Shown one piece after another: positions 1 through 43,766 of a stretch of 43,766 bases of DNA; the stretch's first letter is position 1, and each line of letters starts with the position of its first letter. The notes beneath the pieces were generated by a model. It made no database searches and was not told where the DNA came from. It saw only the letters and a list, made by a program, of their open reading frames with translations. A program made the position numbers and the translations under genes. Origin of the DNA: Desulfobacterales bacterium RIFOXYA12_FULL_46_15 (GTDB lineage: Bacteria > Desulfobacterota > Desulfobacteria > Desulfobacterales > Desulfobacteraceae); NCBI GenBank assembly GCA_001799395.1, contig MGTJ01000197.1, forward strand, positions 1 through 43,766, in the 5' to 3' direction.

Positions 1-57
1 CCTTTTGAAAAAGCAGACCGCTATGTGATAAGACTTACAAAAAAAACACAGTCTTAA
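1..57 (+). CDS. 3' end of an unidentified gene (partial)
   Basis: Frame 1 is open from the window edge to a TAA at 55-57 and encodes 18 residues ending in RLTKKTQS. The other two forward frames hit stops within about 30 bases. The codons look like the neighbouring coding sequence, and a possible weak hairpin follows. This is too short to assign a family; it may simply be the last gene before ileS. Confidence 0.4.
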   Translation, partial: PFEKADRYVIRLTKKTQS

Positions 58-66
58 GATAACGCC

Positions 67-98
67 TTAAGAATCAAGGTTAATTCTTGACTTTTCCT
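67..98 (+). terminator. possible weak terminator hairpin
   Basis: Bases 67-74 pair with 83-90 (8 bp including one G-T pair) around an 8-base loop, followed by a T-rich stretch (91-104). It lies just after the truncated gene. The stem is AT-rich and weak, and it overlaps the proposed ileS promoter, so it may have no role. Confidence 0.25.
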
Positions 99-115
99 TT
101 CTTTAACCATACAAA
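87..115 (+). promoter_or_regulatory. candidate sigma-70 promoter for ileS
   Basis: A TTGACT box at 87-92 is followed, after 17 bases, by TACAAA at 110-115. Transcription would start near 122, about 40 bases before the ileS ATG. Spacing is ideal, but the -10 box matches the consensus at only four of six positions. Confidence 0.4.
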
Positions 116-163
116 AGAAAGTTCAATTATTGAAAACCAACTGATCCGAACAGCGGAGGAATA

Positions 164-2962
164 ATGGATTATAAGAATACGTTGAACCTACCTTCTACGG
201 AATTTGCAATGAAGGCCAATCTGCCACAGCGAGAACCTCTTCAGTTAAAGGAGTGGGATGACAAAAAAATTTATCAGAAGCTGAGAGAACAATCCAGAGG
301 CAGAGAACTTTTTATTCTTCATGACGGCCCTCCCTATGCAAATGGTCATTTGCACATGGGCCATGCAATTAATAAAATACTAAAGGATATTATTGTCAGA
401 TCAAGACAGATGACCGGATTTGATGCACCTTATGTTCCGGGCTGGGATTGCCACGGACTTCCCATTGAACACAATGTGGACAAAAGCCTGGGTGAAAAGA
501 AAAAACAAATGTCGGATGTCCAGATCAGAAGGGAATGCCGTTCCTATGCTTCAAAATTTGTAGATATTCAAAGAGAAGAATTCAAACGGTTCGGTGTTAT
601 GGGAGAATGGGACAAGCCTTATCTGACCATGAACTATCCCTATGAAGCCAGGATCGCAAAGGAATGTGGTGAATTTGCACTTTCAGGAGATATGTTTTTA
701 GGCAAAAAACCCATTTACTGGTGCTATAGCTGTCAAACAGCCCTTGCAGAAGCTGAGATAGAATATCACGATCACACATCCCCTTCCATTTTTGTGAAGT
801 TTCCGGTTAAAGATGATCTTTCAGGCCTTCTGCCGTGCAATAACGAGGAAGTTTCTATTGTCATCTGGACAACAACACCCTGGACCCTTCCGGCCAATCT
901 CGGGGTCTGCCTTCATCCTGATTTTATTTATGCTGCAGCCAGGACTAAGGACCATGGGGTTCTGATTATGGCCAGGGATCTTGTCGAAAAGGCAATGAAA
1001 ACCTTTGGAATTGAAGACTATACCGTGATCGGAGAACTGTCTTCCCGGGATCTTGAATATAAAAAATGCAAACATCCTTTTTATGATAGGGATTCACTTG
1101 TTATCCTGGGAAACCATGTCACCCTTGAAGCCGGTACAGGCTGTGTTCATACCGCACCGGGGCATGGGGCCGACGATCATATTGTGGGTGAGAAATATGG
1201 ACTCGACTGCTATTCACCTGTTGAAGACAATGGGACATTTTCAGGGGATGTGGAATTTTTTGCAGGAGAATTCATTTTTAAGGCCAATAAGAACATCAAT
1301 GAAAAGCTTTCAGGCCTGAATCTTTTGTTGAAGAATGAAAGTCTGTCCCATTCCTATCCCCACTGCTGGAGATGTAAAAATCCGGTGATTTACAGGGCCA
1401 CGCCCCAGTGGTTTATCTCAATGGATAAAATGGGGCTCCGGCAGAAAAGCCTTGAAGAAATCAATCACGTCAACTGGATTCCCTCATGGGGCCGTGAAAG
1501 AATTTTTTCCATGATTGAAAACAGGCCGGACTGGTGTCTTTCAAGACAGAGATCCTGGGGTGTTCCCATCCCTGTGTTTCATTGCAAATCATGTAAAGAA
1601 ATTTATGTCACGCAAGAATCCATAGATAAAATTCACCGGTTATTCAGCGAATACTCTTCAGATATCTGGTTTGAAAAAGATATCAAAGGCCTGATGCCGG
1701 AAGGTGCAAAATGCGGAAAATGTGGTTCTGTAGAATTTGCAAAAGATCATAATATCCTGGATGTGTGGTTTGATTCAGGAGTGAGTCATGCAGCAGTGCT
1801 TGAAGAAAGAGAAGGGCTGTCACGTCCTGCAGATATGTATCTTGAAGGAAGCGACCAGCACCGGGGATGGTTTCATTCTTCCCTTTTGACCAGTGTCGGC
1901 AGAACCGGTAAAGCTCCCTACAAGGCGGTTCTCACCCATGGATTCGTTGTGGATGAAAACGGCCGGAAGATGTCGAAATCCGTAGGCAATGTAGTGGCTC
2001 CCGACACAGTGATCAAACAATATGGAGCTGATGTCTTAAGGCTTTGGGTAACTTCGGCAGATTACAGAGGGGATGTGAGCATCTCCAATAATATTATGCG
2101 GCAATTGTCCGACGCATACCGTCGTATCCGTAATACCTGCCGGTTCATCCTGGGTAATTTTTCCGACTTTGATGTCACAAAGGACATGAGACCCGTCAAG
2201 CAGATGTCGGAACTGGACAGGTTCATCCTTCATCGGCTGTGCCAAGTAGTAAAGCGGGCACGGTCATCCTATGACAAATATGAATTCCATACCATTTATC
2301 ATACCCTTCATAATTTTTGTGTTATTGATCTGTCGGCTTTTTACCTGGATATCATCAAAGACAGGCTCTATACATCACCCCCAGCTGATCCTCTGAGGCG
2401 GGATGCACAGACAGCCATGCTGCTGATTCTCGACGCCCTGGTAAAAATCATGGCACCCATATTGCCTTTTACAGCAGATGAAATTTACCAGTATATGCCT
2501 AAAGGACCTGATCATAAGGAAAGCATTCATCTTGAATCCATGGTTGAACCGGATGATGACTGGGAAGATAAAATATTATCCGATAAATGGGAAAACATAC
2601 TGGTTTTAAGGGGTGAAGTTACCAAAGCCCTTGAAGAAGCCAGGGTCAACAAGCGTATTGGCCATTCCCTGGATGCATCCCTTGAAATAAAACTGCCGGA
2701 TACGGAACTGAAAATTCAAGTTGAAAATCTGACTGAAAACCTGAATGACATTTTTATTGTATCTGCTGCCAGGCTTGTGGATTCCATCGAAGATGAGGCT
2801 GTTTATAATGGAAAAGATATTCAGGGACTTGTTATAAAAGTAAATAAAGCAGAAGGCCAAAAGTGCGACCGGTGCTGGCGGTTTGATACCACCATCGGTA
2901 ATGATCCGGATCATGCCACAACCTGTGCACGATGTGCAACTGCTCTGAAAAAGATATTGTGA
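164..2962 (+). CDS. ileS: isoleucyl-tRNA synthetase
   Basis: Class I aminoacyl-tRNA synthetase that charges tRNA-Ile with isoleucine in the cytoplasm. The 932 residues match the usual bacterial length. The HxGH signature is at residues 64-67 (HMGH), and KMSKS is at 602-606. The middle holds the CP1 editing domain, including the TTTPWTLP stretch near residue 240. The C-terminus has a CxxC...CxxC zinc-binding region (CDRCW and CARC). A strong GGAGG lies just upstream of the ATG. lspA begins one base after the stop, a common ileS-lspA pairing, so the two are almost certainly co-transcribed. Confidence 0.97.
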
Positions 2963-2963
2963 G

Positions 2964-3467
2964 TTGAATTTGCTGGATCTGAAATCCAAGGAACTTCTAA
3001 GGTTAATCCTGGTCAGCGGGATTATTGTCGCTGCTGACCAGTTAACCAAATATATCATTAAGGTGAATCTTGCCTTGTATGATCATATTGTCGTAATAGA
3101 AAATTTTTTTGACATTACCCATATTCTGAATCCAGGGGGCGCTTTTGGTTTTTTTGCTGAAAAATCACCTGAAATCAGAAAATTTATTTTCCTTTTTTTA
3201 TCTTCTGTTGTGGCAGTTTTTGTTTTATGGTTTTATAAAAAAAGCTCTGAAAAATATGTATTTCTTTCATATGGGCTTGCTCTGATTTTCGGCGGTGCGG
3301 TCGGGAATCTGATCGACAGGTTTATGTATGGAAAAGTTGTTGATTTTTTAGATTTTTATATCGGGTCTGCCCACTGGCCTGCATTTAATGTTGCAGACAG
3401 TTCCATCAACATCGGCATGGGCATCTTAATTTTTCATATCCTGTTCAATAAGATCCCGGATATGTGA
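2964..3467 (+). CDS. lspA: lipoprotein signal peptidase (signal peptidase II)
   Basis: Inner-membrane aspartyl protease that removes the signal peptide from diacylglyceryl-modified prolipoproteins. It is 167 residues long, normal for the family, with about four hydrophobic segments. The catalytic aspartates lie in GNLIDR (D118) and FNVADS (D145), 27 residues apart as in E. coli (D114/D141); the conserved NPGGAFG is at 56-62. The only sensible start is TTG at 2964, one base past the ileS stop, so translation is probably coupled to ileS. A likely substrate encoded in this window is the TPR lipoprotein at 29286-31631. Confidence 0.95.
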   Translation: MNLLDLKSKELLRLILVSGIIVAADQLTKYIIKVNLALYDHIVVIENFFDITHILNPGGAFGFFAEKSPEIRKFIFLFLSSVVAVFVLWFYKKSSEKYVFLSYGLALIFGGAVGNLIDRFMYGKVVDFLDFYIGSAHWPAFNVADSSINIGMGILIFHILFNKIPDM

Positions 3468-3528
3468 CCCTGTGTATCCTTTGTTGTTTCATATTTGGTA
3501 GTTTTGTTTATGACGGTTAAGTGATCCC

Positions 3529-4815
3529 ATGCCCCTGGTCCGATATGATCAATTTGAAGCAATTCTTGAGTCTTTTCAAAAAAAAGGCAATCCTCCTGGT
3601 TTATTCCTGATTTTCGGTGACTCATATCTTATAAAACAGATCTTTAGTAAATTATCGGAATATCTAATTGGAAAGGATAAAAAAGAGTTTGCTCTCGAAA
3701 CCCTTGAAGGCGGATCTGTATCTATAGGGGATATCATTGAAGCATCATCTACGTTTTCATTTCTTTTTTCAAAAAAAATCGTTGCAGTCAAAAATGCCCC
3801 CTTATTTCAATCCCATAACAACAATGCAGACATCGTTTTTTCTTCAGCCGATCTTGAACGGTTAACATCGTTTATTGTAAAAGCCGGGTTACCTTCCAAC
3901 CATTATCTTATATTGATGACCGGTGAAATCGATAAAAGGCGGAAAAGCTACAAAGCATTGGAAGAAAATGGATTGGTCATCGATTGTTCTGTTGCAGAGG
4001 GTGTTCGTAAAGCAGACCAGGATGAACAGGAAAAAGTTTTTCAAACAGTTTCAGACCGGATTTTATCAAAGGCAGGCAAAACTATCGGCAGGCAAGCCTT
4101 TCATCTTCTTATTGATTTGACCGGGTTTGATCTTGAGCTTTTTGCGGGCAATCTGGAAAAACTGATTATCTACTCTGGTGATAGAAATACTATTTCACCC
4201 GAAGATGTTCATGCAGTTGTCACAAGGGATAAAAAAGATCCCATTTTTAAACTGACCAATGCATTTATTGAAAAAGATGTTCGATCAGCTCTCTTTTTTT
4301 TGAATTCCATATTAAAAGACGGTGCTCATCCACTCCAGATTTTAAAAGTATTTGAAAACCAGATTAGGAAACTGATTCTTGTCAAATGCGGAATCACTAA
4401 GATCACCCGGAAAAACAAAAAGCTGAATTTTAAACATATTAATTTTAATTTGTTCAAACAAACGATTCTACCGGAAATTCTTGTGTATGATAATCAGATG
4501 AAAGCCAAATTCGAAGCCTGGAAAATATTCCTCTCAGAAAAAGAAATCAAAGGAAAGACAAGCACATCAAATGATCTTTTGCTTGCATCCAATCCTCAAA
4601 ACGCATATCCTGTTTTTCAAATATTTCAAAAATCTGAGAATTTCTCATTAAATGAACTTCGGCACATTTTAATTTTTCTGAGTGATCTGGATTACAGATT
4701 AAAGTCTTCATCATTTGATGTAAAGACGGCCTTGGAAAGCTTTATCATCAAAACTTGCAGCAAAGGAGGATTTGTTTATGTTAATGAAAACAAAAATCGT
4801 CGCTACCATTTCTAA
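3529..4815 (+). CDS. holA: DNA polymerase III subunit delta
   Basis: Probable clamp-loader delta subunit, which opens the beta sliding clamp during replication. The N-terminal part starts a typical delta AAA+-like domain (LFLIFGDSYLIKQIF), with later stretches such as RDKKDPIFKLTNAF and HPLQILKVFENQIRKLILVK that are characteristic of the family. At 428 residues it is longer than the usual ~340. The extra length lies in a basic insert around residues 290-350 and a C-terminal tail that runs 38 bases into pyk. The delta family is poorly conserved, so the name rests on overall pattern. The ribosome binding site is weak; the ATG at 3529 is the first plausible start after lspA. Confidence 0.85.
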   Translation: MPLVRYDQFEAILESFQKKGNPPGLFLIFGDSYLIKQIFSKLSEYLIGKDKKEFALETLEGGSVSIGDIIEASSTFSFLFSKKIVAVKNAPLFQSHNNNADIVFSSADLERLTSFIVKAGLPSNHYLILMTGEIDKRRKSYKALEENGLVIDCSVAEGVRKADQDEQEKVFQTVSDRILSKAGKTIGRQAFHLLIDLTGFDLELFAGNLEKLIIYSGDRNTISPEDVHAVVTRDKKDPIFKLTNAFIEKDVRSALFFLNSILKDGAHPLQILKVFENQIRKLILVKCGITKITRKNKKLNFKHINFNLFKQTILPEILVYDNQMKAKFEAWKIFLSEKEIKGKTSTSNDLLLASNPQNAYPVFQIFQKSENFSLNELRHILIFLSDLDYRLKSSSFDVKTALESFIIKTCSKGGFVYVNENKNRRYHF

Positions 4816-6193
4816 TCTAAACTGTTCTCCTGAATTTATTACCGGGTTATACAAAGCCGGGATGACCGTTGTGAGATTGAATACTGCCCACATGTCCCAG
4901 GATGATGCCTTGGAAGTCATCCAAAACACACGCAAAGTATCCGACAAAATCGGGATACTTCTGGATACAAAGGGTCCGGAAATAAGAACCTGTAACAGTG
5001 AAATGCCCCTCACCGTCAAATGCGGGGATACAATAAGGATAAAAGGAGCTCCAGGCAAAACCTCAAAGGATGATATCATCTGTGTTTCCTATGAGCATTT
5101 TGTCAAGGATGTCCCTGTCGGAAGCTCCATCTTGATTGATGACGGCTGTATCGCCCTTGCAGTCATGGAAAAGGATGACGAATACTTAAACTGTTATGTG
5201 GAAAATGACGGTGTTATCAATCCAAGAAAAAGCATCAATATTCCATCGGTTCACGTAAAATTGCCTGCCCTGAGCGAAAAGGACAAAACATTTATTGAAT
5301 TTGCAGCAGATAATGATCTTGATTTCATTGCTCATTCTTTTGTAAGAAACAAAGAAGATGTCCTGGCGGTTCAGTCAATTCTGGACAAGAAAAAGTCCCC
5401 CATCAAGATCATTGCAAAAATTGAAAATGCCCAGGGTGTTGAAAATTTATATGAAATTCTGGACCATGCCTATGGGGTGATGATTGCAAGAGGTGATCTG
5501 GCAGTGGAAATTCCGACAGAACAGATTCCATTGATCCAGAAAGCAATTGTTAAAACCTGTATTGAAAAAAGAAAACCCGTCATTGTCGCCACCCAGATGC
5601 TTCATTCCATGATAGACTCACCCAGACCCACCAGGGCAGAAGTATCGGATGTGGCCAATGCCTGCCTCGACCATGCAGACGCATTGATGCTTTCAGGGGA
5701 AACTGCCAGTGGAAAATATCCGGAAGAAGCGGTTATGACCATGGCAAAGATAGCAAAGGAAGTTGAAAGCAAAAAAAGCAGTTATATTGATGTTCCTTAT
5801 ACCCTTGAGAACAAAATTACGGCATATCTTGCAAAAGCCGCTGTAAAGGCTGCTTTACGACTGAACACCAAAGGCATTGTAGCAGACTCCCTGACAGGAA
5901 AATCCATCCGTGAGTTGGCAGCTTATAGAGGAGATAATCCTATTTTTGCCCAGATTTATGATAAACGGGTTGTACGCCGGCTTTCTCTATCCTTTGGTGT
6001 TTTTGCCGATTATTTGCCCATGGATATTACATCGGCCCGGCCCTTGAAAGAATCCATATGCCGGTTGATCAATGAGAAGCGGTTCAAGGATGAGGATCTG
6101 ATTATCGTTCTTGCAGGAAGCTTTGGTGTCAAACACGGCGCATCCTACATTGAAATAAGTACAGCCGGTATTTTTAAGGAAAAATGTTCTTAA
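4778..6193 (+). CDS. pyk: pyruvate kinase
   Basis: Glycolytic enzyme converting phosphoenolpyruvate and ADP to pyruvate and ATP. The protein begins with the family KTKIVATIS; it contains LLDTKGPEIRT, the PEP/Mg site IARGDLAVEIP and MLSGETASGKYP, followed by a C-terminal domain. Length is about 471 residues, normal for the family. A strong AAGGAGGA at 4763-4770 sits too close to the TTG at 4772 and fits the ATG at 4778; the ATG at 4784 is also possible. The first 38 bases overlap the holA tail. The stop overlaps the convergent lipA stop by 4 bases, so no terminator lies between them. Confidence 0.96.
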   Translation: MLMKTKIVATISNLNCSPEFITGLYKAGMTVVRLNTAHMSQDDALEVIQNTRKVSDKIGILLDTKGPEIRTCNSEMPLTVKCGDTIRIKGAPGKTSKDDIICVSYEHFVKDVPVGSSILIDDGCIALAVMEKDDEYLNCYVENDGVINPRKSINIPSVHVKLPALSEKDKTFIEFAADNDLDFIAHSFVRNKEDVLAVQSILDKKKSPIKIIAKIENAQGVENLYEILDHAYGVMIARGDLAVEIPTEQIPLIQKAIVKTCIEKRKPVIVATQMLHSMIDSPRPTRAEVSDVANACLDHADALMLSGETASGKYPEEAVMTMAKIAKEVESKKSSYIDVPYTLENKITAYLAKAAVKAALRLNTKGIVADSLTGKSIRELAAYRGDNPIFAQIYDKRVVRRLSLSFGVFADYLPMDITSARPLKESICRLINEKRFKDEDLIIVLAGSFGVKHGASYIEISTAGIFKEKCS

Positions 6194-7062
6194 AGACCGG
6201 ATAATTCCTGGGCTCTGTAGGAACTCCGTACAAAAGGGCCGGCAGCCACCTTTGAGAATCCGATTCTTCCGGCTATTTTTTCAAGGATTTCAAACTCTTC
6301 GGGCGAATAATATTTTTCAACCTGAAGATGATTTTGGGTGGGCTGAAGGTATTGGCCTATGGTAAGGATGTTACACCCATGGCAAAACAAATCCGTCATA
6401 GTCTGTTCAAGCTCTGCCGTTGTTTCTCCCAATCCGACCATGATTCCTGATTTTACTGGTATGGTAGGATCAATGACGGTTACATTCTGAAGCAAAGTTA
6501 GAGACCTCTGGTAAAGAGCTTCCGGCCTCACCCGTGGGTAAAGGGAGGATACGGTTTCGATATTGTGGTTGAGAACATCAGGGTTTGCATACAAAACTGT
6601 TTTTAAAGCATCCATGCTCCCCTTGAAATCAGGTATCAGGACTTCAACTTTGGGATGACCTGGGATCATGGATTTGATCTCCTTGATCGTTTCGGCAAAA
6701 TGATATGCCCCTCCGTCATCAAGGTCATCTCTTGTAACAGAGGTCACTACAATATATTTTAAATTCAGGTCAAGAGCTGCTTTGGCTACCCTACTGGGTT
6801 CTTCAGGATCGACAGGGGAGGGTGGGCCACAGACGACATTGCAGAACCGGCAGTTCCTTGTACATTCAGAACCTAAAATCATGAAAGTGGAGGTGTCCTT
6901 GGAAAAACATTCAAACATATTGGGACAGTTGGCTTCTTTGCAAACTGTATGAAGCCCGGCATTTGACAACAGATTTCGAACCCGTTGATAATCTCCGCCT
7001 TTTGGAAGGCTTTTCTTCAGCCAGGATGGTTTTCCTGTTTTTAATAATTTTTCAGTATGCAT
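6190..7062 (-). CDS. lipA: lipoyl synthase
   Basis: Radical SAM enzyme that inserts two sulfurs into protein-bound octanoyl groups to form lipoyl groups. All expected ligands are present: auxiliary cluster cysteines C41, C46 and C52 (CX4CX5C), radical SAM cysteines C67, C71 and C74 (CX3CX2C), and the C-terminal RSSY serine motif. The 290 residues are slightly shorter than many LipA proteins but complete. It is the last gene of the gcv operon and starts inside lipB (11-base overlap). Its natural target here is the H-protein encoded upstream. Confidence 0.97.
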   Translation of the reverse strand: MHTEKLLKTGKPSWLKKSLPKGGDYQRVRNLLSNAGLHTVCKEANCPNMFECFSKDTSTFMILGSECTRNCRFCNVVCGPPSPVDPEEPSRVAKAALDLNLKYIVVTSVTRDDLDDGGAYHFAETIKEIKSMIPGHPKVEVLIPDFKGSMDALKTVLYANPDVLNHNIETVSSLYPRVRPEALYQRSLTLLQNVTVIDPTIPVKSGIMVGLGETTAELEQTMTDLFCHGCNILTIGQYLQPTQNHLQVEKYYSPEEFEILEKIAGRIGFSKVAAGPFVRSSYRAQELSGL

Positions 7063-7756
7063 GGTCCTCTTTTATGTCATAACTCAATACTGTTGAAAAA
7101 TGCTTTATAAAATAGTCCTTTACCTGTTTGATGGATAACCCGGTGGGGTTATCCCCGTTTTTATTAATTTCTTTTTCTACGGATGTCATGGAAATATTGG
7201 TAAGGCCGCAGGGACTAATCCACGAAAAAGGTTCAAGGTCAAGGTTAATATTCAGGGCAAGGCCATGGAAACTGATGCCTTTTTTTATAGAGATGCCGAC
7301 ACTTCCGATTTTGGAATTTCTAACCCAGAGGCCATGATTTAATTTATTTCTGTCAGCATCAATATTAAACTCCTGTGCAGTTCGTTTCATGATTTCTTCT
7401 AACCCAAACACGAAATCCTTAACCCCAATTTTTTTGCTTTCAAGATCGATAACAGGATACAAAACAGCCTGACCCGGTCCATGATAGGTAATGTTCCCGC
7501 CACGGTCTGTTTGAATGATTTCAATTTTTTTAGAATTTAAAAATTCCCTTGAAACATTTAAATTTTCCTCCCCTCCTCTTTTCCCCAGTGTAAAGACAGA
7601 AGGGTGCTCGACAAAAAAAATATGATCTTCAGAAATGGCCCTGTTAATCTTTGATTCCAGGGTTTTTATCTGAAGATCAAGCGCTCTTTTGTATTCCAGT
7701 AAACCAAGGTCAATGAATACAGCCGAGCGCTTGTTTAGATTTATCCCTTCAGGCAT
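7052..7756 (-). CDS. lipB: octanoyl-(acyl-carrier protein):protein octanoyltransferase
   Basis: Transfers octanoate from acyl carrier protein to the lipoyl domain lysine, the step before LipA. The signature RGGNITYHGPGQ lies at residues 85-96. The catalytic pair K149 (SKIGSVG) and C183 (SPCGLTN) is spaced 34 residues apart, as in characterised LipB enzymes. The 234-residue length is typical. The gene overlaps gcvPB by 16 bases and lipA by 11, so it is translationally embedded in the glycine cleavage operon. Confidence 0.96.
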   Translation of the reverse strand: MPEGINLNKRSAVFIDLGLLEYKRALDLQIKTLESKINRAISEDHIFFVEHPSVFTLGKRGGEENLNVSREFLNSKKIEIIQTDRGGNITYHGPGQAVLYPVIDLESKKIGVKDFVFGLEEIMKRTAQEFNIDADRNKLNHGLWVRNSKIGSVGISIKKGISFHGLALNINLDLEPFSWISPCGLTNISMTSVEKEINKNGDNPTGLSIKQVKDYFIKHFSTVLSYDIKEDHAY

Positions 7757-9198
7757 GGTTTCCTTGCCGCCATGACTTCATCCAGTCGTGTTAGTTTTGC
7801 TAGATGAGGCGCTTTCTTCAGTTTTTCAGGATCGTTCTTTGCTTCCAGTGCAATGGATTTTACCGCCTGGATAAACTGATCTATATTTTCTTTGGATTCG
7901 GTTTCAGTGGGCTCCACCATGAATGCCCCATCCACTACCAGGGGAAAATAGACCGTTGGCGGGTGAAAGCCATAATCCAGAAGTCGTTTGGCCATATCCA
8001 TAGTGGTAATATGATATTCTTTCTGAAATTTATCATTGAATACACATTCATGCATACAGGGTTTGTCATATGGCAGGTTCAAGATTCCTTTAAGGCTTGC
8101 TTTGACATAATTGGCATTTAGAACCGCCAGTTTACTTGCATCCGCCAGACCTTCAGCACCCATGGAAAGAATATATGCATAAGCTCTGACCATGATCCCG
8201 AAATGTCCGTAAAAGGTATGAATCCGGCCGATCGTATCCGGGCTGTCTGTGATGAATTTATAGGTATCAAATGCTTTTATAACCCTTGGAACAGGAAGGA
8301 AGGGCTCAAGCGTCTTACCGACAGCTACCGGTCCTGAGCCCGGGCCACCGCCGCCATGGGGAGTGGAAAAAGTTTTGTGCAGGTTTAAATGAAGCACATC
8401 AATTCCTATTTCACCGGGTTTGACAATGCCCATAATGGCATTCATATTGGCTCCGTCTCCATAAACAAGGCCGCCTTTGGAATGGACAATCTCTGCAATT
8501 TCTTTGATATTGGATTCAAACAACCCAAGGGTATTTGGATTGGTGACCATGATACCGGCCGTATCTTCATCCATGACCGCTGAAACGGTTTCAGGCTCTA
8601 GGATTCCATCCGGCCCGGATTTAATATTAACGGATTCGTATCCGCAAAGAGATGCACTGGCAGGATTGGTACCGTGAGCTGTATCCGGGATGATGATTTT
8701 GGAGCGCTGCCTGCCTTTTTTAGCATGATATGCATGAATCATGAGCATACCGCAAAATTCACCGTGGGCACCGGCAGCTGGTTGGAGTGTAACTGCTTGA
8801 AATCCCGTTATCTTTGCAAGGGATTGCTCAAGGTTGTACATCAATTTTAAAGCCCCTTGTGAAAACTCGTCTCCGGATAAGGGATGAGCACCGGCAAATC
8901 CCTGGCGGGCAGCCTGTACTTCATTGGTTTTGGGATTGTATTTCATGGTACATGACCCCAAAGGATACATTCCGGAATCAACACCGAAATTCCACTGGGA
9001 AAGCCGCGTGTAATGGCGTACCACATCAAGCTCGGAAAGCTCGGGGAGGTTTGGTTCATCACCTGTGAGATCAGCTTCAAGGGGTTTTCTTTCAACATCC
9101 CGTTTTGGCAGGGACATGGCGCAACGACCCATTCGGCTCTTTTCCCAGAGCATGGGTTCATTAAAAATAAGACCGCTTGTTCCAGGTTGCTGGATCAT
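7741..9198 (-). CDS. gcvPB: glycine dehydrogenase (decarboxylating) subunit 2
   Basis: PLP-bearing half of the two-subunit P-protein of the glycine cleavage system. It decarboxylates glycine and passes aminomethyl to the lipoyl arm of GcvH. The PLP lysine is K275 in LHKTFSTPHGGGGPG, preceded by the PDTAHGTNPAS and YGDGANMNA stretches of the family. It is 485 residues long. The start ATG overlaps the gcvPA stop (ATGA, 9195-9198), and the end overlaps lipB by 16 bases. The two-gene form of P-protein is common in anaerobes. Confidence 0.97.
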   Translation of the reverse strand: MIQQPGTSGLIFNEPMLWEKSRMGRCAMSLPKRDVERKPLEADLTGDEPNLPELSELDVVRHYTRLSQWNFGVDSGMYPLGSCTMKYNPKTNEVQAARQGFAGAHPLSGDEFSQGALKLMYNLEQSLAKITGFQAVTLQPAAGAHGEFCGMLMIHAYHAKKGRQRSKIIIPDTAHGTNPASASLCGYESVNIKSGPDGILEPETVSAVMDEDTAGIMVTNPNTLGLFESNIKEIAEIVHSKGGLVYGDGANMNAIMGIVKPGEIGIDVLHLNLHKTFSTPHGGGGPGSGPVAVGKTLEPFLPVPRVIKAFDTYKFITDSPDTIGRIHTFYGHFGIMVRAYAYILSMGAEGLADASKLAVLNANYVKASLKGILNLPYDKPCMHECVFNDKFQKEYHITTMDMAKRLLDYGFHPPTVYFPLVVDGAFMVEPTETESKENIDQFIQAVKSIALEAKNDPEKLKKAPHLAKLTRLDEVMAARKPCLKG

Positions 9199-10532
9199 GA
9201 TTGCACCTCCTTTACCAAATGATCAATATCACATTTTGAGATTGTTTCTGTTGCACAGAAAAGATAATGCTGTTTCAATTCAGGATAATAGGGTTCAAGA
9301 TTCATTCCTGCAAAAATGCATTTATCCTGAATCAAGGCTTTCCTTTTCTTTTCAAACCCGTCCGGTGCTTTCATGACAAATTCATTAAAAAACGGTGTGC
9401 TGAACGCAGGCGTAAAATCGGAATTCATGAGGCTTTTCTTTAAATATTCAGCTTTATCATGATTCTGCAGGGCAATTTCCCTGATCCCGGTCTTGCCTAC
9501 GGTTGCGAGGTACATGGCAGCAGTCATGGCATTGAGCCCGTTATTGGAGCAGATATTGGATGATGCTTTTTCTCTTCGGATGTGCTGCTCCCGTGTTGCA
9601 AGGGTTAGGACAAATCCATCGGCACCGTTGGCATCTTTTGTTTTTCCAATGAGGCGGCCGGGAAGGTTTCTCATCTGTTTTTGTGTTCCGGCAAGAAGCC
9701 CCAGGCCGGGGCCGCCAAAGGATTTTGCAATGCCCAGACTCTGGCCTTCCCCTGCCACCAAGTCTGCACCCAGGCTACCGGGGTTTTTTAAAAGACCATA
9801 AGCCAATGCTTCTGTAAAAGACATAATAAATAGGATGTTTTTTGTATCAGCCGTTGTTTTAAATGCCTTCAGATCTTCTATATTGCCGAAAAAATTCGGA
9901 GATTGAACAGCAACACCGGCAATACCTTCCATTTTTTCAAGTGCAACCACATCTGTCAGCCCTTCTTTTGTATAGGGAATTTCAACCATTTCATATCCGG
10001 CAGGATGGATATAGGTTTGAATGATCTGCCGGTGGCTGGGATGAACCAGGGAAGAAACGGCAATCTTGTTATCTGTATGATTTTTCCGTAAGGCAATGAG
10101 ACAGGCTTCGGCAAGGGCAGTTCCGCAATCATAATGGGATGCCGTGGCTATATCCATCCCTAATAATTCCGTGATCATGGTCTGAAATTCATATATGCCT
10201 TGCAGGGTCCCCTGGCTGACTTCCGGCTGATAGGGGGTGTAGGCCGTCATGAATTCCGAACGTGAAATCAGATAAGGGATTATGGCAGGAATATAATGAT
10301 CATAACTACCGGCACCTAAAAAACATTTATAGTCCTTACAGGCGATATTCAAGGAAGCAAGCTGTTCCATATGGGCATTGAGTTCCCACTCGGACAGGCT
10401 TTCCGGAATATCGATCCCTTGTTTTGTTTTCAAATGATCCGGTATGCCTGCAAAGAGATCATCCAGGCTCGCATGACCCGTTACCTTGAGCATGCTTTCA
10501 ATATCGTCTTGGGTATGAGGTAGATAACGCAT
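9195..10532 (-). CDS. gcvPA: glycine dehydrogenase (decarboxylating) subunit 1
   Basis: Partner half of the split P-protein; it pairs with GcvPB to form the active heterodimer unit. The N-terminus RYLPHTQDDIESML, the FLGAGSYDHYIP motif and the PYQPEVSQGTLQ stretch are diagnostic of GcvPA. Length is 445 residues, normal for the subunit. It lies 6 bases after gcvH and overlaps gcvPB by 4 bases, supporting stoichiometric coupled translation. Confidence 0.97.
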   Translation of the reverse strand: MRYLPHTQDDIESMLKVTGHASLDDLFAGIPDHLKTKQGIDIPESLSEWELNAHMEQLASLNIACKDYKCFLGAGSYDHYIPAIIPYLISRSEFMTAYTPYQPEVSQGTLQGIYEFQTMITELLGMDIATASHYDCGTALAEACLIALRKNHTDNKIAVSSLVHPSHRQIIQTYIHPAGYEMVEIPYTKEGLTDVVALEKMEGIAGVAVQSPNFFGNIEDLKAFKTTADTKNILFIMSFTEALAYGLLKNPGSLGADLVAGEGQSLGIAKSFGGPGLGLLAGTQKQMRNLPGRLIGKTKDANGADGFVLTLATREQHIRREKASSNICSNNGLNAMTAAMYLATVGKTGIREIALQNHDKAEYLKKSLMNSDFTPAFSTPFFNEFVMKAPDGFEKKRKALIQDKCIFAGMNLEPYYPELKQHYLFCATETISKCDIDHLVKEVQS

Positions 10533-10538
10533 GGGAGT

Positions 10539-10937
10539 TTATCCTTTCAGCATATTAAGGTATGCAGCTTTGTCCATCAGGCTGTCGAATTCAGATGCAT
10601 TGCCGGGTTTTACCTTGATGAGCCAGCCGTCTGTATAACAGGATTGATTGACCAGCTCAGGCGCATCTTCAAGTCCCTGGTTGATCTCAACAATTTCTCC
10701 GGAAACCGGAATATAAATTTCCGAGACTGCTTTAACCGATTCCACGCTTCCAAATTCGTCACCCTTGGAAAAACTATCTCCAATCCCCGGTAATTCCACA
10801 AAAACGATTTCACCCAGTTGATCCTGGGCGTAATCATTAATACCAATGATTACAAGCTCTCCTGATTTTTTTGCCCATTCATGATCTTTTGTGTATCTTA
10901 CATCATCCAAAAAATTAAGATCTTTCAACTCTTTCAT
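10539..10937 (-). CDS. gcvH: glycine cleavage system H protein
   Basis: Carrier protein whose lipoyl-lysine shuttles the aminomethyl group between P-, T- and L-proteins. The lipoylated lysine is K69 in ESVKAVSEIY (numbered from the start chosen here), within a complete H-protein domain. An ATG at 10949 also exists, but it overlaps a GGAGG that is well placed (5 bases) before the ATG at 10937, so I prefer 10937 and 132 residues. It is the second gene of the operon. Confidence 0.95.
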   Translation of the reverse strand: MKELKDLNFLDDVRYTKDHEWAKKSGELVIIGINDYAQDQLGEIVFVELPGIGDSFSKGDEFGSVESVKAVSEIYIPVSGEIVEINQGLEDAPELVNQSCYTDGWLIKVKPGNASEFDSLMDKAAYLNMLKG

Positions 10938-10958
10938 GATATCCTCCATTCATAAGGT

Positions 10959-12209
10959 TTATAAAAAATTAATGATTTTTTTTCTTGCGGTCCGATCCGG
11001 TCTGATATCCGTCACAATGGTAGCCGTGATCGATCTTTTACCTTCCATAAGGGTTAACATCACACCCGGGGTTAATTTTTTTGAAACCATGACAAAACCA
11101 CAACTCAAGCCTTTTATTTTAATATCCGGTGACAAATTACCGGAACATATGCTGATAATTTTGCCTTCATGCCGTGAGATTCCCATATCAGTGGCACAAG
11201 TCAACACTTTTCCGATTACTGCCCCGGTTTGATCCATAACCTTTGTTTCTTCCCCTGCAGACACTTTTCTCAATGAATCACCTGCAAAAGGATAGATAAA
11301 TGAATCTCCCTCTGTAGATAAAAGTGCCTTTGCCCCCAGAAAATCTTTTGTAAAACCTGTTTTATCCAAAGTATAAGGAAGCGCAAATTCCCATGGATGA
11401 TTTTTAAATTTCCAGTGCCCAATATCCTGGTGGGACAGGGGAAGACAGGCTCCGGTTCTCAGAGAATCCCTGGCGGCCAGTCCGCAGGCAATAACCCCGA
11501 ACTCTTCACCTGCAGATAGAACGTCCTTCCAGAATTTGACAATGACACCGGGGGGTAGAAATACTTCAAAGCCAAATTCACCTGTATATCCTGATCTAGA
11601 TAAGAGGATAGGGGTTCCGTCAAGCAATTTAACAGCTGACGGGCCCAATAAGGATTCATTAAAATTGCCTTTAAATGAAAAATAGGGCATCTGGTTAAAA
11701 ACCTTTTCCGGGTTCTGAATCAGTTTTGAGAGAATCCTGGCTGAATTGATTCCCTGGATGTCCATTTTGGCTATCTCTCCTGACAGGTCGGTAACGGTAA
11801 CGTCTGTACAGGATTTATTTTCATCAAGGTGATTTGCAATGACTGCGCCCATTCCAGCATTAACACAGATCATATAAAAGGTATCGGATAATTTATAAAC
11901 AATGGCATCGTCCATGCAATGACCGTCTTTGGTAAGAAAAGCACCATAAATACATTTTCCGGTCTCAAGCGTAGCCATATCCCGAGTAAAGCAATAATTG
12001 ATCAGTTTGAATGATCCCGTTCCGCTGACAAAAATACAGGCCATGTGGCTTGTATCAAAAACACCGGCTGATGCTAAAACAGCAAGATGTTCTGTTTTTA
12101 CACCGGTTTCATACCATAAAGGCATGTCAAAACCACCGAAATTCGCCATATTGGCGCCCATGGTTTTGTGCCATTTGTTTAAAGGTGTGGTTTTTAAGCA
12201 GATAGTCAT
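10959..12209 (-). CDS. gcvT: glycine cleavage system T protein (aminomethyltransferase)
   Basis: Releases ammonia from the H-protein-bound aminomethyl group and transfers the one-carbon unit to tetrahydrofolate. The N-terminus (GANMANFGGFDMPLWY, then VFDTSHM) is typical of GcvT, and the DDAIVY stretch carries the expected active-site aspartates. A C-terminal barrel closes the protein. At 416 residues it is about 50 longer than E. coli GcvT, with the extra length spread through loops. First gene of the operon, preceded by AAGGAA at a good distance. Confidence 0.95.
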   Translation of the reverse strand: MTICLKTTPLNKWHKTMGANMANFGGFDMPLWYETGVKTEHLAVLASAGVFDTSHMACIFVSGTGSFKLINYCFTRDMATLETGKCIYGAFLTKDGHCMDDAIVYKLSDTFYMICVNAGMGAVIANHLDENKSCTDVTVTDLSGEIAKMDIQGINSARILSKLIQNPEKVFNQMPYFSFKGNFNESLLGPSAVKLLDGTPILLSRSGYTGEFGFEVFLPPGVIVKFWKDVLSAGEEFGVIACGLAARDSLRTGACLPLSHQDIGHWKFKNHPWEFALPYTLDKTGFTKDFLGAKALLSTEGDSFIYPFAGDSLRKVSAGEETKVMDQTGAVIGKVLTCATDMGISRHEGKIISICSGNLSPDIKIKGLSCGFVMVSKKLTPGVMLTLMEGKRSITATIVTDIRPDRTARKKIINFL

Positions 12210-12272
12210 GATAACATTCCTTTTATGAACATTATGTTAAACAAAAAGAAAAAATATTAAATTGATCCTTGA

Positions 12273-12301
12273 AAAATATCTTACGATAATGATATTGTCA
12301 A
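12273..12301 (-). promoter_or_regulatory. candidate promoter of the gcv-lip operon
   Basis: On the minus strand a perfect TTGACA (12301-12296) is followed after 17 bases by TATTTT (12278-12273). Transcription would start near 12266, giving a leader of about 57 bases before gcvT. The surrounding divergent region is very AT-rich. No glycine riboswitch-like sequence is visible in this leader. Confidence 0.5.
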
Positions 12302-12385
12302 ATAAAAATTGATAAAACTTATGTAAAATTAAATTTTATTTATCAAAATTAATGAAATTCATTTAGATTTATTTGGAAATTCGCG

Positions 12386-12409
12386 AGGCAGGCTTACCAA
12401 AACCTGTCT
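12386..12409 (+). other. small hairpin in the lpd leader
   Basis: Bases 12386-12392 pair with 12403-12409 (7 bp with one G-T pair) around a 10-base loop, 35 bases before the lpd ATG. No T-run follows, so it is not an obvious terminator. It could be an operator half-site pair or mRNA structure, or chance. Confidence 0.3.
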
Positions 12410-12443
12410 TTAATGATAAATGGAAACAAAATGGAGTTATGCT

Positions 12444-13877
12444 ATGTCAACTAAAATTGTTATAATTGGAGGCGGCCCCGGCGGTTATGTGGCAGCACTT
12501 CGGTCAGCGGCCCTGGGTGGAAAAGTCACATTGATCGAAAAAGAAAATCTTGGCGGAACCTGCCTGAACCGGGGATGCATCCCGTCAAAGATAATGAAAC
12601 ACTCAGCAGATATTTTTCAAAAATTTTGTGATGCAGGAAAATTTGGCATCAAGGTTCATGGCGAGGTTCTTCCCGACATGACGGCTTTAATGGAAAAAAA
12701 GAATAAAATTCTTGAAACCCAGAGAAAGGGCATTGCATCATTATTACAGGCAAGTCATGTGACCGTGGAAAATGGCTTGGGAAAAATTAAGGCGCCCGGA
12801 ACTGTTGAGGTTGTTTTTAATGATGGAAATATAAAAACCATTGAATATGATAAATTGATCCTGGCAACCGGGACCGAACCTTTAAATGTAAAGAATTTTC
12901 CCTTTGATCACGACCTGGTTTTATCCTCTGATGACATTCTGCAACTGAATGAAATTCCAAAATCCATGGTCATTGTAGGAGGGGGGGTGATTGGCTGTGA
13001 ATTTGCCTGTATATTTTCTGCCATGGGAACTGATGTGACTGTTGTCGAAGCCATGTCAAGGCTTCTTCCCCTGCCTTCAGTGGATGAAGACTTATCCAAG
13101 CTGCTGTTAAAAGAGATGAAGAAAAGAAAAATTACGGTTCTCTGTGATACTGTTGTTAAATCTTCTGAGTTTAAAGGCGATCTGCTTTCAATAAATCTTG
13201 GTTTATCTTCGTTTACAGACAATCCAGCCCCTAAAAAATTAAAAATAGATATGATACAGGCACAGAAAATGGCTGTCTGCATTGGCCGGAAAGCCCTGTC
13301 AAAGGGTCTTGGGCTGGAAGCAATTGATTTGAAAGCATCTCCCCAGGGATGGATAGAGGTTGACAACGGGATGGAAACCCTTAGAAAAGGAGTTTTTGCC
13401 ATTGGTGATATTTTAGGACCTCAAAAAGTAATGCTTGCCCATGTAGCTTCCCATGAAGGAATCATTGCTGCTGAAAATGCAATGGGTAAAAACAGTGTCA
13501 TGAATTATGATGTGATCCCAGGGGCTATTTTTACTATGCCGGAAATTGGCACAGTGGGCTTAAGCGAATCTGAAGCCCTGAAAAAAGGAATCGACATTGA
13601 ATCCTTTACCGTTAATTTCAGGACCCTTGGAAAAGCCCAGGCAATAGAGGAATTGGCCGGTCTTGCAAAAATGATAATTGAAAAAACTTCTGGAAAAATT
13701 ATCGGGGTTCACTTGATGGGGGCCCATGCCACTGATCTGATTGCCGAGGCAACCCTTGCCGTTCAAAAGGGAATGACGGCAGACGATATTGCCCACACCA
13801 TCCATGCCCACCCGACTCTTGCGGAAATCATGGGTGAGCTCTCTTTAAAAGCATCCGGAAAAGCGATACATGGATAG
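12444..13877 (+). CDS. lpdA: dihydrolipoyl dehydrogenase (E3 / L-protein)
   Basis: FAD-disulfide oxidoreductase that reoxidises dihydrolipoyl groups with NAD+. The N-terminus has the FAD-binding GGGPGGY, the redox disulfide is C40/C45 in GGTCLNRGCIPSK, the second dinucleotide fold is IVGGGVIGCEF, and the C-terminal HAHPTLAE carries the catalytic His-Glu pair. GGAG at 12433-12436 sits 7 bases before the ATG at 12444, which gives a typical 477-residue protein; an upstream in-frame ATG at 12420 lacks a binding site. It is divergent from the gcv operon and is likely the L-protein of that complex, though it may also serve 2-oxoacid dehydrogenases. Confidence 0.96.
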   Translation: MSTKIVIIGGGPGGYVAALRSAALGGKVTLIEKENLGGTCLNRGCIPSKIMKHSADIFQKFCDAGKFGIKVHGEVLPDMTALMEKKNKILETQRKGIASLLQASHVTVENGLGKIKAPGTVEVVFNDGNIKTIEYDKLILATGTEPLNVKNFPFDHDLVLSSDDILQLNEIPKSMVIVGGGVIGCEFACIFSAMGTDVTVVEAMSRLLPLPSVDEDLSKLLLKEMKKRKITVLCDTVVKSSEFKGDLLSINLGLSSFTDNPAPKKLKIDMIQAQKMAVCIGRKALSKGLGLEAIDLKASPQGWIEVDNGMETLRKGVFAIGDILGPQKVMLAHVASHEGIIAAENAMGKNSVMNYDVIPGAIFTMPEIGTVGLSESEALKKGIDIESFTVNFRTLGKAQAIEELAGLAKMIIEKTSGKIIGVHLMGAHATDLIAEATLAVQKGMTADDIAHTIHAHPTLAEIMGELSLKASGKAIHG

Positions 13878-13887
13878 AAACCGACAA

Positions 13888-13942
13888 ATAAGTATAAGCG
13901 CTCAAATTAATGAAATATTTTATTTTAAGCGCTTATACTTAT
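13888..13942. terminator. 15-bp perfect inverted repeat between converging genes
   Basis: Bases 13888-13902 and 13928-13942 are exact reverse complements (15 bp), separated by a 25-base AT-only-like spacer. Each arm ends in AGCGCT, itself a palindrome. The element sits in the 96-base gap between the stop of lpd (+) and the stop of the sigma-54 activator (-), so a bidirectional terminator is the simplest reading. There is no long T-run on either side, and the loop is large for a terminator. Confidence 0.5.
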
Positions 13943-13973
13943 AAATAATTGTATTGGATGAAAAGCATAAGGA

Positions 13974-15044
13974 TTATTTTACCGGCGGAAAAATTTCAAA
14001 TTCATTCATTTTATAAAGAAGGGTCTTATAGCTTATCTTTAATATTTTTGCAGCTCTGGATCTGTTCCAGCCTACTTTTTCAAGAACAAACATGATCACT
14101 TCCTTTTCTACCCTGTCTGATGCGAGCTTTTTAATTTTTTTGAGTGAGATATCCTCAAAGAGTTTATCCGAGCTTGTGGAGAGATCTACAAATTTGGAAA
14201 TAATTAAAGTCCGGTCATCGGCAACATCATTTCTCTGTAGAACAGAAATGTCTTTAAGCCTGCCATCAGTCTCGATTTCAGCAACTGTTGCCACTTGCTC
14301 CCGGGGAAGTTCTTCGATAATTTTTTTCCATGAATTTAATACCATCTGCTTCTTGATACAATTTTGAAGCTGCCGAACATTTCCAGGCCATGGGTAGTTG
14401 CATAATGTTGTAATAATGTCTGAATCCGGCTTGCTCCCATGATTGTCAGGGTATTCTGATTTATAAAGTCTATAATAGTATTCCAACAGCGACGGGATAT
14501 CTTCTTTTCTTTCACGCAATGGCGGAACATCAATTTTTATTATATTCAACCGATAGAACAAATCTTCTCTGAATGTTTTTTTATAAATACTTTCTTCAAG
14601 GTTATGATTGGTCGCTGCGATGACCCAGACATCAGTTCTGAATTCCTGATCTGATCCAAGAGGAGAGAATTCGCCGCTCTGAAGAACATGAAGCATCTTT
14701 GACTGCAAGGCCATGGGCATATCACCGATTTCATCAAGGAAAAGAACACCCTTATCAGCAGTCTGGAATTTCCCCGGACGTTTCCTGTGAGCCCCTGTAA
14801 ATGCTCCTTTTTCATAACCGAAGAGTTCGCTTTCCAGTAGAGTTTCAGGAAGCGCGGCACAATTTATTTTTACAAAATTTTTCGTTGATCTTGCAGATTC
14901 TGCGTATAAATTCTGAGCGACAACTTCCTTTCCCACACCTGTTTCACCTGTTATCAATACATTCAAACAAGTATTGGCCACATGATTGATCAGTTCTTTT
15001 ATTTTTAAAATTGATTTGCTGACGCCGATTAAAGGAGTGCTCAT
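13974..15044 (-). CDS. sigma-54-dependent transcriptional activator without a receiver domain
   Basis: Bacterial enhancer-binding protein of 356 residues. The AAA+ domain begins almost at once: Walker A GETGVGKE at 33-40, the sigma-54 contact loop GAFTGA at 80-85, Walker B LFLDEIGDMP near 101-110, and the arginine-rich FREDLFYRLN region. The C-terminus holds a Fis-type helix-turn-helix (WNRSRAAKILKISYKTLLYKM). NtrC-class proteins usually carry an N-terminal receiver or sensor domain; here the receiver is a separate gene 9 bases upstream. Targets are unknown. The ribosome binding site is weak, consistent with coupling to the upstream gene. Confidence 0.92.
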   Translation of the reverse strand: MSTPLIGVSKSILKIKELINHVANTCLNVLITGETGVGKEVVAQNLYAESARSTKNFVKINCAALPETLLESELFGYEKGAFTGAHRKRPGKFQTADKGVLFLDEIGDMPMALQSKMLHVLQSGEFSPLGSDQEFRTDVWVIAATNHNLEESIYKKTFREDLFYRLNIIKIDVPPLRERKEDIPSLLEYYYRLYKSEYPDNHGSKPDSDIITTLCNYPWPGNVRQLQNCIKKQMVLNSWKKIIEELPREQVATVAEIETDGRLKDISVLQRNDVADDRTLIISKFVDLSTSSDKLFEDISLKKIKKLASDRVEKEVIMFVLEKVGWNRSRAAKILKISYKTLLYKMNEFEIFPPVK

Positions 15045-15053
15045 ATGTCTATC

Positions 15054-15446
15054 TTAATTCTTTGTATTAGCTTTAACCTGGTTGATTAGTTCTGAAACAG
15101 TATTTTCAATTTTGAAGAGATCGATGGGTTTGAACAGAACAACATCGGCTTCAGCCTCTGAAGCAAGAGCACCTGGTTGATCTCCGTATCCGGTCATGGC
15201 AATGATTTTAAGATGGGAATATTCTTTCTTTACTATTGAAATCAGTCCGACCCCACTGATATTAGGCATTACAAGATCTGTGATCAGACAATCAAAGAAA
15301 TTGGATTTATCCCTTAACAGTTTCAATGCAGCAAAACCGTCAACAGCCGTTTTTACTTCATAACCCATTGAATTAAAAAATTCATAGAAAGTAGATAATA
15401 TATCTTCGTTATCATCAACGATCAAAAGTCTGTTTGGGTTTGCCAT
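15054..15446 (-). CDS. single-domain response regulator (CheY-like receiver)
   Basis: A 130-residue phosphoacceptor domain with all canonical residues: acidic pair D11/D12, phosphorylation site D57 (LITDLVMP), T85 (AMTG) and K106 (FKP). No output domain follows. It lies 9 bases upstream of the sigma-54 activator, so together they look like a receiver and effector encoded separately. No histidine kinase is encoded in the window; the partner kinase must be elsewhere. GAGG precedes the ATG. It could also act as a shuttle in a phosphorelay. Confidence 0.92.
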   Translation of the reverse strand: MANPNRLLIVDDNEDILSTFYEFFNSMGYEVKTAVDGFAALKLLRDKSNFFDCLITDLVMPNISGVGLISIVKKEYSHLKIIAMTGYGDQPGALASEAEADVVLFKPIDLFKIENTVSELINQVKANTKN

Positions 15447-15637
15447 TACATGCCTCTTAAATATGAAGGAAAGTGTTTATGTAACCTACTCCATATAATA
15501 TAACTGTTTCATCTGCAAGGAAAAAAACAAATCATGATGATTCTTGCCTAAATAAAAAATAAATATTATAAGGCGGGAATAATATTGTGGCTCCAATGTG
15601 TTATCAATGAAAATAGTGTTCGATAAGGAAGGCTTGA

Positions 15638-16651
15638 ATGAAAAAAAGTATAATAAAAGGAACGGGAATGTATGTTCCACCTAATCTTATAACCAATCAT
15701 GATCTTGAAAAAATAATGGATACATCAGATGAATGGATAAAACAGCGAACCGGGATTGAGCAAAGATACTGGATTAGCATGGAAGGTGCAACAGGCTCAT
15801 CTGATTTGGGGTTAGAAGCATCTAAAATGGCTTTGGCAAACGCCGGATGGACTGCAGAAGATCTTGATTTTATAATTTTTGCAACGCTTAGTCCGGATAT
15901 CATGTTTCCAGGCTCAGGCTGCCTGCTTCAGGCAAAACTGGGTTTAAATTCAACTCCTGCCCTTGATATCCGCCAACAATGCTCCGGATTTCTTTATGGT
16001 CTTGCAACGGCAGATGCTTATATTAAAACAGGGCTCGCAGGAAAAATTCTTCTGGTAGGAGCAGAGGTTCATTCTTCAGGCCTGGATAAATCCACACGAG
16101 GAAGAGATGTGACAGTAATTTTTGGTGATGGGGCAGCCGCGCTTTGTATTGAAGGAATTGAAACAGATGCCAATGCCGGTGTACTGGCATCAGCTTTACA
16201 TGCAGATGGAAATTATGCTGAAGCCTTAATGACCGAGCTTCCTGCTTCAAGACTTCCCATAAGGATACCACCGGGTGTCCCCATTGATGACCCAAGATAC
16301 TATCCTGTCATGGATGGACCTGCCATATTCAAAAAGGCTGTAAGAATGCTGCCTCAGGTAATTAATGAGTCCCTCGAAAAAGCACAGATGAGTCTGGATG
16401 ACATTGATCTCATCGTGCCGCATCAGGCCAATTTAAGGATTAATCAAGCCCTCGGTCAGTTTCTGAAACTGGATGAAAATAAAATCTTCCATAATATTCA
16501 AAAATATGGAAATACAACAGCAGCCAGCATCCCGCTTGCTCTGCACGAAGCTATGGCTCAGGGCCGGATCGGCAAATCAGGAGATGTCGTCCTTTTTGTA
16601 GGTTTAGGCGCCGGATTAACATGGGGGAGTGTAATTTATAAATTCTTATAA
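15638..16651 (+). CDS. 3-oxoacyl-ACP synthase III (FabH-like ketosynthase)
   Basis: Decarboxylative Claisen condensing enzyme of the KAS III fold, 337 residues. The Cys-His-Asn triad is intact: C115 in RQQCSGF, H262 in VPHQANLRI and N292 in KYGNTTAAS. The N-terminus SDEWIKQRTGI is typical of FabH. The residues before the cysteine (QQ rather than the AA common in housekeeping FabH) and its position outside a fab cluster suggest a family member that may use a particular acyl primer. AAGGAAGG lies before the ATG. The end overlaps the convergent pgi stop by 6 bases. Use in primary fatty acid synthesis cannot be ruled out. Confidence 0.88.
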   Translation: MKKSIIKGTGMYVPPNLITNHDLEKIMDTSDEWIKQRTGIEQRYWISMEGATGSSDLGLEASKMALANAGWTAEDLDFIIFATLSPDIMFPGSGCLLQAKLGLNSTPALDIRQQCSGFLYGLATADAYIKTGLAGKILLVGAEVHSSGLDKSTRGRDVTVIFGDGAAALCIEGIETDANAGVLASALHADGNYAEALMTELPASRLPIRIPPGVPIDDPRYYPVMDGPAIFKKAVRMLPQVINESLEKAQMSLDDIDLIVPHQANLRINQALGQFLKLDENKIFHNIQKYGNTTAASIPLALHEAMAQGRIGKSGDVVLFVGLGAGLTWGSVIYKFL

Positions 16652-18268
16652 AGATCCTTTGAACAAAGTATCAAGATAGAATTTGGCTACCGGATCAATA
16701 GAATCGAAATGATATGACATATCTATATTTTTCTTTCCGATTTGATTTCTGATGTCAGAAGCAAGAATTTTACCCAGTTCAACACCAAATTGATCAAAGG
16801 GATTTATACCCAGGACAAACCCTTCATATACCGTTTTTGCTTCATAAAAGGAGAGAAGCATGCCGATGCTTTCAGGAGTCAAGTCATTGATGAGTATAGT
16901 AGAAGAGGGCCGGTTGCCGCTGAAATATTTGGCTTTGTTTTCATCATCCTGACCGACAGCAAGGGCCTGGGCCTGGGCAATCATGTTTGCCCACAGTTCC
17001 TGATGGTTGTAAACACCTTTTGATGTCGTCTGGTTTCTTTTGTAAACCGGATTTACAACTCCGATAAATTCAATGGGAAAGGGACTCCCCTGATGGGCAA
17101 ACTGGAAAAAAGAATGCTGGGCATTTGTCCCGGGTTCTCCAAAAATGATTACTCCTGTCTTATAGTCTGTAGATTGCCCATTCATTGTGGTTCCTTTTCC
17201 AAGGCTCTCCATATGTAATTGCTGGATATGGGGGGCTAACTTTGACAGAGCTGAACAGTATGGAATGATCGCCTGGGCGGCATAAACTAGAAAATTTGAA
17301 TTCCATATACCTATAAGGGCAGAGATTAAAGGGATGTTTTTTTCTTCCGGGGCATTGGAAGCATGTAGGTCCATTTCATGGCATCCTTTTAAAAAACGGA
17401 TGAAAATATCATAGCCAAATGCAAGGCTCAAGGGAACCCCGCCTACTGCTGAAGTAACGGAATATCTTCCACCGATAAAATCGAACATATGAAAAGAGGC
17501 AAGAACAGGATTTGAAGGGTCATCACCAGGACTTCCCTTTGATGTGACTGTGACGAGATGGTTTGCCGGATCAAGATGATGATCTTTTAAAAATAAAAGC
17601 GCCTGTTCTATATTAGCCATAGTCTCGGTTGTGGTATAAGATTTTGAAATGACTATCCAGAGGCAGGTTTCAGGATTAATTTCCTTAATGATCTGACCAA
17701 AATTATCAATATCGACGTTGGGCAAAAAATGAAGATTTATTATGGGCTTGATACTGTGTTTCAATGCATTAAATATAAATTCACATCCAAGATAGGAACC
17801 CCCTATACCAATAATTACAGCGTCAGTAAACGCCTTTCCGGCATAGCCTTTAATCCTTTTTTGATGTATTTTGGAAGAAAATGTTTTGATTTCCTCATTC
17901 ACCTGATTAATTTCAAGCTTGATATCCTCACCATTCAGAAAAACAGGGGTTTGGGTAAAATCTCTGGTCGCAGTATGAAGGACGGCTCTGTTTTCTGTTA
18001 CATTAATAATTTCTCCGGAAGCCATCTTTAAAAATCTATTTTTTATTTTTGCTTCTCTGGCAACCTGGATTAATTTTTTAAATATGTACTCATCTATTCT
18101 TTGTTTTGAAAAATCATAAAAAAAATTATTAATCCGGATTGAAAAACGATTGAGTCTATCAGGGTGTTGAATGAGTTTCTTTAAATGGTTATTTTCTTTA
18201 TTAATTTCTTTTGATAATGTTTTTAATTCTTTGTATAAATAGGAATGGCTGAATTGAGGTTGATTCAT
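16646..18268 (-). CDS. pgi: glucose-6-phosphate isomerase
   Basis: Interconverts glucose 6-phosphate and fructose 6-phosphate in glycolysis and gluconeogenesis. It is a 540-residue SIS-fold isomerase with the family stretches VIIGIGGSYLGCEF, ISKSYTTTETM, FDFIGGRYSVTSAVG (conserved GGR) and MESLGKGTTMNG. The C-terminal NPFDQFGVELGK is the PGI signature. AGGAGAAAA precedes the ATG, and a well-formed promoter lies upstream. It is divergent from the beta-helix/glmM pair and supplies the fructose 6-phosphate those genes ultimately draw on. Confidence 0.95.
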   Translation of the reverse strand: MNQPQFSHSYLYKELKTLSKEINKENNHLKKLIQHPDRLNRFSIRINNFFYDFSKQRIDEYIFKKLIQVAREAKIKNRFLKMASGEIINVTENRAVLHTATRDFTQTPVFLNGEDIKLEINQVNEEIKTFSSKIHQKRIKGYAGKAFTDAVIIGIGGSYLGCEFIFNALKHSIKPIINLHFLPNVDIDNFGQIIKEINPETCLWIVISKSYTTTETMANIEQALLFLKDHHLDPANHLVTVTSKGSPGDDPSNPVLASFHMFDFIGGRYSVTSAVGGVPLSLAFGYDIFIRFLKGCHEMDLHASNAPEEKNIPLISALIGIWNSNFLVYAAQAIIPYCSALSKLAPHIQQLHMESLGKGTTMNGQSTDYKTGVIIFGEPGTNAQHSFFQFAHQGSPFPIEFIGVVNPVYKRNQTTSKGVYNHQELWANMIAQAQALAVGQDDENKAKYFSGNRPSSTILINDLTPESIGMLLSFYEAKTVYEGFVLGINPFDQFGVELGKILASDIRNQIGKKNIDMSYHFDSIDPVAKFYLDTLFKGSL

Positions 18269-18312
18269 TTTTTCTCCTAGTAGATCTATTAATTACAGGA
18301 AAGTTGGAATAA

Positions 18313-18341
18313 TCATACGAAAACCTTTTACAGCGGTCAAG
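18313..18341 (-). promoter_or_regulatory. pgi promoter with overlapping dyad
   Basis: On the minus strand TTGACC (18341-18336) is followed, after exactly 17 bases, by TATGAT (18318-18313). Both boxes match the sigma-70 consensus at five of six positions. The -35 box lies inside an inverted repeat, CGGTC-AA-GACCG (18335-18346), which could be an operator. Confidence 0.55.
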
Positions 18342-18397
18342 ACCGTACTTCGAAAATACCTTGACAATTCAACCCACAGGCAATTATTTATAATCTC

Positions 18398-19615
18398 ATG
18401 AAGAATATTGTTGAAATGCTTATCAAAAAAGGGGTCAATATACCAAACCCGGCAACCGTCTTTATTTCGGATGAAGTCAATATCGACAGGATATCCGGTG
18501 AAAACGTTACAATTTATGGCGGCTGCAAAATATTTGGAGAAAAATCCCTGATAATGAAAAATTCTCAAATCGGATATGAAGCTCCGGTTACACTTGAGAA
18601 TACCTTCCTGGGCGAAAATACAAAATTAATGGGTGGGTTTTTTAATGGTGCGGTTTTTGCCGGTGATAATACATTTGGTTCCGGTGCCCATGTCAGAAAT
18701 GGTACAATACTTGAAGAAGAAGCCAATGCAGCTCATACCGTCGGTTTAAAACAAACGATCTTGTTTCCATTTGTAACCCTTGGCAGCCTGATTAATTTCT
18801 GTGATTGTTTTATGGCCGGCGGTACTAACAGGAAAGATCATTCAGAGGTAGGGTCTTCTTTTATCCATTTTAATTATACACCTCACCAGGATAAAGCAAC
18901 GCCCTCCATGATGGGTGATGTTCATCATGGAGTCATGCTGAATTCGAGACCAATTTTTTTAGGAGGGCAGGGGGGGCTTGTAGGACCTGTCCGAATTGCC
19001 TATGGATGTCTTTCAGCAGCAGGTTCCATCATCAGGAAAAATGAATTGAGAAACGATCGACTTTTATTGGGTGGTACCTATAAGGAAATTTCCATTCAAA
19101 GAGATTATAATAGTTACAAAAATATCAGCCATATTTTCAATAATAATATTTATTATATTGCCGGCCTGATCGCGTTGAAATCTTGGTATAAATATATACG
19201 TCCGCTATTTATTTATGATAATTTTTCGAAAAGCCTTGTAAAAGGTATGCAGGATAAACTTAATGATTGTATTATTGAAAGAGCAGTCAAGTTGAAAGAA
19301 TTCTGTCGGAATTTAGAACAAGCTAAAGAAAAGCTTTTAAAAGAAAAAAAATATATAGCTGCCGAAAATATATCAAATTATGAAAAAGTGTTAGCAAAAA
19401 TGCAATTAGCTGAGGAAGTCTTTGATTCAGCATTTGAAAAAAATGAAATAAGTGATGAGGGCGAGGCTTTTATTAAAAGTGTAGAAAAAAGAATAATGAT
19501 CATTGGGAAAAAATATATAAACGTGATCAAGAGTATCGAACCTGTGGAACAAAGTCAGGGAAGCACCTGGTTATTTAATATCGAGCGGAGAATTGTTGAA
19601 AAACTTTTAACCTGA
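18398..19615 (+). CDS. left-handed beta-helix protein resembling the GlmU acetyltransferase domain
   Basis: 405 residues in two parts. Residues about 30-230 are hexapeptide-like repeats forming a left-handed beta-helix; within them SSFIHFNYTPHQDK (N159, Y160, K166) resembles the GlmU stretch around E. coli N386, Y387 and K392, followed by the GLVGPVRI and AAGSIIRK rungs. Residues about 250-405 are lysine-rich, helical and unlike GlmU. The N-terminal uridylyltransferase domain of GlmU is absent. It lies 24 bases upstream of glmM. A role as a GlcN-1-P or other sugar acetyltransferase is an inference; the GlmU catalytic histidine is not evident. No clear ribosome binding site precedes the ATG at 18398; the ATG at 18416 is an alternative start. 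Confidence 0.7.
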   Translation: MKNIVEMLIKKGVNIPNPATVFISDEVNIDRISGENVTIYGGCKIFGEKSLIMKNSQIGYEAPVTLENTFLGENTKLMGGFFNGAVFAGDNTFGSGAHVRNGTILEEEANAAHTVGLKQTILFPFVTLGSLINFCDCFMAGGTNRKDHSEVGSSFIHFNYTPHQDKATPSMMGDVHHGVMLNSRPIFLGGQGGLVGPVRIAYGCLSAAGSIIRKNELRNDRLLLGGTYKEISIQRDYNSYKNISHIFNNNIYYIAGLIALKSWYKYIRPLFIYDNFSKSLVKGMQDKLNDCIIERAVKLKEFCRNLEQAKEKLLKEKKYIAAENISNYEKVLAKMQLAEEVFDSAFEKNEISDEGEAFIKSVEKRIMIIGKKYINVIKSIEPVEQSQGSTWLFNIERRIVEKLLT

Positions 19616-19639
19616 TAATCTGACAGGAATAAAGAAGAG

Positions 19640-20977
19640 ATGGCAAGACTTTTTGGAACAGACGGAATCAGAGGTAAAGCCAATTATTACCCCATGACAT
19701 GTGAGATTGCTTTAGGTACAGGACGGGCTGTCGGCACATTTGCAAAGAATAATGGATATAAAACCGTCATTATTGGGAAAGACACCCGTATTTCCGGAGA
19801 TATGCTTGAGGCTGCGCTTGCTTCGGGAATTACATCAACCGGTATGGATGTTCTCTTGGCAGGCGTTATCCCGACCCCGGGGATAGCCTTCCTATGCTCT
19901 GATAATCAGGACGCAGGAGCAGGGATTGTGATATCGGCTTCCCATAATCCATTTTATGATAATGGTATTAAAATATTCAAACACGATGGAACAAAACTTT
20001 CTCATAAAGAAGAAATAATGATTGAGACACTCATTCTTGATAGTCAAATTGTTTCACAAGAAGTAGTGGGGAAAATTGCTATAATTCCAGATGGTTTGCA
20101 GAAATATTCAGATTTTCTGCTGTCAAAGTTTCCATTCAAGAAACTCAGAAAAAAGTTAAAAATAATTGTTGACTGTTCAAATGGTGCAGCGTCAAAAATC
20201 AGTCATTTGATTTTTGACAGGACTTTGTTCGAAGCTCAATTTATTTCTGATTTACCGAATGGGACCAATATCAATGATAATTGCGGGTCTCAACATACTA
20301 TTCAACTCCAAAAAAGAGTGCTTATGGAAAAAGCGGATCTTGGTCTTGCTTTTGACGGAGATGCGGATCGGTTGATAGCGATAGATGAAGCCGGAGCTGA
20401 GATTACCGGGGACAAAATATTGTCGATATGTGCAAAATACGCAAAAGAAAACAATAAACTTAAAAATAATATCGTTGTAAGTACAATAATGAGCAACATG
20501 GGCTTAACTGAATTTTTGTCAGCATATGGAATACAACATATCAGAGTTGAAGTCGGAGATCGAAGAGTGCTTGAAGAAATGCAGAAATGCGATGCCGTTA
20601 TAGGTGGAGAAGACTCAGGCCATATGATTTTTCTGGACAACCACACAACCGGTGATGGCATGCTTTCTGCTCTAAGACTTATGGAAGTGATTTTAAAAAC
20701 AAAACAACCTCTTTCAAAACTTGCTTCAGAAATGACTGTATATCCCCAAGTCCTGATCAATATTGAGGTAGCCAAGTCAAAGCCTGAAATCATGAAAAAT
20801 AGTTTGATTGCAGATACAATCAAGGCTATTGAAGAAAAACTTGGAAAAAATGGCAGAGTATTGATCCGCTATTCAGGAACACAGCCTTTGCTTCGAGTAA
20901 TGGTTGAAGGTCCGGACCAGAAGACAACCGAACAGTATTGTAAAGAGCTATGTGATTGTATCAGGGCTAATATATAA
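19640..20977 (+). CDS. glmM: phosphoglucosamine mutase
   Basis: Converts glucosamine 6-phosphate to glucosamine 1-phosphate for peptidoglycan and lipopolysaccharide precursors. The catalytic phosphoserine is S101 in ISASHNP; the metal-binding loop is FDGDADR; the sugar loop GGEDSGH and phosphate loop RYSGTQP are present. The N-terminus RLFGTDGIRG and 445-residue length are standard. GAAGAG precedes the ATG. It follows the GlmU-like gene by 24 bases and is probably co-transcribed with it. Confidence 0.96.
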   Translation: MARLFGTDGIRGKANYYPMTCEIALGTGRAVGTFAKNNGYKTVIIGKDTRISGDMLEAALASGITSTGMDVLLAGVIPTPGIAFLCSDNQDAGAGIVISASHNPFYDNGIKIFKHDGTKLSHKEEIMIETLILDSQIVSQEVVGKIAIIPDGLQKYSDFLLSKFPFKKLRKKLKIIVDCSNGAASKISHLIFDRTLFEAQFISDLPNGTNINDNCGSQHTIQLQKRVLMEKADLGLAFDGDADRLIAIDEAGAEITGDKILSICAKYAKENNKLKNNIVVSTIMSNMGLTEFLSAYGIQHIRVEVGDRRVLEEMQKCDAVIGGEDSGHMIFLDNHTTGDGMLSALRLMEVILKTKQPLSKLASEMTVYPQVLINIEVAKSKPEIMKNSLIADTIKAIEEKLGKNGRVLIRYSGTQPLLRVMVEGPDQKTTEQYCKELCDCIRANI

Positions 20978-21034
20978 TAAATCAGGCCCCTTCAATCTGT
21001 TTTTGATGGTGCCTGCCTGTTCTGATGATTTTAA

Positions 21035-21742
21035 TTAATCTCTACTGTTACCAAATATCCGAAGAAGCATGATAAATAAATTGATAAAATCCAGATACAA
21101 TGTAAGGGCTCCCATGATGGCGCCTTTCCGAATCATTGCGCCTGATGCATTGTCAGGAATAGTAACCGCCATGCTTTTTAATTTCTGTGTATCATAGGCC
21201 GTGAGTCCAATAAAAACAATGACCCCCACATACGATATGATCATCTGCATTCCTGAACTTTGTAGGAATATATTTACCACAGAAGCAATTATAATTCCCA
21301 TCAGGCCCATCATCATAAATCCGCCGAGCGAGGTAAGATCCTTTTTTGTAATCATTCCATAAACACTGCACCCAAGAAAAGTAATTGCACAGATAATAAA
21401 TGTTGAAACAATGGAAGTCGCTGTGTAGGCAAGAAAAATAAAAGATAGTGTTATTCCATTTAGGACTGAATAAACAGCAAATAATGCAGTTGCCGTAGAA
21501 GCTTCAATTTTCTGTATTCTTGCGCTCAAGAAAAAAACAAACCCCAATTCTGCTATAACGAGTACAATTAACAATCCCGGTGTGCCGAATATCAATTGAA
21601 CCGCTGACTCATTATGAGCAACATAATAAGAGGTAAAGCCTGTTAAGGCAAGTCCGATAGCCATCCAATTATATACACTTCTAATGAATGAATTGGTTTT
21701 AACAAGAACGGAACTTTGTGAAAAAGAAGAAAATGAAACCAT
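21035..21742 (-). CDS. Bax inhibitor-1 / YccA family membrane protein
   Basis: A 235-residue inner-membrane protein with about seven hydrophobic segments. The family signature is visible: TSYYVAH after the first segment, LNGITLSF, and the C-terminal GLTAYDTQKLK followed by LYLDFINLFIMLLRIFG. Members are proton- or calcium-leak channels or modulators of the FtsH protease; the specific role here is unknown. GGAGGTTACAA gives a strong ribosome binding site. It stands alone, converging on glmM. Confidence 0.92.
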   Translation of the reverse strand: MVSFSSFSQSSVLVKTNSFIRSVYNWMAIGLALTGFTSYYVAHNESAVQLIFGTPGLLIVLVIAELGFVFFLSARIQKIEASTATALFAVYSVLNGITLSFIFLAYTATSIVSTFIICAITFLGCSVYGMITKKDLTSLGGFMMMGLMGIIIASVVNIFLQSSGMQMIISYVGVIVFIGLTAYDTQKLKSMAVTIPDNASGAMIRKGAIMGALTLYLDFINLFIMLLRIFGNSRD

Positions 21743-21923
21743 TTGTAACCTCCATCAAATTTATAGTTAATGTTTAATATGACATGAATATAACATGAAA
21801 AGAAAAGATTTCAAGATTACAATTTGATTAGGTGTGTTGGGACGCATTCGTTTCAATAAATTACAAAGCATTTAGTTTACATAATATCTATTATCAGACC
21901 TACGATAATGTATTAATAAAATA

Positions 21924-21952
21924 TTGTGAAAATAGCCCCTTTGTTTTATATA
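21924..21952 (+). promoter_or_regulatory. candidate promoter of the xseA-xseB-ispA-dxs-tlyA operon
   Basis: TTGTGA (21924-21929) and TATATA (21947-21952) are separated by 17 bases, 37 bases upstream of xseA. The rest of the 246-base gap between the BI-1 gene and xseA is AT-rich with no other structure that I can see. Confidence 0.45.
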
Positions 21953-21988
21953 TAAAAACTTTATTATAATAAGGCTTGTATTGTATTA

Positions 21989-23263
21989 ATGATGGCAGAA
22001 AAACAGACTGGACATATCTACACAGTATCTATACTGACAAGAGAAATAAAAACTCTCTTAGAAGAAACATTTCCTTTTATCTGGGTTACCGGTGAAATTT
22101 CAAACTACTCAGTTCCTTCTTCCGGACATTCTTATTTTACGCTTAAAGATCAGCAGGCCTCAATCCAGGCTGTGATATTTAAAAATCAGAAACTCAAGCT
22201 TCGATTCGAACCTGAAAATGGTATAAAAATTTACGGGCTTGCACGATTGTCCATTTATGAACCCAGAGGTACATATCAGCTTATATTCGAACATCTGGAA
22301 CCCGAAGGCATCGGCTCCATTCAAATAGCCTTTGAACAACTTAAGCGCAAATTGTCAGATAAGGGATATTTTGATCAGAAGTTTAAAAAACCGATTCCTT
22401 TTTTATCTTCAAATATATGTATCATCACTTCTGGAACCGGAGCTGCACTCAGAGATATTATTCATATATCTAAAAGACGATTTTCAAATATTAACCTTGA
22501 AGTTTTGCCTGTTAAAGTTCAAGGAGCCGGGGCTGAACAGGAAATAATTGAAGCCATTCACTTCGCCAATAAACGCCAAAAGGCTCAAGTTATTATCTTG
22601 GCCCGTGGAGGCGGTTCTATTGAAAATTTTTCTGCATTTAATTCAGAATTGGTTGCCGATGCTGTTTTTCTTTCAAAGATACCCATAATTACAGGCGTCG
22701 GCCATGAAACAGATTTTACAATTGCCGATTTTGTTGCCGATCTACGGGCGCCTACACCTTCAGCCGCTGCTGAACTTGCTATCCCTGATAAACAAATTCT
22801 GACCCAACGTGTTTTTGAATTAAGGCAACGATTGGATAAATCAATATTTGTCCGGATTTCCCATCTTAATGATATGATAGCTTCATTAACATATAGAATT
22901 AAAATCCCGGAAATGATTATTTATAGCCACAGGTTTAAAGTTGAAGAGCTCGAATTGAGGCTAAAAAATCAAATTAAAAATGCTATTCGAAATCATAAAG
23001 ATAAAATAAACGGATTGACTGATATGTTAATGCATCATTTTTATGTGATTTTTCAAAGAAATAAAATAAAGCAGCTCGAATTAATGTCTAAACTGAAGGC
23101 CTTATCACCCTTATCCGTTTTAAGCCGGGGTTACAGTATTACAAGATTCGCTTTTGATAAAAAGATTATTACCGATTCTATTTATGTGAAACCAAAAGAT
23201 AGACTTGAAATTATTCTATCCAAAGGTCGATTAATTTCAACTGTGGAGAAAGTAAATGGTTAA
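21989..23263 (+). CDS. xseA: exodeoxyribonuclease VII large subunit
   Basis: Catalytic subunit of ExoVII, which degrades single-stranded DNA from either end to oligonucleotides. The N-terminal OB-fold contains WVTGEISNYSVPSSGHSYFTLKD. The nuclease core has ARGGGSIENFSAFNSE and ITGVGHETDFTIADFVADLRAPTPSAAAE, all family signatures. The C-terminal part is helical and ends in the conserved LSRGYSI region. Length of 424 residues is typical. Start is ATG at 21989 or 21992. xseB begins 8 bases before its stop, with GGAGAAAG inside the xseA end. Confidence 0.96.
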   Translation: MMAEKQTGHIYTVSILTREIKTLLEETFPFIWVTGEISNYSVPSSGHSYFTLKDQQASIQAVIFKNQKLKLRFEPENGIKIYGLARLSIYEPRGTYQLIFEHLEPEGIGSIQIAFEQLKRKLSDKGYFDQKFKKPIPFLSSNICIITSGTGAALRDIIHISKRRFSNINLEVLPVKVQGAGAEQEIIEAIHFANKRQKAQVIILARGGGSIENFSAFNSELVADAVFLSKIPIITGVGHETDFTIADFVADLRAPTPSAAAELAIPDKQILTQRVFELRQRLDKSIFVRISHLNDMIASLTYRIKIPEMIIYSHRFKVEELELRLKNQIKNAIRNHKDKINGLTDMLMHHFYVIFQRNKIKQLELMSKLKALSPLSVLSRGYSITRFAFDKKIITDSIYVKPKDRLEIILSKGRLISTVEKVNG

Positions 23264-23501
23264 AAAACAATCGTTTGAAGCTTCGTTAAAAGAACTTGAA
23301 GAAATCGTTAAGGAGATGGAATCAGGAAATCTTTCTCTTGAAGAAGCTATTAAAAAATATGAGCACGGTATTAAACACTCAAAGTATTGCAATGCTTTTT
23401 TAAATACAACAGAAAAAAAAATTATATTGCTGGCTAAAGATAACGATGGCAACTCTATAGAAGAAATTTTTGAAGATGAACAAGATGATATTCAACCTTG
23501 A
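23256..23501 (+). CDS. xseB: exodeoxyribonuclease VII small subunit
   Basis: The 81-residue helical partner of XseA. The FEASLKELEEIVKEMESGNLSLEEAIKKYE stretch is the XseB pattern, here seen as SFEASLKELEEIVKEME followed by LSLEEAIKKYEHG. It overlaps xseA by 8 bases and its last 26 bases overlap the start of ispA, so the three genes are translationally coupled. This xseB-ispA-dxs order is widespread in proteobacteria. Confidence 0.95.
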   Translation: MVKKQSFEASLKELEEIVKEMESGNLSLEEAIKKYEHGIKHSKYCNAFLNTTEKKIILLAKDNDGNSIEEIFEDEQDDIQP

Positions 23502-24396
23502 GCACTATATTAAAGAAAAGCAGAAACTGATAAATAAATATCTGGGTATTATTCTTCATCAGTTTGATAAAAAAAGAGAATTAGTTATGGCAATGGAGCA
23601 TTCTCTTATGGCAGGAGGCAAAAGGTTGCGCCCTATTCTCTCTTTAGCATCTGCCGAGATCTGTAGCGAAAATTTCAGTATGCTTGCCCTGCCCGCTTGC
23701 TGCGCCATTGAAATGATTCATACCTATTCCCTTATTCATGATGATTTACCGGCTATGGATAATGATGACTTGAGGCGGGGATTGCCGACCTGTCACAAAC
23801 AATTTTCTGAAGCTACGGCTATTTTAGCCGGGGATGCATTATTAACACATGCATTTCAAATTATCAGCCAACCTAAAATAGTATTTGAGACATATCCTGA
23901 CGTTGAAGTGAGGATGCAGTTGGTTTCAAAAATTTCACAAGCAGCAGGTATTATGGGCATGATTGAGGGTCAGATGCTGGATATGCAGCCCCAGATTTTT
24001 GAGTCCGGCGACTGCCTGACCCATCTTAAAAACATGCATTCCTTAAAAACAGGAAAAATGATTACCGTTAGTATTGAGTCCGGTGCCATAAGCGTCGGTG
24101 CTGATCCGGCAGACATTGAACATTTAATAGATTTTGGGGATAAAATAGGTCTCGCTTTTCAGGTAGTTGATGATATTTTAAATGTTGAAGGTGATCCGGA
24201 CAGGATGGGGAAGTCTAAAGGATCTGATATTTTAAATAAAAAAATAACCTTTCCATTGATCATTGGAATAGACGCTTCCAGAAAATTTGCAAAAGATTTA
24301 ATGGATGAAGCCATTGAATCCATTTCTTCTCTTGGTGAACAAAGTACTACCCCATTAAAGGCAATTGCCACATATATAGTTAATAGAGACCACTGA
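23476..24396 (+). CDS. ispA: polyprenyl diphosphate synthase (geranyl/farnesyl diphosphate synthase)
   Basis: Condenses isopentenyl diphosphate with allylic diphosphates to make C15 (or C10) prenyl diphosphates. The first aspartate-rich motif is HDDLPAMDNDDLRRG, the second VDDILNVEGD, and GGKRLRP lies near the N-terminus. The insertion between the two aspartates of the first motif (DDLPAMDND) is typical of bacterial FPP synthases. Start codons are available at 23470 (TTG), 23476 and 23485 (ATG); I use 23476, giving about 306 residues. It overlaps xseB and precedes dxs by 24 bases. Confidence 0.93.
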   Translation: MNKMIFNLEHYIKEKQKLINKYLGIILHQFDKKRELVMAMEHSLMAGGKRLRPILSLASAEICSENFSMLALPACCAIEMIHTYSLIHDDLPAMDNDDLRRGLPTCHKQFSEATAILAGDALLTHAFQIISQPKIVFETYPDVEVRMQLVSKISQAAGIMGMIEGQMLDMQPQIFESGDCLTHLKNMHSLKTGKMITVSIESGAISVGADPADIEHLIDFGDKIGLAFQVVDDILNVEGDPDRMGKSKGSDILNKKITFPLIIGIDASRKFAKDLMDEAIESISSLGEQSTTPLKAIATYIVNRDH

Positions 24397-24420
24397 ATAA
24401 AATATAGAGGTTTATCGATT

Positions 24421-26307
24421 TTGGCGCTTCTTGAACAGATAAAAAACCCCGGCGACATCCATCAGTTTACCAGAAAAGAACTCAAACTTCTGGCAAGTGA
24501 AATTAGAAAACGTATTATTGATGTTGTTTCAAAGAACGGCGGGCATCTCGCTTCAAGCTTGGGAGCCGTAGAGTTGACACTTGCCATTCATTATGTGTTT
24601 GACCTTCCGAAAGACACATTAATCTGGGACGTAGGACATCAATCCTATGCTCATAAGCTTCTGACCGGAAGAAATGATCGTTTTGATACCCTAAGGCAGT
24701 ATAAGGGTATTTCAGGATTTGCTAAGATTAAGGAAAGCCCTTATGACGGTTTCACAGTAGGTCATTCCTCAACCTCCATTTCAGCAGGGTTAGGGGTTTG
24801 TTATGGTAAGTATTTAAACGAAGATGAATCTGATGTCATATCGGTAATTGGTGATGGATCTTTGACGGCAGGCCTGGCATATGAAGGATTGAACCAGGCC
24901 GGTGATTTAAAAAAACGAAATCTTATTGTTATCCTGAACGACAATGATATGTCAATTTCTCCCAATGTTGGTGCATTATCTTCTTTTCTGAGCCGGACAT
25001 TTTCAGCAAAATATCTTCAATCCATGAGAAATCAGTTTGGTGCCTTTTTAAAATCCTTACCAAGGATCGGGGATGATATTTATCATATTGCCAAGCGTTC
25101 TGAAGAATCATTTAAAACCTTTATAACGCCGGGAATGCTTTTTGAAGCTTTTAATTTCGATTATTTTGGGCCCATTGACGGGCACAATCTTGATCATTTG
25201 ATTGATATCCTTAAAAATATAAAAAATCCAAAAGATCCGGTTCTTCTTCATGTAACGACCAAAAAAGGAAAAGGATATGAGCCTGCTGAAAAAAACCCGG
25301 TGTATTTCCATGGGGTTGGGTCTTTTTCGATTGATACAGGTAAAAGCAAAGCCAAACCCAATGGAATCCCGTCTTATACCCAGGTGTTTGGCAATCAAAT
25401 GGTAAATTTCGGGAAAAAGAATTCAAAAATTGTGGCTGTGACAGCCGCAATGCCTGAGGGGACAGGACTCATCGAGTTTTCAAAACAGTTTCCGGATCGG
25501 TTCTTTGATGTCGGTATTGCAGAACAGCATGCCGTAACTTTTTCTGCAGGACTCGCATCCAGGGGGTTAAAACCAGTTGTTGCAATCTATTCTACTTTTT
25601 TACAGCGGGCATTTGATCAGATTCTTCATGATGTCTGCATTGATGCTCACCCTGTTGTATTTGCCATAGACCGGGGGGGAATCGTCGGTGAAGACGGCCC
25701 AACTCATCACGGCTTATTTGATTATTCTTATCTGCGATGTATGCCCAATATGACCATTATGGCGCCCAAGGATGAAAATGAGTTTGCTGCAATGCTTGTA
25801 ACAGGCATTCATCACAACGGCCCTGTGGCATTGAGATATCCGAGAGGAACCGGGCTTGGCGTAAAAATAGATGAAGACCCTCAACCCTTGGAAATAGGGC
25901 GGGGTGAGATCATTTGTGAAGGAAAAGATCTTCTCATCATTGCCATCGGGAACTCCGTATGCGAGGCTGTAAAAGCAAACCGGCACTTAAAGGGAAAAAA
26001 TATACATTCAACTATTATTAATGCAAGATTTGTAAAACCCCTTGATGCTGATTTGATCTGCAGATATGCATCAAGAATCAACAAAATAATCACAGTTGAA
26101 GAACATGTACTTGACGGTGGTTTTGGGTCTGCCGTGCTCGAAACGCTTATCGATAAAGGTATAACAGGATTTTTATTAAAAAGAATCGGAATAAAAGATT
26201 GCTTTGTAGAACATGGGCCCTCAGATGTTTTAAGACGGGACTATGAAATAGACAGTATAACCATCATTAATACAGCTATTGAATTATATGACGGGAAAGA
26301 CATATAA
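24421..26307 (+). CDS. dxs: 1-deoxy-D-xylulose-5-phosphate synthase
   Basis: Thiamine-diphosphate enzyme that joins pyruvate and glyceraldehyde 3-phosphate in the first step of the MEP isoprenoid pathway. The ThDP motif runs from GDGSLTAGLAYEGLN to NDNDMSISPNVG; the catalytic glutamate is in GIAEQHAVTFSAG; the transketolase central motif DRGGIVGEDGPTHHG is intact. The 628 residues match the family. Translation begins at TTG 24421, with AGAGG about 11 bases upstream; no ATG is suitably placed. Its last 20 bases overlap tlyA. Confidence 0.97.
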   Translation: MALLEQIKNPGDIHQFTRKELKLLASEIRKRIIDVVSKNGGHLASSLGAVELTLAIHYVFDLPKDTLIWDVGHQSYAHKLLTGRNDRFDTLRQYKGISGFAKIKESPYDGFTVGHSSTSISAGLGVCYGKYLNEDESDVISVIGDGSLTAGLAYEGLNQAGDLKKRNLIVILNDNDMSISPNVGALSSFLSRTFSAKYLQSMRNQFGAFLKSLPRIGDDIYHIAKRSEESFKTFITPGMLFEAFNFDYFGPIDGHNLDHLIDILKNIKNPKDPVLLHVTTKKGKGYEPAEKNPVYFHGVGSFSIDTGKSKAKPNGIPSYTQVFGNQMVNFGKKNSKIVAVTAAMPEGTGLIEFSKQFPDRFFDVGIAEQHAVTFSAGLASRGLKPVVAIYSTFLQRAFDQILHDVCIDAHPVVFAIDRGGIVGEDGPTHHGLFDYSYLRCMPNMTIMAPKDENEFAAMLVTGIHHNGPVALRYPRGTGLGVKIDEDPQPLEIGRGEIICEGKDLLIIAIGNSVCEAVKANRHLKGKNIHSTIINARFVKPLDADLICRYASRINKIITVEEHVLDGGFGSAVLETLIDKGITGFLLKRIGIKDCFVEHGPSDVLRRDYEIDSITIINTAIELYDGKDI

Positions 26308-27061
26308 AATAGATAAAACCAAGGTGAGACTTGATTCCCTGATTGTTGATAGGGGCCTGGTCAAATCCCGTCATCGGGCAAGAGCCCTGATCATGGCAGG
26401 TAAAGTATTGGTCAATGATATACCGGTTGATAAACCCGGGCTGTCGATTTCCATTCAGGAAAAAATTTTTATAAAAGAGGATAACAATCCATTTGTCAGC
26501 CGTGGTGGTCTGAAACTTGAAAAGGCCTTGCAAACCATTCCAGTGTCGGTAAAAGGCTTAACTTGCCTCGATATAGGCGCCTCAACCGGCGGATTCACTG
26601 ATTGCCTCATTCAATATGGCGCTTGCAAAGTCTATGCTGTGGATGTGGGATATGGCCAGTTTGACTGGACCTTAAGACAGGATCCCCGGGTTGTTGTCAT
26701 AGAAAGAACAAATATCAGGTATATACCCTATGAAGTGATTAATGAAAAAGTCGACCTTATTGTAGCAGACACCTCATTTATATCCCTTAAGATTGTAATT
26801 CCGTCTGCTGAAAAATTCATGAAAGACAATACATTGATTCTGGCATTGATCAAGCCGCAATTTGAAGCCGGTAAAGAAAATATAGGCAAGGGAGGGGTGG
26901 TAAAAGATGAAAGAGTCAGAGAAAAAATAATCGAAGATATTAAAGCTTTTTTCAAAGAACGTGGATATTTGATTAATCTTGTTGTTCCCTCCCCTATTTT
27001 AGGTCCGAAAGGAAATAGGGAATATGTTTTATCTTTAAATTATAAAGAAAATTTTAAATAG
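26288..27061 (+). CDS. tlyA: TlyA family rRNA 2'-O-methyltransferase
   Basis: A small N-terminal S4 RNA-binding domain (RLDSLIVDRGLVKSRHRARALIMAGKV) is followed by an FtsJ/RrmJ-type Rossmann methyltransferase with SAM motif CLDIGASTGGFTDCL near residues 92-106 and VDVGYGQ. TlyA enzymes methylate riboses in 16S and 23S rRNA; the name hemolysin A in databases is historical. The ATG at 26288 fits better than the TTG at 26279. It overlaps the end of dxs by 20 bases. About 257 residues, a normal length. Confidence 0.93.
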   Translation: MTGKTYKIDKTKVRLDSLIVDRGLVKSRHRARALIMAGKVLVNDIPVDKPGLSISIQEKIFIKEDNNPFVSRGGLKLEKALQTIPVSVKGLTCLDIGASTGGFTDCLIQYGACKVYAVDVGYGQFDWTLRQDPRVVVIERTNIRYIPYEVINEKVDLIVADTSFISLKIVIPSAEKFMKDNTLILALIKPQFEAGKENIGKGGVVKDERVREKIIEDIKAFFKERGYLINLVVPSPILGPKGNREYVLSLNYKENFK

Positions 27062-27070
27062 GACTATTAT

Positions 27071-27100
27071 TTTTATTTAAATTTGATTATTTAAATAAAA
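27071..27100. repeat. 12-bp AT-only inverted repeat upstream of the EF-G paralogue
   Basis: Bases 27071-27082 and 27089-27100 are exact reverse complements around a 6-base loop. The arms contain only A and T. It lies in the 69-base gap between tlyA and the EF-G-like gene; as RNA it would be a weak hairpin. It may be a weak terminator for the isoprenoid operon, an operator, or an AT-rich coincidence. Confidence 0.4.
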
Positions 27101-27130
27101 CTATTTATTAATTGTTAATAAGGAGCAGTA

Positions 27131-29197
27131 ATGAGCGAAGACATTAAAACCATGAGAAATATAGCTCTGGCTGGTCACGGAGGATCAGGGAAGACCACAC
27201 TTGCTGAGGCGATGTTGTTTAAAGCCGGAGTTATCAGTCGTCTTGGAAAGGTTGAAGAAGGCAATACCGCTATGGATTTTCAGCCTGAAGAGATCAGAAA
27301 ACAGCAAAGTATCAATACTTCATTTATTAAGTATACGCATAATAAACATACGATTACATTGATGGACACTCCTGGTGATCAGAATTTTTTCTCTGCTTCT
27401 AAAACATGTTTCCCTGTTGCAGACAGCCTTGCTTTTGTTATTGACGGGGTTGGCGGTCCTTCCGCCATGACTGAAGAAGCAGGGGCCAGTGCCCTGGAAT
27501 ATAATCTTCCAGGAGTTGTTATCGTTAATAAACTGGACAGGGAAAGAGCTGATTTTGCAACCTGTATTGAAGCCTGCAAAAAAGCTTTGAAAAAGAAAAT
27601 TATTCCTGTCTGTTATCCCATAGGATCTGAGATTAATTTTAAAGGATTTGTCAATATTATTTCCGGACAGGCCTTTGAATATAATGCGGACGGAAAAGTC
27701 AGCAAGATTGATATTCCGCCGGATATGGCAGATGACATTGAAATGGCAAAAGAAGAATTTATTGAAAATATAGCTGAACTCAATGATCTACTGCTTGAAA
27801 AATATCTGGAAGGTGAAAAAATTGCAGAAGCGGATCTGAAAGCTACTTTCAGACAAGGTGTTTTAGATGCAAAATTTTATCCTGCCATCTGTAGTTCGGC
27901 TACCAAAATGATTGGTGTCGAAACCATATCCGATTTCGTCAACGATTATATGCCCTCTCCGCTGGATCGAGGGGATTGGATTGCAAAAGACTCTAAAGGA
28001 GAAGATGTTATTGTTTCTCCTGATCCTGATGCTGAATTCTGCGGATTTGTCTTCTGCACCATTGTTGATCCCTATGCCGGAAGGCTTTCCCTGTTCAGGG
28101 TCATATCAGGCAGCCTTGGAAAGGAAGGCAATGTTGTCAATACGACAAAAGATACAAAAGAAAGATTTTCACAACTTTTGGAGATTGCCGGTAAGGAACA
28201 AAAAACCATTACTTCAGCTATTCCTGGTTCTATTGTGGCTGTTGCAAAACTGAAAGAAACACTGACGGGAGACACATTGACCGGAGGGAGTGCTATTCAG
28301 ATTCCTGCTCCTAAACCAATGCCGTCACTTATTTCTTTTGCCATTAAACCCAAAGCTAAAAATGACGAAGACAAAATTCACGAAGCCGTCAGAAAAATTC
28401 TTGATGAAGACACAGGGCTTCAGCTTCGGCGTGAAGAAGAAACCAGGCAGACCATTTTGTCTGGAAGAGGCCTTGTCCATATAGAAGTAACGGCTGAAAA
28501 AATCCAGAGAAAATTTAATGTAGGTATGGATATTGAGACGCCTAAAGTTGCCTATAGGGAAACATTCAAGAAAAAGATCCGCGTCCAGGGTAGGCACAAA
28601 AAACAGTCTGGTGGACATGGTCAGTATGGAGATTGCTGGATTGTTCTTGAGCCCCTACCAAGCGGCTCAGGGTTTGAATTTGTTGACAAAATCGTTGGCG
28701 GTGTTATTCCTAAAAATTATATCCCGGCCGTTGAAGCAGGTGTCAGGGAAGCATCAAAAACAGGCATTCTTGCCGGATTCCCCTGTGTAGACTTTCGGGT
28801 AACCGTTGATTTCGGTTCTTATCATGCTGTTGACTCTTCTGAAATGGCATTTAAATTGGCAGGAACCATTGCATTTAAGAATGCAGCAGCAGATGCCAAA
28901 GCAGTTCTCCTTGAACCCATTATGAAAGTTGCTGTGAAGGCTCCGGAAGACAATACCGGCGACATCATGGGAGATCTGAATTCCAGACGCGGCAGGGTTA
29001 TCGGAATGGATTCCGAAGGTGATAAACAGATTATCAATGCCTTGGTTCCAATGGCAGAAATGTTACGGTATGCCCCGGATTTAAGTTCAATGACTGCCGG
29101 CCGGGGAACATTTTCCATGGAATTTGAACAATACGATGAGGTTCCGGCAGATCTGGCTAAAAAGGTTATTGAAAGAGTAAATGCAGAAAAAGAATAA
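27131..29197 (+). CDS. EF-G-like translational GTPase (second EF-G type)
   Basis: 688 residues with the full EF-G domain layout: G domain (P-loop GHGGSGKT at 15-22, DTPG at 79-82, NKLD at 133-136), domain II, then III-V including GGHGQYGDCWIVLEPL and the C-terminal RRGRVIGMDSEGD. Canonical EF-G has AHIDAGKT and DTPGHVDF; here the P-loop differs, and the catalytic switch II histidine position holds D83 (DTPGDQNFF). This marks a divergent EF-G paralogue of the kind that coexists with a housekeeping EF-G in Desulfobacterota and related phyla. Its exact role (translocation, recycling or stress translation) is not known from sequence. AAGGAG precedes the ATG. Confidence 0.88.
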   Translation: MSEDIKTMRNIALAGHGGSGKTTLAEAMLFKAGVISRLGKVEEGNTAMDFQPEEIRKQQSINTSFIKYTHNKHTITLMDTPGDQNFFSASKTCFPVADSLAFVIDGVGGPSAMTEEAGASALEYNLPGVVIVNKLDRERADFATCIEACKKALKKKIIPVCYPIGSEINFKGFVNIISGQAFEYNADGKVSKIDIPPDMADDIEMAKEEFIENIAELNDLLLEKYLEGEKIAEADLKATFRQGVLDAKFYPAICSSATKMIGVETISDFVNDYMPSPLDRGDWIAKDSKGEDVIVSPDPDAEFCGFVFCTIVDPYAGRLSLFRVISGSLGKEGNVVNTTKDTKERFSQLLEIAGKEQKTITSAIPGSIVAVAKLKETLTGDTLTGGSAIQIPAPKPMPSLISFAIKPKAKNDEDKIHEAVRKILDEDTGLQLRREEETRQTILSGRGLVHIEVTAEKIQRKFNVGMDIETPKVAYRETFKKKIRVQGRHKKQSGGHGQYGDCWIVLEPLPSGSGFEFVDKIVGGVIPKNYIPAVEAGVREASKTGILAGFPCVDFRVTVDFGSYHAVDSSEMAFKLAGTIAFKNAAADAKAVLLEPIMKVAVKAPEDNTGDIMGDLNSRRGRVIGMDSEGDKQIINALVPMAEMLRYAPDLSSMTAGRGTFSMEFEQYDEVPADLAKKVIERVNAEKE

Positions 29198-29210
29198 ATA
29201 GAATCAAGAT

Positions 29211-29253
29211 GGGGCCGGGCAGATATAGTTTCTATTTGACCGGCCTCTTTTTT
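29211..29253 (+). terminator. rho-independent terminator of the EF-G-like gene
   Basis: Bases 29211-29218 pair with 29240-29247 (8 bp, GC-rich core GGCCGG/CCGGCC, one G-T pair) followed by six T at 29248-29253. The 21-base loop can form a second small stem (ATAG-TTT-CTAT). It ends 33 bases before the stop of the convergent TPR gene and has no T-run in the other direction, so it serves the + strand. Confidence 0.85.
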
Positions 29254-29285
29254 AAATTTAATCCGGATAGGATTTTCAACAGGAT

Positions 29286-31631
29286 CTAATTGAGCATTTT
29301 TCTAACTGTGTCAGCTCCCTTGAATTCAGGGTCTATTTTCAATGCTTTTTTTAAATATATTTTTGCCTGTTCGTATTTTTGAGTTCTGTAGAGCACCATC
29401 CCGTAATGATATGAAACCAATGCACTATCAGGTTTCAATTTCAAGCTTTCTTCAAGCTCTGATAAGGCATTCAGATAATTGCCTTTCAGATAATAAATCC
29501 AGCCCAGTGTATCCATAACATTCGGATCTCCCGGCTTTTTTCCTCTTGCAAGCAAGGCTAGTTTAAAGGCTTCTTCAAGCTGTTCGGGTTTTTCAGAAAG
29601 GATAAAAGCAAGATTATTGGCGGCGTCTGCATAATCCGAATCTAATGATAGCACTTTACGATAATATTCAACAGCTTTTTCATAATCTTTTTCAAGATCG
29701 TAGATAAATCCAATGGCAATAAGAGAGGGCAAAAAATCAGATTTTATGGATTCCACTGATTTATAATATTCAAGAGCAGTTTTCCTTTGGCCTTTTTTTA
29801 AAAAAAAATTAGCAAGCGACATTTTCGGATCAATAAAGTCAGGTTTTATCTTTGCAGCAGTTTTGAAATGGATCAAAGCCTTATCTGATTCACCTTTACC
29901 AAGCAGAAGATTTCCTCTTAAATTTTCAAAAAAAGCTTTTACATTTCCCGATTCTGTTTTAAAAAAAAGTATATCCACCAGTTTCAAGGCTTCATCATAT
30001 TTATTTTCTCGAACGTATATATCAGTCATGATCTTTACTATACCTGTCTGCTCATGGCTCATGGTATAAGCAGTTTTTAAATATTCAAGAGCCTTTTGCT
30101 TATTGCCCATATCATTATGTAACAAACCCAGCCTTATATATGCAGGGGTATAATCCGGTTTTTCTTTGATGATAATTTCAAGAATTTTCTCAGCTTCGTC
30201 AGGGTTGCCTTTTAGAAGATGAATACCCGAGAGCAGGGTCATAGTTTTTATATTTGGAGAACGTCGTTTAAAAATTTCTTCGATCTGTTCTTTAGCCTTT
30301 TTTAAGTCATTTTCAAGCATATAGATTTCCGCCAATTTAATACGGGCATCAATAAAGCCAGGATCAACCGTTATAGATGTAAGGAGATTTGCCTTGACTT
30401 GATCTTTTTCAAACTCTTCAGGCTTATCGAGCATACCAACGGCTGCCCTGTAAATTTTCTGTTCGGGACGATCCGTGGCACCGTGTTCTTTTATACAAAG
30501 AGCTCTATAATAATATGCTTGAGCATAAATCTGATCTAAAGCAATTACTTTGTCAAAGCTATCCAGGGCGTGTTTATAATCTTTTTTTTCCATCAACACC
30601 CTGCCCTTCTGGAAAATAGCATCTATAAAATTTTCATTGATAGACAATGCCTCATTAACTGCTTTTTCAGCACTATCCATCATATCGAAATAAAGGTAAA
30701 TCTGTGACATCCCCGTCAAGACAAGGGCTTTATTTTTCTTTTTTGAGAGGGCATTCTCCATGGTCTCAAGGGCTTTATCTTTCATATTCTTTTTTGTGTA
30801 AAATTCAGCAAGATTCATCAAAGGATATATATCTTCCGGCTCCACCAAAACCGCTTTCTGATAATGTTCTTCTGCTGAATCAAATTTGTTATTTCCTTCG
30901 TAGAACCTTGCAAGATCTGTATGTTTCAGGGCTTGAATCCCAGGTGTTTTGATAACTTCCATAAGCAAAGATTCTATTTTAATCAAATCTTTCTGATATG
31001 CATAAAATCTTACAAGTCCCATATAGGCTTCCCGGGAGGCAGAATCAATGGAAATGGATTTCAAGTATGCTTTTTCAGCTTCAGGATAGTTACCGGCCGT
31101 TAGATAAAGTTCAGCAAGATTCATATATGTCTTGATATTATTGTTGTCAATATCTGCGGCTTTACGAAGAGTTACAATGGCTGAATTAATATCCCGCTCC
31201 TTTATTTGAATCCCGGATAAAACATGATGGGCTTCAATTGAATCAGGGGAAATGTCAAATATTTTTGAAATTTCATTTCTTGAGTCCATAAGATGATCAG
31301 TCTGAAGATAAATTCGGGCGAGTCTTAGATGAGGGATGATATTTTTCTCATCTGCCTTGATAGTAAGATTATAATATCTGATGGCGGTTTCGAGTTTATT
31401 CAGGACAATATATGCTTCAGCAAGCTCAAACAATGCCACAGGATTACCAGGGTCCAAGTCGACAGCGTTTCTATATTCGATGACAGCAGTTTCAGGCTTA
31501 TTCTGAGACATGAAGGTCCTAGCGCTTTTTATAAAATCTTCAGCCTGTTTTTCATTGCTTTTTGAACAGCCGATAATTATTGAAAGAATTAAAAGGAAAA
31601 ATAAAATTTGATTTCTCAGGATTGTGGCCAT
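29286..31631 (-). CDS. large TPR-repeat lipoprotein
   Basis: 781 residues made almost wholly of tetratricopeptide repeats after a lipoprotein signal. The signal has a hydrophobic core (residues 8-20) and lipobox IIGC with C22 as the lipidation site; serine at +2 does not suggest inner-membrane retention. Roughly twenty TPR units follow, many with the DPxNPxALFELAEAYI or PDYTPAYIRLGLLH pattern. Such proteins act as scaffolds for envelope complexes or exopolysaccharide export; no enzyme domain is visible. I do not recognise a specific family. It is a single-gene unit divergent from pepN. Confidence 0.85.
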   Translation of the reverse strand: MATILRNQILFFLLILSIIIGCSKSNEKQAEDFIKSARTFMSQNKPETAVIEYRNAVDLDPGNPVALFELAEAYIVLNKLETAIRYYNLTIKADEKNIIPHLRLARIYLQTDHLMDSRNEISKIFDISPDSIEAHHVLSGIQIKERDINSAIVTLRKAADIDNNNIKTYMNLAELYLTAGNYPEAEKAYLKSISIDSASREAYMGLVRFYAYQKDLIKIESLLMEVIKTPGIQALKHTDLARFYEGNNKFDSAEEHYQKAVLVEPEDIYPLMNLAEFYTKKNMKDKALETMENALSKKKNKALVLTGMSQIYLYFDMMDSAEKAVNEALSINENFIDAIFQKGRVLMEKKDYKHALDSFDKVIALDQIYAQAYYYRALCIKEHGATDRPEQKIYRAAVGMLDKPEEFEKDQVKANLLTSITVDPGFIDARIKLAEIYMLENDLKKAKEQIEEIFKRRSPNIKTMTLLSGIHLLKGNPDEAEKILEIIIKEKPDYTPAYIRLGLLHNDMGNKQKALEYLKTAYTMSHEQTGIVKIMTDIYVRENKYDEALKLVDILFFKTESGNVKAFFENLRGNLLLGKGESDKALIHFKTAAKIKPDFIDPKMSLANFFLKKGQRKTALEYYKSVESIKSDFLPSLIAIGFIYDLEKDYEKAVEYYRKVLSLDSDYADAANNLAFILSEKPEQLEEAFKLALLARGKKPGDPNVMDTLGWIYYLKGNYLNALSELEESLKLKPDSALVSYHYGMVLYRTQKYEQAKIYLKKALKIDPEFKGADTVRKMLN

Positions 31632-31739
31632 GGATATTATTTACCTTTTTCGATATTTTTTATTTGCAAATCCAATGTATATGCTTGATAAGTAAATATC
31701 AATATTTACAATCTTCAATCAAGGTTTTATTTACACTAT

Positions 31740-34358
31740 ATGGAAACTTCCAATACAATATATCTAAAAGATTATTCTCCACCAGAATTTGTAATTGATT
31801 CCATTCATCTCATCTTTGAAATTGATGAGAATCAGACGAAAGTGACTTCCCGGATGAATATTCATAAGAATCCGGCGTTTTTTTCCGACAAGAACACCCC
31901 GCTTGTGCTGGACAAGGGAGAGTTTAAAATAGCGTCGGTTATAGCAGATGGGATGATCCTCTTAAAAGATGAATATATTGAAGATGATGATTTTTTGAGA
32001 CTCACAAAACCACCGGATTCATTTGAACTTGAAATCACGACGGTTTTAAATCCAGAGAACAATACCAGCCTTGAGGGACTTTACTTATCAGGTGGGGTTA
32101 TCGTCACCCAGTGTGAATCCCAAGGATTCAGGAAAATAACCCCTTTTCCTGACCGTCCGGATGTTATGACGGTTTATTCCTGTACCATTATTGCTGATAA
32201 AACTAAATATCCGGTTTTACTTTCCAACGGTAACCTGATTGATTCAGGAGCACTCGATAGCAATCTTCACTTTGCCAGATGGGAAGATCCGTTTAAAAAG
32301 CCCTGCTATCTTTTTGCCCTTGTTGCAGGCGACCTTGCCCATATTTCAGATCAATTTAAAACCCGTTCAGGGCGAACAGTTGAGCTAAAAATATATTCTG
32401 AAAAAGAAAATATCGATAAATGCGGGCATGCCATGGAATCTCTGAAACAGGCCATGGAGTGGGATGAAAAGAGGTTCGGCCTTGAATATGATCTGAATCT
32501 TTACCAGATTGTGGCCATCAATGATTTTAACGCCGGGGCTATGGAGAACAAAGGGTTAAATATTTTCAATTCCAAATTTGTTCTTGCCGACCCTAAGACT
32601 GCAACTGACGATGATTTCATGAATATCCAAGGTGTGATCGGTCATGAATATTTTCATAACTGGACCGGAAACCGTGTAACCCTTAAAAACTGGTTTCAGT
32701 TGAGCTTGAAAGAAGGACTCACTGTTTTCAGGGATCAGGAATTCTCATCAGACTTAAATTCCAGGGGTGTCGAAAGGGTTACAAATATCAGAAACCTGAG
32801 AGGATTCCAGTTCCCGGAAGATTCTGGCCCTATGACGCATCCGGTTATGCCGGAATCCTATATTAAAATGGATAATTTTTATACCATGACGGTCTATGAA
32901 AAGGGATCGGAACTTATCAGGATGATTAATCAGCTACTGGGAGAAAAAAAATTTCGGAAAGGGATGGATCTCTATTTTGAAAAATATGATGGAATGGCCG
33001 TTACTATAGAAGATTTTATTAGTGTTATGGAAGAGGCAGGGGAAAAAAATCTTAAGCAATACCGGTTATGGTATTCTCAATCCGGCACCCCTATTGTAAC
33101 TGTCACAAAAGATTATAACTCTGAATTAAGCCAATTGAGAATTATCTTCAAACAAAAAACCCTGCCTGATCGAAATCAACGAGAAAAAAAACCGCTTCAT
33201 ATTCCTGTTTGCTTTGGTATTATTGATGAGAAGGGGAAAGACCTTATATCAGACGAAAAAAGTCTGATTGAACTGAGAGCTGAAAGCGAAACTTTTGTTT
33301 TTAACCATATTCCTAAAAACAGTCTGCCATCATACTTCAGGCAATTTTCTGCACCGGTAAAGATTGAAACAGACTTTACCGACGAAGAGCTTGCCTTTCT
33401 CATGGCAAATGACACAGATGAAATCAATCGCTGGGATTGTGCTCAAACTTTGTTTATTAAAGAAATCAAGCGGATTATCAAGGCAATTCAACTAAAAGAA
33501 CCCTTATCTGTGTCTATGAACCTGATCAATGCGTTTCAAAATGCGCTATTGGACAAAAGGATGGACAGGGCTTTTATTTCAAAAACGCTTACTTTACCTT
33601 CTGAATTTGAAATCAAAGAGCATTTTGATCCTGTGGATGTTACAGCCATTAATAAAGCAAGATTGTTTTTAGAACAGAAAATTGCAAAACAATTAAAAAA
33701 TAATTTTTTAAGCATAATTCATATTTGTTCCAAAGCTGATCAACTCAGCATATCTCATAATGCAATGGCAGACAGGAGTCTTAAAAATTTGTCTTTATCC
33801 TATCTTGGCAGCTTAAAGGCACAAGAGACCACAGATCTTGTTTATAATCACTTTGTATCAGCAAAAAACATGACCGATGAAATAGCTTCTTTTAAAATTC
33901 TGGCTGAAATTAATCCGGATATTAAACAAAAAGCAGTTGAAGGTTTTTATTTCAAATGGAAACACGACAAACTTGTTCTGGATAAATGGTTTGCGGTTCA
34001 AGCAGGATCAGGTCTTACTGATAGCCTTGACAGGGTGAAAGATCTTGTCAATCATCCGGATTTTTCTATAAAAAACCCCAATAAGGTTAGATCCCTGGTC
34101 AATATATTTGCTATTCAGAATCATATTAATTTTCATCGTATTGATGGCACTGGATACCGATTCATAGCGGATCAGATTATTTTATTAGATCAGATTAATC
34201 ATCAGACTGCTGCAAGGCTGGCCTCATGCTTCAATCCCTGGAAAAAATATGACGATCAACGCCAGACCCTTATAAAATCAGAACTCGAAAGGATTCTGAA
34301 TATTAAATCAATTTCAAAAAATGTGTATGAGATCATTTCAAGAGCGCTTGAGTTGTAA
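31740..34358 (+). CDS. pepN: aminopeptidase N (M1 family)
   Basis: Zinc aminopeptidase that trims N-terminal residues from peptides in the cytoplasm. The exopeptidase motif GAMEN is at 266-270, the zinc site HEYFH at 302-306, with the third ligand E325 exactly 19 residues on. The 872 residues and the C-terminal helical repeats match the gammaproteobacterial-type PepN rather than the shorter eukaryotic type. No clear Shine-Dalgarno sequence lies close to the ATG; AT-rich sequence precedes it. The stop is 13 bases from the stop of the convergent dehydrogenase gene. Confidence 0.95.
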   Translation: METSNTIYLKDYSPPEFVIDSIHLIFEIDENQTKVTSRMNIHKNPAFFSDKNTPLVLDKGEFKIASVIADGMILLKDEYIEDDDFLRLTKPPDSFELEITTVLNPENNTSLEGLYLSGGVIVTQCESQGFRKITPFPDRPDVMTVYSCTIIADKTKYPVLLSNGNLIDSGALDSNLHFARWEDPFKKPCYLFALVAGDLAHISDQFKTRSGRTVELKIYSEKENIDKCGHAMESLKQAMEWDEKRFGLEYDLNLYQIVAINDFNAGAMENKGLNIFNSKFVLADPKTATDDDFMNIQGVIGHEYFHNWTGNRVTLKNWFQLSLKEGLTVFRDQEFSSDLNSRGVERVTNIRNLRGFQFPEDSGPMTHPVMPESYIKMDNFYTMTVYEKGSELIRMINQLLGEKKFRKGMDLYFEKYDGMAVTIEDFISVMEEAGEKNLKQYRLWYSQSGTPIVTVTKDYNSELSQLRIIFKQKTLPDRNQREKKPLHIPVCFGIIDEKGKDLISDEKSLIELRAESETFVFNHIPKNSLPSYFRQFSAPVKIETDFTDEELAFLMANDTDEINRWDCAQTLFIKEIKRIIKAIQLKEPLSVSMNLINAFQNALLDKRMDRAFISKTLTLPSEFEIKEHFDPVDVTAINKARLFLEQKIAKQLKNNFLSIIHICSKADQLSISHNAMADRSLKNLSLSYLGSLKAQETTDLVYNHFVSAKNMTDEIASFKILAEINPDIKQKAVEGFYFKWKHDKLVLDKWFAVQAGSGLTDSLDRVKDLVNHPDFSIKNPNKVRSLVNIFAIQNHINFHRIDGTGYRFIADQIILLDQINHQTAARLASCFNPWKKYDDQRQTLIKSELERILNIKSISKNVYEIISRALEL

Positions 34359-34371
34359 GTTCCCTGTTGTA

Positions 34372-35661
34372 CTACAACCGCCAGAAATTGATTCCCAATT
34401 CTTTGGCTTCAATGGGATCAAAAACTGATTTCACATCTATTAGACAACCTTCCGGCTTCAGCATGTCTTTAAATATTGAAAGTCGCTTAGCAAGATATGC
34501 CTTATGTGGAACAGCAAGAATCAAGGCTGATAAATCTTTTAAGTCTTCCCAGTGGCACAGGGTTACATTGTAATATGCGAAAGCATCCTTTGGATCGGAA
34601 ATAACATCATGAACCAAGACATCAGTTCCATAGGAATGAAATTCTTCTATAATATCGATCACCCTGGTATTTCTTAAGTCCGGGCAGTCCTCTTTAAAGG
34701 TAAGACCAAGAATGCCTATTTTTGCACCTTTGACGTTGAGGCCTTGGTTAATCATGATTTTAATGGTCTTTTCGACAATAAACCGTCCCATGTTGTCATT
34801 AATTCTGCGGCCAGATAAAATAATCTGGGGATGGTAACCTTCGGATTCTGCCTTAAAAGTTAAATAATAAGGGTCTACACCAATGCAGTGTCCACCGACA
34901 AGTCCGGGCTTGAATGGAAGGAAATTCCATTTTGTTCCGGCAGCTTCCAGTACATTTTTTGTATCAATCCCTAATTTATCAAAAATCAAAGCGAGTTCAT
35001 TCATTAATGCAATATTCAAGTCTCTCTGGGTGTTTTCAATGACTTTAGCGGCTTCGGCTTCTTTGATGGTCCGGGTTCGATGGACACCAGCCTGAACAAT
35101 GGCTTCATATAGATCTGCCACTTTGTCACATGTTTCTTGATCATCACCTGAAACAACCTTAATAATTTTTGGCAGTGTATGCTCTTTATCACCAGGGTTG
35201 ATTCTTTCAGGAGAGTATCCCACGTGAAAATCTTTTTTCCATTTATAGCCGGATTCTCTTTCTAAAATCGGTACGCAGACATCTTCTGTAACTCCTGGAT
35301 ATACAGTGGATTCAAATATCACAATCGCACCTTGCTTCATGTATTTCCCTGCTGTTATGGAAGAGCTGACCATATATTTCAAATCCGGACGTCTGGCTTT
35401 ATCAATAGGTGTCGGAACGGCAACAATAATATAGTCTGCATCCGAAACCTTTGACGGGTCAGAGGTGGGAAAAAAGAAGCTTGCCTTTTCAAATTCTTCT
35501 TTTGAAACTTCTCCAGTGGGATCTTGATGTTTTTTACAATTTTCAATTATTTTTTCTTTAAGATCCAAACCGATTGTATGAAATTTAGCACTGAAATGAA
35601 CGGCTAACGGCAAACCAACATAGCCTAGCCCGATAACTGCAATTTTCGTATTTGTGTCCAT
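34372..35661 (-). CDS. nucleotide-sugar dehydrogenase (UDP-GlcNAc or UDP-Glc 6-dehydrogenase, TviB/WbpA-like)
   Basis: NAD-dependent four-electron oxidation of the C6 hydroxyl of a UDP-sugar to the uronic acid. The N-terminal Rossmann motif is GLGYVGLPLA (11-20), the catalytic cysteine is C259 in GLVGGHCIGVDPYYL, and LGLTFKEDCPDLRNT marks the C-terminal domain. The DPYYLT sequence and 429-residue length favour the TviB/WbpA subgroup over UDP-glucose Ugd enzymes, but the substrate is not certain. It is 22 bases downstream of a sugar epimerase, pointing to surface polysaccharide precursor synthesis. Confidence 0.88.
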   Translation of the reverse strand: MDTNTKIAVIGLGYVGLPLAVHFSAKFHTIGLDLKEKIIENCKKHQDPTGEVSKEEFEKASFFFPTSDPSKVSDADYIIVAVPTPIDKARRPDLKYMVSSSITAGKYMKQGAIVIFESTVYPGVTEDVCVPILERESGYKWKKDFHVGYSPERINPGDKEHTLPKIIKVVSGDDQETCDKVADLYEAIVQAGVHRTRTIKEAEAAKVIENTQRDLNIALMNELALIFDKLGIDTKNVLEAAGTKWNFLPFKPGLVGGHCIGVDPYYLTFKAESEGYHPQIILSGRRINDNMGRFIVEKTIKIMINQGLNVKGAKIGILGLTFKEDCPDLRNTRVIDIIEEFHSYGTDVLVHDVISDPKDAFAYYNVTLCHWEDLKDLSALILAVPHKAYLAKRLSIFKDMLKPEGCLIDVKSVFDPIEAKELGINFWRL

Positions 35662-35683
35662 CAGAATTGTACTCCGGTCTTTT

Positions 35684-36688
35684 TTATTTGTAATAGCCTT
35701 TATACCATTGAATAAAATTATTTATTCCCTCAACAATGGGAGTTGAAGGTTTGAAACCTGTATCCTTAATCAGATCATTTACATCGGCAAAGGTAGCTGG
35801 AACATCCCCGGCTTGTAAAGGCAAATATTCCTTAACGGCTTTTTTACCAATAGCTTTTTCAATAGTTTCAACAAATTCCATCAGGGAAACGGGCTGATTA
35901 TTTCCAATATTATAAAGTTTATACGGAACGCGGCTGCTGGATGGGTTGGGCTTGTCGGATGACCAGTCCGGATCAGCTTTTGGTATTGTATTCATAACCC
36001 GGACAACACCTTCTACAATATCATCCACATAGGTGAAATCCCGCTGCATGTTCCCATTATTAAATACTTTGATGGGCTCATTATTTAAAATGGCTTTTGT
36101 AAAAAGAAAAAGCGCCATATCAGGTCTACCCCAGGGTCCATAGACGGTAAAAAATCTTAACCCTGTGGTTGGAAGATTATATAAATAGCTATAGGTATGG
36201 GCCATGAGTTCATTTGCCTTTTTTGAAGCTGCATACAGGCTGATGGGATGATCCACATTATGACGGACTGAAAACGGCATAAGGGTATTTAGTCCATATA
36301 CAGAGCTGCTGGAGGCATACACCAAGTGTTTAACCTTTGAATGCCGACAGCCTTCAAGGATATTTCCGAAACCGACCAGGTTGCTGTCGATATAAGATTC
36401 CGGATTTTCAATACTGTATCTGACCCCTGCTTGGGCGGCAAGGTTAATAACATAATCAAATGAATGGGTTGAAAATATTTTTTTTATTGCCTCTCGATCA
36501 GCCAGATCAATGTGGTTGAATTCAAATTTTAAGCTGTTTTTAATTATTGAGAGCCTGTTTTTCTTTAGATTTACATCATAGTAATCATTTAAATTGTCTA
36601 ATCCGCAAACTTCGTGGCCGTCATTCAACAGGCGACATGTCAGACTGAACCCTATAAATCCGGCTACTCCGGTTACAAGAACTTTCAT
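35684..36688 (-). CDS. NAD-dependent sugar epimerase (UDP-glucuronate 4-epimerase-like)
   Basis: Extended short-chain dehydrogenase fold of 334 residues. The NAD motif is GVAGFIG (7-13); the catalytic pair is Y152 and K156 (YAASKKANE) with an upstream SSSSVYG. The sequence [17 protein letters not shown] near the start is characteristic of UDP-glucuronate 4-epimerases, which make UDP-galacturonate. TTGAGGG lies before the ATG. With the dehydrogenase 22 bases downstream it forms a two-gene uronic-acid sugar module; no glycosyltransferases are nearby. Confidence 0.88.
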
Positions 36689-36865
36689 TGTTTTCCCTCA
36701 AGATTAAATTGTATTATCACCGTATTTGTACCGGTTCAGATTTGTTTAGCACAGATGAGTATTATAGAACAATGGAAATCAGTTTAATTTTTCTTATAGG
36801 ATACTTGATTAAGAATATATTATATCTAAATAAAAGAATTGGTAATAGCCGTTATTTTTCAAACA

Positions 36866-37075
36866 CTATGGTAAATCAGAGTAAATAGGAGCACTGCTCC
36901 ATTTACTGATTCTTTCCCAGCCGAATCTGTCTTCCCATCCATTTCTTCTATCTTTATATATCTTTCTTCTTTGCCCTGCTGGATATACCGGCCCGATATC
37001 AAGGATGCGTCTATCCACAGGCGATCTTCTATCTACAGGAGATCTCTTGGCAAATACTGTTTTTAGTTGAGGCAT
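36866..37075 (-). CDS. small basic protein with RxxxDRR repeats
   Basis: 69 residues, unrecognised by function. It contains tandem RSPVDRR-SPVDRR near the N-terminus, RRKIYKDRR in the middle and ends WERISKWSSAPIYSDLP. I recall short proteins of this look (repeated DRR, then a W-x-R-x-S-x-W-S-S end) in Desulfobacterota genomes, but know no role. A start at 37090 is possible, but AAGGAGA (37087-37081) is spaced correctly for the ATG at 37075. It has its own consensus promoter and a palindrome in its leader. Arginine richness suggests nucleic acid or anionic surface binding. Confidence 0.7.
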   Translation of the reverse strand: MPQLKTVFAKRSPVDRRSPVDRRILDIGPVYPAGQRRKIYKDRRNGWEDRFGWERISKWSSAPIYSDLP

Positions 37076-37146
37076 TTTCTTCTCCTTCATGAATGAATCT
37101 TATTATGGATCTTAAAATGAAGCTGAATCTGAGTTGAAATAAAATT

Positions 37147-37158
37147 TTTCGTACGAAA
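37147..37158. promoter_or_regulatory. perfect 12-bp palindrome, candidate operator
   Basis: TTTCGTACGAAA is self-complementary and lies about 20-31 bases downstream of the predicted transcription start for the 69-residue gene. This is the usual place for a repressor site. Confidence 0.4.
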
Positions 37159-37183
37159 TCAGTATGCGCTATAGATTTATATG

Positions 37184-37211
37184 ATTATATAAAATTATTA
37201 GGAATTGTCAA
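37184..37211 (-). promoter_or_regulatory. consensus sigma-70 promoter for the RxxxDRR gene
   Basis: On the minus strand TTGACA (37211-37206) and TATAAT (37189-37184) are both perfect hexamers, 16 bases apart. The predicted start near 37177 leaves a leader of about 100 bases. It lies 19 bases past the stop of the CULT gene, so the 69-residue gene is likely transcribed on its own. Confidence 0.65.
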
Positions 37212-37229
37212 AATGTTTTTATGGAAATA

Positions 37230-37613
37230 TTATGGAAATACCAACTTTTCAAGAATAAGGCCCCAGAAACTATTTGATTCAGATGAAAAATACCATCCCA
37301 GATGAGTGGAGCACCTGGTACAGATTCCAATTTGCCATGAATAACCAATAAACCATGGGAATTCATTTGATAAAGTTGAAGCCGGGCAACAGTTTATAAC
37401 ATCTGAAAAACATCCAATTTCAAATACATAGCCATGGGGATTGGCAAATATGTGCCTAAAAGATTGATGAATGGCAATTTGTTTGGAGGGATCAGCTATA
37501 TGATTATGGCAAAAGGCACAAACAATAATCTCTTTATCTTTTGAAAGCTTTTTTGCCTCTTCGGCATATAAATTATCCGGCGATTGTTTGCAGATGATTT
37601 TCATGTCCATCAT
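37230..37613 (-). CDS. single-domain CULT (cereblon-type ligand-binding) protein
   Basis: 127 residues forming one CULT domain, the thalidomide-binding fold of human cereblon. Counting from ATG 37613: zinc ligands C32, C35, C98 and C101 (CAFC, CTRC); NPHGY from N58; ligand cage W87, W93, W107 and F109 in WFIGYSW and HLGWYF. Spacings equal human CRBN (W380, W386, W400, F402; N351) and bacterial MsCI4 of Magnetospirillum (W79, W85, W99). CRBN H378 is replaced by F85. The natural ligand in bacteria is unknown; uridine-like and cyclic imide compounds bind characterised members. It starts 13 bases after the EI24-like gene stop. Start is uncertain (37613, 37610 or 37604); the longer open frame overlaps the upstream gene. 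Confidence 0.9.
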   Translation of the reverse strand: MMDMKIICKQSPDNLYAEEAKKLSKDKEIIVCAFCHNHIADPSKQIAIHQSFRHIFANPHGYVFEIGCFSDVINCCPASTLSNEFPWFIGYSWQIGICTRCSTHLGWYFSSESNSFWGLILEKLVFP

Positions 37614-37626
37614 TTCTTTATATACA

Positions 37627-38343
37627 TCAAACTCCCTCTCTATCAATAAATGAAAGGGTTGCACCAACCGGAGCAAAAGAGAGAAATATAATGTTCAGAC
37701 CCGGGATAAGGAACAGAATTCCAAAACCGATATGAAACAACAGGTTGTTTTTTAAAAATCTAATCCGGGTTCTAAAAGGATACATACGTCTGGCAGGTAC
37801 AAGATCAGTATTGTCCCAGGCTAAAAATACCGCGGCTGCAATTGAAGATACAAATATGATAATGGGGCCCAAGGGGCTTAATAATCCGATAACCATAATA
37901 AAAAGAGTTATGACCACCGGGATTATCGCTCTTGGTATCTCTTGCTTTATAAGATGAATTAAAAAACTAAACCATGATGCCTGGCTCATTTGAATTTGTT
38001 TTCCAAGAATCATTGATTCAGTAATCCTGGACATATAGTCCATAATGAAAACGCAAAACAATAATTGTGAAATAAGATATGACAGCACCATGGAAATGAC
38101 AGCAAGGCCTATGGACAGGATATATGAGATAACATGCCAAAAATATATCAACCATCCTGAATCCGGTTTTATCCAGATTGCGGTTAAAATTTCATCATGC
38201 CGGTAAAATATGAGGCCTGATACCAGAAAGGTCAACAGTAAAACAAAAACAAATCTCAAAAGCCCTAACATTAAAAGTTTTGGGGTTTTAAGAGCCAGAA
38301 TGATCCCTTTAATGTTGTATTTTATACCCTCTAATAAATCCAT
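37627..38343 (-). CDS. EI24/CysZ-like integral membrane protein
   Basis: About 238 residues with around six hydrophobic segments arranged as in the EI24 domain family (CysZ sulfate transporter and relatives): MDLLEGIKYNIKGIILALKTPKLL at the N-terminus, paired long helices near 55-100, a third pair near 135-175, and NNLLFHIGFGILFLIPGLNIIFLSFAPVGATL at the C-terminus. CysZ carries sulfate in enterobacteria; whether this one does is not shown. The ATG at 38343 has AAGAGAA upstream and a normal start; the open frame extends to 38379 without a binding site. It is co-transcribed with the CULT gene. Confidence 0.85.
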   Translation of the reverse strand: MDLLEGIKYNIKGIILALKTPKLLMLGLLRFVFVLLLTFLVSGLIFYRHDEILTAIWIKPDSGWLIYFWHVISYILSIGLAVISMVLSYLISQLLFCVFIMDYMSRITESMILGKQIQMSQASWFSFLIHLIKQEIPRAIIPVVITLFIMVIGLLSPLGPIIIFVSSIAAAVFLAWDNTDLVPARRMYPFRTRIRFLKNNLLFHIGFGILFLIPGLNIIFLSFAPVGATLSFIDREGV

Positions 38344-38426
38344 ATGTTTTCTCTTATCTTTATTGTTAAATTTGATCATTTGTACTATACAAATACCAAT
38401 TTTTCAACTTTAAGGAGCAAGGATTG

Positions 38427-39272
38427 ATGAAAATATATTATGTCGATGGTAAATTTGTTTCATCTGATCAGGCAGTTATACCTGTTGACGATCTTGCTGT
38501 TTTGAGAGGATATGGGGTTTGTGACATCATGCGGACTTACAATGGCAAACCTTATTTTCTCAAAGACCATATTCGTCGTCTGGAAAATTCCGCAAAAGAA
38601 ATAGGATTATCATTGCCTTGGCAGACCAGGGAAATTACAGATATTGTGCTTGAAACATTAAATCGGAATCAGGTCACAGATGAAGCTAACATAAGAATTG
38701 TCATCACCGGGGGATCGAGCCCTGATTTTTTTTATCCCCAGGGAAACCCCAGAATGATCGTTCTGATCACGGATTTAAAAAAATTACCTGATACCTGGTA
38801 TGAAGCGGGGGTAAAAGTCATTACCTATCCCCTTGAAAGAAGTTTGCCGGATGCCAAGGTTATTTCCTATATACCGGCAGCAATTGCTTTGAAAAAGGCG
38901 AAGGAAACAGGAGCGATTGAAGCCATATACATAAATCGCAAAATGGAAGCCTTGGAAGGAACCACAAGCAATTTATTTGCGTTTTTCGAAAATACTCTTG
39001 TAACACCCAAAGATGGTGTACTGAAAGGCATTACAAGGCAGGCAATTTTAGCTATTGCAGAAAAAAGCTATAAAACAGAAGAAAAGCCCGTTTCGTTAGC
39101 TTGCCTTTTGAACGCAAATGAAGTCTTTATCAGCGGAACAAACAAATGTATCGTTCCGGTGATTCAAATTGATGACACAAAAATAGGCAATGGCAGACCT
39201 GGACCTGAGACAAAAAAATTGATTGCAGCACTTGAGAAACATGCTCTTGAATTTATCAGCTCACCATCATGA
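38427..39272 (+). CDS. class IV PLP aminotransferase (branched-chain or D-amino-acid type)
   Basis: 281 residues of fold type IV. The PLP lysine is K144 in DAKVISYIP; the glutamate lies in MEALEGTTSNLF, and LVTPKDGVLKGITR closes the active site, all family hallmarks. An N-terminal VDGKFVSSDQAVIPVDD is typical. Sequence alone does not settle branched-chain amino acid, D-alanine or 4-amino-4-deoxychorismate lyase activity. AAGGAG (38412-38417) supports the ATG at 38427 rather than the TTG at 38424. The last 6 bases overlap the convergent cyclase gene. Confidence 0.88.
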   Translation: MKIYYVDGKFVSSDQAVIPVDDLAVLRGYGVCDIMRTYNGKPYFLKDHIRRLENSAKEIGLSLPWQTREITDIVLETLNRNQVTDEANIRIVITGGSSPDFFYPQGNPRMIVLITDLKKLPDTWYEAGVKVITYPLERSLPDAKVISYIPAAIALKKAKETGAIEAIYINRKMEALEGTTSNLFAFFENTLVTPKDGVLKGITRQAILAIAEKSYKTEEKPVSLACLLNANEVFISGTNKCIVPVIQIDDTKIGNGRPGPETKKLIAALEKHALEFISSPS

Positions 39273-40883
39273 GATTGTTGAATCCGGAATGCATTTAATC
39301 ATAAAAGAAGTGTCTTGTGAAAATTCTTTATAGACAATGTTTTGTCTTTTGTAGATCACCTCTTCTGTAATATGAAAAAATCGTCTATAACAATCTATAA
39401 ATTTTGCTCTGTATAAATTATTGGATTTATTCAAAAAGCCGGATTCCGTAATGGCCTTCCAGATGATTCGAGTATCCTGGGTGATGCAGGCATTATTTAT
39501 CAGGGACATAATATCATCACTGATATGGATTTCGCCACTCCTTCCTGTGCTTTCCAATCTTGATGCATTATTGACGGCCTTACCGATGGCGGTAACGATT
39601 TTCCGCTTCTGGCTTCCCACGGGTCCGATAATTGCCGAACCTATTTCCATCCCTGCCCTGTAACTTAGATCGACCTTTGAGGCATCAATTAATTTTTTAA
39701 CTCGGCCTTCATTGTCCATCGGATGTTTCCCAGATTTCAAGAGATGAATTTCATTAAAAATTGATGCAATCGTAAAGATCATCAGCATTACACGCTCGTG
39801 AGCACTTATCGAAAAACAGGCATCTTGTTTGTCAAATGGGGAGGCATTGATGAGGAAAACAGAATCACCAATAAAATTATCCACTCGACAGGAAAATCGA
39901 TTTGCATTATCTGCAGCAACTTGGTGACATCGGTTTAAAATAAAAAAATAATCGCTGGGTTGGAAATTTTTCCGGATGGTGGCCGAACCCACCATATCAA
40001 TGAAGGCATAAACACCATCAGGTATATTAACTGCTTTCATATTGAGCTGTTCTTCATCAACAGCACCGACTGCTTTTAAATACTTTTTTTGTGCATTTAA
40101 TCGTATTTCCATATTTTTTAAATCAAGTGCAGTCTTTCTTAGACTTTTTTCTTTTCTCCAGATAATATGAGCTGCCTGTCGGCCTTTGGCAGACCCTATA
40201 TGCGCAATGGAAGTCATTTGGATGGCGGAAATCAGAATGTCCAATCGTTTTTTTAACTGATCCACATTGACGAACTTCTCTTCGTCAATGTGGATCAGGT
40301 CCTCACAGATCGTATTAAATACGATGGAACCATAATCCGGGATATAGGCGGAAACAAAATTTTTTGCATTGAATTGCCTGACGATGGCGGTATTGATTCT
40401 TAAGCCGGGCAAGCGTTCAATGTCCTTTCCGTCATATGAATGTATTGAATAAACAGATTCACCTTCAAAATCATTGAGCTTATCCTGAATATTGTGAATG
40501 ATTAGTATCTTCAGTCCTTTTTCATAGAATTCCTTATGAGTTCTCAAAACAAAAGATATAATACCGTCACTTTCTTTTTTTTCTCCAAATTGTGTGTCCC
40601 TGTAAATTCGGACAGGGGAAAGCCCATTTTTTTTTACGATAAAGGTTCCGAAATATTTAAGGATAAAGCCTGAAATTCCTTTTCCATCAAATTTATGCAT
40701 TACCCCCCTGTCCCATTGTGCAGGAGGAAGAAATTTTAAATAGGTATGATTGGTTCCAAGCAGTAATCCCACATGCCTGGCCTGAAGCAATTTGAGAGAA
40801 AAAGATAAAAGCAGGTTCAGGACATTTTTCTTTTTAAATACAATTCTTTCAAATCTTTCAATATCAGGCAATTCTGGTTTCAT
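39267..40883 (-). CDS. class III adenylate/guanylate cyclase domain protein, soluble
   Basis: 538 residues. Residues 1-240 form an uncharacterised, possibly GAF-like globular region, 241-275 a likely coiled-coil linker, and 288-465 a class III cyclase domain. Metal ligands D296 (FIDMVGS) and D340 (FIGDSV) and the transition-state pair N438/R442 (VNNASRLE) are kept. The purine-binding lysine position holds N336 (VDNFIGD), and the usual aspartate before the TxIG motif is replaced (KIVTAIG). Both are unusual for adenylate cyclases. No membrane segment is visible. It overlaps cfa by 20 bases, so it is expressed with it. Catalytic activity and nucleotide specificity are open. Confidence 0.85.
   Translation of the reverse strand: MKPELPDIERFERIVFKKKNVLNLLLSFSLKLLQARHVGLLLGTNHTYLKFLPPAQWDRGVMHKFDGKGISGFILKYFGTFIVKKNGLSPVRIYRDTQFGEKKESDGIISFVLRTHKEFYEKGLKILIIHNIQDKLNDFEGESVYSIHSYDGKDIERLPGLRINTAIVRQFNAKNFVSAYIPDYGSIVFNTICEDLIHIDEEKFVNVDQLKKRLDILISAIQMTSIAHIGSAKGRQAAHIIWRKEKSLRKTALDLKNMEIRLNAQKKYLKAVGAVDEEQLNMKAVNIPDGVYAFIDMVGSATIRKNFQPSDYFFILNRCHQVAADNANRFSCRVDNFIGDSVFLINASPFDKQDACFSISAHERVMLMIFTIASIFNEIHLLKSGKHPMDNEGRVKKLIDASKVDLSYRAGMEIGSAIIGPVGSQKRKIVTAIGKAVNNASRLESTGRSGEIHISDDIMSLINNACITQDTRIIWKAITESGFLNKSNNLYRAKFIDCYRRFFHITEEVIYKRQNIVYKEFSQDTSFMIKCIPDSTIS
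40257..40298. repeat. perfect 18-bp inverted repeat with 6-base loop inside the cyclase gene
   Basis: Bases 40257-40274 and 40281-40298 are exact reverse complements around CTTCTC. On the coding (minus) strand they cover codons 196-209, between the N-terminal domain and the coiled coil. As RNA the hairpin would be very stable. Such a long exact palindrome is not expected by chance. Confidence 0.85.
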
Positions 40884-42090
40884 TTTTTGAATAGGGGCTT
40901 ACAAAATTATCAATACTCATAGGTTTATCATCAGTCTTATAAAATAGATTCTGAAACAGAGAAATTTCTTTTTCTTTGAATGAAACTAGGGAACCGATAA
41001 AAAAGACATGATATATGCGATAGATTTCATCTGAAATAATTTTTAAAAGCATGTCTTTATGTTTTTCCATTCGTATAATCCAATCATTAAGAGTTTTGAT
41101 ATAATGAGGTCTGAAATTTTCCGCAGTTAACAGTTCAAACCCTGAAGATGATGCCAGTTCAACAAGCTCGTGTTCAAACATCAGTTCTCCTCCGGGGAAC
41201 ATATATTTATTCAGAAAGGAATTTTCATATCCTTTTTTGATTTCCTGATTGGTTGTAATGGTATGCTGCATGAAAAGCCCACCTTTTCTAAGAGTGCGAT
41301 AAACGGTTTGAAAGAAGGCATGCATATTTTTCTTTCCTACATGTTCCGACATGCCAACACATGAAATTTTATCAAAATTATCTGATTCAAGATCCCTGTA
41401 GTTCTGGATTTTTATTTTAATTTTTCCGGAAAGGCCTTCTTTGGCAATCCATTGGTCAGCATAGTTTTTCTGCTCTGAACTCAAGGTTATCCCTGTTACA
41501 TTTGCACCATATTTCTTTGCTGCGTAAACGGCAAAATTACCCCATCCGCATCCAATATCCAAGAGATCTTGGTCAGGTTTCAATCTGAGTTTTCTACAGA
41601 TAATATCCATTTTCTCAATTTGTGCATCATTCATGTGGGTTTTTTCATCTATATAGTATCCACAGGTATACCCCATTGTTTCACCTAAAAATAAACGATA
41701 AAACTCACTGGGAACATTATAATGGTATTCAATATTTTCTTTTTCCTTTATTTTCGGGTTTGAAAAAAAATGTGAAAAATAGTGGATCAAATTCTTTCTT
41801 TGATCCTTATTGAGCAACTGAGTACATACGAGTTCATAAAGTTCTTTAATACTGCCTGAAATATCGAAATATCCTTTTATATAGGCCTCACCAAGTGAAA
41901 AGGCGTTGGGATAAATAAGCGCCTTAAAAAATTTCCGATCCTTAATGTGAATTTTATGCTGAATATCTTCCCTGGCTGTAGAATATTTATTCCCTTTTGT
42001 ATCAATGATTTCAAGAGGTATCATACCCTGATCAAGGATCTCAATAAACTTTTTCAGAAAAAAAGATTCATTTTTAAGAAGAGATTTCAT
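40864..42090 (-). CDS. cfa: cyclopropane-fatty-acyl-phospholipid synthase
   Basis: SAM-dependent enzyme that methylenates double bonds of membrane phospholipid acyl chains. The SAM loop DIGCGWG is at 178-184; C143 (YTCGYY) matches the bicarbonate-site cysteine of E. coli CFA (C139); EHVGKKN and FRPHYIKTLNDW are conserved. Length is 408 residues. CFA synthases usually act on stationary-phase or stressed membranes. It overlaps the downstream cyclase by 20 bases. The 162-base upstream region is AT-rich, with a TATAAT at 42168-42163 (minus strand) but no convincing -35 box. Confidence 0.93.
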   Translation of the reverse strand: MKSLLKNESFFLKKFIEILDQGMIPLEIIDTKGNKYSTAREDIQHKIHIKDRKFFKALIYPNAFSLGEAYIKGYFDISGSIKELYELVCTQLLNKDQRKNLIHYFSHFFSNPKIKEKENIEYHYNVPSEFYRLFLGETMGYTCGYYIDEKTHMNDAQIEKMDIICRKLRLKPDQDLLDIGCGWGNFAVYAAKKYGANVTGITLSSEQKNYADQWIAKEGLSGKIKIKIQNYRDLESDNFDKISCVGMSEHVGKKNMHAFFQTVYRTLRKGGLFMQHTITTNQEIKKGYENSFLNKYMFPGGELMFEHELVELASSSGFELLTAENFRPHYIKTLNDWIIRMEKHKDMLLKIISDEIYRIYHVFFIGSLVSFKEKEISLFQNLFYKTDDKPMSIDNFVSPYSKNETRIA

Positions 42091-42252
42091 TTTTAAGCCT
42101 TTCTTTAAAAATTGAAATTATTAATTACATTTTTTTGTACAGGCTATTAAAAACTTTGGCTTATTATATTAAATCTCTCAAAAATATAAAGGCTTATCTT
42201 TAAAATTTCTAAATTTTTTTAAAGTTTTAAAAAATGGCAGAAAAAATGATAT

Positions 42253-43766
42253 TCAGACGATGGCCTTCAGAATATTTCTTGTTTCGAGAAGTGATCTGGA
42301 AATATTATTTCTGTTTCGCCCCAGTTGAATCCGGATACTGTCCTTTTTTATGAATTCAAAGGGGAAAAGATCCTGAAGGTGTCCGGTTAAAATATTAAAG
42401 GATTTTTTCAAGTGTTTTTCGGAAAACGTGAGGGTTAATACATCAGGAGTGATATCAAGACGTTTAATGCCTTTCTGGATGCAATACACCCTGAGCATAA
42501 TTTTTAAAAGCATATTTTCTGCCTCTTTTGGCAGTCGACCATAACGGTCTGCAAGTTCTTTTTTTATATCGTTCAAGTCTGAAATATGGATGATTCTAGA
42601 TAGCCTTCGATACAGCGTGAGCCGCTGTTCAACAGACTCTATATAATCATCGGGAAATCCTGATGACATGGCAACATTAATTTCCGGCTCCAGCGGTTCA
42701 ATGGTTTCTTCCCCTTTTAAATCGTGAACAGCCTGACCCAATAATTTTAAAAACATATCATATCCGACAGCCGCAATATGACCGGATTGTGAAGCACCCA
42801 GAGCAGTGCCAGCACCTCTAATCTGTAAATCTTTCATGGCGATTTGGAATCCTGAACCAAGGTCTTTATATTCCATTAATGCTGACAATCTTTTTTTTGC
42901 ATCCTTTGTCAACTTGGTTTCATCGGAAATAAAAAGATAGGCATAGGCCTGGTGATCACCGCGGCCAATACGCCCCCTGAGCTGATAAATCTGGGAAAGG
43001 CCGAAGTTTTCAGTCTTGTCGATAATCATTGTGTTGGCAGATGGGATATCCAGCCCGGATTCTATTATCGTGGTACAGACAAGGACATCTATCTCGGAAT
43101 TAACAAATTGAAGCATTATTTTTTCAAGTTCAGTTTCAGAAAGCCTGCCGTGAGCGATCCCTATCCTTGCTTCAGGGATAAGCCCTGCCAGATTTTCTGA
43201 AGTTTTTAATATGGTTTTAATGTTGTTATGAACATAGAAAATCTGTCCGTTCCGGGACAATTCTCTTTTTACGGCATCTTTTACAACAGATGCTTCATAT
43301 TTTGAAATATAGGATATGATAGGCTGACGATCCGCAGGAGGTGTCTTAATGACGCTGATATCTCTCATCCCGGTCAGAGACAGGTGAAGTGTCCGGGGAA
43401 TAGGGGTGGCTGTCAGTGCCAGAACATCCACAGTGCTTCGTTTCGTTTTCAAACTCTCCTTATGTTTGACACCAAAGCGTTGTTCTTCGTCTATGACTAG
43501 AAGACCAAGAGATTTAAAATCAACATCTTTCTGTAAAAGTCGGTGAGTTCCAATAACGATATCCACAAGGCCTGAACTGATTCCTTTGAGTATCCTGATC
43601 TGATCCTTTCGGGACCGGAATCTTGAAAGACATTCTATATTGAAAGGGTATCCGGCAAATCGTTCTCTGAAGGTCGTAAGGTGCTGTTCGGCGAGAATGG
43701 TGGTCGGCACGACAACAGCAACCTGTTTTCCATCATTAACGGCTTTAAATGCCGCCCGGATGGCAA
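42253..43766 (-). CDS. mfd: transcription-repair coupling factor, C-terminal part (partial)
   Basis: DNA translocase that removes stalled RNA polymerase and recruits UvrA. The window holds about 504 C-terminal residues: the motor's [17 protein letters not shown] box ([12 protein letters not shown]), TATPIPRTL motif, the second RecA-like domain (YVHNNIKTI...[31 protein letters not shown]), [14 protein letters not shown], and the D7 tail. The frame stays open to the window edge (43764), so the N-terminal UvrB-like and RNA polymerase-binding parts lie outside. RecG shares the motor, but the [26 protein letters not shown] stretch and the C-terminal tail favour Mfd. Confidence 0.94.

What the first reader, a model, noticed from the sequence alone, without database searches (positions are those of the whole stretch)
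37230..37613. A bacterial cereblon-type (CULT) protein with the complete thalidomide-binding cage
The sequence shows CxxC...CxxC zinc ligands (C32, C35, C98, C101) and the cage W87, W93, W107, F109, with spacings 6-14-2. These equal the human CRBN cage (W380, W386, W400, F402), and even NPHGY (CRBN N351) is in register at 29 residues before the first tryptophan. The fourth cage residue is F as in human, where MsCI4 of Magnetospirillum has Y. CRBN H378 is F85 here. Bacterial CULT proteins are known, but their native ligand and job are not. A free-standing copy in an anaerobe is a good handle on the original function of the pocket.
Basis: partly seen in the sequence, partly recalled or inferred. 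Interest (0 to 1): 0.85.

Follow-up and report, generated by a model that had tools for sequence, protein, structure and literature searches.

The report
A bacterial cousin of cereblon's drug-binding domain
This short gene in a bacterium of the Desulfobacula group encodes a stand-alone copy of the pocket through which human cereblon binds thalidomide; such bacterial copies were already known, and what they do in bacteria is still open.

Summary
The minus-strand ORF 37613-37230 encodes a 127-residue single-domain CULT protein. It matches MsCI4 at E 8e-17 and cereblon at 5e-11; its model superposes on MsCI4 (Z 17.9, 1.3 A, 100 residues) and cereblon (Z 16.2). Zinc ligands and cage are in register. 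It is not new in kind: bacterial CULT proteins, mainly delta-proteobacterial, were described in 2015. Here 126 of 194 genomes searched in the order carry one. All 165 distinct sequences counted keep the three tryptophans; F, not Y, is the majority at the fourth position (120 of 165), so that trait is not special. In the window's family the gene usually sits directly behind an EI24/CysZ-like gene (26 of 32 mapped loci), but not outside it. New lead, outside the window: in another class a distinct CULT subtype lies beside a Lon-type protease gene in 5 of 6 genomes, in two gene orders, though in 0 of 12 genomes of a further class. I take the protein to be a reader of cyclic-imide ends on damaged proteins; that step is inferred.

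The parts
37230..37613 (-). CULT-domain protein, 127 aa, single domain; ATG 37613 (or 37604), stop ending at 37230
37509..37520 (-). first zinc CxxC (C32, C35)
   Evidence: sequence; present in 165 of 165 distinct relatives counted
37428..37442 (-). NPHGY motif (N58-Y62), counterpart of the CRBN N351 region
   Evidence: N and G in 165 of 165, P in 162, H in 83, Y in 21
37287..37355 (-). aromatic cage W87, W93, W107, F109 and second zinc CxxC (C98, C101)
   Evidence: three W in 165 of 165; fourth residue F 120, Y 45
37627..38379 (-). EI24/CysZ-like membrane protein (PF07264, 60.3 bits), 13 nt upstream of the CULT ATG, same strand: possible operon partner in this bacterial family
   Evidence: immediately upstream on the same strand in 26 of 32 mapped loci; not so outside the family
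36866..37090 (-). 74-aa conserved small ORF downstream of CULT (SPVDRR repeats, C-terminal WSSxPIYSDLP)
   Evidence: found in 19 of the same 32 loci, on the CULT strand each time; no Pfam match above cut-off

Best explanation
It is a stand-alone CULT (cereblon thalidomide-binding) domain: a zinc-pinned beta-tent whose three tryptophans plus a phenylalanine form a cage that takes up the edge of a cyclic imide ring. Shown by computation: family membership, predicted fold, residue register, strong conservation of the cage, and a tree position that fits vertical inheritance in Desulfobacula. Inferred: that the natural ligand is the C-terminal cyclic imide (aspartimide or glutarimide) left on damaged or PIMT-modified proteins, as for human cereblon, and that the protein works as a reader in protein quality control, handing such proteins to, or marking them for, a protease or hydrolase. 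Not shown: any partner or ligand for this copy.
For: Membership and fold. Three tryptophans, four zinc cysteines and the N351 counterpart are in 165 of 165 distinct Desulfobacterota sequences counted (they were found with a profile that contains these residues, so weak members may be missed). Retention: a match in 65 of 86 genomes of the family, 126 of 194 of the order, 39 of 395 of the phylum, the window's genome included each time; none in 72,556 plasmid or 50,697 phage records, so a housekeeping role is likelier than a mobile one. Human cereblon binds C-terminal cyclic imides, made by cleavage or by PCMT1 (passages). In a different class a CULT subtype is clustered with a Lon-type protease and a BFN-domain gene: CULT-Lon-BFN in 3 genomes, Lon-BFN-CULT in 2. 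All 6 genomes of that class with the subtype have this Lon paralogue (full-length match, 65% identity or more) against 5 of the 79 others (Fisher p 1e-6, not corrected for kinship). G705, of the same genus as G217, has the same MBL-Lon-BFN locus with only the CULT gene missing. A metallo-beta-lactamase-fold hydrolase gene lies within four genes of CULT in 9 of 166 loci, in eight families of two classes.
Against: The Lon linkage belongs to another CULT clade (tree), is absent around the window gene, and occurs in 5 of 166 CULT loci in all. It is missing in 12 of 12 loci of a further class whose genomes nearly all have that Lon (two of the 12 contigs end at the CULT gene). Two more genomes of the same CULT clade, G397 and G471, have only a distant Lon, about 40% identical, and no Lon near CULT. 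The Lon test was chosen after the first two loci had been seen. The neighbouring Lon showed no LON N-terminal domain, which cereblon has (E limit 1e-5). No binding was tested; uridine binds MsCI4 with an affinity like thalidomide's (passages). Whether the window genome has a PIMT gene was not checked. One CULT-like sequence, L238, has lost the NPxG motif.
Confidence: 0.4

Rival explanations
1. A small-molecule sensor or buffer: the cage binds uridine, dihydrouracil, hydantoin or another free cyclic imide or ureide, and the protein regulates nucleobase metabolism or transport.
For: Uridine and deoxyuridine bind MsCI4 in the thalidomide mode (passages; PDB 4v31 listed). One locus has a dihydrouridine synthase gene 12 bp upstream (L101).
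Against: That neighbour was seen in one locus; of the about 40 neighbour proteins that I had annotated no other suggested nucleobase metabolism, but most neighbours were not annotated. [quoted passage not shown]
Confidence: 0.2
2. A soluble partner of the EI24/CysZ-like membrane protein encoded just upstream, for example a ligand-gated regulator of that transporter-like protein.
For: Immediately upstream on the same strand in 26 of 32 mapped loci, under 25 nt away in 22 of the 26 by my ORF starts; 13 nt in the window. Of nine family genomes without CULT, five have no EI24 match either, four of them Desulfobacula (several are fragmented, so the locus may just be missing).
Against: Four family genomes without CULT keep EI24 (G030, G061, G062, G063); in G061 and G062 it stands at the same place with CULT gone. 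Of 39 CULT genomes searched outside or at the edge of this arrangement, 16 have EI24, none beside CULT; among the loci mapped outside the family one (L187) has an EI24-like gene some 2.7 kb off on the other strand. The whole block is syntenic in the family, so shared ancestry explains the linkage.
Confidence: 0.15
3. An enzyme of the beta-tent fold (for example an imide hydrolase or a reductase related to MsrB) rather than a binder.
For: The fold family includes MsrB and GFA (passage). In these bacteria C68 and C75 are nearly constant (154 and 146 of 165) and H104 in 152 of 165. A few MsCI4 entry titles mention hydrolysis products of the ligand; I did not look into their origin.
Against: C75 is absent in MsCI4 by the alignment. 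The many MsCI4 and cereblon entries are binding complexes (titles); no catalytic residue of CULT is known to me (recalled).
Confidence: 0.1

Closest known systems
MsCI4 (MGR_0879, cereblon isoform 4 of Magnetospirillum gryphiswaldense)
   Same: single-domain bacterial CULT protein, same fold (Z 17.9, 1.3 A over 100 residues), three cage tryptophans, zinc CxxC pairs, F at the H378 position
   Different: 33% identity; window protein has F where MsCI4 has Y101 and H where MsCI4 has A52, both as in human; extra C75; P86 before the first cage tryptophan
CULT domain of cereblon (CRBN)
   Same: cage residues, NPHGY motif, E377 counterpart, zinc ligands; Z 16.2 to 9odr
   Different: no LON domain and no DDB1-binding part; F for H378, P for S379 (S379 recalled)
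Delta-proteobacterial CULT group of Lupas et al. 2015 (PMC4287342, passages)
   Same: the group this protein belongs to: free-standing CULT domain, mainly delta-proteobacteria
   Different: nothing found beyond ordinary sequence divergence
Yippee / Mis18 (PF03226)
   Same: same fold, weak profile match
   Different: 19.8 bits, below the 26.6 cut-off; the yippee cage is predicted from other residues (passage)

Membership tests
CULT domain (bacterial single-domain group) | significant sequence similarity to known CULT proteins | tested here: met
   E 8.2e-17 to MsCI4, 4.8e-11 to cereblon
CULT domain (bacterial single-domain group) | three cage tryptophans in register, with F/Y as fourth | tested here: met
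   W87, W93, W107, F109
CULT domain (bacterial single-domain group) | two CxxC motifs that hold zinc | tested here: met
   C32/C35 and C98/C101 present; zinc itself not measured
CULT domain (bacterial single-domain group) | beta-tent fold | tested here: met
   AlphaFold2 pLDDT 83.1; Z 17.9 to 6r0q_B over 100 residues; pocket geometry not measured
CULT domain (bacterial single-domain group) | protein consists of the CULT domain alone | tested here: met
   127 aa; residues 28-127 superpose on the domain, 1-26 mostly low confidence
CULT domain (bacterial single-domain group) | binds thalidomide-type imides or uridine | not testable with these tools
   needs purified protein
Yippee/Mis18 Pfam family PF03226 | score above the curated cut-off | tested here: not met
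   19.8 bits against 26.6
Cereblon proper (CRBN E3 substrate receptor) | LON domain and DDB1-binding region next to CULT | tested here: not met
   127-aa protein; no Pfam domain above cut-off
Lon-associated CULT cluster (seen in L119, L123, L239, L240, L241) | Lon-type protease gene within a few genes on the same strand | tested here: not met
   window neighbours are EI24, small ORF, epimerase; the window genome's one match to that Lon at E 1e-60 or better lies on another contig

The most novel reading that the evidence does not exclude
Bacterial CULT proteins show the original form of cereblon's job: adaptors that catch proteins ending in a cyclic imide and deliver them to a Lon-family protease. 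A subtype is encoded in a CULT/Lon/BFN cluster whose gene order has been rearranged while the linkage was kept, and the window's protein would be an unlinked relative with the same role.
Probability: 0.2. Interest if true: 0.9.

Novelty: new member of a known kind. Interest (0 to 1): 0.42.

Why it matters
Cereblon is a leading handle for targeted protein degradation, yet what its pocket was first for is unknown. The window gene shows that a Desulfobacula relative keeps the pocket with a more human-like rim (F402 and H353 counterparts) than the crystallographic model MsCI4, so it might serve as a naturally part-humanised soaking system. The Lon-linked subtype found on the way gives a concrete, testable candidate pathway for bacterial CULT proteins. 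Paper searches (open-access library only) turned up no account of it; the three papers holding both 'CULT domain' and 'Lon protease' mention Lon only in cereblon's naming history or in reference lists (passages).

Tried and rejected
Mobile element or phage origin: no match in plasmid or phage records, none in viral contigs with alignment A1, one weak partial with A2; rejected for this copy. EI24 as a general partner: rejected beyond the family. N-terminal fusions: long open frames (up to 406 aa) looked by eye like run-on reading frames; no profile search was made on the extensions. Recurrent downstream neighbours, 181 aa (8 loci) and 142 aa (4 loci): no Pfam match, no function drawn. Alpha/beta-hydrolase upstream (3 loci of one family), Lactamase_B_3 hydrolases upstream (L103, L119) and a DsbD-like gene downstream (8 loci of one family) as partners: not pursued. 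A PIMT (pcm) gene in the window genome: not tested. Lon linkage as a property of all CULT proteins: rejected (5 of 166 loci; 0 of 12 in the class of G475). The count used 165 distinct of 216 sequences; I had left out L002 (chance hit, E 0.4) and L018 (partial match) beforehand, and some 20 sequences fetched later are not in it; among those L238 has lost the NPxG motif though it keeps the tryptophans; partial Lon matches of 55-58% identity (G658, G671, G718) were not counted as the Lon paralogue, and 10 of 85 genomes had no Lon match at all. The 32 loci are 31 of the window's family (two genomes gave two each) and L013, a record titled Desulfarculaceae that I added.

Full report
What is there. 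The minus-strand ORF from ATG 37613 to the stop ending at 37230 gives a 127-residue protein. phmmer against PDB sequences gives MsCI4 of Magnetospirillum gryphiswaldense at E 8.2e-17 and cereblon chains from 4.8e-11 on. PMC8900816 (passages read) equates the three tryptophans with human Trp380, Trp386 and Trp400. Pfam's Yippee-Mis18 model matches only below its cut-off (19.8 against 26.6 bits).

Fold. AlphaFold2 on the 16-row alignment A1 gave pLDDT 83.1: 79 residues at 90 or more, low values at residues 1-5 and 11-26. Foldseek and VIA-align put MsCI4 first (6r0q_B, Z 17.9, 1.3 A over 100 residues) and cereblon close behind (9odr_D, Z 16.2, 1.7 A over 100 residues). No coordinates were available to measure the pocket, so its geometry is inferred from the superposition.

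How ordinary it is. Lupas et al. 2015 (PMC4287342, passages) already described free-standing bacterial CULT proteins, mainly from delta-proteobacteria. Here 65 of 86 genomes of the window's family, 126 of 194 of its order and 39 of 395 drawn from its phylum have a match. In a tree of 186 rows and few columns the window protein sits with Desulfobacula sequences in starred groups, which fits vertical inheritance. Among 165 distinct sequences all keep the three tryptophans, the four zinc cysteines, the N351 counterpart and the G of NPxG; the fourth cage residue is F in 120 and Y in 45. F is thus the usual state, not a human-like oddity. A later sequence, L238, has lost the NPxG motif. The window protein is one of 12 of the 165 that join the F402, H353 and Y355 counterparts (Y355 recalled). 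It differs from human at H378 (F, as in 139 of 165) and has a rare P86 (2 of 165).

Surroundings. The gene directly upstream on the same strand, 13 nt away, encodes an EI24/CysZ-like membrane protein (PF07264). I mapped 32 loci, 31 of the family plus L013: it is the immediate upstream neighbour in 26, two or three genes away in three, and missing in three, one of them at a contig end. Of 48 genomes searched for EI24 outside this arrangement, 39 have CULT and 9 are family members without it. Of the 39, 16 have EI24, never beside CULT; of the 9, four keep EI24 and five lack both. G061 and G062 keep EI24 in place with both CULT and the small ORF gone. One locus outside the family, L187, has an EI24-like gene some 2.7 kb away on the other strand. 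I read this as family synteny, possibly an operon, and not as proof of joint function. A conserved small ORF of about 70 aa with SPVDRR repeats lies downstream in 19 of the 32 loci and was not found in the other 13.

Other neighbourhoods. 145 loci were clustered first, 166 CULT loci in all. Outside the family the flanks vary: hydrolases, acyl-CoA dehydrogenase, HemD fusion, EF-G, histidine kinases and others; most neighbours were not annotated. The widest recurrent neighbour is a metallo-beta-lactamase-fold gene of about 221 aa (PF00753), within four genes of CULT in 9 loci, eight families and two classes, directly downstream on the same strand in L202 and L283; a 181-aa protein of unknown family accompanies it in several and lies within two genes of CULT in 8 loci. 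This could be a second functional lead or an old shared neighbourhood; it was seen late and not pursued.

The Lon lead. In the class of G217 (85 genomes) one search finds 8 matches; six (E 2e-57 or better) belong to a distinct CULT subtype, with a GG/SG-NG stretch before the first CxxC in 8 and a H378 counterpart in 7 of the 10 rows of alignment A2. In five of these six genomes a Lon-type protease gene (AAA_32, LonB lid, LonC helical and Lon_C domains) and a BFN-domain gene lie close by on the same strand, as CULT-Lon-BFN in three and Lon-BFN-CULT in two; in G708 Lon-BFN and CULT are apart. All six carry this Lon paralogue (65-100% identical to that of L119) against 5 of the 79 others (Fisher p 1.1e-6; kinship not corrected, and the test was chosen after the first two loci). 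In G705, same genus as G217, the locus reads MBL-Lon-BFN with only CULT missing. Against it: in the class of G475, 12 of 55 genomes have the subtype and 54 of 55 a Lon match, yet Lon is near CULT in none of the 12 loci (two contigs end at CULT). G397 and G471, of the same CULT clade in the tree, have only a Lon of about 40% identity and none near CULT. So this is a real local cluster and a lead to function, not a rule, and it does not touch the window's own gene.

Mechanism. Human cereblon recognises C-terminal cyclic imides formed by cleavage at asparagine or by PCMT1 (passages of PMC11974815 and PMC13001092; the primary papers were seen only in reference lists). A pocket kept without a tryptophan change in the 165 sequences counted, in proteins that are little more than that pocket, argues for the same kind of chemical ligand. 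I therefore favour a cyclic-imide reader in protein quality control (0.4), over a uridine-type sensor (0.2), an EI24 partner (0.15) and an enzyme (0.1). Membership in the CULT family I put at about 0.98.

Literature limits. Searches covered an open-access library only; in their listings and the passages that I opened I saw no account of a function for bacterial CULT proteins or of a CULT-Lon gene cluster.

Noticed in passing
window 36866-37090 (-): 74-aa small ORF, strongly conserved in Desulfobacula and some sister genera (SPVDRRSPVDRR...WSSxPIYSDLP), found in 19 of the 32 mapped family loci, and absent in two genomes that also lack CULT.
   Followed up: partly
L119, L123, L239, L240, L241: CULT gene clustered with a Lon-type protease and a BFN-domain gene in two gene orders.
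   Followed up: yes
L159, L161, L163, L165, L172, L183, L185, L202, L283: A metallo-beta-lactamase-fold hydrolase gene (about 221 aa) within four genes of CULT in eight families of two classes.
   Followed up: partly
L159, L161, L163, L165, L171, L172, L185, L283: An uncharacterised protein of about 181 aa (starts M-EIKSTL) within two genes of CULT in eight loci, same strand in seven.
   Followed up: partly
L084 (second CULT copy of genome G052): A divergent second CULT paralogue that groups with sequences of another class (L115, L238) in the tree, so perhaps acquired by transfer.
   Followed up: no
L238: CULT-like protein that has lost the NPxG motif but keeps all three tryptophans: a possible change of ligand.
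   Followed up: no
L101:7382-8416: Dihydrouridine synthase gene 12 bp upstream of CULT in one genome, of interest because uridine binds MsCI4.
   Followed up: no
window 39267-40883 (-): 538-aa protein with a C-terminal adenylate/guanylate cyclase domain and no recognised N-terminal domain, conserved in synteny in the family.
   Followed up: no
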